A stretch of 64,000 nucleotides of DNA. Source: Microbacterium trichothecenolyticum (lineage in GTDB: Bacteria; Actinomycetota; Actinomycetes; Actinomycetales; Microbacteriaceae). The position numbers were made by a program, and so were the translations under genes. The notes under the pieces were generated by a model. That model made no database searches. It saw only the letters and a program-made list of their open reading frames with translations, and had not been told where the DNA came from. The DNA lies in assembly GCF_030818955.1 (NCBI RefSeq), contig NZ_JAUTBF010000001.1, forward strand, positions 1-64,000, in the 5' to 3' direction. Shown one piece after another: positions 1 to 64,000 of this stretch; position 1 is the stretch's first letter, and every line of letters begins with the position of its first letter.

Positions 1-1065
1 CCCGTTCTGCTCCGCCGGCTGGAACGCCACCGCGGTCTTGGGCACGTGCGGGGGGTAGTGCAGGTCGGGGCGGTCGATGCGCGAGAGGTCGAACAGGCCG
101 CGCAGGTCGAGGGCGCCCGGCAGGCGGTAGACCTCTTGCTCGGTGATGTCGAGCTCGCTCAGCAGCAGCGACCGCGTGAGGTCGTCCATGTCCTCGGTGA
201 TCTCGAGGCGGATGGGCGGGCCGAAACGGCGACGCAGCAGCTCGGCCTCGAGCGCCTGGATGAGGTTCTCGGTCTCATCCTCTTCGATCGTCATGTCTTC
301 GTTGCGGGTCAGCCGGAACGCGTGGTGGTCGAGCACCTCCATCCCCGGGAAGAGGTCGTCGAGGTGGTTGGAGATGAGCTCCTCGAGGGGCAGGTATCGC
401 ACGCCGGGCGCCTCGCCGGGCACCTCGACGAAGCGCGGCAGCATCGGGGGCACCTTGAGACGGGCGAACTCCTGCCGACCGGTGCGGGCGTTGCGGATGC
501 GGATCGCCAGGTTGAGCGAAAGGCCGGAGATGTAGGGGAACGGGTGCGCCGGATCGACGGCGAGGGGCATCAGCACGGGGAAGACGTTGCGCTGGAAGTA
601 CTCGGTGAGGCGAGCTGCGGTGTCGTCGTCGAGCGAATCCCACGTGACGACCTCGATGCCTGCGTCGGCTAGGGCCGGACGCACCTTGTCGGTCCACGCC
701 GCGGCATGACGGAGCTGCAGGCGGTGGGCTTCGGCCGAGATATCGGCGAGCACGTCGAGCGGTGCGCGTCCGACGTTGGTGGGAACGGCGAGGCCGGTGA
801 CGATGCGGCGCTTGAGACCCGCCACGCGCACCATGAAGAACTCGTCGAGGTTGCTCGCGAAGATCGCGAGGAAGTTGGCGCGCTCCAGCACCGGGACCGT
901 CGGGTCTTCGGCGAGCTCGAGCACCCGCTGGTTGAACGCGAGCCAGCTGAGCTCGCGATCGAGGTACCGGTGGTCGGGAAGCTGATCGTCGATCGCTTCG
1001 ACGGCTTCGTCGAAGTCGTCGTCGTCGGCGTCGCCGAGGCCCGCATCCAGCGCGTCGTGTTCCAT
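1..1065 (-). CDS. ppk: Polyphosphate kinase 1, N-terminal part (truncated by window edge)
   Basis: The reading frame is open from the start at 1065 to the window edge, giving 355 N-terminal residues of a roughly 700-residue enzyme. After an acidic N-terminus of about 30 residues it shows the PPK1 N-domain signatures RELSWLAFNQRVLELAED (about 37-54) and SNLDEFFMVRVAGL (71-84). PPK1 reversibly makes polyphosphate from ATP. The catalytic histidine region lies outside the window. Two in-frame ATGs sit side by side (1068 and 1065); GAGGGA stands just before them and better fits 1065. It lies 58 bases downstream of the GlnR-type regulator on the same strand, so the two may be cotranscribed. Confidence 0.93.
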   Translation of the reverse strand, partial: MEHDALDAGLGDADDDDFDEAVEAIDDQLPDHRYLDRELSWLAFNQRVLELAEDPTVPVLERANFLAIFASNLDEFFMVRVAGLKRRIVTGLAVPTNVGRAPLDVLADISAEAHRLQLRHAAAWTDKVRPALADAGIEVVTWDSLDDDTAARLTEYFQRNVFPVLMPLAVDPAHPFPYISGLSLNLAIRIRNARTGRQEFARLKVPPMLPRFVEVPGEAPGVRYLPLEELISNHLDDLFPGMEVLDHHAFRLTRNEDMTIEEDETENLIQALEAELLRRRFGPPIRLEITEDMDDLTRSLLLSELDITEQEVYRLPGALDLRGLFDLSRIDRPDLHYPPHVPKTAVAFQPAEQNG

Positions 1066-1123
1066 CATTCCCTCATCATTGCAGGGGACGGTGACGCGCA
1101 CGTGAACACGCCCTTCGTGCGAT

Positions 1124-1816
1124 TCAGGATCCGGTTGCCGCTACGGACGCCTGGTCGTCTTCGTAGACGTTGAATCGATAGCCGACGTTGCGCACGGTAC
1201 CGATCAGCTGCTCGAGATCGCCCAGCTTGGCCCGGAGTCGGCGCACGTGCACGTCGACGGTGCGCGTGCCGCCGAAGTAGTCGTAACCCCACACCTCGCT
1301 GAGCAACTGCTCGCGGGTGAAGACCCGCGAGGGGTGCGTGGCGAAGAAGTGCAGGAGCTGGAACTCCTTGTACGTGAGGTCGAGCGGTTTGCCGTGGACC
1401 TTCGCCGAGTACGACGACTCGTCGATCGAGATGCCGGATGTCTGGATGCGCGTCGTCACCTGATCCGCGGCGCGCCGGCCCATCGCCAGGCGGATGCGCG
1501 CGTCGATCTCGGCGGGACCGGCGCCGACGAGCACGACGTCGTCGATGCCCCAGTCGGTCGAGACGGCCGTGAGGCCTCCCTCGGTCACGATCAGCACGAG
1601 GGGGGCCTCGCTGCCGGTGGTGGAGAGGATCTTGCACAGCGACTTGGCGCCGACGAGATCGAGACGTGCGTCGATGAAGACCACGTCGGCGCTGGGGGCG
1701 TTCACCAGTTGCGCGGGCTCGGCCGGGATCTGACGAACGCGGTGGCTGAGCAGTTCGAGCGCAGGCAGAGCAGCGCCGCCGCCGGGTGCGGAGCTGAGAA
1801 CCAAGAGCTGTGCCAA
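1124..1816 (-). CDS. glnR: GlnR-type orphan OmpR-family regulator
   Basis: 230 residues with an atypical receiver (about 1-115) and a winged-helix DNA-binding domain (about 130-222; [38 protein letters not shown]). The receiver keeps Asp49 ([10 protein letters not shown]) but has no acidic pair near its N-terminus, as in GlnR proteins that work as unphosphorylated dimers. GlnR is the global nitrogen regulator of actinobacteria. I chose the TTG at 1816 because GGGAGGT lies 4 bases upstream and the family N-terminus (AQLLVLSS) begins there; the frame stays open further upstream but would then run antisense to the next gene. A -10-like TAAGAT is at 1857-1852. No partner kinase is adjacent. Confidence 0.8.
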
Positions 1817-1931
1817 ACGGACCTCCCGCGCGGCCTGCCGCGCACCCGCCCATCTTAGGGTCAGGCAGGGCCGACCGACGTCATCGGCATCGTGCTCGCG
1901 TCGGAGGCCGGTCCTGCGCGATGATGGGCAC

Positions 1932-2222
1932 ATGTCCACACCCGACCTCGCACCGCGCCGAACCTTCGGCGGTGTCGTCGCGGTCTGGGCGCTCGCGGTG
2001 GTCGCGGGAGTGCTCATCGGCGTGTTCGCGCCGGCGGGCTGGCGGGCGGAGTGGATCACGGTCTCCCTCGGCGTCTGCGTGATCGTCGCGTTCGCCATTC
2101 AGCTCTGGTACGGCCGCTCGCAGGCATTCATCCAGCGCATGGCCCTCAGCTCATTGGGCGCGCTTCTCGTGCTGGGACTCATCACCGGGGGCTTCGCCCT
2201 GGCAGCTCTCGTCGGCGCGTGA
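1932..2222 (+). CDS. Small integral membrane protein, unknown function
   Basis: 96 residues with three hydrophobic segments (about 15-33, 43-60, 72-94) joined by short charged loops. I do not recognise a named family. It is divergent from the GlnR-type gene and followed 47 bases later by another tiny membrane ORF. No clear Shine-Dalgarno precedes the ATG; a GATGAT box lies 6 bases upstream, which could make the mRNA leaderless. Confidence 0.65.
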
Positions 2223-2269
2223 GCGTGCGATCCGACCTGGTCGCCGTCGTCGCCCGGTAGAGTTGGCCC

Positions 2270-2383
2270 ATGGACCTCCTCGCGCTCGAACTGTTCTTCG
2301 TGGGACTGCTCGGTCTCGCCTCCCTCGCCATCGCGTTCGTCTCCGGAACGGTCATCTGGAACCTCTACCGCGGCCAGCGCTGA
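2270..2383 (+). CDS. 37-residue single-span membrane peptide
   Basis: The ORF starts MDLLALELFF and ends IWNLYRGQR. It is one hydrophobic helix (about 2-30) with a basic, aromatic C-terminus, a credible small membrane protein. The promoter box TAGAGT (2258-2263) ends 6 bases before the ATG, the spacing expected for a leaderless start, and the next gene begins 7 bases after its stop. Third codon positions are almost all G or C, as in the neighbouring real genes. Function unknown. Confidence 0.6.
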   Translation: MDLLALELFFVGLLGLASLAIAFVSGTVIWNLYRGQR

Positions 2384-2390
2384 GCGCGTC

Positions 2391-2990
2391 GTGATCGAGA
2401 TTCCGACCGACCTCCCCGCCGACCTCGTCCCGCTGTCGTGGCTCATCGGCGTGTGGGAGGGGACCGGCGTCATCGACTACGACGCAGACGGCCGTACGTT
2501 CTCGGGCGAGTTCAGCCATCGCGTCAGCTTCAGTCATGACGGGGGCGCATTCCTGAACTACTCGGCCGAGGCATGGCTCCTCGACGCAGACGAGCGGCGT
2601 CCGCTCGTCTCCGAGATCGGGTACTGGCGGCTGGCGCGCCCGGTCGGCGACGCGGATGCCGGTCCGGCGCTCCTGCCGGCGACGGCCCCGCCCGTGGTGC
2701 GCACGGCCGACGACGTCGAGGCTCTGCGCAACGCCGACGGTGGGTTCGACGTCGAGGTGAGCCTCGCCCACGCCGACGGCATCCTCGAGCTGTACATCGG
2801 GCAGGTGAAGGGTCCCCGCATCGACCTCGCGACGGATGCCGTGGTGCGCACCGCCGGCGCCAAGCCCTATGCCGCTGCGACGCGCCTGTACGGCCTCGTC
2901 GACAATCACCTTCTGTGGGCGTGGGATATCGCCGCGTTCGGCCGTGAGCTCGGTTCGCACGCGTCGGCGCGTCTCGCCCGGGCGGAGTGA
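2391..2990 (+). CDS. Nitrobindin-family heme protein (FABP-like, DUF1794)
   Basis: 199 residues. The signature G-x-W-x-G-x-G is present as GVWEGTG (20-26), next to the beta-barrel strands of nitrobindin. The C-terminal SHASARLAR carries His190, the likely proximal heme ligand. Bacterial nitrobindins bind ferric heme and isomerise peroxynitrite or bind NO. A roughly 30-residue Ala/Pro-rich stretch (about 84-112) lies in the barrel, as in other actinobacterial members. The start is GTG; the stop overlaps the next start by 4 bases (GTGA), so it is translationally coupled to the YgfZ-like gene. Confidence 0.85.
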   Translation: MIEIPTDLPADLVPLSWLIGVWEGTGVIDYDADGRTFSGEFSHRVSFSHDGGAFLNYSAEAWLLDADERRPLVSEIGYWRLARPVGDADAGPALLPATAPPVVRTADDVEALRNADGGFDVEVSLAHADGILELYIGQVKGPRIDLATDAVVRTAGAKPYAAATRLYGLVDNHLLWAWDIAAFGRELGSHASARLARAE

Positions 2991-4081
2991 CCGTGGCTGC
3001 GCTGTCGGACGTCCCCGGTGCCGTCGTCGACGACGCGGGCCTGCGTCACGTCGGGTCGCCGGTGGCGGAGCAGCGCCGGCTGGCGTCGGGCTCGGCCCTG
3101 GCTCCGCTGGGCGAGCGGCGGGTCATCACGGTGTCGGGCGAAGATCGCCGCAGCTGGCTCGACTCCCTGTCATCGCAGGCGCTGACGCATCTGGCGCCGG
3201 GGGTATCGACCGAGCTGCTGATCCTCGACCCGCAGGGGCGCGTCGAGCACGCCGCGTCGGTCGTCGACGACGGTGAGACCACCTGGCTGATCGTGGATGC
3301 CACCGATGCCGAGGCCCTCGCGTCGTGGCTGACTCGCATGCGCTTTCGTTTGCGGGTCGAGGTCCGCGACCGTTCGGATGAGGTCTCGGTGGTCGGCGGC
3401 ACGCGCGCTGCGGTCGCTGCTCTGCGCACCGTCGCGCCGGTGTGGGTCGACCCGTGGCCCGATGTCGCTCCGGGAGGGTGGGCGTACGCCCGCGTCGAAC
3501 CCCACCCCGGTGTGGACCGTGACTGGGCGGAGGCGATCGTGGATGCCGTCGAGCTCGACCGTCTGATCGCGGCGGCCGTCGCGGGAGAGGTCGCCTTCGC
3601 CGGTCGCGAGGCGGTCGAAGCCCTCCGCGTGGCTGCGTGGCGCCCTCGTGTGGGCGTCGATGCCGACGAGCGCCTGCTCCCGCACGAGATGGACTGGCTG
3701 CGCACGGCCGTGCACCTGTCGAAGGGCTGCTACCGCGGCCAGGAGACGGTCGCGAAGGTGCACAACCTGGGCCATCCGCCGCGGCGCGTCGTAGCGCTGC
3801 AGCTCGATGGCAGCGACAGCGTTCTTCCGGTGCGCGGCGATGTCGTGCGCGCCGGCGACACGGTCATCGGTGCGGTCACCTCGGTGGCCGTGCACCACGA
3901 AGAAGGCCCCATCGCCCTCGCGCTCGTGAAGCGCACCGCGCCCGAGGGGGTTCCCCTCGTCGTCGACACCGCCGACGGGGCGATCGCTGCAGCCGCCGAG
4001 ACGATCGTGCCGGCCGATGCCGGGGCGACCGCCGCGGTCCCGCGGCTGCCGCGTCTGGGTCGCCGCCGCGCCGCGGAATGA
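2987..4081 (+). CDS. ygfZ: YgfZ-family folate-binding protein
   Basis: 364 residues with a glycine-cleavage T-protein/GcvT-like fold. The family motif K-G-C-Y-x-G-Q-E is intact (KGCYRGQE, 246-253), with the conserved cysteine at 248. YgfZ proteins help make or repair certain iron-sulfur enzymes in a tetrahydrofolate-dependent way. It starts with a GTG overlapping the nitrobindin stop and ends with ATGA overlap onto the FUSC gene, so these three genes form a coupled operon. Confidence 0.9.
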   Translation: MTVAALSDVPGAVVDDAGLRHVGSPVAEQRRLASGSALAPLGERRVITVSGEDRRSWLDSLSSQALTHLAPGVSTELLILDPQGRVEHAASVVDDGETTWLIVDATDAEALASWLTRMRFRLRVEVRDRSDEVSVVGGTRAAVAALRTVAPVWVDPWPDVAPGGWAYARVEPHPGVDRDWAEAIVDAVELDRLIAAAVAGEVAFAGREAVEALRVAAWRPRVGVDADERLLPHEMDWLRTAVHLSKGCYRGQETVAKVHNLGHPPRRVVALQLDGSDSVLPVRGDVVRAGDTVIGAVTSVAVHHEEGPIALALVKRTAPEGVPLVVDTADGAIAAAAETIVPADAGATAAVPRLPRLGRRRAAE

Positions 4082-5187
4082 GCACCGAGGAGTCCTCGAC
4101 GACGGTCGGGGTGGTCATCCCGCAATCGCGGTTGCGCACCACCCTCGGGCGCCGTGTCGTCCGCGTGCGCGAGTCGCTGCCGGCGATCCTGCAGATCGTC
4201 GTGGCGGCCACGGCGGCGTACTCGTTCGCCCACTTCGTGCTCGGGCACTCGGTGCCGTTGTTGGCGGCGACCGTGACGGTCTCCAGCCTCGGACTCGTGC
4301 GCGATGCGCGCCCCTGGCGGGTTGCCGAGACCGTCATAGGCATGCTCGTGGGCATCCTGATCGCCGAGGTCGTGCTGGTCGTGGCGGGCAGTGGATGGTG
4401 GCAGATCGCGGTGGCGATGTCGGCCACGCTCGTGGTGGCCCGCTTTCTCTCGCCGCAGCCGGGGTTCGCCCTGGCGGCCGTGGTGCAGTCGCTGATCGCC
4501 CTGGTGCTGATCTCGGGCGTGCCGTTCCTGCGCCTGATCGACGGTGCGATCGGCGGTGTCGCAGCCCTGATCGTGACGGCTCTCATCCCGCGCACCCTGC
4601 GGCGCACCGAGCTGCGCGACGCCGACGAGTTGTTCGATGCGATGGACACGGCGATGGAGACGATCGTGCGGGCCCTGCGCAGGGGTGATCGCGCCCGAGC
4701 CGAACGCGGCCTCGAGCGCGCACGCTCACTGCAGACCTACGTCGACGCGTGGAGCGGCTCGCTGGAGTCCGGACGCGAAGTGGCGCGGATCTCGCCCTTC
4801 CTCAGGCGTCAGCGTGCCGAACTGCTCCGGCACGCCCGCGTGCGGGAAGCGCTCGACCTCGCCACCCGCAATCTGCGCGTGGTGGCCCGCCGTGCCGCCT
4901 ATCTGTGCGCCGACGGCGAGGCGCGCCCGGTGCCGGCCGACCTGCTCGCCGAGCTCGCTCGCGCGGCGGGGCTGCTCCGCGACAGCCTCGACGACGTCTC
5001 GCTCGAGCCCGCCGCCCGCGCCGCGGTCGTGGCCATCACGGTGCGGCTGGACCCGGTCGCTCTCCTTCCGGGCGGCGGCGTCGGCGAGCTGAACCTCCTC
5101 GCCGCGATGCGGCCGCTCGCGGTCGACCTGCTCGTGGCGACGGGAATGTCCTCGGCCGAGGCGCGGGCTCTGCTGCCGCGCATCTGA
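4078..5187 (+). CDS. FUSC-family inner membrane protein
   Basis: 369 residues. About four to five membrane helices occupy residues 35-160, followed by a long Arg/Ala/Leu-rich helical cytoplasmic region. This matches the aromatic-acid/fusaric-acid resistance (FUSC) family, whose members are putative efflux or envelope-stress proteins. The frame is open upstream inside ygfZ, but the ATG at 4078 overlapping the ygfZ stop (ATGA) is the natural start. Substrate unknown. Confidence 0.8.
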   Translation: MSTEESSTTVGVVIPQSRLRTTLGRRVVRVRESLPAILQIVVAATAAYSFAHFVLGHSVPLLAATVTVSSLGLVRDARPWRVAETVIGMLVGILIAEVVLVVAGSGWWQIAVAMSATLVVARFLSPQPGFALAAVVQSLIALVLISGVPFLRLIDGAIGGVAALIVTALIPRTLRRTELRDADELFDAMDTAMETIVRALRRGDRARAERGLERARSLQTYVDAWSGSLESGREVARISPFLRRQRAELLRHARVREALDLATRNLRVVARRAAYLCADGEARPVPADLLAELARAAGLLRDSLDDVSLEPAARAAVVAITVRLDPVALLPGGGVGELNLLAAMRPLAVDLLVATGMSSAEARALLPRI

Positions 5188-5189
5188 GC

Positions 5190-5978
5190 TCAGCCCGGGG
5201 CGACGGCCTCCCACGCGACACCCACTTCGCCCAATCGCCACCGCTCGCGGCGCAGCAGTGGCCAGCCGGCGTCGGTGAGGGCGAGCAGGGCCGTGCGCCA
5301 CCGATGAACGGGGCCGAACGGGGCCACGGCGGCGGCGCGCGTCCACTCGCGATCGAGGGATGCCACGAACTCGTGCACGCGTTCCCCCGCGACGTTGCGA
5401 TGGATCAGGGCCTTCGGCAGACGCTCGGCCGCGACGGCGGGGGAGTCCAGCCCCGCCAGGCGCAGCGAGATCGTGAGGCTTCGAGGCACGGCATCCGCCC
5501 CGATCTCTGCCCACGTGACGATGCGCCCGATCTCGTCGCACGTGCCTTCGACCAGGATGCCGTCCGGCTGCAGTCGTGCACACATGAGCGCCCATGCATC
5601 GGCGACATCGCTCTCGTCGTACTGGCGCAGCACGTTCATCGCCCGGATGACGGCCGGTCGCCTGCCTCCGGGCAGCGGAACCTCGAAACCGCCGCGGGCG
5701 AAGCTGACGCCCGCGACGCCCTCGGCCTGCGCCCGGGCCCGGGCGACCCGGTCGGGATCGATCTCGAGGCCCACGACGACGCTGTCCGGTCGCTGCGAGG
5801 TCAGGCGCGCGTGCAGTTCGAGGGGCGTCACGGCGCTCGCGCCGAAGCCGAGGTCGACGACGAGGGGATCATCGGTGCGGCGCAGCACCGGGTGTCGGGC
5901 GATCCACCGGTCCACCCGCCGAAGGCGGTTCACGCCGGTCGTCCCGCGCGTGGGGCGGCCGACGGGGGAGGGGGTCAC
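5190..5978 (-). CDS. Class I SAM-dependent methyltransferase
   Basis: 262 residues. Motif I is VVDLGFGASAVTP, and an acidic residue follows a beta strand in VVGLEIDPDRVA, a typical SAM-binding pair. Target unknown. The start is uncertain: the GTG at 5978 is used here; an ATG at 6020 would make 276 residues but has no ribosome site and overlaps the promoter and start of divergent gpmA. It ends 2 bases from the convergent FUSC gene with no terminator between. Confidence 0.75.
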   Translation of the reverse strand: MTPSPVGRPTRGTTGVNRLRRVDRWIARHPVLRRTDDPLVVDLGFGASAVTPLELHARLTSQRPDSVVVGLEIDPDRVARARAQAEGVAGVSFARGGFEVPLPGGRRPAVIRAMNVLRQYDESDVADAWALMCARLQPDGILVEGTCDEIGRIVTWAEIGADAVPRSLTISLRLAGLDSPAVAAERLPKALIHRNVAGERVHEFVASLDREWTRAAAVAPFGPVHRWRTALLALTDAGWPLLRRERWRLGEVGVAWEAVAPG

Positions 5979-6018
5979 CGGAACATGATCCCACCGCGCG
6001 CCTCGATAACATGGAGGC

Positions 6019-6771
6019 ATGACCGCGCCTCACACGCTGATCCTCCTCCGCCACGGGCAGAGCGAGTGGAACAAGACCAACCAGTTCACCGGCTGGGTCG
6101 ACGTCCGACTCACCGACCAGGGCAAGGCCGAGGCCCAGCGCGGCGGCGAGCTGCTCAAGGAGTCCGGGGTCCTGCCCGACGTGCTGCACACCTCGGTGCT
6201 CAGCCGCGCCATCCAGACGGCCAACATCGCACTCGATGCGGCCGACCGCCTGTGGATCCCCGTCAAGCGGTCGTGGCGTCTGAACGAGCGTCACTACGGC
6301 GCCCTGCAGGGCAAAGACAAGGCGCAGACGCTCGAGGAGTTCGGCAACGAGCAGTTCATGCTGTGGCGCCGCTCGTTCGATGTGCCGCCGCCGCCGCTGC
6401 CCGCCGACGACCAGTACAGCCAGGTCGGCGACCCCCGCTACGTCGGCATCGACGGCGAGGTGCCCGACACCGAGTCGCTGAAGATCGTCATCGACCGCAT
6501 GCTGCCCTATTGGCACAGCGACATCGTCCCCGACCTGCAGGCGGGCAAGACCGTGCTCGTCACCGCGCACGGCAACTCGCTGCGCGGTCTGGTCAAGCAC
6601 CTCGAGGGCATCAGCGACGCGGACATCGCCGAGCTGAACATCCCCACCGGTATTCCGCTGGTCTACCGCCTCGACGCCGACCTGAAGCCTCTGGGCCCGG
6701 GCGAGTACCTCGACCCCGAGGCTGCGGCCGCCGGTGCCGCCGCCGTCGCCGCGCAGGGCAACAAGCACTGA
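6019..6771 (+). CDS. gpmA: 2,3-bisphosphoglycerate-dependent phosphoglycerate mutase
   Basis: 250 residues of the histidine phosphatase superfamily. The phospho-accepting His12 is in [20 protein letters not shown], and the second catalytic histidine is in [17 protein letters not shown]. It interconverts 3- and 2-phosphoglycerate in glycolysis. GGAGGC lies directly before the ATG, and GATAAC (6005-6010) may serve as -10. A terminator at 6785-6818 separates it from convergent phoU. Confidence 0.96.
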
Positions 6772-6784
6772 CCTCACGCACGAG

Positions 6785-6818
6785 AAGAGGGTGGATGCCG
6801 ATCGGCAGCCACCCTCTT
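6785..6818. terminator. Bidirectional terminator between gpmA and phoU
   Basis: A 10-bp stem AAGAGGGTGG/CCACCCTCTT with the palindrome GCCGATCGGC inside the loop, placed between two convergent genes. Confidence 0.75.
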
Positions 6819-6831
6819 TCGCGTCTCGCGC

Positions 6832-7515
6832 TCAGATCGTCGGGACGTGCTCGTGCTCGGTCTCGTCGTCGGCTCCGGCCCAGTCGCCGGTGGCGAGGTA
6901 GACGACCTTCTTCGCCACCGAGACCGCGTGGTCGGCGAAGCGCTCGTGGTAACGGCTGGCGAGCGTGGCGTCGACGGTCGCGGTGGCCTCGCCCTTCCAG
7001 GTGTCGCCCAGGACCTTCTCGAAGACGCTGACGTGCAGCTCGTCGATGTCGTCGTCGGCGTTGCGGATCTGGTCGGCGATACGCAGGTCCTGCGTGCGCA
7101 GAAGCTCGGCGAGGCGACGCGACACTTCGACGTCGAGCTCGCCCATGCGGGTGAACGTGGTCTTGAGCCCGCGCGGGACGGCGCGCTCGGGGAAGCGCGA
7201 GCGCGCGAGCTGAGCGATGTGCTCCGCCATGTCGCCCATGCGCTCGAGCGAGGCGCTCACGCGCAGCGCCGTGACGACGATGCGCAGATCGCGGGCGACC
7301 GGCTGCTGGCGGGCGAGGATCTCGATCGCCAGCTCGTCGAGCTCGAACGCCTTCTCGTCGATGATCGCGTCGGCCTCGATGACCTCTTCGGCCAGGGCGA
7401 CATCGCTCGTTCCGAACGCGCGTGTCGCGCGGTCGATCGCGATCGTGACGAGGTCGGCGATCTCGACCAAGCGGCTTTGGACGTCCTCGAGGGACTGATG
7501 GAATACTTCGCGCAT
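6832..7515 (-). CDS. phoU: Phosphate signalling regulator PhoU
   Basis: 227 residues made of two PhoU three-helix domains; ERMGDMAEHIA in the first is the typical metal-binding repeat. PhoU links the Pst phosphate transporter to the SenX3/RegX3 kinase pair, which lies divergently next door. The ATG at 7515 was chosen because GAGGAAGG lies 7 bases upstream; the frame extends 11 codons further without support. No pst genes are in the window. Confidence 0.94.
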   Translation of the reverse strand: MREVFHQSLEDVQSRLVEIADLVTIAIDRATRAFGTSDVALAEEVIEADAIIDEKAFELDELAIEILARQQPVARDLRIVVTALRVSASLERMGDMAEHIAQLARSRFPERAVPRGLKTTFTRMGELDVEVSRRLAELLRTQDLRIADQIRNADDDIDELHVSVFEKVLGDTWKGEATATVDATLASRYHERFADHAVSVAKKVVYLATGDWAGADDETEHEHVPTI

Positions 7516-7641
7516 CGCGGTACCTTCCTCGTCGGCGGCACGGCACACATACGTCCCGCGACCTTCGGGAATTCTTCCGAGCGAAGGTTAACGAGTGGTG
7601 CAGTGACAGTGAATAGTAGCCGTTGACGGGAGTCCGCCGGG

Positions 7642-7659
7642 GGTGAACGGCGGGTGACG
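7642..7659. promoter_or_regulatory. Candidate RegX3/PHO-type direct repeat
   Basis: On the minus strand two GTCACC/GTTCACC-like heptamers (plus strand GGTGAAC at 7642 and GGTGACG at 7653) are spaced 11 bases start to start, the periodicity of PhoB/PhoP/RegX3 boxes. They lie between phoU and senX3. Motif resemblance only. Confidence 0.35.
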
Positions 7660-7674
7660 TCACATCGGCGGCTT

Positions 7675-7680
7675 TACGCT
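7675..7680 (+). promoter_or_regulatory. -10 box of leaderless senX3
   Basis: TACGCT ends 6 bases before the ATG at 7687, so transcription would start at or next to the start codon. Confidence 0.5.
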
Positions 7681-7686
7681 GGAGCC

Positions 7687-8901
7687 ATGCAACACACGCA
7701 GCTCTCGCTGCTCGCGCTCCTCGTCGGGCTCGTCGTCGGAGCCTCTGTGGTCGGTCTGCTCGTGCTTGCTCTCCGGGCTCGCAACCGCTCGATGTCGCAG
7801 ACGTCGGTCGACGTCCCCGAGGGCATCGCGTCGATGCTGGGGGCCATGGACGATCCGGCGATCGTCTGCGACATGTCGTCGACGGTGCTGGCCCTTTCGC
7901 CCCCGGCCGAGGTGTTCGGTCTGCAGGCCGGCGAGGTCATCAAGAGCGACGACCTCCGCCGCGTGGCCCGGGTCGCACGCGACACCGGGGCCGGTATCAG
8001 CGAGAACCTGAGGCTGCGTCGAGGCGCCGCACCCGCCGAACCTCGACTCGTCGCCGTGCGCGCGACGCCGATCTCGGGCCGGCTGGCCCTGCTGGTGCTG
8101 CGCGACATCACCGAGCGCGAGCGCGTCGAAGAGATGCGTCGGGACTTCGTCGCCAACACCAGTCATGAGCTCAAGACCCCTGTGGGGGCGGTGAGCCTGC
8201 TGGCCGAGGCCATCGAGTCGGCGGCCGACGACCCGGCGCAGGTGCGGCACTTCGCCAGCCGCCTGCAGGCCGAGGTGACGCGTCTCGGCGGCCTCGTCAA
8301 CCGCATCCTCAACCTGTCGCGTCTGCAAGCGTCCGACGAGTTGCGAGACGTCCGCGACGTGTCGATCGACGAGGTCGTCACCTCGGCCGTCGAAGCGCAT
8401 ACCGTCCAGGCAGATCAGGCTCAGGTGACCGTGGTGCGCGGGGGCACCAAGGGGCTGTGGGTGCGGGGAGAGCCCCAGATCCTCACCGAGGCGGTCGGCA
8501 ACCTCGTCGCCAACGCCATCGCGTACTCCCCGCAGGGGTCGAAGGTGGGCATCGGCGTGAAGCTCGACGACGCCGTCGTCGAGATCGCGGTGACGGATCG
8601 GGGGATCGGCATTCCCGAGGCCGATCAGGCGCGGGTGTTCGAGCGTTTCTACCGCGCCGATCAGGCCCGGTCGCGGCGCACGGGCGGCACCGGACTGGGA
8701 CTCTCCATCGTCAAGCACGCCGTGCAGCGTCACGGGGGCGAGGTGCGGCTGTGGTCGCGGCCCGACCGCGGATCGACCTTCACGATCCGCCTGCCGTTGT
8801 CGGAGGCGCCCGACGTCGACACCACTCGTACGAAGCCGCGTCGCAAGGGCCGCAAGGCCGCCGGCGCGCAGAACCCACCCGTGAAGGGAGACACCGCATG
8901 A
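7687..8901 (+). CDS. senX3: Phosphate-sensing histidine kinase SenX3
   Basis: 404 residues: one N-terminal membrane helix (about 5-29), a PAS-like domain (about 45-145), a HisKA domain with the phospho-accepting histidine at about 160 (FVANTSHELKTPVG) and a HATPase_c domain (N-box NLVANAIAYS, G1 DRGIGIPE, G2 GTGLGLSIV). With RegX3 and PhoU it senses phosphate limitation. The ATG at 7687 is preferred over an in-frame GTG 33 bases upstream because the hydrophobic segment begins there. Its stop overlaps the regX3 start (ATGA). Confidence 0.92.
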   Translation: MQHTQLSLLALLVGLVVGASVVGLLVLALRARNRSMSQTSVDVPEGIASMLGAMDDPAIVCDMSSTVLALSPPAEVFGLQAGEVIKSDDLRRVARVARDTGAGISENLRLRRGAAPAEPRLVAVRATPISGRLALLVLRDITERERVEEMRRDFVANTSHELKTPVGAVSLLAEAIESAADDPAQVRHFASRLQAEVTRLGGLVNRILNLSRLQASDELRDVRDVSIDEVVTSAVEAHTVQADQAQVTVVRGGTKGLWVRGEPQILTEAVGNLVANAIAYSPQGSKVGIGVKLDDAVVEIAVTDRGIGIPEADQARVFERFYRADQARSRRTGGTGLGLSIVKHAVQRHGGEVRLWSRPDRGSTFTIRLPLSEAPDVDTTRTKPRRKGRKAAGAQNPPVKGDTA

Positions 8902-9581
8902 CCCGCGTTCTGATCGTCGAGGACGAGCCCGACCTCGCCGACCCTCTGGCCTATCTGCTGCGCCGAGAGGGCTACGAGGTCGAGATCGCCGAGGATGGAT
9001 CCCTCGCCCTGGCCGCCTTCCGCGAACGCGGCGCCGACCTCCTGCTGCTCGACCTGATGCTGCCGGGGATGCCGGGCACCGAGGTGTGCCGGCAGCTGCG
9101 GCTGACCTCGCAGGTGCCGATCATCATGCTGACCGCCAAGGACTCGGAGGTCGACATCGTCGTGGGGCTCGAGCTGGGGGCCGACGACTACGTCACCAAG
9201 CCGTACTCGACTCGCGAGCTGCTGGCGAGGATGCGGGCGGTCCTGCGTCGCCGTACGCCCGATGAGGACGACCTCGACGACCGGGTCCTCAGTGGCGGGC
9301 GGGTCGTGCTCGACATCGATCGGCACACCGTCGCCGTCGACGGCGGCGAGATCAACATCCCGCTCAAGGAGTTCGAGCTGCTCGAGGTGCTCATGCGCAA
9401 CGCCGGTCGCGTGCTCACCCGCGGTCAGCTGATCGACCGGGTGTGGGGCACCGACTACTTCGGCGACACCAAGACCCTCGACGTGCACATCAAGCGCATC
9501 CGTTCGCGGATCGAGCAGAATCCGAGCGAGCCCACCATGCTCGTGACCGTGCGAGGACTGGGGTACCGCTTCGAGGCCTGA
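8898..9581 (+). CDS. regX3: Response regulator RegX3 (OmpR family)
   Basis: 227 residues. Receiver 1-120 with acidic residues near the N-terminus (VEDEPD), phosphorylated Asp52 (LLLLDLMLPG) and Lys about 102 (YVTKPYS); winged-helix domain about 130-225 with VWGTDYFGDTKTLDVHIKR. It regulates phosphate-starvation genes. The frame is open far upstream inside senX3, but the ATG overlapping the senX3 stop is the coupled start. Confidence 0.93.
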   Translation: MTRVLIVEDEPDLADPLAYLLRREGYEVEIAEDGSLALAAFRERGADLLLLDLMLPGMPGTEVCRQLRLTSQVPIIMLTAKDSEVDIVVGLELGADDYVTKPYSTRELLARMRAVLRRRTPDEDDLDDRVLSGGRVVLDIDRHTVAVDGGEINIPLKEFELLEVLMRNAGRVLTRGQLIDRVWGTDYFGDTKTLDVHIKRIRSRIEQNPSEPTMLVTVRGLGYRFEA

Positions 9582-9590
9582 TCCGCCCGC

Positions 9591-9637
9591 GAACGACGAA
9601 GGCGCCGACGATGTGATCGTCGGCGCCTTCGTCGTTC
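9591..9637. terminator. Strong bidirectional terminator, 22-bp perfect stem
   Basis: A perfect 22-bp inverted repeat with a GTG loop between convergent regX3 and the lipoprotein gene. The stem begins GAACGACGAAGGC, the same 13 bases that occur in the terminator at 39741-39792. Confidence 0.9.
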
Positions 9638-9639
9638 GT

Positions 9640-10200
9640 TCAGGACGAGGGGGTCGCGCTGGGTGTCGGCGTGGGCGTCGCCGTCGGTACGGTCGTCAGT
9701 GACGGCGACGGCGTGGCCGTCGGCGCGAGCGGCGACAGGTACGCGAGGGCGCCGTCGAGGACGGGTACTTGCATGAGCGCGCCCTCGCCGTCACCGGACT
9801 GGAAGTACACCGGCACGGTGGAGCCGGGGACCGCCTCGATGCCGTCCAGGCGCAGCGGCTCGACACCGTCGGTGTAGTCGCCGAGGCTGAGGGTGCGTCC
9901 GGCCGCGACGTTCACCGACGAACGGACCGCCGACGAACCCTGGCCGACCTCGATGCGCAGCGTCTGCGCGTCGGTGGTGTCGTTGACGATGGCGGCGACG
10001 AAGTTGCCCACGGTGCCGTCTTCGTTGGCCACGATCAGCGCGTTGCGCACGGCGAGCGGCCCGGACTGCGCGGGGACGTTGATCCCGTCGGACGCGGAGT
10101 AGTCGATGGTGGTCGCCTGCGGGGCGAGGATGTTGCATCCAGTCGTGCCCAGCACGACGGCGGCACCCACGGCGATGGACGCGATCAGGCGCGTTTTCAC
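9640..10200 (-). CDS. Secreted lipoprotein, unknown function
   Basis: 186 residues with a basic N-terminus, a hydrophobic h-region and a lipobox ending in Cys22 (VVLGTTGC), so it is predicted to be lipid-anchored outside the membrane. The body resembles an Ig-like beta domain, and the C-terminus (about 155-186) is a Pro/Thr/Ser linker. The GTG at 10200 was chosen because GGAGG lies 4 bases upstream; an ATG 36 bases further has no support. It is divergent from carD. Confidence 0.75.
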
Positions 10201-10325
10201 GGATCCTCCAGAATCGACAGACGACATCGTCTTCATCCTACGGGTTCGGCGGTGGAGCCTCGCCCTCGCACGCGCGGAGGGAGCAGTGCCGGGGTGGGCG
10301 GAACCTTAGCGCATCCTGGCCTGTG

Positions 10326-10331
10326 GTATCC
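10326..10331 (+). promoter_or_regulatory. -10 box upstream of carD
   Basis: TATCCT lies 27 bases before the carD ATG; GAAAGGA stands between it and the start as ribosome site. No good -35 is visible. Confidence 0.4.
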
Positions 10332-10358
10332 TGGATGTTGCCGAAAGGACATAACTCC

Positions 10359-10841
10359 ATGCTTTTTGAGGTTGGCGAGACCGTCGTTTACCCGCACCAT
10401 GGCGCGGCCACGATCATCGAGGTCAAAGAACGCGTCATCAAGGGCGAGACGAAGAAGTACTTGAAGCTCAACGTCACGCAGGGAGACCTCGTCATCGAGG
10501 TCCCGGCCGACAATGTCGACCTGGTCGGCGTTCGCGACGTGATCGGCAAGGAAGGTCTCGACCGCGTCTTCGACGTGCTGCGTGCGCCCTTCACCGAGGA
10601 ACCCACCAACTGGTCGCGTCGTTACAAGGCGAACCTCGAGAAGCTCGCATCGGGCGACGTCATCAAGGTCAGCGAGGTCGTGCGCGACCTGTGGCGCCGC
10701 GATCAGGACCGCGGCCTGTCCGCCGGCGAGAAGCGCATGCTCGCCAAGGCGCGTCAGATCCTCGTGTCGGAGCTCGCTCTCGCCGAGAAGACCGACGAAG
10801 ACCGCGCGAGTGTCGTGCTCGACGAGGTCCTCGCTTCCTGA
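10359..10841 (+). CDS. carD: CarD-family RNA polymerase-binding regulator
   Basis: 160 residues: N-terminal RNAP-interaction domain ([19 protein letters not shown]; about 1-55) and C-terminal helical DNA-binding domain with the conserved tryptophan in NWSRRYK. CarD stabilises open promoter complexes and is usually essential in actinobacteria. The start at 10359 follows AAAGGACATAACTCC. The 36-base downstream gap to ispDF contains that gene's own promoter box. Confidence 0.95.
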
Positions 10842-10865
10842 CGTCGTGGTCGCCGTCGACCGCGC

Positions 10866-10871
10866 TAGCGT
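10866..10871 (+). promoter_or_regulatory. -10 box of leaderless ispDF
   Basis: TAGCGT ends 6 bases before the GTG at 10878; no Shine-Dalgarno intervenes. Confidence 0.5.
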
Positions 10872-10877
10872 GAACGG

Positions 10878-12077
10878 GTGATTCCCACCCCTGCATCGCG
10901 TCTCGCTGTCGTCGTCGTCGCCGCCGGCTCGGGCACTCGTCTGAACGGCGGCGCGCCGAAAGCCTTCGTTCCGCTCGGCGAGCACAGCATTCTGCACCAC
11001 GCCCTTCGGGGTGTCTTCGCCGGTCCGTCGGCGCAGGTCGTCATCGTCGTCCCCGCCGGGTACGAGAACGCGGCGCGCGCCGCGGTGGCGACGGCGGGTG
11101 GTCATGATGTCACGGTGTCCGTGGTGACCGGAGGCGCGTCGCGCCAGGGGTCGGTCGCCGCCGGTCTCGCCGCCCTCGACGACGGTGTCGACATCGTGCT
11201 CGTGCATGACGCGGCTCGCGCTCTCACCCCTCCCGTCGTCTTCGAGCGAGTCTTCGATGCCGTCGCCGCCGGTGCCGCTGCGGCCATCCCCACCGTGCCC
11301 GTCGTCGACACCATCAAGCGCGTCGACGTTGCGGGGCACGTCGTCGGGGGCGTCGACCGTTCCGAGCTCGCCGCCGCCCAGACGCCCCAGGGTTTTCGTC
11401 GGAGCGTGCTCGCGGCCGCGGTGGCCGCCGCGACCGCCGATCACACCGACGACGCGTCGGTGGTCGCGTCCGCGGGACACACCGTCGTCACGGTCGAGGG
11501 CGATGCCCTCTCGTTCAAGATCACGACGGCGCCCGACCTCGAACGGGCGCGGGCGCTCGTCGCACCGCACGCCGCGGCGACCGACGATCCGACGGCGCCC
11601 CCCGCTCTGCCGCGCGTGGGGCTCGGGACCGACGTGCACGCGTTCGGGGGAGAGGGCGCTCTGTGGCTGGCCGGCCTCGAGTGGCCGGGCGAGACCGCGT
11701 TGTCGGGTCACTCCGACGGTGACGCCGTCGCGCACGCCATCGTCGATGCGCTGCTCTCGGCGGCGGGCCTCGGCGACATCGGCACGCACTTCGGCACCGA
11801 TCGCCCGCAGTTCGCCGGCGCTCACGCCGACGCATTCCTGAACCACACCGTCGCGCTGCTGCGCGATGCGGGCTGGCGTGTCGGCAATGTCGCGGTGCAG
11901 GTGCAGGCGAACCGCCCGCGCTTCGCCGCCCGCCGGGTCGAGGCCGAGCAGGTGCTCTCGACGGCGTTGAGCGGTGCTCCCGTGGCGGTGAGCGCGACGA
12001 CGACAGACGGCCTCGGCTTCACCGGTCGCAGCGAGGGCGTCGCCGCTTTCGCGACCGCGCTGATCGTGCCCCTCTAG
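10878..12077 (+). CDS. ispDF: Bifunctional IspD-IspF enzyme of the MEP pathway
   Basis: 399 residues. IspD (about 8-222) has the CTP-binding [10 protein letters not shown] and [10 protein letters not shown]. IspF (about 243-399) has the metal-binding GTDVHAFG (Asp/His about 251 and 253) and [13 protein letters not shown]. The two domains catalyse nonconsecutive steps of isoprenoid precursor synthesis: cytidylyl transfer to methylerythritol phosphate, and formation of the 2,4-cyclodiphosphate. The fusion is known in several bacterial groups. The 3' end overlaps the convergent acetyltransferase stop by 4 bases. Confidence 0.95.
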
Positions 12078-12535
12078 AGGTCCCGGGTCATGAAGGTGGA
12101 CAGGGGGTCGGGCTCGTACGGCGGAAAGGCCGGGCATTCGCGGAAGCCCTCGCTGGCATAGAGGCGGCGCGCGGCGAGGAAGTCGTCGGTGCTGCCCGTC
12201 TCGAGCCAGAGGCTGCGGATGCCGCGCTCCTCGGCATCCTCGACGATGTGGCGCAGAATGGCGCGGCCGATGCCCTGACCGAGGAACGACGACACGACGC
12301 GCATCGACTTCAGCTCGGCGCGGTGGTCGCCGAGGTCTTTGCACGCGCCGATGCCCGCGAGCTCGTCGTCGACCCACGCCGACCACACGGTGATGCCGTC
12401 GGCCATGAGCCGGTCGGCGTCGAGGGCGTGCATGCTCTCGACGGGGGTGTTCTCGAGCATGCCCGCCAGGTGAGCGGCCACGAGGGCGCGCGTGGCTTCG
12501 CCGGTGAGGTCGTCGGGGCGGATGAGAAGGGGCAC
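12074..12535 (-). CDS. GNAT-family N-acetyltransferase
   Basis: 153 residues with a GNAT fold. The acetyl-CoA motif is [17 protein letters not shown] (78-94), and [10 protein letters not shown] near the C-terminus is motif B. Substrate unknown; such small enzymes often acetylate amino acids or antibiotics. It is divergent from cysS and meets ispDF tail to tail. Confidence 0.85.
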
Positions 12536-12591
12536 GTGCGAACACTACCCACCCCATGTTTCGCGCACGGGTCGTCGTCGGGGCCGGCCGG

Positions 12592-12597
12592 TAGGCT
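12592..12597 (+). promoter_or_regulatory. -10 box of leaderless cysS
   Basis: TAGGCT ends 6 bases before the cysS GTG at 12604. Confidence 0.5.
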
Positions 12598-12603
12598 GGG
12601 AAG

Positions 12604-13998
12604 GTGACTGTTCGGCTGTACGACACGAAGGCGCAGGCCCTGCGCGACTTCACCCCTCTCGACCCCTCGAACGTCACCATGTACGTCTGCGGCCCCACCG
12701 TGCAGTCGGGCCCGCACATCGGGCACGTGCGCGCGGCCCTCGCCTTCGACCTGCTGCGTCGCTGGCTCACGCACCGTTTCGGTCGCGTCACGTTCGTGCG
12801 AAACGTCACCGACATCGACGACAAGGTGCTCGCGAATGCCACCGCGGCCGAACCCTGGTGGGCGCTCGCCTACCGCATGGAGCTGGCGTTCTCTCGGGCG
12901 TACGCGACCGTCGGCATCCTCCCGCCCACCTACGAGCCGCGAGCCACCGCCTCCGTCACCCAGATGCAGGAACTCATCGCCGAGCTCATCGACCGCGGGC
13001 ATGCCTACGCCGCGGCGGGAGACGTGTACTTCGACGTGCGGTCCTGGCCCGCCTACGGCGAGCTGACCCGGCAGAGCCTGGATGCCATGGAGCCCGCCGC
13101 CGACGCCGACCCGCGCGGCAAGCGCGACCCCCGCGACTTCGCCCTGTGGAAGGGCGCGAAAGAGGGCGAGCCGGCGTCGGCGACCTGGGCGTCGCCGTGG
13201 GGCGACGGCCGACCCGGTTGGCACATCGAGTGCTCGGCGATGTCGCGCCGCTACCTGGGGCCGGAGTTCGACATCCACGGCGGGGGGCTCGACCTGCGCT
13301 TCCCCCACCACGAGAACGAGATCGCCCAGTCGACCGCTGCGGGAGACGCCTTCGCGCGCTACTGGGTGCACAACGGCCTGGTCACCGTCGACGGGCAGAA
13401 GATGTCGAAGTCGCTCGGCAACTTCACCCTTGCCGACGAGGTGCTCGCCCAGCACGACCCCCGGGTGGTGCGGTACGCGCTCGCCGCGGCGCACTACCGC
13501 TCGAACCTCGACATCTCCGATCGTGCGTTCGCCGAGGCCGCCAGCGCGCTCGAGCGCATCGCCACGTTCCGGCAGCGCGTGCTGCGGGCCGCCGATGCCG
13601 ACCCGCTCGTGATCGTGGCGGGTGAAGTGCCCTCGGCTTTCGAGGCCGCGATGGACGACGACCTCGGTGTGCCCCAGGCGCTCGCCGTGCTGCACGAGAC
13701 GGTGCGCTCGGGCAACGTGGCTCTCGACGCCGGCGACCTCGACGCCGCGATCGCGGCTCATCGCTCGGTCGCCGCCATGCTCGGCATCCTCGGACTGGAT
13801 GCCGACGAGCCCGCCACCGCGACCGGATCCAGCGAGGCCGCTCTCGACGCGCTCGTGCAGACGATGATCGCCCAGCGTGCGCAGGCGCGGGCCGACAAGG
13901 ACTGGGCAGGGGCCGATCGCATCCGCGATGCCATCGCTGCCGCAGGAATCACGCTGGAGGACACTCCGGCCGGAACCCATTGGAGTATCAATGCCTAA
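12604..13998 (+). CDS. cysS: Cysteinyl-tRNA synthetase
   Basis: 464 residues, class I synthetase. HIGH-like motif GPHIGHVR (about 38-45), KMSKS exactly at about 266-270, and zinc-ligand regions MYVCGPTV and WHIECSAM. It charges tRNA-Cys. GTG start. The stop overlaps the rlmB start by 8 bases, so the pair is translationally coupled. A related enzyme, MshC, shares this fold, but the C-terminal anticodon-binding domain here favours CysS. Confidence 0.94.
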
Positions 13999-14989
13999 GC
14001 CAGGACGCCCGGGCGCACGCAACCCCGGCAAGAAGAAGGGCCCGCTCAAGGGCACCGGCGGGCACTCCCGCAAGGCGCTCGAGGGGCGCGGACCCACCCC
14101 CAAGGCCGAGGACCGCGCGTGGCACCCCGCAGGCAAGCGCAAAGCGGCTGAAGAGCGTTATGCCGCCGCGGGAGGCAGGGGGCGTCCCGGCGTCCGCGCG
14201 GTCGGCGGCAACTCGAACCGGAAGAGCCCCAAGGCCGCCGACGACACCGAGACGGTCACGGGCCGCAACTCGGTGCTCGAGGCGCTGCGGGCGAAGATCC
14301 CCGCGACGGCTTTCTACATCGCGCAGCGCGTCGAGATGGACGACCGCGTGAAAGAGATGCTCTCGATCGCGACGAACCGTGGCATCCCGGTGCTCGAAGT
14401 CACGCGTCCCGAGCTCGACCGCATGGCCGGGTTCGACGGCGTGCACCAGGGCGTCGCGCTCAAGGTTCCGCCGTACGCCTACGCGCACCCGCAAGACCTG
14501 CTCGAGAAGATCATCGACCGTGGCGAGCTGCCGTTGCTGGTCGCCCTCGACGGCGTCACCGACCCGCGCAACCTCGGTGCGATCATCCGCTCGACGGGGG
14601 CCTTCGGTGGACAGGGTCTCATCATTCCGCAGCGCCGTTCGGCGAGTGTCAACTCCGCCGCCTGGAAGACCAGCGCGGGAGCCGCCGCCCGCATCCCGGT
14701 GGCGCTCGCGGCCAACCTCACCGCCACGCTGAAGGAGTTCAAGAAGCAGGGCGTGTTCGTGCTCGGCCTCGACGGCGACGGCGACGTGTCGCTTCCCGCG
14801 CTCGAGCTCGCCGACCGCCCCGTCGTGATCGTCGTCGGCTCCGAAGGCAAAGGCCTGTCGCGCCTGGTCACCGAGACCTGCGACCAGGTCGTGTCGATCC
14901 CCATCTCCACCGCCACCGAATCGCTCAACGCCGGTATCGCGGCATCCGTCGCCCTGTACCAGGTCGCGACGTTGCGCGCCGCGGACTGA
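13991..14989 (+). CDS. rlmB: 23S rRNA 2'-O-ribose methyltransferase, RlmB/TrmH family
   Basis: 332 residues. The first 80 are Lys/Gly/Pro-rich and probably bind RNA nonspecifically. A substrate-binding domain begins at [13 protein letters not shown], and the SPOUT knot is marked by [29 protein letters not shown] and [15 protein letters not shown]. It methylates a ribose in 23S rRNA. The ATG at 13991 lies inside the end of cysS. Confidence 0.92.
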
Positions 14990-15007
14990 CCATCGAGAGG
15001 CAGAGCC

Positions 15008-15649
15008 ATGTCACGCATCGCCGTCATCGGAGGCACCGGATACGCCGGTAGCCACATCGTCGCCGAAGCGGTCCAGCGCGGTCACACGGTCGTGTCGGTC
15101 GCCCGTTCCGTTCCGGCCGAGCGCATCGAAGGCGCCACCTACCTCGAGGGCACCGTCCTCGACGTCCCCGGCCTCGTCGCCCAGCTCGAGGGCGTCGACG
15201 TCGTCGTGTCGGCCGCCGCCCCGCGCGGCGACATGGAGGGCAAGCTGCGTCCCGCCATCGCCGAGCTGGTCGCGGCTCTGCCCGAGAACGTGCGCCTTGG
15301 TGTCGTCGGGGGTGCCGGCGGGTCGCTCGTGGCCGAGGGCGGACCGCGCCTCATCGACACCGAGGGCTTCGCCGAGGAGTACAAGCCCGAGGCGCGCGAG
15401 GCCATCGGCATCCTCGAAGACCTGCAGGCCGACGACACCGGCCGCGACTGGTTCTACGTGCACCCCGCCGGCGGTTTCGGCTCGTGGGCGCCGGGGGAGC
15501 GCACCGGCTCGTACCGCGACGGCGGCGACGTGCTCGTCGTCGACGACAACGGCGACTCGTTCATCGGCGGAGCCGACTTCGCCGTCGCGATCCTCGACGA
15601 GATCGAGAACCCGAAGCACACGCGGGAGCGTTTCACCGTCGGCTACTGA
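15008..15649 (+). CDS. NmrA-like NAD(P)-binding oxidoreductase
   Basis: 213 residues, Rossmann fold with IGGTGYAGSHIV at the N-terminus as the dinucleotide-binding loop. There is no SDR Tyr-x-x-x-Lys pair, which fits the atypical SDR/NmrA group that senses or loosely binds NAD(P). GAGAGGCAGAGCC precedes the ATG. Substrate unknown. Confidence 0.85.
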   Translation: MSRIAVIGGTGYAGSHIVAEAVQRGHTVVSVARSVPAERIEGATYLEGTVLDVPGLVAQLEGVDVVVSAAAPRGDMEGKLRPAIAELVAALPENVRLGVVGGAGGSLVAEGGPRLIDTEGFAEEYKPEAREAIGILEDLQADDTGRDWFYVHPAGGFGSWAPGERTGSYRDGGDVLVVDDNGDSFIGGADFAVAILDEIENPKHTRERFTVGY

Positions 15650-15665
15650 GCCTTCTTCATGGCCT

Positions 15666-15709
15666 GAGGCCGTGGCATCCCGGAGTCGGTTCCCGGATGC
15701 CACGGCCTC
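15666..15709. terminator. Bidirectional terminator
   Basis: A 15-bp perfect stem (GAGGCCGTGGCATCC and its complement) between the oxidoreductase gene and the convergent DUF4032 gene. Confidence 0.85.
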
Positions 15710-15731
15710 CGTCGTCGGTGAGGGGAGCGCC

Positions 15732-17055
15732 TCAGACCAGGTCGCGCCAATCCACCACGTCGGTGTCGGTCGTGGGCACCTCACCGGTCTCGGGGGCATC
15801 GGCATCGGAGATCGTGCTGAGCGACACCGTGTCGGTGGGAGGCCCCATGACCGTCGCCTCGTCGCGGCGGTGGCGCAGCACGTCGTCGATGTACGACGTC
15901 ACGACCTCGGCCAGCGGCACGGAACGTCCGCGGGCCTGCGACATGTACCACCGGTGTTCGAGCACCTGGTGGAACACCTCGGCGGGCTCGAGCTTCGCCC
16001 GCAGATCCCACGGGATGGCCATCACGATCGGCTCGAACACGCGGGTGAGCCACTCGTGCGCGACCATCTCTTCGTCGGAGCCCAGTCGCGACACCCGCGC
16101 GCGGAACTCGTCGAGGTCGTTCAGCAGACGGCGCGCCTGGTTCTCTTCCACGTCGAGACCGGTCAGACGCAGCAGGCGGCGCTGGTGGTGGCCGGCATCG
16201 ACGACCTTGGGCTGGATGGACACCCGGGTGCCGTCGCTCGCCGTACGGATCGACATCTCGCCGATGTCGAAGCCCAGCGCGTTCAGGCGGTGCACGCGCT
16301 CGGTGATGCGCCACGACTCGTCGACGGCGAACGTCTCTTTGTCGGTGAGGGCGCCCCAGAGCGAGTGATACGACGCGACGAGACCGTCGGCGATGGCGAC
16401 CGCGTCGACCCCGCCCTCCAGACGCCCCCCGGCCTCGAGGTCCATGATCTCGCCGGCGATGTTGGTCCGCGCGATGTCGAGATCGTGGGCCCGCTGGCCG
16501 GGGCTCAAACGGTTGCCGTGCAGCTCGCCCGTCTCGGCGTCGACGAGGTAGGCGGCGAACTCGCCCGCGTCGCGACGGAACAGGGTGTTCGACAGCGAGA
16601 CGTCGCCCCAGTAGAAGCCGACGTTGTGCAGGCGCACGAGCAGGACCGCCAGAGCATCGACCAGGCGGGTGGCCGTGTGCGGTCGCAGCACCTGGGTGAA
16701 CAGCGCGCGGTACGGCAGCGAGAAGCGCAGGTGCGAGGTGACCAGCGCCGCGGGCAGGGGTCGTCCGGACGCGTCGGTGCGACCGGCGATCACGGCGACG
16801 CGCTCGACGCACGGGGCGGCGAGACGGTCCAGGTTGCCGAGCATGTCGTACTCGCGGCGCGCCATCTCCTCGGTGGTCTCTTTGATCGCCACCACGCGAC
16901 CCGAGAGGGTGGCGAAGCGCACGAGGTGGCGGGAGATGCCCTTGGGGAGGGCGACGATATGGGTGCTCGGCCAGTCGGCGAGACTCGTCGACCACGGGCA
17001 GCTGCAACAGCCCCGGGTCGACGGTGCTGGCGGTGATGCTGAGCGAATCGGACAC
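15732..17055 (-). pseudogene. DUF4032-family gene, interrupted by a +1 frameshift near the 5' end
   Basis: The family N-terminus MSDSLSITASTVDPGLLQLP is read from the ATG at 17055, but the rest of the protein (396 residues from 16922, beginning RFATLSGRVVAIKE) is in another frame. Removing one C from the CCC at 16998-16996 (minus strand) joins them as ...LQLP-WSTSLADWPSTH..., a continuous DUF4032 sequence. DUF4032 proteins have a kinase-like fold (LVRLHNVGFYWGDVSLSN resembles a catalytic loop) and unknown function. The gene lies downstream of the ABC ATPase, a common actinobacterial arrangement. Assembly error and real mutation are both possible. Confidence 0.8.
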
Positions 17056-17076
17056 GGAACCTCCGGGAAAAGCGGT

Positions 17077-17122
17077 GCGGCGCGCCCCCGCCCCGAGATG
17101 CTCGGGAGCGGGGACGCGCCGC
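17077..17122. terminator. Long GC-rich hairpin between ABC ATPase and DUF4032 genes
   Basis: Outer stem GCGGCGCG/CGCGCCGC and an imperfect inner stem around CCCCGAG-ATG-CTCGGG. It likely limits read-through from the ATPase gene. Confidence 0.65.
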
Positions 17123-17136
17123 GATGATGCGTCGGG

Positions 17137-18240
<1,104 letters not shown>

Positions 18241-18449
18241 TGTTTCTTCTCCTTCACCGGCAGGTACGTGCCGGACGATCCGTAGTGAATGGAAAACGGG
18301 GGCGACCCCGTGCGCCCGACGATGGACGCAGGCTCAGTATGACACGCGTCTGGTCATTTCTCAGCCAGCCTGGCTACCATCAATGCTCGTTCGCCTACCC
18401 GTGCGTCCCCCCGTTTTTCTGCGGCAGAAGTTCGTGCCCGAGAGGTTTC

Positions 18450-19403
18450 ATGTCCCACGACCAGTCACCGAATGTGCCCGCCGAACGCGATCGGCGAGAG
18501 GCCGTGCGCGAGAAGGCGCAGCAGGTCAAGGCCAAGCAGACGCGCTGGCGCATCGTCCGGCGCTCGCTGATCGGCCTCGGTGCGGCAGCCGTGGTCGCGG
18601 TCGGTGCGGTGGGTGTGACCTCTGCTCTCAGCTCGCATGAATCCCGATCGCAGGCGCTGCCCGCCGCGGCGAGCGACGACGGCTTCACGATCACCACCGC
18701 GACCGGCGTCGCCGACCCGCTCACCGCCCCGGCGGTCGACGGAAATGCGGGCACCATGGCAGCCGGCGCCGCGCCCACCGCGGAACCCAGCCCCACCCCG
18801 ACGGGCACGGCTGCTCCCGTCGACATCCGCGTCTACGTCGATTACATGTCGCTCGAGGCGCGGGAATTCCAGACGGCGAACGCCCAGCAGCTCTCGAAAT
18901 GGGTCGGCGACGACGCCGCCACGCTGACCTACTACCCGGTCGCCATGCTGACCTCCAAGTCCAACGGCACCAAGTACAGCCTCCGCGCCGCCGGCGCAGC
19001 GGCGTGCGTGGCCACCCACGCCGCCGACCGCTTCTTCGCGTTCAACCACGAGCTGCTCACCAACCAGCCGGCGGTCGACTCCGACGGTTACAGCGACGAG
19101 CAGCTCGCCGACATGGCCCAGGGTGCGGGCGTCGCCGACACCGACACCGTGCGTACCTGCATCGAGGACGAGACATACACCGGGTGGGCGAAGGCGGCGA
19201 CCGACCGCGCCATCAAGGGACTTCCCGACACCAATGGTCAGGCGCTCACCGCCACCCCCACGGTGCTCGTCAACGGCACCCCGTATGTCGGCCGAATGGA
19301 TGACGCGAAGGAGTTCGCGCAATTCGTGCTCACCGTCGACAGCAACGCCTATTACTCCACGGCCACGCCGACGCCCTCGGCATCCGCCACCCCCGCGGGC
19401 TGA
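18450..19403 (+). CDS. Membrane-anchored DsbA-fold protein lacking CxxC
   Basis: 317 residues: charged N-terminus, one membrane helix (about 38-60), a Thr/Pro-rich extracytoplasmic linker (about 85-118), a thioredoxin-like domain (about 120-300) and a second Pro/Thr tail. Where DsbA has CPxC, this protein reads YVDYMSLEAREF, so the redox motif is absent, although the cis-Pro region TATPTVLVNG and two other cysteines remain. It is probably structural or binding rather than an oxidase. ATG 18450 follows AGAGG; the frame runs upstream without support. Confidence 0.8.
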   Translation: MSHDQSPNVPAERDRREAVREKAQQVKAKQTRWRIVRRSLIGLGAAAVVAVGAVGVTSALSSHESRSQALPAAASDDGFTITTATGVADPLTAPAVDGNAGTMAAGAAPTAEPSPTPTGTAAPVDIRVYVDYMSLEAREFQTANAQQLSKWVGDDAATLTYYPVAMLTSKSNGTKYSLRAAGAAACVATHAADRFFAFNHELLTNQPAVDSDGYSDEQLADMAQGAGVADTDTVRTCIEDETYTGWAKAATDRAIKGLPDTNGQALTATPTVLVNGTPYVGRMDDAKEFAQFVLTVDSNAYYSTATPTPSASATPAG

Positions 19404-19448
19404 GACGGCTCGGCGTCCATGAAGACGTCGATGTACGATGCAGGTGAT

Positions 19449-19823
19449 ATGGAGCAGCTCGAGGATTCCCCGCCGCGTCGATCCGGCCAGCAGTTGCGCG
19501 AGTGGGTGCAGGAGTTCCGCGACCAGGGGCACCTGTTCGCGGGAACGCTGAAGGTCATCGACCAGGAGGACGCCGACAGTCAGGACACCGGTCTCGTCGT
19601 GATGAGGCTGATGAACGCCAAAGCGTCCATCTACATGCAGCCGAAGGGCTACGACGAGCCGCTGTGGGAGGCCACGCTCACCGGGCGCCCCGAAGAGTTG
19701 ACGCTCTCGCCCCATGACATGGCGAGCCTGGCGGCCGAGCTGGTCGTCGCGGGCAACCTGTGCTCTTTCTTGCAGTGGAAGTCATTGGAGTGGGACCGCG
19801 AGAGCGGTACTCACAAGGAGTGA
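19449..19823 (+). CDS. Conserved small cytoplasmic protein, unknown function
   Basis: 124 residues, acidic, no membrane segment. Alternating hydrophobic strands (HLFAGTLKVIDQEDADSQD, VVMRLMNAKASIYMQP) suggest a small alpha/beta fold. I do not recognise a family. The ATG at 19449 follows AGGTGAT and a TACGAT box (19434-19439); an ATG 30 bases upstream has neither. Confidence 0.65.
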   Translation: MEQLEDSPPRRSGQQLREWVQEFRDQGHLFAGTLKVIDQEDADSQDTGLVVMRLMNAKASIYMQPKGYDEPLWEATLTGRPEELTLSPHDMASLAAELVVAGNLCSFLQWKSLEWDRESGTHKE

Positions 19824-19829
19824 GGCCCG

Positions 19830-19849
19830 AGACGTTCGCCGGAACGTCT
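19830..19849 (+). terminator. Short hairpin after the 124-residue gene
   Basis: An 8-bp stem AGACGTTC/GAACGTCT with a 4-base loop, immediately before the TAGACT box of the tRNA. Confidence 0.45.
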
Positions 19850-19855
19850 TAGACT
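19850..19855 (+). promoter_or_regulatory. -10 box of tRNA-Thr
   Basis: TAGACT lies 24 bases before the mature 5' end. Confidence 0.4.
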
Positions 19856-19879
19856 CGTCGCCGAGGGATTCGCCCTCAC

Positions 19880-19952
19880 GCCGGCTTGGCGCAATTGGTA
19901 GCGCACCGTACTTGTAATACGGGGGTTGCAGGTTCAAGTCCTGTAGCCGGCA
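19880..19952 (+). tRNA. tRNA-Thr (anticodon TGT)
   Basis: Cloverleaf by eye: acceptor GCCGGCT/AGCCGGC, D-arm with AATTGGTA, anticodon stem CCGTA/TACGG around CTTGTAA (anticodon TGT), T-arm GCAGG-TTCAAGT-CCTGT, discriminator A. CCA is not encoded. Confidence 0.95.
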
Positions 19953-20123
19953 CGCATTCGCGCGCTTCCCGTGCCGCGGGCGCACGCGGGAACGGACGTC
20001 GGCGGCAACGGCGGCTCAGATGGTCTCTCGGTTTCCGCAGAAAAGGCCCGAAAACGATCCGTGCTGTCCGCGAACCGCAAACGATCCGTCCTCGGCACCT
20101 CGCCGCTCCTAGGCTCCAGCGTC

Positions 20124-21203
20124 GTGACAGCGTCTGCAGGCAACACCCAGGTTCGTGACGCGCGGGGGCGCATCGAGTACATCGACGCATTGCGGGGCGT
20201 CGCAGCGCTCATGGTCGTGGTGCACCACGCTCTCGTCCGTGTCGCGCCAGCGTACGAGGAGTGGACGCTGGAATGGTTCGATCCGGGCCGCGTCGGTGTC
20301 GTGGCCTTCTTCCTGGTGAGCGGATACGTCGTCGGCATGACGCTCAGCTCCCAGACACCGCGCGTCTTCGTCGTCCGCCGCTTCTGGCGGCTCTTCCCGG
20401 TGTACTGGCTGACCACGCTGCTCTACATCGCGGTCGCGCTGATCACCGGCTACGCCCCGATCGAGGCCTCGGTCGTGGTGCTCCTGGTGAACATCTCGAT
20501 GCTGCAAGGTTTCCTGGGACTGGCCTCGGTGCTCCCCGTGGCGTGGACGCTCGGGATCGAGATCGCCTTTTATGCCCAGTCGGTAGTCACGAGATTCGCT
20601 CGTCTGCTGGATCGAGGCGTGTGGCTCGGCCTGCTGTGGCTGGCGGTCCTCGCCGTGTACGCCGCGGCCAACGTCACCGGCGTGTGGGACCGCGAAGGCA
20701 GCATGCCGCTGATGATGTTCACCGCGAGTGTCGGGCTCGCTCTCTACCTCTGGGAGCGTGGGCGCTCACGCGCCCTCATCGCCTTGCTGCCGTCAGCGGT
20801 CATCGTCGCTCCGATGCTGGGCGTCCTTCTCAAGATGAACAGCGGCGACGATCGCGGCCACGTGAGCTTCAGCCTGTCGTACCTGGCCGGGCTTGCCCTG
20901 TTCGGCGTGTTCTACGCGGCCCGGTCGCGAGCATTCCCCGCCTGGATGCTGAAGATGGGTGCCGCCAGCTATGCGCTCTACCTCATCCACCCCGTCGTGA
21001 TCCTGGCGTCATTCGGATCGATCGGGATGCCGGCGGTGTTCCTGCTCGTGACGGTCGGGTTGTCCCTGGTCGGGGCCGAAGTGCTGCATCGGTACGTCGA
21101 AAAGCCGACCATCGAGATCGGGCGACGGGCGACCCGCGGGTCGAGTCCTGGGCGCATGCCCGTGCCCGCATCCCGTGAGGAGAGCGCCGCGCGCCGGGAA
21201 TGA
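20124..21203 (+). CDS. Acyltransferase-3 family membrane protein (OafA-like)
   Basis: 359 residues, about ten membrane helices. The signature RIEYIDALRGVAALMVVVHH near the N-terminus carries the Arg and His typical of the family, which O-acylates surface polysaccharides or lipids from the cytoplasmic side. The start is uncertain: GTG at 20124 is preceded by a TAGGCT box 8 bases away; the frame is open up to 19971. It is followed by an O-antigen polymerase-like gene, which suggests a role in envelope glycan decoration. Confidence 0.85.
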   Translation: MTASAGNTQVRDARGRIEYIDALRGVAALMVVVHHALVRVAPAYEEWTLEWFDPGRVGVVAFFLVSGYVVGMTLSSQTPRVFVVRRFWRLFPVYWLTTLLYIAVALITGYAPIEASVVVLLVNISMLQGFLGLASVLPVAWTLGIEIAFYAQSVVTRFARLLDRGVWLGLLWLAVLAVYAAANVTGVWDREGSMPLMMFTASVGLALYLWERGRSRALIALLPSAVIVAPMLGVLLKMNSGDDRGHVSFSLSYLAGLALFGVFYAARSRAFPAWMLKMGAASYALYLIHPVVILASFGSIGMPAVFLLVTVGLSLVGAEVLHRYVEKPTIEIGRRATRGSSPGRMPVPASREESAARRE

Positions 21204-21347
21204 GGCCGATGCGCCGCACTTTCTCTGTTGCGAAAGGCGGCCGGTGGGTACGGGAATGCTCGTCGCGGAATGCCGGCCGCGCATTGTTCGCCATACCCGT
21301 TTGATAGATTGAAGACGGGCAGCCAGTGTCCGGTTAGGGTGTTGGCC

Positions 21348-22589
21348 GTGGGTGCGAGCAAATCGACGGGCGTCGTCAGAGATCGTGACGTGGTTCCTCG
21401 GCCGATCCGGTTTCTGCTCATCGCTCTTCTCGGCGTCGGCGGCCTGATCAGCGCCCCCTTCCTCGGTCGTGGCGGACCGCTGCCGATGACGACCCTGCTC
21501 GACGTCTGGATTCTCCTGCTCGCGGTGTGGATGTTCTGCGCCACCCGTATTCGTACCAGCGGGGTTCTCCTCCTGATTTTCGCGTACGCGATCACGCGCA
21601 TCTTTCCAGCGGTGGTGGACGGTTCTCCGCTCGAGGATTTTCTCCAGGCCTACCGGTGGGTCTGGTACCTCGCTGTCGTCGCGCTCGCCGTTGGCAAGAA
21701 GTGGCCGCGGATCGTGTCCCTGGTCAACGTCACGTGGTTCCTGATCGGACTCGCGATCCTCAAAGGCATCGCCACTCGCGTGCTGCTGGGGGCGACCGTG
21801 CGACCCGGCCTGCTGCTCGAGAACAATTTCGAGATTCCGCTGTTCGCCGGTCTCGTCGCCGTGCTGTATCGCCACCTGGGGCGTTATCGAGTCTTCTCGG
21901 TCCTCGCGGTCGGACTGCTCACCGTCGTGTCCGGCTCGCGAAGCGGCATCATCGCCTTCGTCATCCTCGCCGTCTACGCCGTCACGCAGAACAAGCGCGC
22001 CAACCTCTTCGTCCGCTATCTCGCTTACATGAGCATTCCGGCGGCTGGTGGCGCCGCGTACTTCCTGTTCGCCGAGCGTTTCGAGAGCGAAGGCCAGATC
22101 GACCGCCTGAACTTCTTCGCCGTCTTCCTCAGAGAAGTCGACGACTGGAGTCCGCTTCAGTGGATCTTCGGCACTACGCCGATCACCCCCTTGTCGTCCT
22201 CGGCGTGTAACCGCCTGTCCTACTTCGTGAATCTCTTCTCGAGCGAAGGCGACGGGTCTTGTTACTCGGTGATTCTGCACTCGTTCCTGATGCGCGTGGT
22301 CTTCGACGCCGGCATCGTGGGGCTCGTGCTCTCGTTCGGGTTGCTCTGGTATCTGATGCGTCGCGCACAGGTGCAGACGGCTCTCACGCTCACCCTCATC
22401 GCCGTCGCCGTCGCGAACAGCGCGTCGGTGAGCGGTCCGAACAACCCGTACGTGCTTCTTCCCATCGTCTTCGCCATTCTTCTGTCTCACCTGCCGCAGG
22501 CGCCGTGGTTGACGGAGCTCACGGCGGACGAGCAACGGCGAGACCGGCGCCGCTTGGCCACGCAGCGCCCGCTCACACCGACGCCCTGA
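21348..22589 (+). CDS. O-antigen ligase/polymerase-like membrane protein
   Basis: 413 residues with about ten to eleven membrane helices and a large extracytoplasmic loop (about 265-330, including EVDDWSPLQWIFG). The topology and the arginine-containing VVSGSRSGIIAF motif fit the Wzy/WaaL superfamily. Substrate unknown. The GTG at 21348 has a TAGGGT box 7 bases upstream and no clear ribosome site; two earlier in-frame starts (21339, 21342) are possible. It ends 8 bases from the convergent amylosucrase-like gene. Confidence 0.7.
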   Translation: MGASKSTGVVRDRDVVPRPIRFLLIALLGVGGLISAPFLGRGGPLPMTTLLDVWILLLAVWMFCATRIRTSGVLLLIFAYAITRIFPAVVDGSPLEDFLQAYRWVWYLAVVALAVGKKWPRIVSLVNVTWFLIGLAILKGIATRVLLGATVRPGLLLENNFEIPLFAGLVAVLYRHLGRYRVFSVLAVGLLTVVSGSRSGIIAFVILAVYAVTQNKRANLFVRYLAYMSIPAAGGAAYFLFAERFESEGQIDRLNFFAVFLREVDDWSPLQWIFGTTPITPLSSSACNRLSYFVNLFSSEGDGSCYSVILHSFLMRVVFDAGIVGLVLSFGLLWYLMRRAQVQTALTLTLIAVAVANSASVSGPNNPYVLLPIVFAILLSHLPQAPWLTELTADEQRRDRRRLATQRPLTPTP

Positions 22590-22597
22590 CCGTCGGC

Positions 22598-24487
22598 TCA
22601 GCGCACCCGCACCCGCAACCACCGCACCCCGTGGGCGGGGAGGGCGATGCCACCGCCCAGCCAGACGGGCGTGCTCGCGACGAGATCGAGAGCCTCGGGG
22701 TGCAGCCCTGACAGCGTGACGGCGTCGATGGACGCGGGGGAGTCGGCGACGTTCGCTGCGACGAGCACCGCGAAACCGGTGTCGCCGGGGCGCAGGAACG
22801 CCACGATCGACGCCACGTGGGCATTGAATGCGATGAGCTCGTTGCCGGCGAACTCGGGCGTCGAGCGGCGGACGGCGAGCAGTCGCGACAGCCGCGAGTA
22901 CACGCGACCCGCCGGGGTCTCGGCATCCGTCCGGTCGTCATAGTTCCGCCCCGGCCGGAACGGACGGTGCACCCACCTGCTGTCACCGGCCTCCGCGGGG
23001 CGGTCGGCGTAGCCGTAGTCGTTGAGCTGGGCGACCTCGTCGCCGAGGTACAGCAACGGGATGCCGCCGGTCGAGAGCGCCAGGGCGTGGGCCAGCACGA
23101 CCCGGTCTTCGCCACCCGCGTCGCCCGCCTCGATGCCGGCGAGGGATGCCGTCGTGCCGGTGACGCGGGCGTCGCCCGTGCGGGGGTTCTCCTGGAACGC
23201 AACACCCCGGGCGAACGAGCCCTCGGCGCGGCCCACGTAGAAGTCGTTGAGGAAACGCCGGTGCGGGTAGCCGTCGATGCCGAGCTCGGCGGCATCCTCG
23301 TCGGCGAACGTCCAGCCGATGTCGTCGTGGCTGCGCACGTAGTTGACCCACGCCGTGCCCTCCGGGAGGGTGTGGCGGCGCTCCAGCGCCTGCTGCAACA
23401 GACGGCCGTCGCGGGTGGCCAGCGCCTCCCACGTGAGGGCCATCTGCAGCGGGTTGTACGAGACCTGGCATTCGTCGGGCGAGATGTACGAGACGACCTC
23501 GTCGGGGTGCACGATCGCCTCCGACTTGAACAGGAGCCCGGGCGCGGCCATCCGCAGCACCGCGTTGAACGCCTGCAGCAGCAGGTGCGCCTCGGGCAGG
23601 GACTCGCAGGTCGTGCCGAGCCGCTTCCAGATGAAGGCCACGGCATCCATCCGCAGGATCTCCACGCCCTGGTTCGCGAGGAACAGCATCTCGCCGGCCA
23701 TGGCCTCGAAGACGGAGGGGTTGGCGTAGTTGAGGTCCCACTGGAAGTGGTAGAACGTCGCCCAGATCCAGCGACCGTCGTCGAGCTGGACGAACGAGCC
23801 CGGGTGGTCGTCGGGGAAGATCTCGCGCGTGGTCCGCTCGTACGCGTCGGGCATCTCGCGGTCGGGGAAGATGAGGTAGAAGTCCTCGAAACCGCTGACG
23901 CCGGCGACCGCTTTCCGCGCCCACTCGTGCTCGTTGCTCGTGTGGTTGAAGATGAAGTCGACCACGAGCGAGATCCCGGCGCGGCGGAGGTCGGCCGCCA
24001 GCTCGGCGAGCTCCTCCATCGTGCCGAGCGCCGGGTTCACGCGGCGGTAGCTCGACACCGCATAGCCGCCGTCGCTGTTGCCCTCGGGGCTCTCGAACAG
24101 CGGCATGAGGTGCAGGTACGTCAGCCCCAGCTCGCGGAAGTACGGGATGGCGTCCCGGATGCCGCTGAGTCCGCCCGCGTACCGGTCGACGTAGCAGACA
24201 CCGCCGAGCATGCGTTCGCTCTCGAACCAGTCGGGGGTGCTCTCGCGTTCGCGGTCGAGCGCCTTCAATGCGCGGGGACGCTCGGTCCAGGATCGGCGGG
24301 CGAGATCGACGACGGATGCCAAGCGCTCGAGGCCGTCGGGACGATCGCCGTACAGCCGCACGAACAGCTCGTGCAGGCGGGGGAGGTGAAGTTCGGCGTT
24401 CGCGAGGAACTCGCGATCCGCTCCGGACGTGGTCAGGTCGGAGAGGATTCGCGCGACGTCGCGGGAACCGGGGCTGAGCGGGGTCAC
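22598..24487 (-). CDS. Amylosucrase-like GH13 enzyme
   Basis: 629 residues. An all-alpha N-domain (about 1-90) precedes a GH13 barrel with DFIFNHTSNEHEW, nucleophile Asp about 280 (ILRMDAVAFIW), acid/base Glu about 322 (LLFKSEAIVH) and the transition-state Asp in NYVRSHDDIGWTF; a C-terminal beta domain follows. This is the amylosucrase (GH13_4) pattern: sucrose is split and glucose added to an alpha-glucan. There is no signal peptide, so it acts inside the cell. Sucrose hydrolase is an alternative activity. It is not clustered with glycogen genes. Confidence 0.85.
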   Translation of the reverse strand: MTPLSPGSRDVARILSDLTTSGADREFLANAELHLPRLHELFVRLYGDRPDGLERLASVVDLARRSWTERPRALKALDRERESTPDWFESERMLGGVCYVDRYAGGLSGIRDAIPYFRELGLTYLHLMPLFESPEGNSDGGYAVSSYRRVNPALGTMEELAELAADLRRAGISLVVDFIFNHTSNEHEWARKAVAGVSGFEDFYLIFPDREMPDAYERTTREIFPDDHPGSFVQLDDGRWIWATFYHFQWDLNYANPSVFEAMAGEMLFLANQGVEILRMDAVAFIWKRLGTTCESLPEAHLLLQAFNAVLRMAAPGLLFKSEAIVHPDEVVSYISPDECQVSYNPLQMALTWEALATRDGRLLQQALERRHTLPEGTAWVNYVRSHDDIGWTFADEDAAELGIDGYPHRRFLNDFYVGRAEGSFARGVAFQENPRTGDARVTGTTASLAGIEAGDAGGEDRVVLAHALALSTGGIPLLYLGDEVAQLNDYGYADRPAEAGDSRWVHRPFRPGRNYDDRTDAETPAGRVYSRLSRLLAVRRSTPEFAGNELIAFNAHVASIVAFLRPGDTGFAVLVAANVADSPASIDAVTLSGLHPEALDLVASTPVWLGGGIALPAHGVRWLRVRVR

Positions 24488-24609
24488 GGGTCACAGCTTG
24501 TCGCATGCGAGGAGGTGTGGCCAGGACCGACGTGCGGAAAGCCCGCCTTTCGATTGTGCCGCGTTCGTGATACGAATTGTGTTAGGAAAGTGACACGAAA
24601 GGTCGCCGT

Positions 24610-25623
24610 ATGAGCACCCTCCATCCCCGCGGTCTTGCGAGCGCCCTCGCGCGGATCCTCCCCTTCGACCTGGTCGGGGCCCTCCTGTCGTCGTCCGTGG
24701 TCTCCGCCGCACTGGCCGTCTTCGCCGCGGTCGCGATCGCCGTGATCACGCGTCGTGCAGGGGGGATCGCGGTCGCCGGCCCGCGCGGCGAGCGGGTGGC
24801 CCTCGCCGGTGTCGCGTGCACGGTTGGGGTCGTCTGGCTCCTCGACGTCGTCCTGCGCGGCTACGTCTTCGACATGTCGGCCACGGTGTCGTGGTGGCGT
24901 TTCGCCGTCGCCCCGACAGCGGCGGCCGTCGGTCTCGCGCTCCTCGCGATCGCGATGAGGACGAGGCGGCCCCGCCGCAGCCTCGACGCGGCGATGGCGG
25001 TCCGGCGGACGTGGACGAGCTTCGGGCCTCGCCGCGGCATCCTCTCGTTCACGATCCTCGGCGCGGTGGCGGTCGCCCTGGCCCTCGTCTTCGGGGGGAT
25101 GTCCACGGCGTTCGAGCCGGGCCTCGCCGCGCACGTGGCCCTGGAGCTGCCGAACACCGACGAGGCGCCCGTCATCCTCCCGTTTCCCGGCTGGGCGTAC
25201 GGCATCCCCCTGATCCTCTCGATCGTCGCGCTCGCCGCCGCGCTGCTCCTCGCCCTGCACCGAAACGCCGTCCGTCCCTTTCCCGACGATGTGCCCCTCG
25301 ACGTCGAACGCACCCGGCGCGCGTCCGTCGCGCGAGACGCCGTCATCCTCGCCGTCGGCGCGACGCTCATCGCGCTGGCGGGGATGCTGCGCCTCGCCCG
25401 TTCCGCGGTGACGACGTCGCTGACGATCATGACCGATTCAGGTACCGGGCCGGCTCTGAGCGTGAACCTTCCGCACGCCGATCTGATCCTGGTGGGAGGC
25501 ATCGTCGCCCCCGTTCTCGAGATCGGCGGCTGCCTGCTGCTGGCCCTGCTCGCCCTGGGCGGCATCCGGGTCGCGGCGGCGCCTCGTCGACGCACGGTCG
25601 CCGTGAGGGAGCTGCGGTCATGA
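24610..25623 (+). CDS. Multi-span membrane protein, unknown function
   Basis: 337 residues with about eight hydrophobic segments spread along the chain and no recognisable catalytic motif. It is coupled to the downstream GntR regulator by a 4-base overlap. In YtrA-type operons the regulated partner is usually an ABC transporter, but no ATPase is present here. ATG start after AAAGGTCGCCGT. Confidence 0.65.
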   Translation: MSTLHPRGLASALARILPFDLVGALLSSSVVSAALAVFAAVAIAVITRRAGGIAVAGPRGERVALAGVACTVGVVWLLDVVLRGYVFDMSATVSWWRFAVAPTAAAVGLALLAIAMRTRRPRRSLDAAMAVRRTWTSFGPRRGILSFTILGAVAVALALVFGGMSTAFEPGLAAHVALELPNTDEAPVILPFPGWAYGIPLILSIVALAAALLLALHRNAVRPFPDDVPLDVERTRRASVARDAVILAVGATLIALAGMLRLARSAVTTSLTIMTDSGTGPALSVNLPHADLILVGGIVAPVLEIGGCLLLALLALGGIRVAAAPRRRTVAVRELRS

Positions 25624-25991
25624 CGGGTGCCACGCCCCCCGCCGTGGAGGAGACGGGCTCCACCGCCGACGTCCACCGGTTCTTCCGCGGGCTGATCGTG
25701 TCGGGACGACTCGGCGCCGGAGAACGACTCCCGACCGTGCGCCAGGCGGCCGCCGACTTCGGCGTCGCCCCGGGAACCGTGCAGAAGGCGTACCGGTCGC
25801 TGGAGAACGACGGTCTCATCGTCACGCGCGTGGGATCGGGCACTCGGGTCGCCCCCGGCGTCGCCGCCCTGCCGGCGGAGCTGACGAGACAGCTTCGCGC
25901 CCTGGTCGACGCGGCCGTCGCGGAGGGCGTCGCGGTCGAGACGCTCGCCGACGTGCTCCGGGTGATGTGGGGGGACGCCCGCACGCCGTGA
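25620..25991 (+). CDS. Short GntR regulator, YtrA subfamily
   Basis: 123 residues. A winged helix-turn-helix occupies about 14-80 (LPTVRQAAADFGVAPGTVQK), followed by only about 40 residues, the short dimerisation tail typical of YtrA regulators, which usually control their own membrane-protein operon. The ATG overlaps the stop of the membrane protein gene. Confidence 0.85.
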   Translation: MTGATPPAVEETGSTADVHRFFRGLIVSGRLGAGERLPTVRQAAADFGVAPGTVQKAYRSLENDGLIVTRVGSGTRVAPGVAALPAELTRQLRALVDAAVAEGVAVETLADVLRVMWGDARTP

Positions 25992-26070
25992 CCGTTCGGG
26001 TGCGGGCGCGGCGATCGGCGCACCGTACGATCGACGATGGTCCTCGAGCCGGGGGCACGGAGGGAGAACG

Positions 26071-27114
26071 GTGTCGGAGCGCGGTGCCATCGGTGTGGCT
26101 GTCGGGGGAGCGGTGCTCATCGGTGCCCTCACCGCCCTGCAGGCGCGCATCAACGGCACCCTCGGAGCGGAACTGGGCGACGGGATCGTGGCCGCGGCCG
26201 TGTCGTTCAGCTCGGGCCTGCTGATCCTCATCGTCCTCTCTGCCCTGATCCCCGAGGGGCGACGCGGGTTCGTGCGCCTGGTCAGCGGCATCCGGAGTCG
26301 CTCGATCCCGCCGTGGATGCTCCTCGGCGGACTCGCCGGTGCCCTCACGGTCGCGAGTCAGGGGCTGACGGTCGCGACGATCGGGGTCGCCCTCTTCACG
26401 GTCGGTTTCGTCGCGGGGCAGACCTCCGGGGGTCTCGTCCTCGACCGCGTGGGGTACGGGCCGGCCGGAGTCGTGCCCGTCACCGTGCGCCGACTCATCG
26501 GTGCGGCCCTGGCGATCGCCGGGGTGGTGGTGTGCCTGTCGGGCGACGCGCTCGGAGGCGTTCCCCTGTGGATGCTCATCGTCCCCGTCGTCGCGGGCGC
26601 CGGTGTGGCGTGGCAGCAGGGAACGAATGGGCGCCTGCGCGTCCGGGTCGAGAGCCCTTTGACCGCCACGCTGGTCAACTTCATCGGCGGCACGCTCGTC
26701 CTGCTCGTCGCCGCGATCGTGCACGTGGTCGCGGTGGGGGCCCCGCGGGTCGTGCCGACGGAGCCGTGGCTCTACATCGGCGGTGCCGTCGGGGTCGTCT
26801 ACATCTTCCTCTCGGCGGTGGTGGTCCGCCGGACCGGCGTCCTGCTGCTCGGCCTCGGGTCCGTCGTGGGGCTGCTCAGCACCTCGGTGCTCCTCGATGC
26901 CCTGTGGCCCGCTCCCGCCGCGCCCTCCACGCCGGTCGCGCTCCTGGCGGCTGCCGTCGCGATCGCCGGCGTCGTCATCGCGGCGGTGCCGTGGCGGCGG
27001 CCGACGCTCCTGAGCGATCGACCCCCTCTCCACGACGCAGCCGCCCGAGGAAGGTGTCCTCGGGCGGCTGCGGAGAAGGGGTCTCGGGCGACGGGTCAGA
27101 GGCGCGCGTCGTGA
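26071..27114 (+). CDS. DMT-superfamily transporter (DUF606-like)
   Basis: 347 residues, ten predicted membrane helices in two halves (about 5-150 and 160-310), each starting with an Ala/Gly-rich repeat. Substrate unknown. GTG start with GGAGAAC directly before it. The last 30 codons run through the terminator hairpin at 27037-27071 and overlap the 3' end of the convergent nitroreductase gene by 19 bases, an odd tail (ARGRCPRAAAEKGS) unlikely to be conserved. Confidence 0.8.
   Translation: MSERGAIGVAVGGAVLIGALTALQARINGTLGAELGDGIVAAAVSFSSGLLILIVLSALIPEGRRGFVRLVSGIRSRSIPPWMLLGGLAGALTVASQGLTVATIGVALFTVGFVAGQTSGGLVLDRVGYGPAGVVPVTVRRLIGAALAIAGVVVCLSGDALGGVPLWMLIVPVVAGAGVAWQQGTNGRLRVRVESPLTATLVNFIGGTLVLLVAAIVHVVAVGAPRVVPTEPWLYIGGAVGVVYIFLSAVVVRRTGVLLLGLGSVVGLLSTSVLLDALWPAPAAPSTPVALLAAAVAIAGVVIAAVPWRRPTLLSDRPPLHDAAARGRCPRAAAEKGSRATGQRRAS
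27037..27071. terminator. Terminator hairpin inside the transporter ORF end
   Basis: Perfect 15-bp stem GCAGCCGCCCGAGGA and its complement with an AGGTG loop, lying between the bulk of the transporter and the end of the convergent gene. Confidence 0.8.
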
Positions 27115-27665
27115 GCCTTGCGCGTCTTCTTGCCTCCGGGCAGGCGGGAGATGTGCTTCGCGGCATCCACGGTCTTGCGCCGGATCGGGCGCGAACGCTG
27201 CGGCTTGCCGCCCACGTACAGCCAGCCGAGCAGCACCTCGTGCTTGCTCAGACCGTGGGCCTTGGCGAGCGACTTGCTGCGGGTCTTGTCGTCGGTGCGC
27301 CAAAACACCCCGAAGCCGGCCTCGTCGAGGGCCAGGCTCAGCATGTGCGCGACACCGGATGCCACGGCCTCCTGCTCCCACGCGGGGATCTTCTTCGACG
27401 ACAGGTCGGCCACCACCGCGAGGATCAGCGGAGCGCGACGGGGCTTGGACGAGTACCCCTTCTTACCGTCGGCCTTGTTGAGAGCCCGCGCGAGGATGTC
27501 GCGGTCGCTCCCGCGGATCTCGATGATCCGCCAGGGACGGAGCGATTTGTGATCGGCGACGCGACCGGCCGCGGCCACGAAGGCCTCGAGCTCGACGCTC
27601 GTGGGGGCGAGATCGGTGACCTTCGACCACGAGCGGCGGTCCCGCATCGCCTCCAGTGCGCTCAC
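27096..27665 (-). CDS. Nitroreductase-family oxidoreductase
   Basis: 189 residues. RRSWSKVTDLAPTSVELEAFV and HKSLRPWRIIEI match the FMN-binding N-terminus of nitroreductases, and VASGVAHMLSLALDEAGFGVFWRT is the second FMN-binding helix. A Lys/Arg-rich C-terminus follows. Electron acceptor unknown. The GTG start at 27665 overlaps the msrB stop (GTGA), so it is coupled to msrB and may share a redox-protective role. Confidence 0.8.
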   Translation of the reverse strand: MSALEAMRDRRSWSKVTDLAPTSVELEAFVAAAGRVADHKSLRPWRIIEIRGSDRDILARALNKADGKKGYSSKPRRAPLILAVVADLSSKKIPAWEQEAVASGVAHMLSLALDEAGFGVFWRTDDKTRSKSLAKAHGLSKHEVLLGWLYVGGKPQRSRPIRRKTVDAAKHISRLPGGKKTRKAHDARL

Positions 27666-28069
27666 GCGTCGCTCTCGGGCGTGAAGGACAACGACAGCGA
27701 GTTCATGCAGTAGCGGTCGCCGGTCGGCGTGCCGAAACCGTCGGGGAACACGTGCCCGAGGTGCGAGCCGCAGTTGGCGCAGCGCACCTCGGTGCGCTGC
27801 ATGCCGTGGCTGTTGTCGTCGATGAGCTCGACGGCCTCGGGGCGCACCGACTCGTAGAAGCTCGGCCATCCGCAGTGCGAGTCGAACTTCGTTCCGCTCT
27901 GGAACAACTCGGCACCGCACGCGGCGCAGGTGTAGAGACCGGCGCGGCTCTCGTCGAGCAGTTCACCGGTCCAGGCGCGCTCGGTGCCTGCCTGGCGCAG
28001 GACCGCGTACTGCTCGGGCGTGAGCTCGGCCCGCCACTGGTCGTCGGACTTGTCGACGGCGTAAGTCAT
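27662..28069 (-). CDS. msrB: Peptide methionine-R-sulfoxide reductase MsrB
   Basis: 135 residues. Zinc-binding pairs CAAC and CANC, the fold motif FDSHCGWPSFYE and the catalytic cysteine in RYCMNSLSLSF are all present. It reduces methionine-R-sulfoxide in proteins. ATG 28069 follows AAGGGAAG by 5 bases. Confidence 0.95.
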   Translation of the reverse strand: MTYAVDKSDDQWRAELTPEQYAVLRQAGTERAWTGELLDESRAGLYTCAACGAELFQSGTKFDSHCGWPSFYESVRPEAVELIDDNSHGMQRTEVRCANCGSHLGHVFPDGFGTPTGDRYCMNSLSLSFTPESDA

Positions 28070-28130
28070 GCGATCTTCCCTTCGTTCGTCCCCCATTCTC
28101 TCGTGTCGCGGGCCGGTCAGGTCGGCGCGG

Positions 28131-28136
28131 CATAAT
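28131..28136 (+). promoter_or_regulatory. -10 box of leaderless DUF2332 gene
   Basis: CATAAT, close to the TATAAT consensus, ends 7 bases before the ATG at 28144. Confidence 0.55.
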
Positions 28137-28143
28137 CTGCGGA

Positions 28144-29121
28144 ATGCAAGAGGATGCCGTGAGGGCCGTCATCGACCGGTACGGGCGTTTCGCCCGCGAG
28201 GAGGCACCCGGTCGCTCACCGCTGTACGAGGCCTGGGCGCGCCGCGTGGGCGACGATCCGGCCGTGGCCGCCGTGCTCGCCCGCATCGACGAGACCCGGC
28301 GTCAACCCCCGCTGGTCTTCGCCGTGATGCGCCTGCTCGGCGCTCCGGACGACGACCTCGCGGCGTGGGCGGGCTGGATCGTGGGCCACGCCGACGCTCT
28401 GGTCGCCGAGTGCGCACGGCGCAGCCTTCAGACCAACGAGCCGCTGCGGTGCGCGGCACTGCTGCCCGCCCTCTCGCTCATCGAGGGTCCGATCGCTCTG
28501 CTCGAAGTGGGCGCCAGCGCGGGACTGTGCCTGTATCCCGATCGCTATTCGTACCGCTATCGCCGGGGCGACGAGGTCGTCGCGCTCGACCCCGCGACGG
28601 GCGCGAGCCCCGTCGTGCTCGACAGCGTCCTCGAAGGACGTCCCGAGCTGAGGATGCCGCACATCGTCTGGCGTGCCGGGGTCGATCTGTCGCCTCTCGA
28701 CGCGAGGGTCGACGCAGACCGCGCGTGGCTGACGGGTCTCGTCTGGCCGGGGGAGGAGGGGCGGAAGGAGCGCGTCACCGCGGCCCTCGACATCGCCGCC
28801 GCCGATCCGCCCCTGCTCGTGGCCGGCGACGGCGCCGACGCCCTCGCGGGCCTCGCGGCCCGGGCCCCGCGAGATGCGACCCTCGTGGTGACGACGCCGG
28901 GGGTGCTCGCCCACGTCCCGCGCGTTCGCCGCGGCGCCGTCATCGACGCCGCTCGCCGAGCGGGACGGTGGATCACCCTCGACGCACCGGGACTGCACGA
29001 CGGATGGACGCGGCGGCCGCAGCTCTCGCGAGGCGGCTTCGCCGTGGCGCTCGACGGCGAGGTCGTCGCCGAGGCCGATCCGCTCGGGGCGTGGGTGGCG
29101 TGGCATCCGGGATCGGCGTGA
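28144..29121 (+). CDS. DUF2332-family protein
   Basis: 325 residues, no signal or membrane segment. The N-terminal pattern (SPLYEAWARRVGDDPAV) and the central IALLEVGASAGLCLYPDRYSY, which resembles a SAM-binding glycine loop, fit DUF2332. A methyltransferase-like fold is inferred; function unknown. Confidence 0.8.
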   Translation: MQEDAVRAVIDRYGRFAREEAPGRSPLYEAWARRVGDDPAVAAVLARIDETRRQPPLVFAVMRLLGAPDDDLAAWAGWIVGHADALVAECARRSLQTNEPLRCAALLPALSLIEGPIALLEVGASAGLCLYPDRYSYRYRRGDEVVALDPATGASPVVLDSVLEGRPELRMPHIVWRAGVDLSPLDARVDADRAWLTGLVWPGEEGRKERVTAALDIAAADPPLLVAGDGADALAGLAARAPRDATLVVTTPGVLAHVPRVRRGAVIDAARRAGRWITLDAPGLHDGWTRRPQLSRGGFAVALDGEVVAEADPLGAWVAWHPGSA

Positions 29122-29130
29122 GGTCGCCGT

Positions 29131-29136
29131 TACCGT
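29131..29136 (+). promoter_or_regulatory. -10 box of DUF3263 gene
   Basis: TACCGT ends 6 bases before the GTG at 29143; the intervening GAGAGG could alternatively act as a ribosome site on a longer transcript. Confidence 0.4.
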
Positions 29137-29142
29137 GAGAGG

Positions 29143-29397
29143 GTGACCCTCTCGGACCGTGATCGCGCCTTCCTCGCCTTCGAGGGTGAATGGCGGCGCC
29201 ATGGGGGTGCGAAAGAAGAAGCGATCCGCGCCGAGTTCGCGCTGACGCCCGCGCGGTACTACCAACTCCTCGGCCGTCTCATCGATACGCCCGCGGCCCT
29301 CGCGCACGACCCGATGCTGGTGCGACGCCTGCGGCGTCTTCGCGACGATGCGGCGGAGCAGCGACAGGAACGTCTCGGCCGTACCGCAACCCGTTGA
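29143..29397 (+). CDS. DUF3263-family small protein
   Basis: 84 residues, highly charged. LSDRDRAFLAFEGEWRRHGG and FALTPARYYQLLGRLID match DUF3263; the second looks like a helix-turn-helix, so it may bind DNA. It is followed directly by a LytR_C protein, a common actinobacterial arrangement. Confidence 0.85.
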   Translation: MTLSDRDRAFLAFEGEWRRHGGAKEEAIRAEFALTPARYYQLLGRLIDTPAALAHDPMLVRRLRRLRDDAAEQRQERLGRTATR

Positions 29398-29420
29398 CAA
29401 AGCCGCACGGGTGGGACCGA

Positions 29421-29426
29421 TAGCAT
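29421..29426 (+). promoter_or_regulatory. -10 box of leaderless LytR_C gene
   Basis: TAGCAT ends 6 bases before the ATG at 29433; no ribosome site between them. Confidence 0.5.
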
Positions 29427-29432
29427 CGTCCA

Positions 29433-30035
29433 ATGGCCAGATCGACCTTCCCGCGGGATCGCTTCGATGACCTGTCGGTCGAGTCGGGTCGCGTCGGGGC
29501 CCATCGTGCCGAGAACCCGCGGCTGCGCGGATGGATCGTCTTCCTGTGGGCCGCCATCGCCACCCTCGTCCTGATCATCGTCGGCATCTTCGGGTCGCTG
29601 GTGGTGTCGGGGCGCATCTCGTTCGGCACCGAGCCGGCGCCTGCGCCGACCGCTTCGGCGGAGCCGACCACCCCGGCCGCCATCGACACGTCGTACTCGG
29701 TCGTGGTCCTGAACGGAACAGGCCAAGAAGGTCTCGCCGCGGCGGTGCGCGATCAGATCATCGGTGCCGGCTGGGCGGCCGACACGGTCGAGACCGGCGA
29801 CTCGGACACCACCGACTTCGCCACCACGACGATCTATTACTTGCGCGAGAGCGACCAGGCTGCGGCCGCGGGCTTGGCGGCAGCCCTGGGTGGCGCCCAG
29901 ACCGCGCAGAGCACGTTCCTGCAGCCCACCGACGACCCGAGCACGCCCGACGACGAGAGCGATGTCAAGCGTCTCGTGGTGGTCGTCGGACTCGACCGCT
30001 CGGCCGCGCAGGCGTCGCCCTCGCCGACCTCCTGA
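29433..30035 (+). CDS. Membrane-anchored LytR_C-domain protein
   Basis: 200 residues: cytoplasmic N-terminus, one membrane helix (about 33-57), a Pro/Ala/Thr linker and an extracytoplasmic LytR_C domain (about 85-185; YSVVVLNGTGQEGLAAAVRD). LytR_C domains occur in cell-envelope proteins. No LCP catalytic domain is present, so it probably acts as an accessory envelope factor. Confidence 0.85.
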   Translation: MARSTFPRDRFDDLSVESGRVGAHRAENPRLRGWIVFLWAAIATLVLIIVGIFGSLVVSGRISFGTEPAPAPTASAEPTTPAAIDTSYSVVVLNGTGQEGLAAAVRDQIIGAGWAADTVETGDSDTTDFATTTIYYLRESDQAAAAGLAAALGGAQTAQSTFLQPTDDPSTPDDESDVKRLVVVVGLDRSAAQASPSPTS

Positions 30036-30166
30036 CCTCGCCAGGGCCGCGTGTTTCCGCGGCGTAACAAGTTCGCGGCCTACGCGTCAACAATGCGCCG
30101 AGCGGCCGGTCCTGCGGTATGCGGCGTGCTTACGATGACCTCGTCATTCAGCAACGGGAGATTCGC

Positions 30167-30367
30167 ATGACGCAGGGCACTGTCAAATGGTTCAACGCCG
30201 AGAAGGGCTTCGGGTTCATCACCGTCGCCGACGGGCAGGACGTCTTCGTCCACTACTCGAGCATCGAGATGTCGGGCTTCCGTGTTCTCGAAGAGGGCCA
30301 GACCGTCGAGTTCACCGTCGGCACGGGCCAGAAGGGCCCCCAGGCAGAGTCGGTGCGACTGGCCTGA
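30167..30367 (+). CDS. Cold-shock protein
   Basis: 66 residues, one complete cold-shock OB-fold. RNP1 is KGFGFI and RNP2 is VFVHYS. It binds single-stranded RNA/DNA as an RNA chaperone. ATG 30167 follows ACGGGAGATTCGC. A TACGAT sequence at 30131-30136 may be the -10, giving a short leader. Confidence 0.95.
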
Positions 30368-32158
<1,791 letters not shown>

Positions 32159-32176
32159 TCCACGCCTGACGCATCG

Positions 32177-32206
32177 GAACGCCCCCTCCCTCGGGAGGGG
32201 GCGTTC
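32177..32206. terminator. groEL terminator
   Basis: Perfect 14-bp stem GAACGCCCCCTCCC with its complement and a tiny loop, just after the groEL stop. Confidence 0.9.
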
Positions 32207-32393
32207 TGCCGTTCGCAGACCTCGTCGCGGACCCGAGCGCCGCGCGACCCGGAACGTTCTCGAAGAGTGAGGCCAGAGCCCGGGATCCAGGCTCTCCGAG
32301 ATCCGCTCAGCTGGACGTGGCGCTGATGCTCGACCGGAGACGGCGAGGCCGTGCGTCGCGCCCGCCTGACATGCGCGACCGCCGCCTCTTCCG

Positions 32394-34206
32394 TCACGGA
32401 GCGGGCTGTGAGGAATCTTCTCCGATGAGGTCGCTGCGGGGGAGTCGCTCAAGCGGCTGCGTCTCGATGAGCGCGTGCTCCTGGACGTCTCGACGGTCGG
32501 CCAAGGGGAGCGAGACGCGGAACGTCGCGCCACCGCCGGGGGTGTCGTGCACCTCGACGGTGCCGTGCAGCAGGTCGACGATGGATGCCACGATCGACAG
32601 GCCGAGACCGGAGCCGCCCGTCTCGCGGGTGCGCGAGGTGTCGGCACGCCAGAAACGTTGGAAGATCTGCTCCCGGATCTGCTCGGGAACGCCTTCGCCG
32701 TGGTCGATGATCTCGATCCACCCCATGTCGGCGTCGGCGTCGACACCGACGCGCAAGCCGATGGGGGAGTCCGCGGCCGTGAAGCGCCGGGCGTTGCCCA
32801 GCAGGTTCGCGACGACCTGGCGGACCTTGTTCTCATCGCCGAGCACGACCGGAGCCAGTCGCGTCGGCGTGCGCACGGCACCGGGCGGCGCCGGCTGCGG
32901 TACCACGGACTCGTCGCCCGTGACCGCCGGCGTCTCGCCCGTATCCCTCGTGCGACGGCGCAGCCGCGACAACGTGGCTCCCGCGATCGCCATCGCCGAG
33001 GGTCGTCGGCGCCGTCCTACGGCGCGCCGACGATGACGCGGGTTGCCCTCCGGCATCCAGGAGCGGGTCGAGGGTGATCACGGGCAGGACGTGTTCGGTG
33101 CGGGAGGTGGTGTCGTCGACGGTCACCTCGCGCTGGGGCGAGGTGACGCGCAGATCCATGGCGGCGTCGCGGGCGATCGGTCGCAGATCCAGCGACGTGA
33201 TCGTCACGTCGCGGCGCTCGTCGAGACGCGCGAGCGCGAGCAGGTCTTCGACCAGCGCACCCATGCGGATCGCCTCCTTCTCGATGCGCTCCATCGACTG
33301 CGCCACGTCTTCGTCGGAGCGGATGGCGCCCATGCGGTACAGCTCGGCGTAGCCCCGCATCGTCACCAGGGGGGTGCGCAGCTCGTGGCTCGCGTCGCCG
33401 ATGAAGCGGCGCATCTGCCGCACGGTCGCATCTCGCTGTCCGAGCGCACCGTCGATGCGCGCGAGCATCGCGTTGATCGCGGTCTTCAACCGCCCCACCT
33501 CGGTGTCGGGCACGATGTCGGTGAGGCGCTGGCTGAAGTCTCCCGCGGCGATGTCCATGGCGGTCGTCTCGACCTGGCGCAGGTTGCGGAAGGTGAGTGT
33601 CACGAGCCAGCGCGTCAGCAGAGCGCTGGCGATGAGGATGAGCAGTGCCACGAAGGCGTAGATGCCCACGTACGCCGCCACGATGCGATCGGTGGGAGCG
33701 AGCGGTTGGATCACCATCTGGGTGTAGACGCCGGGGTTGCCCTGGGGTTGTACGACGCCCACCCGGGCGAGGAAATGCTGGCCCGTCTCCGGGTCTTCCA
33801 ACTCGATGCGGCGATCGATCTGCAGGTAGGTCTGCTCGAGGGTGAAGGTCGCCGGCAGCTGGGGCAGCGTTCGCGACGAGGTGCCGTTGTAGACCGCCTT
33901 GCGCTCGCCGTCGGGGCCGTACACCACCACCATCGACCCGATCTGCGGGGCGTTCTCGACCTGCGAGAACACGACCTGCCCGTCGCTGGTGTTCGTCGTG
34001 AAGACGCTGTTGGCGATGCTGCTGGCCGCCTGCTGCGCGAGCTGCTCGTCGAGGTTGTTGACGAGTGTCGTCCGCAGGAACACCATCGTGCCGATGCCCG
34101 CCGTGAACAAGCCGATGGCGAGCAGCGCGACTGTCACGCCGGTGACCTTCGCCCGCAGGCTCAGACCGCGCCACCAGCGCGTGAGGACGTCGTCGGAGTG
34201 CGACAG
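32394..34206 (-). pseudogene. Two-component sensor histidine kinase gene with internal frameshift
   Basis: Frame one (from 34206) gives two membrane helices flanking an extracytoplasmic sensor, HAMP, and HisKA with FIGDASHELRTPLVTMRGYA (His about 273). Frame two (to 32394) gives the HATPase_c domain (NLLGNARRFTA, GSGLGLSIVASIV). Dropping one C from the CCC at 33002-33000 joins them as ...RRRTAPTT-SAMAIAGATLSRLRRR..., about 603 residues in all. No ATG/GTG/TTG occurs in frame before the first helix; a CTG at 34206 has GAGGAAGG 7 bases upstream. The gene follows its response regulator by 13 bases. Confidence 0.8.
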
Positions 34207-34219
34207 GGCGTGGCCTTCC

Positions 34220-34912
34220 TCAGGCCGTCTTGCCCGACTTCAGCATGTAGCCGAAGCCGCGCTTGGTCTGGATGAGCGGCTCGGAGGAGTGCGGATCCAT
34301 CTTGCGGCGGAGGTAAGAGATGTAGCTCTCGACGATGCCGGCGTCGCCGTTGAAGTCGTACTCCCACACGTGGTCGAGGATCTGTGCCTTCGACAGCACG
34401 CGATTGGGGTTGAGCATGAGATAGCGCAGGAGCTTGAACTCGGTCGGGCTGAGATCGATCGAGACGTCGCCGACGCTGACGTCGTGGGTGTCCTGGTCCA
34501 TCGTGAGCTCACCCGTGCGGATGATCGACTCCTCGTCGGCCTGCATGGTGCGGCGCAGAATCGCCTGGATGCGCGCGACGATCTCGTCGAGGCTGAACGG
34601 CTTGGTGACGTAGTCGTCACCGCCCGCGTTCAGGCCTTCGATCTTGTCTTCGGTCTCGTCTTTCGCGGTGAGAAAGAGGATCGGGGCCGTGTAGCCCGCG
34701 CCGCGCAGACGCTTGGTGACGCTGAAGCCGTTCATGTCGGGCAGCATCACGTCGAGCACGATGAGGTCGGGTTCTTCTTCGAGCACGGCCGAGATCGTCT
34801 GCGCGCCGTTGGCCACGGCTCGCACCTGGAAACCGGCGAAGCGCAGGCTCGTGATGAGCAGGTCGCGGATGTTCGGTTCGTCGTCCACGACGAGGATGCG
34901 AGGAGCTGTCAT
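34220..34912 (-). CDS. OmpR-family response regulator paired with the frameshifted kinase
   Basis: 230 residues. Receiver with VVDDEPN, phosphorylated Asp in LIVLDVMLPDMNG and Lys in YVTKPFS; winged-helix domain with DHVWEYDFNGDAGIVESYISYLRRKMD, the pattern of the TrcR/PrrA/PhoP-like actinobacterial branch. Its target genes are unknown. It is first in the operon with the kinase gene. Confidence 0.9.
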   Translation of the reverse strand: MTAPRILVVDDEPNIRDLLITSLRFAGFQVRAVANGAQTISAVLEEEPDLIVLDVMLPDMNGFSVTKRLRGAGYTAPILFLTAKDETEDKIEGLNAGGDDYVTKPFSLDEIVARIQAILRRTMQADEESIIRTGELTMDQDTHDVSVGDVSIDLSPTEFKLLRYLMLNPNRVLSKAQILDHVWEYDFNGDAGIVESYISYLRRKMDPHSSEPLIQTKRGFGYMLKSGKTA

Positions 34913-34981
34913 GTCCTCATTATCGTGACTGCACCCAGCAATGGGCTGGATATGGAACGGAAAGCCGCGCGCTGGTATGAC

Positions 34982-36631
34982 TCACGCGGCTGCGGCGTCG
35001 ATCCCCTCGGCATCGAGGATCGTGTAGGCGTAGCCCTGTTCGGCGAGGAAGCGCTGGCGGTTCTGCGCGAAATCCTGGTCGACCGTGTCGCGCGCGATGA
35101 GGGTGTAGAAGCTCGCCGTGTGGTTCGACTGCTTGGGGCGCAGCAGGCGCCCGAGACGCTGCGCCTCTTCTTGGCGAGAACCGAACGAGCCCGACACCTG
35201 GATGGCGACGGAAGCCTCGGGCAGGTCGACCGAGAAGTTGGCGACCTTCGAGACCACCAGCAGCGGGATTCTGCCGTCGCGGAAACCCTGGAAGAGTTCC
35301 TCGCGCTCGGGGATGGGCGTCGCCCCGGTGATCTGCGGGGCGTCGAGTGCCTGGGCGAGCTCGTCGATCTGATCGAGGTACTGCCCGATGACGAGAACGC
35401 GTTCACCCGGATGCCGCTGCACCAGGCGGCGGGTGACGTCGATCTTCGCGGGGGCCGTGGCGGCGAGGCGGTAGCGATCCTCGTCGGCAGCTGCGGCGTA
35501 CTCGAGGCGCTCGTCGGCCGGGAGGTCGATGCGCACCTCGTAGCAGGCCGCGGGTGAGATGAAGCCCTGGGCCTCGATCTCTTTCCAGGGCGCGTCGAAG
35601 CGCTTCGGGCCGATGAGGCTGAAGACATCGCCCTCGCGGCCGTCCTCGCGCACCAGTGTCGCGGTCAGCCCGAGTCGACGCCGCGCCTGCAGGTCGGCGG
35701 TGAGCTTGAACACCGGAGCCGGCAGCAGGTGCACCTCGTCGTAGAGCACCAGGCCCCAGTCGAGCGCGTCGAGCAGGGCGAGGTGGGCGTACTGGCCTTT
35801 CCGCTTGGCGGTGAGGATCTGGTACGTCGCGATGGTGACGGGCTTGATCTCTTTGACCTGCCCGGAGTACTCGCCGATCTCCTCGGGCGTGAGCGTGGTG
35901 CGGCGCAGGAGCTCGTCGCGCCACTGACGCGCGCTGACGGTGTTGGTGACGAGGATCAGGGTGGTCGTGCGGGTATCGGCCATGGCGCCGGCGCCGACGA
36001 GCGTCTTGCCCGCACCGCAGGGGAGCACCACGACGCCCGAGCCGCCCTCGGAGAAGGAGTCCACCGCCTGGCGCTGATACGGGCGCAGGCTCCAGCCGTC
36101 TTCGGCGAGGTCGATCGGGTGGGGGGTGCCGGGGGTGTAGCCGGCGAGGTCTTCGGCGGGCCAGCCGATCTTCAGCAGCTCCTGCTTGATGTGCCCGCGG
36201 GCCCACGCGTCGATCAGGTAGCTGTCGGGACTGGGGTGACCGATCAGCAGCGGGGCGATGCGCTTGTTGCGCGACACCTCACCGAGGACCGCCGCATCGG
36301 TCGAGCGCAGCACGAGTTCTTTGTCGTCGTTGCGTTCGATCACGAGGCGGCCGTACCGGTTGACCGTCTCGCGGATGTCGGTGCTCACCGACGCGGGTAC
36401 CGGGAAGCGCGACCACTTGTCGAGCGTGTCGAGCATCTGGTCGGCGTCGTGCCCGGCCGCGCGGGCGTTCCACAGGCCGAGGCGGGTGATGCGGTACGTG
36501 TGGATGTGCTCGGGTGCGCGCTCGAGCTCGGCGAAGACCGCGAGCTCGTGCCGCGCCGTCTCCGCTTGCGGGTGCGCGACCTCGAGGAGTACGGTGCGGT
36601 CGCTCTGCACGATGAGGGGGCCGTCAGCCAT
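34982..36631 (-). CDS. XPB-type DNA repair helicase
   Basis: 549 residues. N-terminal damage-recognition-like domain (about 1-170), then SF2 helicase motifs: Walker A LPCGAGKTLVGAG (about 203), DEVH box, TATLVREDGRE containing the RED motif of XPB, and motif VI-like QEEAQRLGRLLRPK. Bacterial XPB homologues are 3'-5' helicases with a proposed repair role. A helicase-associated partner gene lies next upstream on the same strand. Confidence 0.93.
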   Translation of the reverse strand: MADGPLIVQSDRTVLLEVAHPQAETARHELAVFAELERAPEHIHTYRITRLGLWNARAAGHDADQMLDTLDKWSRFPVPASVSTDIRETVNRYGRLVIERNDDKELVLRSTDAAVLGEVSRNKRIAPLLIGHPSPDSYLIDAWARGHIKQELLKIGWPAEDLAGYTPGTPHPIDLAEDGWSLRPYQRQAVDSFSEGGSGVVVLPCGAGKTLVGAGAMADTRTTTLILVTNTVSARQWRDELLRRTTLTPEEIGEYSGQVKEIKPVTIATYQILTAKRKGQYAHLALLDALDWGLVLYDEVHLLPAPVFKLTADLQARRRLGLTATLVREDGREGDVFSLIGPKRFDAPWKEIEAQGFISPAACYEVRIDLPADERLEYAAAADEDRYRLAATAPAKIDVTRRLVQRHPGERVLVIGQYLDQIDELAQALDAPQITGATPIPEREELFQGFRDGRIPLLVVSKVANFSVDLPEASVAIQVSGSFGSRQEEAQRLGRLLRPKQSNHTASFYTLIARDTVDQDFAQNRQRFLAEQGYAYTILDAEGIDAAAA

Positions 36632-36677
36632 AGCGTTCGATTCTACCGGGGCCGCGGTGGCGCGGGCGCACTCGGCG

Positions 36678-38402
36678 TCATTCGACGAGCGCGACCCCGT
36701 CGATGTGCGACAGCGGCAGGGTGCGTTCGACGTCGGCCCCGCGGTCGCGCCCCCGCAAGCGCCCGCCGCCGAGCCCCGTCGCTTCGAGACGGAACACCCG
36801 GGCCGAGCCGTCGGGGAGTCGCACCGTCACGTCGATCACGGCGCGGGCGCGCACCGCCTGGTCGAGCTCGCGTTCGAGCCACGCGGCATCCGAATCCTCG
36901 GCGCCGGCGCGCAGCCTCGCGAGGAGCGGGCCGTACGTGGCCGCCGGATCGGCGCCGGACGAGGGGGCGGGGGCCAGCTTGGCGCGCTCGAGGGCGCGCG
37001 GGCGGCCGTCGCCGTCGACCGCGACGGCCGGGTAGTGCGCGTCGGTGAGCGCCCAGAACACGACGTCGGCCGATACGTGCGAGATCAGCTCGTCGTCGGA
37101 ACGGCTGAGGGCGATGGATCGCAGCGACTGATCGACCTCCATCGAGCGCAACAGGGTGGCGTCGTCGGTCAGGACGCGGGTGAGACGGGATGCCGGGTCG
37201 GCAGCGACCCGCACGCGCCCGTGCTCGGCCGCGGTGCGCTCGATCACGTAGGCGAGCGGCTGCGGGAGCCCGGTGAGCGACAGAGCGGTGAGGAAGTCGC
37301 GCAGGGAGTCGGCGGTCTCACCCGCCGTGATCGCGGCACCGATGCTCGCCGCGCTGAAGCGGTAGCTCGAAGCCTGCGCCCGGGACTCGCGCGCCGCCAT
37401 CGAGCGCAGGCGCACGTCGAGGTGCGGTGCGAGCGGGCCCGGCGCAATGGCGGTGAGGTCGTTCTGCAGGTACACCCGATCGACCTCGGGCGGCAGCAGA
37501 TCCCGCAGGGCCGACACATCGACGTCGCCGCCCGCGGCGAGACGGCGGGCCCAGGGCGGTACACCGCCTGCGGCGTCGATCACCCCCCATCGCTGCAGAC
37601 GCCGGGCCCACGAGGCCGCACGCTCGGGGCCCTCGGGATCGAACGGCGTGGCACCGGGCCACTGCGCGGGCGCAATCCATCCGCCCGCGTCGTCGCGGAA
37701 GGCGGCGGGCAGCGCGTCGCGCAGGGCCCGCGCGGTGCGTTCCCAGCGCTCGAGCGTCGGGAGCCGGAGCCACTCGCGCCCGGCCGACGAGACCAACCAG
37801 GCGCGATCGTTCGTGCCGAGCAGCCCGACGGCCGCCGCGAGTCCCACCAGAAGGTCCGCCTCGGCGGGGCTGGAGACGGCTCCCGACTCGACCAGGCGGC
37901 GGCGCTCGCCGGCTCCCAGGGAGCCCGAACCGATGCGTCCGAGCGGGGCCTCGAGGGTGAGCAGTAGGACGTCGGCCACCGAGGCGGCACCGGTGAAGGC
38001 GGCCTCGGCAGCGGTTTCGACATCGACGTCGGTATCGGCGAGCGGCGGGGTCGCGGCATCCGGGATGCCGGAGGGCGCCATCTGCCGCATGGTCTCGACC
38101 ACGTGGGGGAAGGGGATGCCGTCGGCATCGACGAGGGCGAGGGATGCCAGGCGCTCGCGCATCGGTGGGGGAACCGGCGCGCCGTGGGAGGCGTCGGCGA
38201 GTGCCCGGGCGGCGGGGCGGGGAAGGGCGACGAGCCCGCGGGTCACCGACGCGCCGTCGAGGAGCGCCTCTGCGGCGTCGAACATGTCACGCCACGTGCT
38301 CGAAGGTGACACCCGGCGCTCGGCGAACAGGGCGGCGAGGTCGTCGTCGGAGCGCGCGCTCAACGAGACCGCCAGTGCGCGTTGTGCGGAGGTCTCGGGC
38401 AC
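36678..38402 (-). CDS. Helicase-associated domain protein (partner of XPB)
   Basis: 574 residues. LYLQNDLTAI-like YLQNDLTAIAPGPL and the following SYRFSAASIGAAITAGETADSL match the helicase-associated (Helicase_C_3) domain at about 305-420; the N-terminal half contains winged-helix-like segments. No nucleotide-binding motif is present. Its steady position beside XPB suggests an accessory role in the same repair step (inference). GTG start, 1 base after the stop of the small membrane gene upstream. Confidence 0.8.
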   Translation of the reverse strand: MPETSAQRALAVSLSARSDDDLAALFAERRVSPSSTWRDMFDAAEALLDGASVTRGLVALPRPAARALADASHGAPVPPPMRERLASLALVDADGIPFPHVVETMRQMAPSGIPDAATPPLADTDVDVETAAEAAFTGAASVADVLLLTLEAPLGRIGSGSLGAGERRRLVESGAVSSPAEADLLVGLAAAVGLLGTNDRAWLVSSAGREWLRLPTLERWERTARALRDALPAAFRDDAGGWIAPAQWPGATPFDPEGPERAASWARRLQRWGVIDAAGGVPPWARRLAAGGDVDVSALRDLLPPEVDRVYLQNDLTAIAPGPLAPHLDVRLRSMAARESRAQASSYRFSAASIGAAITAGETADSLRDFLTALSLTGLPQPLAYVIERTAAEHGRVRVAADPASRLTRVLTDDATLLRSMEVDQSLRSIALSRSDDELISHVSADVVFWALTDAHYPAVAVDGDGRPRALERAKLAPAPSSGADPAATYGPLLARLRAGAEDSDAAWLERELDQAVRARAVIDVTVRLPDGSARVFRLEATGLGGGRLRGRDRGADVERTLPLSHIDGVALVE

Positions 38403-38403
38403 G

Positions 38404-38685
38404 TCAGCGGGCCTTGTTCGCCCGGGCCCTTCGGACGAAGCTCATGATGAGCACGGCCAGGAGGCAGGCGAAGGCCACCGGGGGAGCGAAATAGGTCAGC
38501 ACTCCGACCGTGGGCCAGACGCCGGTTCGCATGTCGGCGCCGGAGCTGGAGCCGATGATGACCGCGAAGAAGCACACGATCGCGAGCGCCAGCAGTCCCA
38601 TCGACATGAATGCGAGGATGCGGTCGAGCCGACGGACGGGGACGTCGTCGCTCGGCGTGTGGTCGCGGGGGGTGCGGGTGCTCAT
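38404..38685 (-). CDS. Small two-span membrane protein
   Basis: 93 residues with two hydrophobic helices (about 23-43 and 55-82) and a basic C-terminus (RRARANKAR). I do not recognise a family. The ATG at 38685 is used; the frame is open 87 bases further without support. It is the first gene of the run leading to the helicase-associated protein and XPB. Confidence 0.65.
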   Translation of the reverse strand: MSTRTPRDHTPSDDVPVRRLDRILAFMSMGLLALAIVCFFAVIIGSSSGADMRTGVWPTVGVLTYFAPPVAFACLLAVLIMSFVRRARANKAR

Positions 38686-38717
38686 CGCGCTCAGCCTACT
38701 GCCTGGCGGCGGTGGCG

Positions 38718-38723
38718 TAGGCT
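38718..38723 (+). promoter_or_regulatory. -10 box upstream of long cold-shock gene
   Basis: TAGGCT, 67 bases before the ATG at 38791, leaving a leader of about 60 nt, common for cold-shock mRNAs. Confidence 0.4.
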
Positions 38724-38790
38724 GGGAGGCCGGCATCCGATCGGGTTCCGTGTTCCGCCGCGCGTCGCGCACTCATTCAGCGAGGTTCCC

Positions 38791-39174
38791 ATGCCCACCG
38801 GCAAGGTCAGGTTCTACGACGACGAGAAGGGCTTCGGCTTCATCACGACCGATGACGGCCAGGACGTGTTCCTGCACGCCACAGCCCTGCCCGCCGGGAC
38901 CCCCGCGCCCAAGGCCGGCACCCGCCTGGAGTTCGGCGTCGCCGACGGCAAGCGCGGCCTGCAGGCACTGTCCGTGCGGGTGCTCGATGCCCCGGTGAGC
39001 CTGTCGAAGCGGTCGCGTAAGCCCGCCGACGACATGGCGATCATCGTGGAAGACCTCGTGAAGCTGCTCGACGGCATCGGTGGCGATCTGCGCCGCGGCC
39101 GCTACCCCAGCGGCGCCCACGCACAGAAGATCGCCGCGGTGCTGCGCAAGGTCGCCGATGACTTCGAAGCCTGA
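38791..39174 (+). CDS. Cold-shock domain protein with C-terminal extension
   Basis: 127 residues. Cold-shock domain about 1-66 (RNP1 KGFGFITT, RNP2 VFLHAT) followed by about 60 residues that end in a helical segment (AHAQKIAAVLRKVADDFEA). This long actinobacterial type is distinct from the 66-residue cold-shock protein at 30167. Its 3' end overlaps the next start by 17 bases. Confidence 0.93.
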   Translation: MPTGKVRFYDDEKGFGFITTDDGQDVFLHATALPAGTPAPKAGTRLEFGVADGKRGLQALSVRVLDAPVSLSKRSRKPADDMAIIVEDLVKLLDGIGGDLRRGRYPSGAHAQKIAAVLRKVADDFEA

Positions 39175-39736
39175 GCGGGCCGTCGACGAGCGGTTGATCG
39201 GCGCCCACGACCTCGCCCTCGCGGCGCTGCACGAGATCACTCCCGCCGACGGGATCGGTCCCGCGGCGGGATACGTCGCAGAAGACGACGGTGTCGTCTC
39301 GCTGCGTTTCCACACGCGCTTGGCCGGGTATCCCGGATGGTTCTGGACGGTGAGCGTCGCCGTGGTCGACGACGCCGAGCCCACCGTGCTCGAGGTCGAG
39401 TTGCTGCCGGGCGACGGCGCGCTGCTCGCGCCCGACTGGGTGCCGTGGGCCACACGTCTGGCCGAGTACCAGGCGGCACAGGCCGCCGCCGCCCACGCCG
39501 ACGACGAGTCCGACGACGACTTCGACGATGACGGTCTCGACGAGGACGACCTCGACGACGACGGCGAGACCGATGACGACCTCGACGACGACGACGAGGC
39601 GGAGCAGCCGAAGGCGCGCTTCCACGCCGGCGACCTCGACGGTGTGGACATCGACGAGCTCGACGGCGACTCGGACGAGGACGACTCGGACGATGACGAC
39701 GAAGACGTGCACGGCGGCGACGACCGCAGCTACTGA
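39158..39736 (+). CDS. DUF3027-family protein with long acidic tail
   Basis: 192 residues. The first 110 match DUF3027 (GAHDLALAALHEI, HTRLAGYPGWFWTVSVA). From about 115 on, roughly two thirds of residues are Asp or Glu, so the tail is disordered and strongly negative. Function unknown; the tail could contact basic proteins or mimic DNA (inference). The ATG lies inside the cold-shock gene, so the two are coupled. Confidence 0.85.
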   Translation: MTSKPERAVDERLIGAHDLALAALHEITPADGIGPAAGYVAEDDGVVSLRFHTRLAGYPGWFWTVSVAVVDDAEPTVLEVELLPGDGALLAPDWVPWATRLAEYQAAQAAAAHADDESDDDFDDDGLDEDDLDDDGETDDDLDDDDEAEQPKARFHAGDLDGVDIDELDGDSDEDDSDDDDEDVHGGDDRSY

Positions 39737-39740
39737 TCGC

Positions 39741-39792
39741 GCTGAACGACGAAGGCCGTCCCGCATCCGCGGGACGGCCTTCGTCGTTCAGC
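39741..39792. terminator. Very strong bidirectional terminator, 24-bp perfect stem
   Basis: A perfect 24-bp inverted repeat with an ATCC loop between the DUF3027 gene and convergent serC. It contains GAACGACGAAGGC, as does 9591-9637. Confidence 0.92.
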
Positions 39793-39811
39793 GCTCGGCG
39801 CTGCGGCCTGA

Positions 39812-40933
39812 TCAGGCCGTCGGCAAATGCTCGATCGTGTAGTCGATCGCGCCGATGAGACGACGGACGTCGTCGGGCTCGATCGAGACGAACGTCGCGA
39901 TACGCAGCTGGTTGCGGCCGAGCTTGCGGTACGGCTCGGTATCGACGATGCCGTTGGCGCGCAGGTTCTTGGCGATGGCTGCGGCATCGATGCTGTCGTC
40001 GAAGTCGATCGTCGCGACGACGGGCGAGCGGTCGGCGACCGACGACACGAAGGGCGTCGCCACGGAACTGGCCTCGGCCCACTCGTACAGGGCGCCGGAG
40101 GACTCCGCCGTGCGCGCTGCCGCCCAGCCGAGCCCTCCGTTGTCGAGGATCCATCCGAGTTGCTCGTCGAGCAGGAGGAGCGTCGACAGGGCGGGGGTGT
40201 TCAACGTCTGCTGCAGGCGCGAGTTGTCGACGGCGTTCTTCAGGCTCAGGAACTCGGGGATGTACCGGCCCGACGCGGCGATGCGTTCGATCCGTTCGAT
40301 CGCCGCGGGCGAGACGGCGGCGTACCAGAGGCCGCCGTCGGAGCCGAGGTTCTTCTGCGGGGCGAAGTAGTAGACGTCGGCCTGCGTCACATCGAAGTCG
40401 ATGCCGCCGGCGGCACTCGTGGCGTCGATGACCGTGAGAGCCCCCTCGTCGCCTCGGACCCGGGTGACCGAGGTGGACACGCCGGTGGAGGTCTCGTTGT
40501 GCGGCCACGCGTACACGTCGACCCCTTCGACGGCCTCGGCGACGGTGCTCGTGCCGGGCTCTGCGCGGCGCACGTCAGGGCTCTGCAGCCACGGAGCGGC
40601 CGCAGCGGCGGCGAACTTGCCGCCGAACTCGCCGAAGACGAGGTTCTGGCTGCGCTTGTCGATGAGGCCGAAGGATGCGGCATCCCAGAACGCGGTCGAG
40701 CCGCCGTTGCCGAGGATGATCTCGTAACCCTCGGGCAGGCGGAACAGCTCGGCGAGGCGCTCGCGCGTGCTCGCGACGAGGTTCTTCACCGGCGTCTGGC
40801 GGTGCGAGGTGCCGAGGATCGAGGCCCCCCGGGTGACGAGGGCCTCCAGCTGCGCACCGCGCACTTTCGAGGGGCCGCACCCGAAGCGGCCGTCGACGGG
40901 GAGGAGATCGGTGGGCAGTTCCACGTGTGACAT
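39812..40933 (-). CDS. serC: Phosphoserine aminotransferase
   Basis: 373 residues of the class V aminotransferase fold. FGCGPSKVRGAQLEAL at the N-terminus and the PLP-lysine region VYYFAPQKNLGSDGG are typical of the mycobacterial-type SerC. It makes phosphoserine in serine synthesis. ATG start; divergent from the DtxR regulator. Confidence 0.94.
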   Translation of the reverse strand: MSHVELPTDLLPVDGRFGCGPSKVRGAQLEALVTRGASILGTSHRQTPVKNLVASTRERLAELFRLPEGYEIILGNGGSTAFWDAASFGLIDKRSQNLVFGEFGGKFAAAAAAPWLQSPDVRRAEPGTSTVAEAVEGVDVYAWPHNETSTGVSTSVTRVRGDEGALTVIDATSAAGGIDFDVTQADVYYFAPQKNLGSDGGLWYAAVSPAAIERIERIAASGRYIPEFLSLKNAVDNSRLQQTLNTPALSTLLLLDEQLGWILDNGGLGWAAARTAESSGALYEWAEASSVATPFVSSVADRSPVVATIDFDDSIDAAAIAKNLRANGIVDTEPYRKLGRNQLRIATFVSIEPDDVRRLIGAIDYTIEHLPTA

Positions 40934-40990
40934 GCGTCGATTCTAGGATCTCGGCCGGTCCCCGCCGGTGCTCATGTCGGAGGGGGTCGA

Positions 40991-40996
40991 TAGGCT
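40991..40996 (+). promoter_or_regulatory. -10 box of DtxR-family gene
   Basis: TAGGCT, 35 bases before the ATG at 41032. Confidence 0.4.
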
Positions 40997-41031
40997 GGAG
41001 ATCCCTGCCGCGCGACGCCGAGGACACCTGA

Positions 41032-41730
41032 ATGACCGATCTCATCGACACCACCGAGATGTACCTGCGCACGATCCTCGAACTCGAGGAAGAGAAGATC
41101 GTGCCGCTGCGTGCACGGATCTCGGAGCGCCTGGGGCACTCCGGGCCCACCGTCTCGCAGACCGTGGGACGCATGGAGCGCGACGGTCTCGTCGTCGTGT
41201 CAGAAGACCGCCGCCTCGAACTGACCGATGCCGGACGGCAGAAGGCCGTCGACGTCATGCGCAAGCACCGTCTCGCGGAGCGGCTGCTCAGCGATGTCAT
41301 CGGGCTCGATTGGGCCTACGTGCACGACGAGGCCTGCCGCTGGGAGCACGTCATGAGCGAGCAGGTCGAGCGGCGGCTGGTGGAACTGCTGGGGCACCCG
41401 ACCGAGTCGCCCTACGGCAACCCGATCCCGGGCCTCGATCAGCTGGGCGACACGGCGAGCTCGACCTTCGAAGACGGCGTGATCGGACTCGTCCGCAAGC
41501 TCACCGACGCCGGCCGCCCCATCTCGGGAACCGTACGCCGCCTGGCCGAGCCCGCACAGGTCGATCCCGAGCTGCTGCAGCAGCTCAAAGCGGCCGGTGT
41601 CCTCCCCGGTGCGCGCGGCGATTACCGCTTCAACGAGGGTTACGTGCTCGTGCAGATGGAGGGTGTCGACGACGGTCTCGAGCTGCCCGTCGAGGTGGCG
41701 TCGCACATTTTCCTGGTCGCCGAGGACTGA
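41032..41730 (+). CDS. Iron-dependent repressor, DtxR/IdeR family
   Basis: 232 residues. N-terminal winged helix (ARISERLGHSGPTVSQTVGRMERDGL), dimerisation and metal-binding domain (about 75-140, including HRLAERLLSDVIGL and WEHVMSE) and a C-terminal SH3-like domain. Such proteins repress iron-uptake genes when bound to Fe2+. The Cys102-type ligand region reads DEACRWEHVMS, so the ligand set looks intact. A GAGGACACC ribosome site precedes the ATG. Confidence 0.92.
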   Translation: MTDLIDTTEMYLRTILELEEEKIVPLRARISERLGHSGPTVSQTVGRMERDGLVVVSEDRRLELTDAGRQKAVDVMRKHRLAERLLSDVIGLDWAYVHDEACRWEHVMSEQVERRLVELLGHPTESPYGNPIPGLDQLGDTASSTFEDGVIGLVRKLTDAGRPISGTVRRLAEPAQVDPELLQQLKAAGVLPGARGDYRFNEGYVLVQMEGVDDGLELPVEVASHIFLVAED

Positions 41731-41785
41731 GTCACGCCTGCCGCCCAGCGCTAACCGAGTATCGGCTGAGCGCCACCGTCTATGC

Positions 41786-41814
41786 GTGACTTATTCGTTA
41801 CCTTCGGGTAGCCT
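41786..41814 (+). promoter_or_regulatory. Promoter of the M23 peptidase gene
   Basis: -35 GTGACT (41786-41791), 17-base spacer, -10 TAGCCT (41809-41814). It leaves a leader of about 140 nt. Confidence 0.45.
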
Positions 41815-41821
41815 CGGAAAG

Positions 41822-41962
41822 TCCACAGGCGAGAAGCCCGCCGTCGGACCCCTCGCGGTTTGCCTCATCGGCTCGTCGTCTGCAGAGGGTGAAGCCCGCA
41901 CATCGTGCCCCATCGAGTGCTGACGAGCCAGCGTCGGAAGATGCAGAGGCGCCGGAGGACCT
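41822..41962 (+). promoter_or_regulatory. Long structured leader of the M23 gene; possible cyclic di-AMP riboswitch
   Basis: About 140 nt of untranslated leader with several short complementary blocks and a GGGTGAAGCCCGC segment followed by a GC-rich CTGACGAGCCAGCGTCGG block. ydaO/c-di-AMP riboswitches often precede cell-wall peptidase genes in actinobacteria and carry GGGTGAA-like and CAGC-rich blocks. The match by eye is weak. Confidence 0.3.
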
Positions 41963-42868
41963 TTGGCTGAAAACACCGATCCCGTCGCGGACCTACCCGA
42001 GGTCCCCGCGACGGGTCTCACACGTAGGAGCGCCCGGGCGGCCGCCCCCCGCCCCCCGCAGCGACCTGAACCCGTCACCGCGTCCGCGACCCCGTCGGCC
42101 GCCTCCGCATCGCACGGTTCCACCGCGCCGCGACAGTACGGCAAGCCGCTGCGCAGTGCCGTCATCCTGTCGATGGTCGCCGGTCTCGTCGCGACCGTGG
42201 CGATTCCGGCGTATGCCGCGACCATGCCCGCGCCCGAGACGATGACCCTGCAAGAGGTCTCGGCCCCTGACAACCAGTCGCTGGTCGTCGCCTCCGACGC
42301 CGCGGCCGAGACGCTCGACCGCAGCAGCTACTCGGCGACGACGGCCGAAGAGATCCAGCAGAAGAAGGATCGCGAGGCCGCCGCTGCCGCCGCGGCCGAG
42401 CGTGCGCGCCAGTTGGCCTCGAGCGCCGGCGCCTCGGTGTCGTCGATCAATCTCAACATGACCGCACCGGGCTCCGGCGAGGTCCGGTGGCCGCTCACGA
42501 GCTACGTGCTCGGCCGTGGCCTCTGGGACTCGGGCTACCACCAGGGCGTCGACCTGCTCGCGCCGGGCGGGCAGCCCATCTTCGCCGCCGCCGCCGGCGT
42601 CGTCAGCACCTCGTCCGAGAGCTTCGGCGGATATGGCGTGGGCATCGTCATCGAGCACGTGATCAACGGCCAGAAGGTGTCGACCACGTACGGCCACATG
42701 ACCTACGGCAGCCGTCAGGTGCAGGCCGGGCAGACCGTGGCCGCGGGGCAGTTGATCGGCCTCGTCGGCTCGACCGGGAGCTCGACCGCGAACCACCTGC
42801 ACTTCGAGGTGCACATCAACGGCTCCGTCGTCGATCCGTACGCCTGGTTGCAGCAGAACGCCGGCTGA
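41963..42868 (+). CDS. M23-family metallopeptidase (cell-wall endopeptidase)
   Basis: 301 residues: Pro/Ala-rich cytoplasmic N-terminus, membrane/signal helix (about 66-85), a helical region with EEIQQKKDREAAAAAAAERARQ split by coiled-coil-like repeats (about 115-145), and an M23 LytM domain with HQGVDLLAP (zinc His and Asp) and HLHFEVHING. It probably cleaves peptidoglycan cross-bridges outside the cell. TTG start with GGAGGACC just upstream; the long leader may be regulatory. Confidence 0.88.
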   Translation: MAENTDPVADLPEVPATGLTRRSARAAAPRPPQRPEPVTASATPSAASASHGSTAPRQYGKPLRSAVILSMVAGLVATVAIPAYAATMPAPETMTLQEVSAPDNQSLVVASDAAAETLDRSSYSATTAEEIQQKKDREAAAAAAAERARQLASSAGASVSSINLNMTAPGSGEVRWPLTSYVLGRGLWDSGYHQGVDLLAPGGQPIFAAAAGVVSTSSESFGGYGVGIVIEHVINGQKVSTTYGHMTYGSRQVQAGQTVAAGQLIGLVGSTGSSTANHLHFEVHINGSVVDPYAWLQQNAG

Positions 42869-42882
42869 CCTCCAGATCTCGA

Positions 42883-42921
42883 GACGGCGTGCCGGAGGAC
42901 GATGTTCTCCGACACGCCGTC
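42883..42921 (+). terminator. Terminator after the M23 gene
   Basis: Stem GACGGCGTG/CACGCCGTC extended by CGGAG/CTCCG after one mismatch, then TTCCGTTTG. Confidence 0.75.
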
Positions 42922-42965
42922 TTCCGTTTGCCCATATCGATGACCCCGGGCGTGTCGGCGTGGGT

Positions 42966-42971
42966 TAGCCT
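42966..42971 (+). promoter_or_regulatory. -10 box of the small leader ORF
   Basis: TAGCCT, 34 bases before the ATG at 43006. Confidence 0.4.
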
Positions 42972-43005
42972 GTCAGCGACGTCGGAACAACCGGAGGGAA
43001 GACCG

Positions 43006-43119
43006 ATGAACATCAGGCCACGCATCCGCACCATGGATGCGCTCGGCCTGCTCGTTCTTCGGCATCGTGTGTTCGGATGCCGCGGGATCACCGCGACTTC
43101 CGAGGCGCTGTCTGTCTAG
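43006..43119 (+). CDS. 37-residue ORF, possible attenuator leader peptide
   Basis: It starts MNIRPRIRTMDALGLLVLRH and ends TATSEALSV, with the strong ribosome site GGAGGGA 6 bases upstream and a -10 box before that. It is basic with one cysteine and no membrane or signal segment. Its last codons and stop form the left arm and loop of a U-tailed terminator (43103-43133), and an HNH nuclease gene follows. That layout fits a translated leader peptide; it could also be a free-standing small protein. Confidence 0.6.
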   Translation: MNIRPRIRTMDALGLLVLRHRVFGCRGITATSEALSV

Positions 43120-43133
43120 ACAGCGCCTTTTTT
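43103..43133 (+). terminator. Canonical intrinsic terminator overlapping the leader ORF stop
   Basis: Perfect 11-bp stem AGGCGCTGTCT/AGACAGCGCCT, loop GTCT, followed by six T. It is the only terminator in the window with a clear U tract. Its left arm begins inside the small ORF. Confidence 0.93.
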
Positions 43134-43208
43134 CATGCCCTGCGGGCGATCCGTCGTCGCGAGTCGAACATCCGAGAAGCCGTCTCGGCCATTCGAGAGG
43201 AGACGCGA

Positions 43209-43706
43209 ATGCGCACACTGGTGTTGAACGCGGGATACGAGCCCCTGGCGGTCGTGTCGTTCAAACGAGCCCTCGTGCTCGTGATGAACGACAAGGCCAC
43301 GGTCGTCGAACGCATCGAGGAAGACCCGGTCTGGGCTGCGGCGGGGACGTATGATCGGCCCGCCGTCATCATCTTGACCCGCTACGTGCGGGTTCCGGGC
43401 GCTCGTCATGTTCCGGTCACGCGCCGCGGTGTCCTGCGCCGCGACGCGCACCGGTGCGCATACTGCGGCAAGGCGGCCTCGACCATCGACCACGTGCTGC
43501 CGCGCTCACGCGGGGGCAAGGACACGTGGGAGAACCTCGTCGCCTGCTGCCTGACCTGCAACAACGTCAAGGGCGACCGCACCCCGCAGGAGATGCGGTG
43601 GGAGCTTCGGCTGATACCCGCGCCACCGAGGGGGTCGTCGTGGACGGTGCGCGGCGTCGACAAGAGCGACCCGCGGTGGGAGCCTTACCTGGCGCTGGCC
43701 GCGTAA
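43209..43706 (+). CDS. HNH endonuclease
   Basis: 165 residues. An N-terminal segment (MRTLVLNAGYEPLAVVSFKR) precedes an HNH domain with zinc cysteines CAYC and CLTC, and catalytic STIDHVLPRSRGG...NLVACC...NNVKGDRTP. Stand-alone HNH proteins of this type are widespread in actinobacteria; cellular role unknown. AGGAG lies 6 bases before the ATG. It sits 75 bases downstream of an intrinsic terminator. Confidence 0.9.
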   Translation: MRTLVLNAGYEPLAVVSFKRALVLVMNDKATVVERIEEDPVWAAAGTYDRPAVIILTRYVRVPGARHVPVTRRGVLRRDAHRCAYCGKAASTIDHVLPRSRGGKDTWENLVACCLTCNNVKGDRTPQEMRWELRLIPAPPRGSSWTVRGVDKSDPRWEPYLALAA

Positions 43707-43872
43707 GTCCACGGGCAGATCCGTCGCTCCGTCGCTCGGTACGCTCGAGGGGTCGGCACCACTGCTCACGGGCGGTGCCCGGCGGCATCCCGCGATGTCG
43801 CCCGGATACGTGTCGGCCCGCTCGGGCGCGTGCGTTCGCGGCGGACGGCAGCATGCGAGAAGGCAGACCCCG

Positions 43873-45030
43873 ATGACGTCCCACCCCGTCGACGCCCCGT
43901 CCACCGCCGTGCGCTCGGGTCTGCTCGATTCACCGCCCGAGGAACGCTTCGATCGCATCACGCGTCTCGCGCGGGAACTGTTCGACGTCGATTACGCGCT
44001 CGTGAACGTCATCGACGGCGACGAGGCGTACACCAAGTCGCAGCCGGACGGCCCGCGCATCGGACGAACGCCGCTGCGCGACGTGTTCTGCGGCGAGACG
44101 GTGAAGCAAGACGGTGTCTTCGAGATCACCGATGCGGCATCCGACCCACGCTTCCGCGACTCCGCGTCGGTGGTGGATTACGGCATCCGGTTCTATGCGG
44201 GGATTCCGTTGCGCACCGGCGAGGGGGATGCCATCGCCACCCTGTGCCTGCTCGACACCGACGAGCGCGAGCTCGACGACCATCAGCGACGGGCCCTCGA
44301 ACGTCTCGGACGGTGGGCTCAAGCCGAGGTCCGCGCCAGCGGCGGCCTCACCACCACGGAGCCGGCGACCACGGCGGGAGTGCGCGAGGACAGCCTCACC
44401 ACGGAGGGTATGCGCCTGGCATCACTGGCCATTCCGCACGGTCTCGTCAGCGGCGACCGCAGCGGGTGGCAGCACGTCGGCGGGCGCGTGGTGGTGACGC
44501 TCGCGGACGCCATGGGCAAAGGCGAAACAGCGGGAGAGGTCGCCGAGACCCTGCTGCAGGCGCTGCAGTCCCGTCGCGACGATGAGCCCGCCGAGGCGAT
44601 GCTCGCGGCAGAGAAGGTGGTGTTCGGTGACGAGCGTAACCCGGACACCTTCGCGACGGTGTTCCATGCCGTGGTCGACGCCGGTTCCGGGCTGATCGAC
44701 TACGTGGATGCCGGGCACGGGCTGACGCTCGTGCTGCGCGCCGACGGTACCGACGAACGCTTGAGCTCGCACAATCTCCCGCTCGGCCTGCGTCCCGCCG
44801 ACGTGGGATGGGAGGCCGGCCGCACCCGGGTCGGGCGGGGCGACCTGATCGTGAGCGTCTCGGACGGTGCGCTCGACGCCTACGACTCCACGTTGGCGAG
44901 CCTGCGAATGATCGGTGACGACCTGCGCGCCGCTGCCGGCACCGATGACTTCTTCGACGAGCTCGCGTTGAAGGTCTCGACGCATCAGGTCGACGACGAC
45001 GTCACCGCCGTCGTGCTCGCGGTCAGCTGA
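43873..45030 (+). CDS. GAF-PP2C (SpoIIE-type) serine phosphatase
   Basis: 385 residues: GAF domain about 10-165 (ALVNVIDGDEAYTKS, GIRFYAGIPLRTGEGDAIATLCLLD) and a PPM/SpoIIE phosphatase about 190-385. Metal-binding aspartates are present in LADAMGKGETAGE, VSDGALDAYDS and VDDDVTAVVLAV, so it should be active. Such enzymes dephosphorylate STAS anti-anti-sigma proteins. A STAS/RsbW-like pair lies on the opposite strand at 47568-48312, so this is the likely third member. ATG 43873; upstream frame unsupported. Confidence 0.88.
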   Translation: MTSHPVDAPSTAVRSGLLDSPPEERFDRITRLARELFDVDYALVNVIDGDEAYTKSQPDGPRIGRTPLRDVFCGETVKQDGVFEITDAASDPRFRDSASVVDYGIRFYAGIPLRTGEGDAIATLCLLDTDERELDDHQRRALERLGRWAQAEVRASGGLTTTEPATTAGVREDSLTTEGMRLASLAIPHGLVSGDRSGWQHVGGRVVVTLADAMGKGETAGEVAETLLQALQSRRDDEPAEAMLAAEKVVFGDERNPDTFATVFHAVVDAGSGLIDYVDAGHGLTLVLRADGTDERLSSHNLPLGLRPADVGWEAGRTRVGRGDLIVSVSDGALDAYDSTLASLRMIGDDLRAAAGTDDFFDELALKVSTHQVDDDVTAVVLAVS

Positions 45031-45084
45031 GCGCAGGCGCCGAGGCCTCGGCATCCCCCGTCCATCGTCCTCGGGCGAGAGCCG

Positions 45085-47571
45085 TCAGCGGGGGATGACC
45101 GAGAAGAGGAATCGCTTTCGCACCATGAACAGGATGAGCCCGATGACCACGCTGTGAATCAGCGTGCCCTGCCAGAGGCTGCCCCGATCGAGGCCGGGGA
45201 TGTTGGCGACGGCGAGCACGAAGAACACGTGGACGATGAACACGTAGAGACTCGCCTGGCCCAGGGGGATCCACAGCCACCCCATGCTCTTGTTCAGGGG
45301 TTTCCAGGCCACCGTGAGCACCGTGTAGCTGCACACGAGCACCAGGGGCAGATCGAGCAGTCGCCCCCACCGCAGGAAGATCCGCTGGTAGCCGGTGTCG
45401 TAGAGGCTGGCGTACAGGTCGGCGGGGAACGGCACGGGGGTGAAGCCGTAGGCGTTGCCGGCCCAGAGATAGACGAGAAAGCCGGCGTAGCCGACGACGA
45501 ACACGCCGAGGCCGACCTTGCCCGGAAGGGTCGTCAGCGCACGAACGATCTGCCGACGGTAGTAGCCGATCACCAGGCCGTGCGTGAACAGCACCTGCCA
45601 CACCGCCAGCGGGAAGAGCGCATCGAACTGCGACGTCAGCCGCACCGCACCGGGGACCAGGGTATGCACCGCGTACAAGCCCCAGCTGATCACGAGCACG
45701 AGCCACCACAGTCGCCGCTTGATGAGCCACATCAACGCCGGATACGCCAGGCTCAGCACGACGAACAGACCCATGATGCTGATCGGCCAGGGGCCCATCT
45801 CCAGGAGCAGGAGCTGCCGCACGGCGTACCACGGCGGCGGATAGTCGAGCAGTCGCTCGGCATTCGGGTACAGGTCGTAGACGCGGCCCGAGTCGCCGCT
45901 GCCTCCTTCGCCGGTCCCGCGGTCGGTGAACGTGGTCACCGCCGAGGTGTCGACGAAGGGGAGGAACCCGATCGCGAAGATCAGCAGCGTGACCGCGAGA
46001 GCCACGAGATACTGCTTGCGCGCGCGACCCCACGCCGCGACCGCACTCGCCCATTCGCCCCCGCGGGCGGCCGCCAACGGGAACACCATCCCGAGCACGA
46101 TGCCGCTGAGCAGCACGAACATCTCGGCGCCGGTGATCGCGCCGACCACCTTGAGCGATGCGAACGCGAACGGGCTGGTCACCTCGATGTGGGTGACGAC
46201 CACGACGACGATGACGAAGCCACGGATCATGTCGATGCGCAGATCGCGAGTGGCCGAGGTGTCGTCGTAGCGCCACTTCGGAAGCGCCCTGCCGACGATC
46301 CCGGATGCCAGGAACGCGACGGCCAGGACGGCGGCGCTGCCGGTGATCCAGTTCATCTCCTCGTTCGCACTCGCGCCGCCCTGTCGCACCTGGACGGTCG
46401 CGGCGGAGCCCTGCTCGGCGGTGACGACCGTCGTCACCGGTCCCCAGCGGATCAGCCCCGATGACTCCAGGTCGGCGCGCAGGGCGGCAGCCAGCTCGCC
46501 GTTGGCCGTGGCGCGCCAGTCGACCTCTTGACCGCCCGCCTCGGCCTCTTCGCGCACGACCTCGAGCCAGGTCACCCCCGTCACCAGGGGGTGGGCGGGC
46601 AGTTCGGCGAGCACCTGTCGCCACCAGCCCTGCTTGACCGCGAGTTCGGTGTCGCCGCCGCGGTCGAGGTCGTAGAGCGCCCCCGTGTCGAGCACCAGGG
46701 GCTTGCGTTCCCCGACGGCGAAGCGGTCGTAGAAGGATTCGCGCTGACCGCCCGTATAGCCCCAGCGTTCGGCGAGCCGAGCGGCCACTTCCCCGTCCTC
46801 GGGGGCGGTGTTGGTCTCGAGCGGCACGTCACGACCCGCTGCCGCCGCCGCCTCGCCCTTGCCGAAGTAGTACATCGTCAGACCCACGCGGTCCACCGTG
46901 TCGGCGGAGGGGAAGTACGGGCCGTACGGGTCATCGGCCTCGGTGATGAGACCGTCGCCGTCGGTGTCGAGAGCCACCTGATCACGAACGGTCAGATCGT
47001 CGAGACGGCCATCCGCCCGCTCGAAGGGATAACCGGCGCCGTACGACGGGCTCCAGACCGTCTCGGCACCCGAGGCGCCGGCGTGCACGGCATCCGCCAC
47101 TCGTTCGAAGGCACGAACATATGCCGTCGGCTGTTGGCCCCACGACACCCATGACCCATTCATCTCGGGGGCGAAACGCACGAGCTGGATCGCGTCGCTC
47201 TGCGTGCGGTATCGCTCGAGACGCGTGTTCAGTTCTGCGGCGTCGTTGTCGGTCAACGCGTCGAGGTCGGTCGACGGCTCGAGTGTGATCTCGAGCGCGG
47301 CGCCCTGAGCGGCGACCTGGGTCGCCGCTCGGTCCCACTCCGCGATGGATCGGGCATCGAGCGGATACGACACGCGCACCGCGTACACGGCGGGCGTCTC
47401 GCCCAGGCGGTCGCGGTAGCCGTCGGGGCCGTCGTCGGCCCAGTCCAGCTCGGGCCCGAACCAGACGCCGTCGTCGGTGAGGGAGGCGGCCCCCGCGGGC
47501 GCGGCCATGCCCAGAAGGAGCGCTGCGGCCAGGCCCACGGCCGCCCCGATCCGTTGGTGCGCGCGCGTCAC
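45085..47571 (-). CDS. Secreted GH26-like domain fused to OpgC-type acyltransferase
   Basis: 828 residues. Signal peptide 1-28 (AAPAGA-A); GH26-like domain about 30-385 with candidate acid/base Glu about 136 in RFAPEMNGSWVSWG; then a membrane helix about 406-425 and an OpgC acyltransferase domain about 440-828 (RDLRIDMIRGFVIV, about ten helices). At the place where a GH26 nucleophile Glu is expected the sequence reads PLVLDTGALYD. The GTG start overlaps the RsbW-like stop (GTGA). It probably trims or binds a beta-mannan-like polymer and acylates it. Confidence 0.78.
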   Translation of the reverse strand: MTRAHQRIGAAVGLAAALLLGMAAPAGAASLTDDGVWFGPELDWADDGPDGYRDRLGETPAVYAVRVSYPLDARSIAEWDRAATQVAAQGAALEITLEPSTDLDALTDNDAAELNTRLERYRTQSDAIQLVRFAPEMNGSWVSWGQQPTAYVRAFERVADAVHAGASGAETVWSPSYGAGYPFERADGRLDDLTVRDQVALDTDGDGLITEADDPYGPYFPSADTVDRVGLTMYYFGKGEAAAAAGRDVPLETNTAPEDGEVAARLAERWGYTGGQRESFYDRFAVGERKPLVLDTGALYDLDRGGDTELAVKQGWWRQVLAELPAHPLVTGVTWLEVVREEAEAGGQEVDWRATANGELAAALRADLESSGLIRWGPVTTVVTAEQGSAATVQVRQGGASANEEMNWITGSAAVLAVAFLASGIVGRALPKWRYDDTSATRDLRIDMIRGFVIVVVVVTHIEVTSPFAFASLKVVGAITGAEMFVLLSGIVLGMVFPLAAARGGEWASAVAAWGRARKQYLVALAVTLLIFAIGFLPFVDTSAVTTFTDRGTGEGGSGDSGRVYDLYPNAERLLDYPPPWYAVRQLLLLEMGPWPISIMGLFVVLSLAYPALMWLIKRRLWWLVLVISWGLYAVHTLVPGAVRLTSQFDALFPLAVWQVLFTHGLVIGYYRRQIVRALTTLPGKVGLGVFVVGYAGFLVYLWAGNAYGFTPVPFPADLYASLYDTGYQRIFLRWGRLLDLPLVLVCSYTVLTVAWKPLNKSMGWLWIPLGQASLYVFIVHVFFVLAVANIPGLDRGSLWQGTLIHSVVIGLILFMVRKRFLFSVIPR

Positions 47572-47984
47572 GTTCTTCTCGACTCCAAGGTCCACACGTT
47601 CCGGTCGCCGACACGGCGCAGGCTCAACTCGTCGACACCCGCGCTCGCCAGCGCGAGGCCGCGTCCGCTCTCTTCGTCCTCGCCGGCCATGTTCACCGAT
47701 GACAGATCGACGACCGGCGGGTCGCCGTCGTCGCGGAAGGTCGCCGACAGCACGGAGGCGTCGGCGAACAGCTCCAGGGTGAAGCGCCGATCCGCCCCCG
47801 CGCCCTCGGAATGCTCGACGATGTTGCCGGCGATCTCGATCACGGCCGTCTCGAAGCCGAAGCGCTTGGCCACGTCGACCTCGCCGACCTCGTCCCACCA
47901 GGCGGACATGGCCTCGAAGATCGTCTCCAGGCTCTCGGGCGCGACGGCGACATCGATGGAGCGGCGCGCGGCGTTCTCAGTCAC
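47568..47984 (-). CDS. RsbW-like anti-sigma kinase
   Basis: 138 residues, GHKL ATPase fold: N-box ETAVIEIAGNIVEH, G1 FRDDGDPP and G2 EESGRGLALA are complete, so ATP binding and kinase activity are expected. It overlaps the STAS gene start-to-end by 8 bases and the hydrolase gene by 4. RsbW-type kinases phosphorylate a STAS partner and otherwise hold a target protein; no sigma gene is nearby. Confidence 0.87.
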   Translation of the reverse strand: MTENAARRSIDVAVAPESLETIFEAMSAWWDEVGEVDVAKRFGFETAVIEIAGNIVEHSEGAGADRRFTLELFADASVLSATFRDDGDPPVVDLSSVNMAGEDEESGRGLALASAGVDELSLRRVGDRNVWTLESRRT

Positions 47985-48312
47985 GGAGGGCCTCGTCGAC
48001 GCTCGGGCGCGGACGCAGCACGCGGTCGAGGTTGGTCAGGCCCAGCACCATCGTCACCTGCTCCGACGGTGCCGCCAGTCGCAGGTCGCCGCCCGACTGA
48101 CGGGCGGTCTTCAGACAGGCGACGAGCGCCCCGAGGCCGGAGGAGTCGACGAACTCGGTCTGCGAGAGGTCGACGACGACGATCTCGCCGTCGCCGCGGG
48201 CGATCTCGGCCGTGACGGTCTCGCGGAACGTCTTCGCCGAAACCATCGTCAGGCGGCCGCGCGGGGTGACGACGGTGCCGCCGTCTCGGGCGTCGATGTC
48301 GACCTGGAGCAT
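47977..48312 (-). CDS. STAS-domain anti-anti-sigma factor
   Basis: 111 residues, a single STAS domain. VVDLSQTEFVDSSGLGALVA carries the phosphorylatable serine (57 or 58) after Asp56, as in SpoIIAA/RsbV. It should be phosphorylated by the RsbW-like kinase and dephosphorylated by the GAF-PP2C protein. It begins 1 base after the glycosyltransferase stop and overlaps the kinase gene. Confidence 0.9.
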   Translation of the reverse strand: MLQVDIDARDGGTVVTPRGRLTMVSAKTFRETVTAEIARGDGEIVVVDLSQTEFVDSSGLGALVACLKTARQSGGDLRLAAPSEQVTMVLGLTNLDRVLRPRPSVDEALRD

Positions 48313-48313
48313 G

Positions 48314-50338
48314 TCAGTAACCTTTCGGTTGGTGATCGGACGCGGAGTACAGCACCGCGCGGATGATGATGCTGAACACCGCGAGGTCGTACAGCACCCA
48401 GACGATGTTCACCAGCGGGGCGATGCCCTCGGCCTGGCCTACGGCGTATCGGATCGCGACCACGACGAGCGAGGCGACCAGGGCGCCCATGACCCACAGC
48501 TGCGGCTTGACGAGATCCCAGCGGGGACGGTTCTCGACCGAGCGCGTCTTCGGAGTGACCGAGAAGGTGAGCGACCGACCGCGGTAGACGTTGTCGAAGG
48601 CGCTGGTCACCGAGCGGATCCATACGGGGAAGAGGGCCAGCGAGTACTGCGCGCCGCGCCAGGTGGGTCTGCCGTTGGCCACGACGAGGAACAGCACCTG
48701 ATTGATCACGAAGAAGGGGATGAAACGGGCGAAGAAGTCCACGCTCCACGCCTGCACCGGCATGACCCCGGACGTCAGGTACAGCACGGGGGCGGCGACG
48801 TAGATGACGGCGGCGAAGCCCGACAGGTAGCTCCACATGGTGCCGAAGTACATCAGGCGTTGGCCGAGGCTGAGCCCCTTCTGCACGAGGGGGTTCTCGC
48901 GGAACATCACCTGCATGGTGCCCTGAGCCCAGCGCAGGCGCTGCGTAAGCATCGTGGACAGGTCGTCGGGGGCCAGGCCCTTGGCGAGCACCTCGTCGTG
49001 ATAGACCGACCTCCACCCGAGACCGTGCAGGCGCATGGAGGTCGCCATGTCCTCGGTGACCGAGATGGTCGCCAGCGGCATGATCGCCTGCGCCTCCTCG
49101 TCACGGCCCACGTCGAAGGAGTCCACGAGCATGCTCACCGACTCCACCGCCGCCAGCGGCGACAGGCTCCGTTCGCCGAGAGCCTCGAGGGTGATCTCGT
49201 CGAGGGCGGCCAGGGCTGCCGGGTCGCCCGTGACGGCCGCGAGCTCCTGCAGTTCCGCGCGGACGCCCGCGATGTCCTGGTCGCTGAGCTCGCGACGCAC
49301 AGCGAGGATGCGGCGCTGGAACGCATACGTGAGATCGGCCAGGGAGTCGCCGCGCGCGATCCCCGCCTTGAGGTCGTCGAGTGCCCGGGAGACGGCATCC
49401 AGGGAGGCGGCGATGCGCGGGTCGGAACCGTACTCGCGCCGCGCCCGCGCCAGTACGCGGCGGGAGGAGCGCATGCCCCGGTTCACCGCGAGGGTGACCT
49501 CTCCGACGTAGCGCGAGACACCGAGCTGCATGAGGGCCTCACGGCGCAGGAGCGCGTTGGACCCGCAGAAGAACGCGGCGTTCCAGCCGTCTTTCGACTG
49601 CTGGATGGGGCCGTAGAACAGCGGCGCCTGACTGCCGAGGGGATCGCTCGCCGGCACGTTGGTGAACCACTGCGGCGTCTGTACGAGCGCGACCTTGTCG
49701 TCTTCGAACCAGCCGAGCGTGCGATCGAGGATGTCGGGGGACGGGATCTGGTCGGCATCGAGGATGAGCAGGAACTCGCCCTCGGTGACCATGAGGGCGT
49801 TGTTGAGGTTGCCGGCCTTGGCATGACGGGGACGATCGCGCCACGCCTCGGAGCGGGTGACGACGCCGATGCCCTCGGCCTCGGCGAGGGCGCGGAGCTC
49901 AGCCCGGTCGCCGTCGTCGAGGATCCACGTCTCGTGCGGGTAGCGGATGGCCTTCGCCGCGCGCGCGGTCTCCATGACCAGGTCGAGGGGCTCGTTGTAC
50001 GTCGTCACGAGGACGTCGACGGTGACGGCGCGTTTCAGCGGTGGGGCGTCGTGCCGCTCGCGCAGGCGCCACGCGCCGAGTCCGAACAGCAGGGAGTCGA
50101 TGAGGCTGTAGGTCTCGGCGAGCACGAGGGGGACGGCGATCCACCACGACTCCCAGTTCACCGAGGCCAGCCACCGCCACACGATGTAGTTGAGGCCGGT
50201 GGCGGCCGACAGGACGACGACGATGCGCACTACGGCCAGTCGGCGGGCGCGTGAAATCTCGCGGCGTCGTGCTTCGCGTCGGAGGTCGTCGCGGGGGACC
50301 GTGGTTTCGACGATCATCTGGGTGGGAGACCTTTCCAT
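48314..50338 (-). CDS. Processive glycosyltransferase 2 (cellulose/hyaluronan synthase-like) with inserted domain
   Basis: 674 residues. Two N-terminal helices, a GT2 domain with TTYNEP, DDGD (about 141), HAKAGNLNNAL, LDADQ (DxD, about 194), VTEDMATSMRLHGLGW (about 428) and QRLRWAQGTMQ (about 467), then about five membrane helices. All catalytic motifs of a processive synthase are present. Roughly 145 residues rich in charged helices lie between GSNALLRREAL and VTED, where relatives have about 20. No PilZ domain is visible. It starts the operon with STAS, kinase and hydrolase genes. The start (ATG 50338 or 50317) is not certain. Confidence 0.88.
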   Translation of the reverse strand: MERSPTQMIVETTVPRDDLRREARRREISRARRLAVVRIVVVLSAATGLNYIVWRWLASVNWESWWIAVPLVLAETYSLIDSLLFGLGAWRLRERHDAPPLKRAVTVDVLVTTYNEPLDLVMETARAAKAIRYPHETWILDDGDRAELRALAEAEGIGVVTRSEAWRDRPRHAKAGNLNNALMVTEGEFLLILDADQIPSPDILDRTLGWFEDDKVALVQTPQWFTNVPASDPLGSQAPLFYGPIQQSKDGWNAAFFCGSNALLRREALMQLGVSRYVGEVTLAVNRGMRSSRRVLARARREYGSDPRIAASLDAVSRALDDLKAGIARGDSLADLTYAFQRRILAVRRELSDQDIAGVRAELQELAAVTGDPAALAALDEITLEALGERSLSPLAAVESVSMLVDSFDVGRDEEAQAIMPLATISVTEDMATSMRLHGLGWRSVYHDEVLAKGLAPDDLSTMLTQRLRWAQGTMQVMFRENPLVQKGLSLGQRLMYFGTMWSYLSGFAAVIYVAAPVLYLTSGVMPVQAWSVDFFARFIPFFVINQVLFLVVANGRPTWRGAQYSLALFPVWIRSVTSAFDNVYRGRSLTFSVTPKTRSVENRPRWDLVKPQLWVMGALVASLVVVAIRYAVGQAEGIAPLVNIVWVLYDLAVFSIIIRAVLYSASDHQPKGY

Positions 50339-50516
50339 CTGCTTCTCATCTTCTGTGATGAGAAATTCACCAGGCGCAGTCCTTGACTCGCGCGTCGGGA
50401 AAAGACAAAGTTCGCACCTCTCGCGGAGACGTGCGCGTGAGTCGATGGACCGTATGCGCAACGTCGTTCGCCGATGTCGGAAGTCGATCGTATCTTCGAC
50501 TCACCGAGATTGAGGT

Positions 50517-50536
50517 GTTAGAACATATCTTCTAAC
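50517..50536 (+). promoter_or_regulatory. Candidate LexA (SOS) box upstream of imuA
   Basis: The 20-base GTTAGAACATATCTTCTAAC has 7-base inverted arms, and its core GAACATATCTTC differs by one base from the actinobacterial GAAC-N4-GTTC LexA consensus. It lies 20 bases before the imuA start, as expected for an SOS cassette. Confidence 0.7.
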
Positions 50537-50556
50537 CTGTGGGAATGAGGGCGATC

Positions 50557-51273
50557 ATGCGAGACCAGGGACAGGCCGTACCCGACATCCATGCGCTGCG
50601 CGATCGCCTCGAACGCCTCCAGGGACGTCGCATGGATGCGCCGGTGCTGCCCACGCATCCGGCCTTCTCGGCGCTTCTGCCCGGAGGGGGTCTGCGACCG
50701 GGGTCGGCGTACGCCCTGGCGCGGTCCGCGTCGCTGTTGCTCGCCCTTCTCGCCAGGCCTTCGCAAGACGGTTCGTGGTGCGGGGTGATCGGCATGCCCG
50801 AGTTGGGGGCCGAGGCCGCGGAGAAGTACGGTCTCGATCTCGATCGCCTCGTCTTCATCCCTGACCCGGGACCGCGGTGGCTGGCGGTGACGGCCACGAT
50901 CGCCGAGGTGCTGCCGGTCGTGGCGGTGCGTCCACCGATGAACTCCTCGGCTGCACGTGGGGGAGCCGAGGCCACCCGTCTGGCGGCTCGGCTGCGCGAC
51001 CGTGGGACGGTGCTGCTCGTCCAGGGCGGGTGGCCGCAGGCCGAGGCGGTGATCGATGTGGCCGACCCGCGGTGGTCGGGGCTGGGTCAGGGGCACGGCT
51101 ATCTGGCCGGGCGCGAACTGACGGTGTCGGTCAGCAGTCGTCGATCCCCGAACGTCCGACGGGCGCGCATGCTGCTGCCCGCAGCCGACGGCAGCATCGA
51201 GCTGCTGGGAGCCCCCGCCGAGCGGCTCGTCCCGCGTCAGCGCGACGGACACCGCGTCCGGGCGGTTGGATGA
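50557..51273 (+). CDS. imuA: ImuA-like RecA-fold protein of the mutasome
   Basis: 238 residues with a degenerate RecA-like fold (LPTHPAFSALLPGGGLRPGSAYAL); Walker A is not intact. ImuA-type proteins act with ImuB and DnaE2 in error-prone lesion bypass. ATG 50557 is chosen because GAGGG lies 5 bases upstream; a GTG at 50539 and an ATG at 50545 are in frame. Its stop overlaps the imuB start. Confidence 0.82.
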   Translation: MRDQGQAVPDIHALRDRLERLQGRRMDAPVLPTHPAFSALLPGGGLRPGSAYALARSASLLLALLARPSQDGSWCGVIGMPELGAEAAEKYGLDLDRLVFIPDPGPRWLAVTATIAEVLPVVAVRPPMNSSAARGGAEATRLAARLRDRGTVLLVQGGWPQAEAVIDVADPRWSGLGQGHGYLAGRELTVSVSSRRSPNVRRARMLLPAADGSIELLGAPAERLVPRQRDGHRVRAVG

Positions 51274-52817
51274 TGCACGCGCCCACGCGCAGTCTGGTGC
51301 TCTGGCTCCCCGACTGGCCCATCACGGCCTTCGCGAACGAGGCTGTCACGCCGCCGCGTGCGGATGCCGCGGTGGCGGTGTTCGCGAACAATATCGTCGT
51401 GGCCTGCTCGTGGGCGGCCCGCGCCCAGGGAGTGCGCCGCGGTCAGAAGCGCCGCGATGCCCAGGCGCTGTGCCCGACCCTGCACGTCGTCGCCGCCGAC
51501 CCCGTGCGTGACGCGCGGGCGTTCGCTCCCGTCGTGGCACGAATCGAGGAGCACGCCCCCGGGGTGCAGATCGTGCGGCCCGGACTGTGCGCGCTGCGCG
51601 CACGTGGGCCTTCGCGGTACTACGGAGGCGAGGCCGAGGCCGCGCGCGTGCTGATCCGTCTGCTCGGCGACGGCGGTGTCGACGGGGTGCGGGCGAGCGT
51701 CGCCGACGGCGTCTTCACCGCCGAGCAGGCGGCGCGGGCGACCACCGTCGACGTCCCCGTGCGCATCGTGCCACCCGGAGAGGCGGGGGCGTTCCTCGCG
51801 CCGCTGTCGGTCGCCGCGCTCGACGACGACGAGTTCGGCAGCCTCCTGGCTCGGCTGGGCGTGCATACCCTCGGCGATCTCGTCGCCCTCTCCGCCGAGC
51901 GGGTCCGCGAGCGTTTCGGCGAGCGGGGCGTGCGGCTGCACGCGCTGGCAGGCGGTCTCGACTCCCGTCCCGTCCACCCTCGCACGCCCCCGCCGGAACT
52001 GCACCGCGACGTCGCTTTCGAGCCACCCCTCGAACTCGCCGACCAGATCGCCTTCGGCATGCGCGTGGCGGCGGAAGACTTCATCGCCCGCCTGGGAGCC
52101 CTCGATCTGGTGTGCACAGAGCTGCGCGTCGTGCTCACCGGCGAACGGAACGAGCGCAGCGAACGTGTCTGGTTGCATCCGGGGTCGTTCGACGCGGCGG
52201 CCGTCGTCGACCGCGTGCGATGGCAGCTCGCCGAAGACGCCCAGGGCATCTTCGGTAGCGGTGTGGCGGGGGTGCGCATCGAGCCCGAGGCCGTCGACGC
52301 CGCCGCCCATCACACCAAAGGCCTCTTCGGCGCCGGACCCGATGAGCGCGTGCACCATGCCCTGTCACGCGTGCAGGCCATGCTGGGGCATCGTGAGGTG
52401 GTCACCCCGGTGATCGGCGGCGGACGCTGGCTGGCCGAGCGTCAGGTGCTCGTGCCGTGGGGCGACCGTGCCGTCACGACGAAGGAACGCGCTCGGCCCT
52501 GGCCCGGCAGCCTGCCCGACCCTCTGCCGGCGGTCGTCTACCCCGAGCCCCGCATGGTCGGGGTCACCGACATCGCCGGCGCTCCGGTGACCGTGGGTGA
52601 GCGCGATGTGCTGAGCGCTCCGCCGGCGGTGCTCGAGACCGCGGGGCAACGTCGGCGCATCCGGGAATGGGCCGGACCCTGGCCGATCAGCGAGCGCGGA
52701 TGGGACCCGCTGCGCGCACGGCGCGCGCACCGGTTCCAGGTGGTCGACGCCGACGGGGGCGCCTGGCTGTTGGTGGTCGAAGAGGGGGAGTGGCGGGCGG
52801 AGGGGCGCTATGACTGA
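51270..52817 (+). CDS. imuB: ImuB, Y-family polymerase homologue
   Basis: 515 residues with a Y-family fold: SLVLWLPDWPITAF at the N-terminus, RPGLCALRARGPSRYYGG, helix-hairpin-helix and little-finger regions. The metal-binding carboxylates of active polymerases are not in place, as in ImuB, which works as a beta-clamp adapter for DnaE2. The ATG overlaps the imuA stop (ATGA). The frame is open upstream inside imuA. Confidence 0.9.
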   Translation: MMHAPTRSLVLWLPDWPITAFANEAVTPPRADAAVAVFANNIVVACSWAARAQGVRRGQKRRDAQALCPTLHVVAADPVRDARAFAPVVARIEEHAPGVQIVRPGLCALRARGPSRYYGGEAEAARVLIRLLGDGGVDGVRASVADGVFTAEQAARATTVDVPVRIVPPGEAGAFLAPLSVAALDDDEFGSLLARLGVHTLGDLVALSAERVRERFGERGVRLHALAGGLDSRPVHPRTPPPELHRDVAFEPPLELADQIAFGMRVAAEDFIARLGALDLVCTELRVVLTGERNERSERVWLHPGSFDAAAVVDRVRWQLAEDAQGIFGSGVAGVRIEPEAVDAAAHHTKGLFGAGPDERVHHALSRVQAMLGHREVVTPVIGGGRWLAERQVLVPWGDRAVTTKERARPWPGSLPDPLPAVVYPEPRMVGVTDIAGAPVTVGERDVLSAPPAVLETAGQRRRIREWAGPWPISERGWDPLRARRAHRFQVVDADGGAWLLVVEEGEWRAEGRYD

Positions 52818-52904
52818 GAACGCGTCGAGCCGGCGCGGGCGGGCGGCCTCCGGGCGGGCTCGACGAGTCCACGGCGCGCCGGCCGACGGAGTGGGGGCGC
52901 GCTG

Positions 52905-55900
52905 ATGGGCTGGACCAACCCACCGGTGAGATGGTCGGAGCTCGAGCGCCTGCTCAGCGACGCCCGGCGCCCCACCGGTGCCCCGACGAACGGCGACGGC
53001 GGTGACAGCCCCGCGTGGTCGCACAAACGCGGTGCCTACGTACCGCCGTCGATCGAGCGTCCGACCGACACCGTTCCCTACGCCGAGTTGCACGCGCACT
53101 CGTCGTATTCGTTCCTCGACGGGGCGTCCTCGCCCGAAGAACTCGTCGAAGAGGCGGAGCGTCTGGGACTGCACGCGCTGGCTCTCACCGACCACGACGG
53201 CTTCTACGGCATCGTGCGTTTCGCCGAGGCCGCCGAGGCGCGAGCGGTGCGCACCGTCTTCGGGGCAGAACTGTCGCTGGGGCTCACCGCGCCGCAGAAC
53301 GGCGAGGCCGATCCCGAGGGCTCCCATCTGCTCGTGCTCGCCCGCCGAGAAGAGGGGTACCACCGTCTCGCCGCCGCGATCACCCACGCACAGCTCACGG
53401 GCGCCGAGAAGGGACGTCCGGTCTATGACATCGATGATCTCGCCGCCCGAGCCGGAGGACCGCGCGACCCGCACTGGGCGGTGCTCACCGGATGCCGCAA
53501 GGGTGCGGTGCGCCAGGCCCTGGCATCCGAGGGGCCGGCCGGTGCCGCCCGCGAACTCGACCGGCTCGTCGACCTGTTCGGCGTCGAGTCCGTCTACGTC
53601 GAACTGATGGACCAGGGTGACCCGCTCGACTCGCGACGCAACGACGTGCTGGCCGCGCTCGCCGCCGAGCGGGGGCTGCCGACCCTCGCGACGAACAACG
53701 TGCACTACGCCGCCCCGAAGAAGGAGCTGCTCGCCGCTGCCGTCGCGGCGGTGCGGGCCAACCGCGGCCTCGACGAGCTCGACGGGTGGCTCCCCGCGCA
53801 CGCCGGGGCGCACCTGCGCTCCGGCGCCGAGATGGCGGCGCGGTTCGCGCGGTATCCCGGCGCCGTGGCGCGCACCGTGACACTCGCCGACGAGCTGGCC
53901 TTCCCGCTGCGCCGCGCCAAGCCGGCACTGCCGAAGCAGAAGGTACCCGAGGGGCACACGCCCATGTCGTACCTGCGTCAGCTGGTGTGGGAGGCAGTTC
54001 CGCGCAAGTACCCGAACCTCTCCGCCGAGGATCGCGATCGGATCGAGCGCGAGCTGGGTGTCATCGAAATGAAGGATTTTCCGGGATATTTCCTCATCGT
54101 CTACGGGATCGTCAAAGAAGCGCGGAATCGCGGCATCCTGTGCCAGGGGCGCGGCTCGGCCGCGAACAGCGCCGTCTGCTACCTGCTCGACATCACCGCG
54201 GTCGATTCGATCTTCTACAAGCTCCCCTTCGAGCGGTTCCTGTCGAGCCTGCGCGACGAGGAGCCCGACATCGACGTCGACTTCGACTCCGACCGCCGCG
54301 AAGAGATCATCCAGTGGGTCTACCAGGAGTACGGGCGCGAGCGCGCGGCACAGGTGGCGAACGTCATCCAGTACCGCCCCAAGAACGCCGTGCGTGACAT
54401 GGCCCGCGCGCTCGGGCACTCGCCCGGCCAGCAGGACGCGTGGTCGAAGCAGGTCGAGCGCTGGGGCGCGACGCTCGAGACGGGGGCCGACCACGACATC
54501 CCCGATCAGGTCATCGAGTTCGCGTCCGAGTTGCTGAAGGCGCCGCGGCATCTCGGCATCCACTCCGGCGGCATGGTGCTCACCGATCGGCCGGTGGGTG
54601 AGGTCGTGCCGATCGAGCACGCGCGCATGGAAGATCGCACGGTCATCCAGTGGGACAAAGACGACGCCGCGTGGATGGGGCTGGTGAAGTTCGACCTGCT
54701 GGGCCTCGGCATGCTCGCGGCGCTGCAGTACTGCTTCGACCTGATCCGGGATGCCACGGGCGAGACGTGGGAGCTGTCGACGCTGCCGAGAGAAGAGAAG
54801 GCGGTGTACGACATGCTGTGTCGCGCCGACTCGATCGGGGTGTTCCAGGTGGAGTCGCGCGCGCAGATGGGATTGCTGCCCCGCCTGCAGCCGCGGAAGT
54901 TCTACGACCTCGTCGTGCAGATCGCGCTCATCCGGCCCGGGCCGATCCAGGGCGGCGCCGTGCACCCGTTCGTGCGGCGCAAGCTGCGGCAGGAGCCCAT
55001 CACCTACGTGCACCCCGCGCTCGAGCCGGTGCTCGAACGTACGCTGGGGGTGCCGGTGTTCCAGGAGCAGCTCATGCAGATGGCCGTCGCCGTCGGCAAC
55101 TGCACCGCCGAAGATGCCGATCTGCTGCGCCGGGCGATGGGGTCCAAGCGCGGGCTCGAGCGCATCGACTCCCTGCGCGAGAAGCTCTACGCGGGCATGG
55201 CTGCGAACAATCTCGTCGGGAGGGTCGCCGACGAGCTGTACGCGAAGATCCAGGCGTTCGCGAACTTCGGGTTCGCCGAATCGCACTCGCTCTCGTTCGC
55301 ACTGCTGGTCTATGCCAGTTCGTGGATCAAGCTGCACTACCCAGCGGTGTTCCTCGCGGGCCTGTTGCGCGCGCAGCCGATGGGCTTCTACTCGCCGGCG
55401 ACCCTCACCGCCGATGCTCGACGACACGGCGTGGTGGTGCGACGGCCCGACCTGTTGCGCTCGGGGGTACAGGCGGGTCTCGAACTCGTCGACGACGGGG
55501 AAGCAGCGCGGGAGGAGGAGGGAGCCGACGTTGCGAACCGGGGCGGCCGGGGTGCGCCGACGGGAATCGACTCCTGCGCCCACGCGCAGCAGCCGCCCAC
55601 CGGCGAGTTCGACCCGTCGGCACCCGACGAGACCCTCGCTCATCGTCGCGACGGCGGGTTCGCCGTGCGTCTCGGGCTCGCTGGCGTTACCGGCATCGGC
55701 GTGAAGGTCGCCGAGCGCATCGTCGCCGAGCGCGAGCGGGGCGGTCCATACCGGGACCAGCGCGACCTGGTGCGCCGCACGGGGCTCGTCACGGCACAGC
55801 TCGAGGCGCTCGCGACGGCGGGAGCGTTCGAGTGCCTCGGCCACACCCGGCGCGAGGCCATCTGGCTCGCGGGATCAGCGGCACAGGACCGCCCCGAGTT

Positions 55901-56363
55901 CCTGCCGGACTCCCTCGTCGCGGTGCAGCCACCCCTGTTCACCGATCCCTCCAGCTACGAGGTGCTGGCGGCCGACCTGTGGGCGACCGGACTCTCCACC
56001 GACGACCACCCGCTCACCCATTTCCGCGCGGCTCTCGATGCGCGCGGAGTGCTCACCTCCCGCGAACTCCGAACCTTCGAGACCGATCGCCGCATCGAGG
56101 TGGCGGGGCTCGTCACCCACCGCCAGCGTCCGGCCACGGCATCCGGGATCACCTTCCTCAACCTCGAGGACGAGCACGGTCTGATGAACATCATCTGCTC
56201 GGTGGGGGTATGGAACAGATATCGCCGCGTCGCACGGGAATCGCCCGCCCTCATCGTGCGGGGCATGCTCGAGCGCTCGGTCGAGGGAGTGACCAACGTC
56301 GTCGCCGACGGCTTCGTCGACCTGCGCGTGGGGGTCGCGCATGCCTCACGGGACTTCCGGTGA
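52905..56363 (+). CDS. dnaE2: Error-prone DNA polymerase III alpha subunit DnaE2
   Basis: 1152 residues: N-terminal PHP domain (YAELHAHSSYSFLDGASSPE, about 55-320), palm with the catalytic aspartates in EPDIDVDFDSDRREE (about 452-466), fingers, helix-hairpin-helix and OB fold (ITFLNLEDEHGLMNIIC). It is the polymerase of the ImuA-ImuB-DnaE2 mutasome and makes most damage-induced mutations in actinobacteria. The ATG lies just after the imuB region; expression is probably under the LexA-like box at 50517. Confidence 0.95.
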   Translation: MGWTNPPVRWSELERLLSDARRPTGAPTNGDGGDSPAWSHKRGAYVPPSIERPTDTVPYAELHAHSSYSFLDGASSPEELVEEAERLGLHALALTDHDGFYGIVRFAEAAEARAVRTVFGAELSLGLTAPQNGEADPEGSHLLVLARREEGYHRLAAAITHAQLTGAEKGRPVYDIDDLAARAGGPRDPHWAVLTGCRKGAVRQALASEGPAGAARELDRLVDLFGVESVYVELMDQGDPLDSRRNDVLAALAAERGLPTLATNNVHYAAPKKELLAAAVAAVRANRGLDELDGWLPAHAGAHLRSGAEMAARFARYPGAVARTVTLADELAFPLRRAKPALPKQKVPEGHTPMSYLRQLVWEAVPRKYPNLSAEDRDRIERELGVIEMKDFPGYFLIVYGIVKEARNRGILCQGRGSAANSAVCYLLDITAVDSIFYKLPFERFLSSLRDEEPDIDVDFDSDRREEIIQWVYQEYGRERAAQVANVIQYRPKNAVRDMARALGHSPGQQDAWSKQVERWGATLETGADHDIPDQVIEFASELLKAPRHLGIHSGGMVLTDRPVGEVVPIEHARMEDRTVIQWDKDDAAWMGLVKFDLLGLGMLAALQYCFDLIRDATGETWELSTLPREEKAVYDMLCRADSIGVFQVESRAQMGLLPRLQPRKFYDLVVQIALIRPGPIQGGAVHPFVRRKLRQEPITYVHPALEPVLERTLGVPVFQEQLMQMAVAVGNCTAEDADLLRRAMGSKRGLERIDSLREKLYAGMAANNLVGRVADELYAKIQAFANFGFAESHSLSFALLVYASSWIKLHYPAVFLAGLLRAQPMGFYSPATLTADARRHGVVVRRPDLLRSGVQAGLELVDDGEAAREEEGADVANRGGRGAPTGIDSCAHAQQPPTGEFDPSAPDETLAHRRDGGFAVRLGLAGVTGIGVKVAERIVAERERGGPYRDQRDLVRRTGLVTAQLEALATAGAFECLGHTRREAIWLAGSAAQDRPEFLPDSLVAVQPPLFTDPSSYEVLAADLWATGLSTDDHPLTHFRAALDARGVLTSRELRTFETDRRIEVAGLVTHRQRPATASGITFLNLEDEHGLMNIICSVGVWNRYRRVARESPALIVRGMLERSVEGVTNVVADGFVDLRVGVAHASRDFR

Positions 56364-56379
56364 CGTCGGACGCCCTCAC

Positions 56380-56385
56380 TAGACT
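56380..56385 (+). promoter_or_regulatory. -10 box of DUF2510 gene
   Basis: TAGACT, 47 bases before the ATG at 56433; GACAGGGGAACGAC is the ribosome site. Confidence 0.4.
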
Positions 56386-56432
56386 CGGGGCAATCTCGCC
56401 CGGTTCCGCACCACTCACGACAGGGGAACGAC

Positions 56433-57440
56433 ATGACCGACACGCACACTCCGCCCGACGGCTGGTACCCCGACCCCGCGGGTAGCGGTGGCCTCCGCCG
56501 CTGGGACGGCACGGCCTGGACCGACGAGGTGCGTCCGGCGCACGACGAGTCGACCGCCACCGTCACCGCCGATGAGTCCCACCCGCCGGTCGAGACTCCG
56601 ACCCACGTCGAGCCGGCGGGGGAGAACACGGCCGCCCCCGAGCATGCCCCGGTCGCTCCCGCCGTCGCCGCGGCGTACGCCGACACCGACTCGTCCACAC
56701 CCGCGTCCGAAGAGGGATCGGCGATCACGCCGCCGACCCCGGGTGAGCCCGCGGCGCCGGCCGCCCCCGCGGCACCCGTCGAGTCACCCGCCGCCGCGCC
56801 CGCGGCGCCCGCCGCGCCGCCCCTCCCACCTGCCCCGTCGGTCGCCCCCGCGGCCTCGACACCTCCGGCGTATCCCGGAACGCACACCGCCGCCGGATAC
56901 GCGGCCGCCCCCGCGGCGCCGCCCGTCGGAGCGACTCCCGCACCACGTCGCGACATTCCCACCAACACCGTGTGGATCTGGCTGGTCGTCTTCCTTCCTC
57001 TGGTTGGGGCGCTGTCACTGGTGCTCTTCGACTGGTCCTCGTACATCGAGGAGTCGTTCTACGCCGGCGTGTACGGCACCCCGGGCGTCACCACCACCGA
57101 GACGGTGGTGTCGACGACCGCCACCCTCACCAGCGTCGTGCTGGGCGCCCTCATCGTGCTGTTCGCCTTCCTCGACTGGCGGGAGTTGCGAGCGCGCGGG
57201 GTCGACCGCCCCTTCCACTGGGCGTGGAGCTTCCTGGTGCTGCTCATCGGCACCGGCCTGGTCTACGTGATCGGTCGCGGGGTCGTGTTGCGCCGCCTCA
57301 CCGGCTCGGGACTCGCTCCCGTCTGGGCGTCCATCGCCGTGACGGTCGTCTCGTTCCTCATCGGGCTGATCTGGTTGGCGGTCATCCTCACCAAGGTCTT
57401 CACCCTGGTCGACCAGGCGCGCTACAGCTTCGGCTACTGA
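56433..57440 (+). CDS. DUF2510-containing membrane protein
   Basis: 335 residues. DUF2510 motif at the N-terminus ([25 protein letters not shown], split by conserved W/Y), then about 120 residues of Ala/Pro-rich disordered linker and four membrane helices (about 180-325). DUF2510 is thought to bind other proteins at the membrane in actinobacteria; function unknown here. Confidence 0.85.
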
Positions 57441-57581
57441 CGCGGTGCCCGGTCTCGTGGGCGTCCGCGACGTTTCATGACGTCATATCTCGCCGGATGA
57501 CGAGACCGGGCCCGGCCTCTCCCCACGCACATACGCTCCTTGAGCCGGCGCCCGACGCCGATTCCGCCGGGGAGGCGACGC

Positions 57582-58247
57582 ATGTCCACACCGTCCATCG
57601 CACAGCAGGTCGACGACTTCAACACCGGGTTCGAGGCACAGATCGGTGATCGTCTGGCTGCGGTGTTCTCGGGCGAGCAGGCCGACCTTCGCCGCTTCGG
57701 AGCACCGGCCGGAGCCCTCGGCGAGGGCGACACCGCCCCCGACGCATCCCTCCTCGACGCCGAGGGGACGCCGACGTCGTTCTCCGCAGCCCTGGACGGC
57801 ACCGCGTCGGTCGTCGTCTTCTACCGCGGTGCCTGGTGCCCGTACTGCAACATCACCCTGCGCTCGTACCAGGAGGGCCTCGTTCCCGCCCTGCGCGAGC
57901 GCGGCGCGCAGCTCATCGCCGTCTCGCCGCAGACGCCCGACGGCTCCGCGCAGGCCGTCACGAACGGATCGCTCGAGTTCGCCGTGCTCTCCGACCCTGC
58001 GAACGCGCTCGCCGAGCAGTTCGGCATCGTGACCGAGCCGAGCGTCGAGGCGCGCGCCGCGCACACCGAGCTGGGCTTCGACGTCGCCGACAGCAATGCC
58101 GACGAGACGGCACGCATCCCGTTCCCCTCCGTGTACGTCATCGACCAGGCGGGTGTCATCCGCTTCGCCGATGTGCACGTCGACTACACGACGCGCACCG
58201 AGATCGACGACATCATCGCGGCGCTCGATCGCCTCGACGCCGAGTGA
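57582..58247 (+). CDS. Peroxiredoxin-like AhpC/TSA protein
   Basis: 221 residues of thioredoxin fold with FYRGAWCPYCNITL, a CxxC at the place of the peroxidatic cysteine (PXLP/Rv1608-like group). It probably reduces hydroperoxides with thiol donors. ATG 57582 follows GGAGGCGACGC. The frame extends 14 codons upstream without support. Confidence 0.85.
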   Translation: MSTPSIAQQVDDFNTGFEAQIGDRLAAVFSGEQADLRRFGAPAGALGEGDTAPDASLLDAEGTPTSFSAALDGTASVVVFYRGAWCPYCNITLRSYQEGLVPALRERGAQLIAVSPQTPDGSAQAVTNGSLEFAVLSDPANALAEQFGIVTEPSVEARAAHTELGFDVADSNADETARIPFPSVYVIDQAGVIRFADVHVDYTTRTEIDDIIAALDRLDAE

Positions 58248-58254
58248 GTGATCG

Positions 58255-58280
58255 GGGGCGCGGCCTACGGGTCGCGCCCC
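58255..58280. terminator. Bidirectional terminator
   Basis: An 11-bp stem GGGGCGCGGCC with one G-T pair and a TACG tetraloop between the peroxiredoxin gene and convergent coaBC. Confidence 0.8.
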
Positions 58281-58301
58281 GTCTTCCCGATGTGTCCGGG
58301 A

Positions 58302-59510
58302 CTAGACGCGGGCTGCCCGAGAGGCGACGACCGCGTCGAGCAGGGCGTGCGCGGTGTCGTCTTTCGACCCGGATGCCACCGCGGCCACGGTCCCGTCCCG
58401 TCCGACGACGGTGAGGGCGTTGTCGGCGGTTTCGAACCCTCGCGTCCACCCCACGGCGTTCGCGGCCAGGAGATCGACGCCCTTGCGCGCGGCCTTCGCG
58501 CGGGCACGTTCGAGCAGTTCCTCGTCGCCGGCGACCGTCTCGGCGGCGAAGGCGACGATGGTCTGGCCCGTGACGCGACGAGCGACCAGCCCCGCGACGA
58601 TGTCGCGGTTCTCGACGAGTTCGAGGGTCAGCCCGCCGGGGGCATCCTGCTTGCGGAGCTTGTGCTCGGCGACGGTAGCCACCGAGTAGTCGGCGACCGC
58701 CGCGGCCATGACGATCACATCGGCATCGGGGGACACGGCATCCATCGCCCGCCCGAGCTCGTCGGCCGTGCCCGCCGCGATCACCTCGACCCGAGGGTCG
58801 GGGTGCACGTCGGCGTCGAGGTGCGCGGCCACGAGCGTGACCCGCGCTCCGCGGTCGGCGGCGGCGCGGGCGATGGCGACGCCCTGGCGTCCGCTCGAAC
58901 GATTGCCGAGGAAGCGCACCGGGTCGATCGGCTCCCGCGTGCCGCCCGCGCTGACCACGACCGACAGTCCGTCGAGGTCGCGTGGACGCTCCACGAGGGC
59001 GAGCGCGACCGCGACGATCTCTTCGGGCTCCGACATGCGCCCGGGACCGGAGTCGCCGCCGGTGAGGGCCCCGTCGGCGGGGCCGACGACGTGCACGCCG
59101 CGAGAGCGCAGCACCTCGACGTTGTGCGTGGTGGCCGGATGCCGCCACATCTCGGTGTGCATCGCGGGGGCCACCACGACCGGGGCGGTCGTGGCCAGCA
59201 GCGTCGTACCGAGCAGATCGGAGGCGAGGCCCGCGGTCATCGCGGCCAGGGTGTTGGCCGTGGCGGGAGCGACGATCACGAGGTCGGCCGCCTGCCCGAG
59301 GGCGACGTGGCGCACTCGCGCGACATCGTCGTGCACCGACGTCGTGACGGGGTTGCGGCTGAGCGCTTCCCATGTGGGAAGGCCCACGAAGCGCAGCGCG
59401 TCGTCGGTCGGGATCACGTGCACCTCGTGCCCGGCCTTCACCAGCAGCCGGACGAGGCCGACGGTCTTGTAGGCGGCGATGCCCCCGGTCACTCCCACGA
59501 CGACGAACAT
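58302..59510 (-). CDS. coaBC: Bifunctional CoaBC (phosphopantothenate-cysteine ligase/decarboxylase)
   Basis: 402 residues. CoaC flavin domain about 1-175 (GVTGGIAAYKTVGLV, NPVTTSVHDDVARVRHV, APAMHTEMW) and CoaB ligase domain about 185-402 (SAGGTREPIDPVRFLGNRSSG). The two steps make 4'-phosphopantetheine in CoA synthesis. The ATG at 59510 is the family start; the open frame upstream is not supported. Confidence 0.94.
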   Translation of the reverse strand: MFVVVGVTGGIAAYKTVGLVRLLVKAGHEVHVIPTDDALRFVGLPTWEALSRNPVTTSVHDDVARVRHVALGQAADLVIVAPATANTLAAMTAGLASDLLGTTLLATTAPVVVAPAMHTEMWRHPATTHNVEVLRSRGVHVVGPADGALTGGDSGPGRMSEPEEIVAVALALVERPRDLDGLSVVVSAGGTREPIDPVRFLGNRSSGRQGVAIARAAADRGARVTLVAAHLDADVHPDPRVEVIAAGTADELGRAMDAVSPDADVIVMAAAVADYSVATVAEHKLRKQDAPGGLTLELVENRDIVAGLVARRVTGQTIVAFAAETVAGDEELLERARAKAARKGVDLLAANAVGWTRGFETADNALTVVGRDGTVAAVASGSKDDTAHALLDAVVASRAARV

Positions 59511-59627
59511 CGTCCCAGTCTTCCAGGTCGGTGTGCGCGGCGGGCTCGATGCCGGCTCACGTGTCGATCGCCGCTCCCTTCTCGTCGTCTCGCCCGCCGG
59601 TGCGGCGACCGCGGCCCCGCGCGCGGG

Positions 59628-59633
59628 TAGCGT
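59628..59633 (+). promoter_or_regulatory. -10 box of leaderless NRDE gene
   Basis: TAGCGT ends 7 bases before the ATG at 59641. Confidence 0.5.
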
Positions 59634-59640
59634 GGACGCA

Positions 59641-60396
59641 ATGTGCACGGTCGTGATCGACATCCCCGCGTCTGCCGCTGACCCCGTGCGGCTGCTCGCC
59701 GTTCGCGACGAGGACCGCGACCGACCGTGGCGCGGCCTCGGGCCGTGGTGGCCCGAGCGCGGCGGCATCCTGGGCGTGCGCGACGACCGCGCGGGCGGCG
59801 CGTGGTTGGCCGTCGACTCCGCGGCCGGGCGCCTCGCGGTGCTGCTGAATCGCGAAGACCTCTCCGGCCGCGGTGACGACGAGGTGATCAGCCGCGGCGG
59901 TATCCCGCTCGACGCCGTGGAACATGGCATCCCGGATCAGCCCCTCACCCGCGGCTTCAATCTCGTCGAGGTGGATGCCGCGGGCGCGCACCTCGTGGAG
60001 TGGGACGGTCTCATCGCCCGGCGCACGCGCCTGACCCCCGGCACGCACATGGTGGCGCACCACGCGGTCGACGACCCGGGTACGCCACGCATCTCGCGCT
60101 GGCTCGACGAGTTCCGACGCGCCGGACTCGCGCCCGGTGAAGAGTGGTGGATGCCATGGCTCGATGTCGTGAAGCGCTCCACCGTCGACCCGTCGGCGTC
60201 GGTGCTGCGCCGCGACGCCCACGATGATCTCGTGCTCGAGTCGCTCCTGGTCTGCGCGGCGAGCATCGGGCCCGACGGCGTCGACGTGCGCGAAGCCCGT
60301 CTCATCGAGCCCGGGCAGTGGGACGACGGCCTCGTCGCACGGCTGCGCGCCGCCATTCCGTCAGGGCGAGCCGCGGCTGCCGACACGCCGCGTTAG
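59641..60396 (+). CDS. NRDE-family protein (TANGO2-like)
   Basis: 251 residues. The second residue is cysteine (MCTVVIDIP), the expected N-terminal nucleophile after Met removal, and LLAVRDEDRDRPWRGLGPWW contains the NRDE-type motif in divergent form. Such proteins have an Ntn-hydrolase fold and a proposed role in heme or lipid handling. Function here unknown. Confidence 0.8.
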   Translation: MCTVVIDIPASAADPVRLLAVRDEDRDRPWRGLGPWWPERGGILGVRDDRAGGAWLAVDSAAGRLAVLLNREDLSGRGDDEVISRGGIPLDAVEHGIPDQPLTRGFNLVEVDAAGAHLVEWDGLIARRTRLTPGTHMVAHHAVDDPGTPRISRWLDEFRRAGLAPGEEWWMPWLDVVKRSTVDPSASVLRRDAHDDLVLESLLVCAASIGPDGVDVREARLIEPGQWDDGLVARLRAAIPSGRAAAADTPR

Positions 60397-60399
60397 GCT
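60394..60399 (+). promoter_or_regulatory. -10 box of tRNA-Arg
   Basis: TAGGCT, 11 bases before the mature 5' end. Confidence 0.45.
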
Positions 60400-60410
60400 G
60401 GGGACATCCC

Positions 60411-60483
60411 GCCTCCGTAGCTCAGGGGATAGAGCGCCGCACTCCTAACGCGGGCGTCGCAGGTTCGAATCCTGTCGGGGGCA
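60411..60483 (+). tRNA. tRNA-Arg (anticodon CCT)
   Basis: Acceptor GCCTCCG/CGGGGGC, D-arm AGCTCAGGGGATAGAGC, anticodon loop CTCCTAA (anticodon CCT), T-arm GCAGG-TTCGAAT-CCTGT, discriminator A. The anticodon stem has one A-C mismatch next to the loop. Confidence 0.95.
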
Positions 60484-60611
60484 CCGTGCTTGTCGCGCCG
60501 ATTCGACACCGTGCATTTCGCAGCGCGCCTCTGCTCTTGGTTCTGCCGCGCTGACGATGCTCGGCCCACGGGATGACAGTGCTGACTTCGACCCGTCACG
60601 GTCGTGTCCTC

Positions 60612-61283
60612 TCAGCGCGCTGGGGAAAGCGATCGTCTGTCTCGCGTGATGCTCGCGCTTCTCAGCACGACGATCCCGGTGGCGGCAGTCCATACCGTCA
60701 GGGTGTCGAAGGCCAACCGTTCCGCGACGCCGAAGGGGAGGAACGAAACCTCCGCCCCTTCGAGCGCAGACAGAAAGGCGCCGAAGGAGGCGATGGACAG
60801 GGCGATCGTTGCGAGGGTCAGAAGCCGGAACCACCCTGTCCCCGCCGCCGTGGCGAGCAAAAGCATGGCGCACCACTGCGTGATCGCCTGCGCCAGGGCG
60901 GCTGCGTCGTGGAGATCGGGAAGGACATCCCAGGGGGCGATGCCGACAGCCATCACGAACAGCCCGGACACACCGACGAGCAGCACGCCCACTCTGCCGG
61001 AGACTCCGTTCCACCAGCCGTAGAGCAGGGCTGCTCCCATCGCCGTCGATGCGCCGGTCGCAATCAGTCCCGCGTTGAAGACGGCGTGCCAGGGAGAGCA
61101 GACGTTTCGGATAAGAGCATCTCCGTCGGCGAAGAGACCGCAAACGGTGACACCGAGATCGCTCATGGCGTTGCGGGTCAGCGAGTACCCACCCGGCCAC
61201 TGCAACGCGACCAGCATCTGCAGTGGCAACAGGGCGACGCCGAGCGTCCACAGGACGGCGCCCACGCGCCGACGAGTCATCAT
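60612..61283 (-). CDS. DUF998-family membrane protein
   Basis: 223 residues with six membrane helices. PGGYSLTRNAMSDLGVTVCG and GLIATGASTAMGAALL match the DUF998 family of unknown function. Two adjacent in-frame ATGs (61283, 61280) are possible starts. Two -10-like TATACT boxes lie 70-100 bases upstream. Confidence 0.82.
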   Translation of the reverse strand: MMTRRRVGAVLWTLGVALLPLQMLVALQWPGGYSLTRNAMSDLGVTVCGLFADGDALIRNVCSPWHAVFNAGLIATGASTAMGAALLYGWWNGVSGRVGVLLVGVSGLFVMAVGIAPWDVLPDLHDAAALAQAITQWCAMLLLATAAGTGWFRLLTLATIALSIASFGAFLSALEGAEVSFLPFGVAERLAFDTLTVWTAATGIVVLRSASITRDRRSLSPAR

Positions 61284-61686
61284 GGAGTGTCTTCGCCCTC
61301 TCTCCGAGGCACCCTGTCGCAGGCTCGGCCCAACACGATGGGCTGGCTCGACGGGGGCGAGTATAACGGGGGCGAGTATAGAGGGCATCTCGCGACGAAG
61401 ATCATGGCCCTTTCGGGTGACTGATCGGCTCAGATGGCGGCATGTCGAGCGGTCTCTCCGAGGGACCCCTCGGCGGGAGCGGAAAGCGGGAAGTCGAATT
61501 CACCCGAAAGCTCGCAGCCGATACTGCCTCCCTCTCGCATACGCCGTTCTTCGTCGCCGCAGTGTCCCCGTGCTCGGTGGATCATGTATGTCTGTGCGTC
61601 GGGCATCGTCTGTTGGGTGCAAGGAACGGGCGGAGGCGTAGATCGCCGAGGCGGCGGGGTCGGCGGCGTCCTGGTTGAATCGGGGT
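61284..61686. other. 403-bp gap with promoter repeat, no convincing gene
   Basis: It holds the 15-base tandem repeat at 61351-61380 described separately. The small frames here (for example 61442-61678) lack ribosome sites and are rich in Arg/Gly/Pro shadow composition. I see nothing else in it. Confidence 0.6.
61351..61380 (-). repeat. 15-bp perfect tandem repeat carrying two TATACT boxes
   Basis: ACGGGGGCGAGTATA occurs twice head to tail. On the minus strand each copy contains TATACT, a good -10 element, reading toward the DUF998 gene. Confidence 0.85.
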
Positions 61687-62430
61687 ATGCCGGCACCCGT
61701 CGACCCCGAACTCGAGGCGCTGCGACGTCGCGCGTACGCGCCCGCCGCCGATATCTACGCCGATCCGGCCGCGCTGCAGCGTCTGATCGATCTGGAGGAG
61801 CGGGCGGCCGGGGTCCGCGAGGGCGAAGCTCCGCCACCGCGTGCCGCGTCCGAGGCACCCATCGACCCCGAGGAGCAGCGTCCGCCGGCACCGCCCGCCG
61901 CGCGCGCCCGACGGCCCTTCCCGCGCCCTCGACGTTCGAGCGTCATCCTCGTGGCCGGCGCGGCGCTCCTCGTGATGCTCGCCCTCGTCGCGCTCGTGCT
62001 CGTACAGCGCGTACAGGTCGATCCGCTGCAGGTCGGTGCGACCCAGGTCGCGCGTCTGGCGCCGGATCCGGCGTTCGTGGTGCCCCCGGCGGTGGCCGGG
62101 GATGCCGTCTCCGGGGCGACGGGTTATACGTCGTTCGAGGGATTTCGCGCCGTCACTTTCCCGAACAGACGGCAGGGCGGCGACGGCGCGGTCTGCCTGA
62201 GCGTCTACCAGCCCTCCCTGCTCACCGTCGACGCGCGCAACAACTCGATGTCGTATTCGGGCCAGCTCTTCGACACCCCGTCCTGTTCGGCGGGCGTCTT
62301 CCCGCCCACCCTCACTTTCCAGCTGGCCGCCGGAATCCCCGAGCTCGCCCATACCGAACTCCCCGCCGGAACCGCGTTGCAGTTCGTTTACGACCGCTCA
62401 TCCGGCGAGGTCGTCGTGTTCCGCGGGTGA
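61687..62430 (+). CDS. Single-span membrane protein, unknown function
   Basis: 247 residues: charged Pro/Arg-rich cytoplasmic N-terminus, one membrane helix (about 84-106) and an extracytoplasmic beta-rich domain with two cysteines (AVCLSVYQ, TPSCSAG) that could form a disulfide. I do not recognise the family. TTGAAT lies 6 bases before the ATG at 61687, possibly a -10 box. Confidence 0.7.
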   Translation: MPAPVDPELEALRRRAYAPAADIYADPAALQRLIDLEERAAGVREGEAPPPRAASEAPIDPEEQRPPAPPAARARRPFPRPRRSSVILVAGAALLVMLALVALVLVQRVQVDPLQVGATQVARLAPDPAFVVPPAVAGDAVSGATGYTSFEGFRAVTFPNRRQGGDGAVCLSVYQPSLLTVDARNNSMSYSGQLFDTPSCSAGVFPPTLTFQLAAGIPELAHTELPAGTALQFVYDRSSGEVVVFRG

Positions 62431-62520
62431 CGCCCGCTGCGGTGCACCGGTTCCCGCGCCCGCATCGCGACACAGCGTCCCGCCGCCCACCGCGACCACG
62501 TTCAGCGACATGGTCGTCTC

Positions 62521-62526
62521 TACACT
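62521..62526 (+). promoter_or_regulatory. -10 box of leaderless hypothetical gene
   Basis: TACACT ends 6 bases before the ATG at 62533. Confidence 0.5.
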
Positions 62527-62532
62527 GGCCGC

Positions 62533-62952
62533 ATGAGCGACCTCTCCGACACCGGATACTGGGGCCGTTTCGGTCCCGACTCCATCGAGCGCCGAATGCT
62601 CCGCGCGGTCGAGCGCGACGTCGGACTGCGGCTGCGTCCTCGTGCGCTCGTGCTCGGCGGCGGTAGTCGGGTGGAGGTCGAGGGTATCTCCGACGACGAG
62701 ACGGTCATCGCGCAGCTCATCGCCAACCAGGGGGCGTACAAGCCGGCTTTCCGCAACAAGGCGCTCGCCGACATGTTCAAGCTGCTCTGGGTGCGATCGC
62801 AGCTGCCCGCCGCCGAGCGCGCTGTGCTGATCGTCACCGCCGAGGTCACCCCCGCGCTCGGCGGATGGGTGGCGGTGGCCGCCCATGACCTCGGCGTCGA
62901 GATCCTCGTCTTCGCGGATGACACGGTGCGGCCGCTGACGGCGTCGCTCTGA
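62533..62952 (+). CDS. Conserved hypothetical protein
   Basis: 139 residues, soluble alpha/beta pattern (RALVLGGGSRVEVEGISDDE, AVLIVTAEVTPALGGWVAVA). No named family recognised. It is followed by a 172-base gap before the ABC transporter. Confidence 0.7.
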   Translation: MSDLSDTGYWGRFGPDSIERRMLRAVERDVGLRLRPRALVLGGGSRVEVEGISDDETVIAQLIANQGAYKPAFRNKALADMFKLLWVRSQLPAAERAVLIVTAEVTPALGGWVAVAAHDLGVEILVFADDTVRPLTASL

Positions 62953-63124
62953 CGAGCGCGTTTACCCCGCCGAAACACGCGGTGGCGGTTTGCGGCAACA
63001 TGACGTCGCTATCGTCGGTCGTGCAATCAGCGGACTCCGCGTAGCAGGTCGAGAACTCGCTACGCACGCTCTCCGCCATACCAGTCGCCGGTTTCCCGAG
63101 CCGTGCACGATATGGAGGGCATTC

Positions 63125-63943
63125 ATGACGTCAGCAGTGGAATTGCGTTCGGTCGTCAAGCAGTACGGCTCCGCCGCCACTCGCATGACCGCGTTGTCGG
63201 GGGTCGACCTCTCGATCCGTCCCGGAACGTTCGTCAGCCTGATCGGCCCCAGCGGATGCGGGAAGTCGACGCTGCTGCGCATCGTCGCGGGTCTCGAAGA
63301 GCCCGACTCCGGCGATGTCGGTGTACATGGCGTCTCGCCGAGCGAGGCGTGCGCGGCGAAGCTGCTGGGCCTCGTTCCGCAGACCCCCGCGCTTCTGCCG
63401 TGGCTCGACGTGCGCGCCAACGTGGTGCTGCCCTCACGGCTGAACCGGGCGGCGGCACGACGCCGCCGACGCATCCTCGAAGAGCGAGAAGATGTCGCTC
63501 CGGTCGACGTCGACCTGCTGCTCGCCAAGGCCGGGCTGGGGGACGCCGCCCACAAACTGCCCGCCCAGCTGTCCGGGGGCATGCAGCAACGGGCCGCGAT
63601 CGTGCGGGCGTTCGCGCTTCGACCGGACGTGCTGCTGATGGACGAGCCGTTCTCGGCCCTCGACGAGTTCACGCGCGAGAGCCTGCAGGACCAGCTGCTC
63701 GATCTCTGGGACGACCTCGACACGACGGTGCTGTTCGTCACACACTCCATCGCCGAGGCCGTCCGCCTCTCCGACACGGTGGTCGTGATGGCGCCGCGAC
63801 CGGGGCGCATCGTCGACGTGATCGACATCGACCTGCCGCGGCCGCGTAACGCCCGCCTCTTCGAGGAGGGCCGATTCCACGCGTACGAGGATCTCATCCG
63901 AGAACGCCTGCATCGCGCGTGGCACATGACGGACGCGGCGTGA
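63125..63943 (+). CDS. Nitrate/sulfonate/taurine-type ABC transporter ATPase
   Basis: 272 residues. Walker A GPSGCGKST, Q-loop LVPQTPALLPWLDV, signature QLSGGMQQR, Walker B VLLMDEPFSALDEFTRE and H-loop VTHSIAEA. The LSGGMQQR signature and the SIAEAVRLSD switch region are typical of the SsuB/TauB/NrtD family. The substrate cannot be read from the ATPase alone. GGAGGG precedes the ATG by 5 bases; an upstream open frame is not supported. Confidence 0.9.
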   Translation: MTSAVELRSVVKQYGSAATRMTALSGVDLSIRPGTFVSLIGPSGCGKSTLLRIVAGLEEPDSGDVGVHGVSPSEACAAKLLGLVPQTPALLPWLDVRANVVLPSRLNRAAARRRRRILEEREDVAPVDVDLLLAKAGLGDAAHKLPAQLSGGMQQRAAIVRAFALRPDVLLMDEPFSALDEFTRESLQDQLLDLWDDLDTTVLFVTHSIAEAVRLSDTVVVMAPRPGRIVDVIDIDLPRPRNARLFEEGRFHAYEDLIRERLHRAWHMTDAA

Positions 63944-63951
63944 GGATCGTG

Positions 63952-64000
63952 ATGCAGACTTCATCGACGACGATCGCTCCCCCTCAGCCGGGTGCCGACG
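63952..64000 (+). CDS. Start of next ABC transporter gene (truncated by window edge)
   Basis: ATG at 63952 with GAGGAT 4 bases upstream, reading MQTSSTTIAPPQPGAD to the window end. Its position right after the ATPase suggests the permease of the same transporter; too little sequence to prove it. Confidence 0.5.
   Translation, partial: MQTSSTTIAPPQPGAD

What the first reader, a model, noticed from the sequence alone, without database searches (positions are those of the whole stretch)
43873..50338. Exopolysaccharide operon with a built-in partner switch
The sequence shows GT2 synthase, STAS, RsbW-like kinase and GH26-like/OpgC genes on one strand with a 1-base gap and then 8- and 4-base overlaps, and a GAF-PP2C phosphatase facing them. 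The conserved STAS serine, kinase N/G boxes and phosphatase aspartates are all intact. Partner switching normally controls sigma factors, but no sigma gene is near. SypA/SypE in Vibrio fischeri control a polysaccharide this way. I infer that phosphorylation of the STAS protein, set by a GAF-sensed signal, directly gates the synthase or hydrolase.
Basis: partly seen in the sequence, partly recalled or inferred. Interest (0 to 1): 0.82.

Follow-up and report, generated by a model that had tools for sequence, protein, structure and literature searches.

The report
Phospho-switch tied to a glucan synthase
A set of signalling proteins that usually turns gene-reading factors on and off is here, in many actinobacteria, tied to one cellulose-synthase-like enzyme, and in one genus a signalling protein is even fused to that enzyme, so these bacteria probably switch a surface polysaccharide on and off by direct protein contact.

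Summary
Observation confirmed: GT2 synthase, STAS, RsbW-like kinase and GH26-like/OpgC genes share the minus strand (1-base gap, 8- and 4-base overlaps) and face a GAF-PP2C phosphatase. The synthase is BcsA-type, has no PilZ match, and carries a roughly 155-residue helical insert just before the TED motif.

In 82 loci with this insert, STAS is near in 75 and the kinase in 79, always on the synthase strand. Fifteen fetched synthases without the insert have no STAS, kinase or PP2C nearby. Five sister loci with a shortened insert lack the kinase yet keep STAS beside the synthase (3) or fused to it (2, Pseudoclavibacter); all five lost the phospho-serine, which 100 of 100 STAS copies with a kinase in the locus keep. 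One of 10 Microbacterium relatives with these five genes has a SigB/F-type sigma factor.

Best reading: a partner switch whose direct output is the synthase; unphosphorylated STAS probably activates it and the kinase opposes. Docking, polarity, signal and polymer are inferred. Against: 34 kinase loci lack such a synthase nearby, four Curtobacterium genomes lost STAS from the operon, and SigB/F-type sigma factors are enriched in insert genomes. SiaABCD is the nearest precedent.

The parts
48314..50338 (-). GT2 synthase of the BcsA type (674 aa), catalytic motifs and FxVTxK motif intact, no PilZ domain matched
49064..49516 (-). region of the alpha-helical insert (about residues 275-425) between the two halves of the catalytic domain, directly before the TED helix; candidate docking site
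   Evidence: in the loci examined it occurs with STAS nearby or, in four Curtobacterium genomes, with STAS elsewhere in the genome (L178: contig ends)
47977..48312 (-). STAS protein (111 aa)
48142..48144 (-). codon of the presumed phospho-serine S57 (DSSG; assignment by homology, recalled)
   Evidence: kept in 100 of 100 STAS copies with a kinase in the locus, lost in 5 of 7 without
47568..47984 (-). RsbW/SpoIIAB-type HATPase kinase (138 aa)
45085..47571 (-). GH26-like domain (signal-peptide-like start, by eye) fused to an OpgC-type membrane acyltransferase (828 aa); frequent partner but not core
43873..45030 (+). GAF-PP2C (SpoIIE/RsbU-type) phosphatase (385 aa), presumed sensor and STAS phosphatase

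Best explanation
A partner switch whose direct output is a processive beta-glucan-type synthase. The GAF-PP2C phosphatase, on a cytosolic signal, dephosphorylates STAS at S57. Unphosphorylated STAS docks on the cytosolic side of the synthase, most likely at the helical insert that precedes the TED helix, and lets it work. The kinase phosphorylates or sequesters STAS and shuts the synthase down. Shown here: gene content, order, conservation, the fusion, loss of the phospho-serine with the kinase, and restriction of the insert (among the synthases examined) to STAS-linked ones. Inferred: physical docking, the insert as docking site, the polarity, the signal and the polymer.
For: Linkage: among 82 insert-bearing loci (80 distinct) STAS is within 3.5 kb in 75 and the kinase in 79, all on the synthase strand; PP2C is within 4.5 kb in 71. 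By genome in the family, 45 of 46 with the insert also have the kinase, against 19 of 253 without. Control: 15 GT2 loci without the insert (15 of 49 such hits fetched) have a 5-7 residue junction and no STAS, kinase or PP2C in the fetched region. Fusion: GT2-STAS, Pseudoclavibacter. Phospho-serine: DSSG in 100 of 100 STAS with a kinase in the locus; 5 of 7 without have lost it, and those five genomes show no full-length RsbW-type kinase. Insulation: two genomes carry two complete systems, and each gene is closer to its counterpart in the other genome than to its in-genome paralogue. Sigma: 29 of 46 insert genomes have no SigB/F-type homologue at E<=1e-25, nor do 9 of 10 Microbacterium genomes with the five genes. 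Precedent: unphosphorylated SiaC binds and activates SiaD, phosphorylation prevents it (PMC8457831, passages).
Against: Stand-alone cassettes exist (34 kinase loci examined without the insert, 32 of them with STAS; 19 of 64 kinase-positive family genomes lack the insert), so the module can serve something else. The SigB/F homologue is enriched in genomes with the insert (17 of 46 against 20 of 253, p 1.6e-6); the window's own genome has one, and so do both Modestobacter genomes searched. Curtobacterium (4 genomes) lost STAS from the operon and kept the kinase there, though all four have STAS elsewhere. One STAS (L136) keeps DSSG with no kinase found. In two of the five altered STAS (L188, L190) the second serine remains. 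No complex could be modelled. One GGDEF match (28.1 bits, cut-off 23.8) and the PilZ-less but c-di-GMP-binding BgsA (title and abstract) leave c-di-GMP control possible.
Confidence: 0.68

Rival explanations
1. The kinase itself is the effector. As RsbW holds its sigma factor, it binds and inhibits the synthase, and STAS only relieves it.
For: Kinase adjacency (79 of 82) is slightly higher than STAS adjacency (75 of 82). Curtobacterium keeps GT2-kinase together without a local STAS.
Against: Where the kinase is gone from the locus, STAS stays with the synthase or is fused to it (5 of 5 sister loci, also L121 and L136); a pure anti-kinase would then have no job. All four such Curtobacterium genomes still have STAS elsewhere.
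Confidence: 0.15
2. A conventional anti-sigma system acting on the SigB/F-type sigma factor at G000:C1:1231002-1231688 or another sigma, merely parked beside the synthase and perhaps controlling its transcription.
For: The family is classically sigma-directed. The window's genome has such a sigma (224 bits, below the TIGR02980 cut-off of 234). Insert genomes are enriched for it; both Modestobacter genomes have a homologue.
Against: Not found at E<=1e-25 in 29 of 46 insert genomes, nor in 9 of 10 Microbacterium genomes with the same five genes. Only 5 of 137 loci have any gene matching the two sigma queries. It does not explain the GT2-STAS fusion or the insert.
Confidence: 0.1
3. STAS is a fixed structural or lipid-contact subunit of the synthase (as the STAS protein MlaB is for an ABC transporter), and phosphorylation is a secondary brake; or the switch controls assembly, not catalysis.
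For: STAS survives kinase loss and is fused in one lineage. MlaB as STAS partner of MlaF: title and abstract only (PMC7367683, listing).
Against: The phospho-serine is kept in all 100 STAS copies that have a kinase in the locus, so phosphorylation matters where it is possible.
Confidence: 0.07

Closest known systems
SiaABCD of Pseudomonas aeruginosa (PP2C, kinase, STAS-like SiaC, diguanylate cyclase SiaD)
   Same: Four-part layout; an enzyme and not a sigma factor is the direct output; the unphosphorylated STAS-like protein binds and activates, phosphorylation prevents binding (PMC8457831, passages).
   Different: SiaC is DUF1987; the output makes c-di-GMP, not polymer. Here the output would be the polymer synthase itself.
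Bgr partner switch and BgsA in Sinorhizobium meliloti (mixed-linkage beta-glucan)
   Same: STAS-based switch upstream of a cellulose-synthase-like glucan synthase (seen only as a cited title and one passage in PMC8457831; BgsA from a title and the start of an abstract).
   Different: There STAS acts on a diguanylate cyclase and c-di-GMP acts on the synthase; here no GGDEF protein is among the five genes.
SypA/SypE of Vibrio fischeri
   Same: STAS protein with a conserved serine controls biofilm formation that depends on a symbiosis polysaccharide locus (PMC4517449, passages).
   Different: SypE switches between kinase and phosphatase; SypA's mechanism is called unknown in that 2015 abstract. 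A later paper on it (PMC10120452) was seen only as a listing.
RsbU/RsbV/RsbW-sigma B
   Same: Same three protein families.
   Different: Output is sigma B; here no sigma gene is linked in most loci.
Bacterial cellulose synthase BcsA
   Same: Fold and catalytic motifs, FxVTxK motif.
   Different: No PilZ domain matched; a large insert before the TED helix instead.

Membership tests
Rsb/Spo partner-switching module | STAS protein with phosphorylatable Ser in the DSSG-type motif | tested here: met
   TIGR00377 above cut-off
Rsb/Spo partner-switching module | HATPase kinase of RsbW/SpoIIAB type with N and G boxes | tested here: met
Rsb/Spo partner-switching module | PP2C (SpoIIE/RsbU) phosphatase with metal-binding Asp | tested here: met
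Rsb/Spo partner-switching module | kinase phosphorylates STAS, PP2C removes it | not testable with these tools
   biochemical
Sigma-directed (RsbVW-SigB) switch | sigma gene linked to the switch genes | tested here: not met
Sigma-directed (RsbVW-SigB) switch | cognate SigB/F-type sigma in the genome | tested here: inconclusive
   present unlinked in the own genome, in 1 of 10 Microbacterium relatives and 2 of 2 Modestobacter, in 17 of 46 insert genomes (enriched)
BcsA cellulose synthase | BcsA fold and D,D,TED,QxxRW motifs | tested here: met
BcsA cellulose synthase | C-terminal PilZ c-di-GMP domain | tested here: not met
   no PilZ match; below the TIGR03030 CelA equivalog cut-off (344 of 699 bits)
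SiaABCD | DUF1987 SiaC and GGDEF output | tested here: not met
   STAS here is PF01740/PF13466; no GGDEF match in the five proteins
GH26 | GH26 profile match | tested here: inconclusive
   window domain none at E<=1, Modestobacter homologue 30.9 bits; weak PDB matches of the family profile
GH26 | both catalytic Glu | tested here: not met
   A8 (10 rows): acid/base Glu kept in the window; Asp for Glu at the presumed nucleophile in 8 of 10 rows; the assignment of both residues is recalled

The most novel reading that the evidence does not exclude
A processive cellulose-synthase-like enzyme is gated directly by a STAS partner switch. Unphosphorylated STAS docks on a purpose-built helical insert next to the TED (finger) helix, taking the place of PilZ/c-di-GMP control. 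In Pseudoclavibacter the switch has been hard-wired by fusing a STAS without the phospho-serine to the synthase.
Probability: 0.58. Interest if true: 0.87.

Novelty: new variant of a known kind. Interest (0 to 1): 0.77.

Why it matters
Partner switches are mostly known as controllers of sigma factors, with a few diguanylate cyclases as enzyme targets. A polymer synthase as the direct target would give actinobacteria a phospho-controlled way to turn a surface glucan on and off that need not pass through c-di-GMP. It would explain how PilZ-less BcsA relatives can be regulated, and it offers a clean natural series (free and phosphorylatable, free and locked, fused and locked) for work on the mechanism.

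Tried and rejected
Sigma output: searched in the own genome, 299 family genomes, 14 genomes of named loci (L030's was not held) and 137 loci; not favoured, but the enrichment and the Modestobacter homologues are reported. Hydrolase/OpgC as target: rejected as core (GH near in 46, OpgC in 42 of 82 loci). Fold relatives of the insert: none at E<=0.001 (model pLDDT 78). Mirror-tree over 70 loci: all gene pairs correlate above shuffles, but shared species history also gives this, so little weight is put on it. Kinase tree of 111 rows: 17 label changes between GT2-linked and stand-alone rows (mean of shuffles 29.5, 0 of 500 as low); the clade with the window's nearest relatives is 44 of 45 GT2-linked, others mix, so loss of the synthase or re-use of the switch has happened repeatedly. 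The window's own kinase was not a row of that tree, and I dropped L027, L091 and L092 as duplicates; L027 and L091 are one contig, so that Curtobacterium genome was left out altogether.

Literature: ten searches listed no paper on a STAS partner switch acting directly on a cellulose-synthase-like enzyme. Lists were capped in some (20 of 670, 10 of 20, 10 of 16), and the library lacks most subscription journals. Seen besides passages: the outline and abstract of PMC8256260; PMC9495663 holds none of the terms partner, bgrR, phosphatase, STAS.

Not done: complex prediction (no tool), a PF01740 scan of the whole own genome, PP2C scans of the Curtobacterium and Pseudoclavibacter genomes. Of the kinase hits away from an insert, only G226's locus was not fetched. 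An early insert alignment (A2) had two rows out of frame; it was replaced by A4.
Full report
WHAT IS THERE. On the minus strand: GT2 synthase 50338-48314, one base, STAS 48312-47977, kinase 47984-47568 (8-base overlap), GH26-like/OpgC 47571-45085 (4-base overlap). On the plus strand and convergent: GAF-PP2C 43873-45030. Pfam agrees for the synthase, STAS, kinase, OpgC and GAF/SpoIIE parts. The GH26-like part has no Pfam match of its own, but a Modestobacter homologue does. The genome is 3.7 Mb and the closest named loci are Microbacterium.

THE SYNTHASE. A profile of its family matches BcsA structures best, and its predicted model (pLDDT 82) matches BcsA first. DDG, DAD, TED, QRLRW and an FSVTPK sequence are present (the role of FxVTxK as BcsA's gating loop is recalled). 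No PilZ domain is matched. Between the two catalytic halves lies an insert of about 155 residues (82 loci: 147-179), predicted as a helical bundle with no fold relative at E<=0.001. It ends just before the helix that starts with TED. That this helix is BcsA's translocating finger helix is recalled, not tested.

THE LINKAGE. The search for related loci with the kinase gave 15 named loci. Ten of ten Microbacterium loci have the same five genes in the same arrangement; three Geodermatophilaceae have PP2C-GT2-STAS-kinase on one strand; two Curtobacterium have GT2-kinase-GH/OpgC without STAS or PP2C in the fetched stretch. In 299 genomes of the family the kinase profile hits 64 genomes (E<=1e-10) and the insert profile 46 genomes at 48 places (E<=1e-8); 45 of the 46 are in both lists (Fisher p 6e-37). 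In 394 genomes of the class the insert is in 23. I fetched 47 of the 48 family places (the other is the window) and 20 of the 21 further class genomes; the last, a broken copy (L215), is not counted below. STAS is missing in the Curtobacterium loci (6 rows, 4 genomes) and in L178, where the contig ends. The kinase is missing in L121, L136 and L178. PP2C takes many positions: upstream, downstream, opposite strand, or fused to the kinase (L105, L127, L139-L141). GH/OpgC is optional. Persistence through so many rearrangements argues for selection on the association.

CONTROL SYNTHASES. The C-terminal half of the synthase was searched in the same 299 genomes. The 48 best rows (368-437 bits) are the insert loci. 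Five rows at 301-324 bits form a sister group. The other 49 rows (counted from the listing) score at most 131 bits. I fetched the five and 15 of the 49. The 15 have a 5-7 residue junction where the insert would be and no STAS, kinase or PP2C match at E<=0.1 in the fetched regions; one (L196) has a GAF match alone. By the coordinates, one of the 49 (G068) has a kinase hit within about 10 kb, and it belongs to a neighbouring insert locus.

THE NATURAL EXPERIMENT. The five sister loci (two genus codes) keep a shortened insert (113-114 residues) and keep STAS, but show no kinase or PP2C in the region. In three STAS is a separate neighbouring gene; in two (L191, L192) it is fused to the C-terminus of the synthase. 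All five have lost S57 (TASG, TAAG, TASG, TPAG, TPAG); in L188 and L190 the following serine remains. Across 107 STAS copies, 100 of 100 with a kinase in the locus have DSSG; of 7 without, five are the ones just named, one is DSTG (L121, whose genome has a kinase-STAS-PP2C cassette elsewhere, L138) and one is DSSG (L136, genome G198). A kinase search of these genomes at E<=1e-3 found only partial matches of 21-22 bits in 500-residue frames in three of the five, and nothing in the other two or in G198. The serine is therefore tied to the kinase, while STAS itself is tied to the synthase. A STAS that served only to relieve the kinase would have no use there.

CURTOBACTERIUM. Four genomes have GT2-kinase-GH/OpgC without STAS. 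All four carry a second kinase with STAS elsewhere (L143, L144, L208, L209), in the two mapped cases near the same neighbour families as the kinase-STAS-GT2 locus of a congener (L120). STAS can thus act in trans, but that is inferred.

SIGMA. The own genome has one SigB/F-type sigma at 1.23 Mb (224 bits, under the family cut-off). A homologue is present at E<=1e-25 in 37 of 299 family genomes; 17 of 46 insert genomes have it and 29 do not. That is an enrichment (20 of 253 elsewhere, p 1.6e-6) and counts against my reading unless phylogeny explains it. Of ten Microbacterium genomes with the five genes, one (L018) has it at 401 bits; the other nine show only a match of about 63 bits in frames of 453-471 residues, taken to be the main sigma factor. 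The two Curtobacterium genomes show only matches of about 63 bits; both Modestobacter genomes have a homologue at about 160 bits (L030's genome not held). Of 137 loci, three (L180, L181, L184) have a gene 83-84% identical to the own genome's primary-type sigma (type judged by eye), in L180 and L184 within 1 kb of the cassette, and two (L168, L169) have another sigma about 4 kb away.

STAND-ALONE SWITCHES. Twenty-seven loci fetched as L138-L164 and seven as L208-L214 have the kinase without the insert-bearing synthase in the fetched region; 32 of the 34 have STAS and 27 have PP2C (my counts). Neighbours read by eye as housekeeping genes such as sucCD, pcrA and ppc. Nineteen of 64 kinase-positive family genomes have no insert. 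In a kinase tree of 111 rows (few columns, many forks unresolved; window not a row) the clade with the window's nearest relatives is 44 of 45 GT2-linked, while another part mixes both. The switch is therefore not universally bound to this enzyme. In two genomes with two complete systems each gene is nearer its counterpart in the other genome than its in-genome paralogue (for example kinase 66% and 45% against 33% and 30%), as expected for two insulated switches.

MECHANISM. The simplest reading is that of SiaABCD: unphosphorylated STAS binds and activates the enzyme, kinase phosphorylation prevents this, PP2C restores it (SiaC/SiaD from passages of PMC8457831). The polarity is inferred from lineages with a STAS lacking S57 and a synthase with intact motifs: if unphosphorylated STAS were inhibitory, the synthase would be permanently off yet conserved. 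The insert as docking site is inferred from its restriction, among the synthases examined, to STAS-linked ones. The polymer is unknown (a beta-glucan or related, from homology). Input may be branched: a second GAF-PP2C, 62% identical, lies elsewhere in the own genome, which has only one STAS_2 match (PF01740 was not scanned genome-wide).

NOVELTY. Non-sigma enzyme targets are known (SiaD; the cyclases of the Hsb and Bgr systems, one passage), and a switch upstream of a glucan synthase through c-di-GMP is known for S. meliloti (seen only as a cited title and that passage). No paper listed in ten searches describes a STAS switch acting directly on a cellulose-synthase-like enzyme. I rate it a new variant of a known kind.

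Noticed in passing
L191, L192 (also P0121, P0122): GT2-STAS fusion proteins (P0121 is named Pseudoclavibacter) with a degenerate phospho-site; central to the argument but outside the window.
   Followed up: yes
window 45085-47571; L026, L028 (alignment A8): The GH26-like domain has Asp for the presumed nucleophile Glu in the window, Microbacterium and Curtobacterium rows, and Curtobacterium L026 has Gln for the acid/base Glu: perhaps a glucan-binding pseudo-enzyme next to an acyltransferase.
   Followed up: partly
L166 (G000:C1 about 2324521-2325669) and L167: A second GAF-PP2C, 62% identical to the window's, and a PP2C with an apparently membrane-bound N-terminus (by eye) lie elsewhere in the genome, with no STAS or kinase match beside them; the genome has only one STAS_2 match: possibly several inputs on one STAS.
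   Followed up: partly
L105, L127, L139-L141: Kinase, GAF and PP2C called as one protein (about 535 aa), so opposite activities on STAS may sit in one chain.
   Followed up: no
L138-L164, L208-L214: Stand-alone STAS-kinase(-PP2C) cassettes beside housekeeping genes, in some lineages at the same site (pcrA to sucCD) where relatives also hold the synthase; their target is unknown.
   Followed up: partly
L215 (G627): In a small genome of another family of the class the synthase is broken into pieces and only a PP2C piece of the switch was matched in the fetched region.
   Followed up: no
window 50539-56363: By eye an imuA'-imuB-dnaE2-like SOS mutagenesis cassette starts divergently next to the synthase (the first gene has no Pfam match); a perfect inverted repeat GTTAGAA-N6-TTCTAAC lies just upstream of it.
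   Followed up: no
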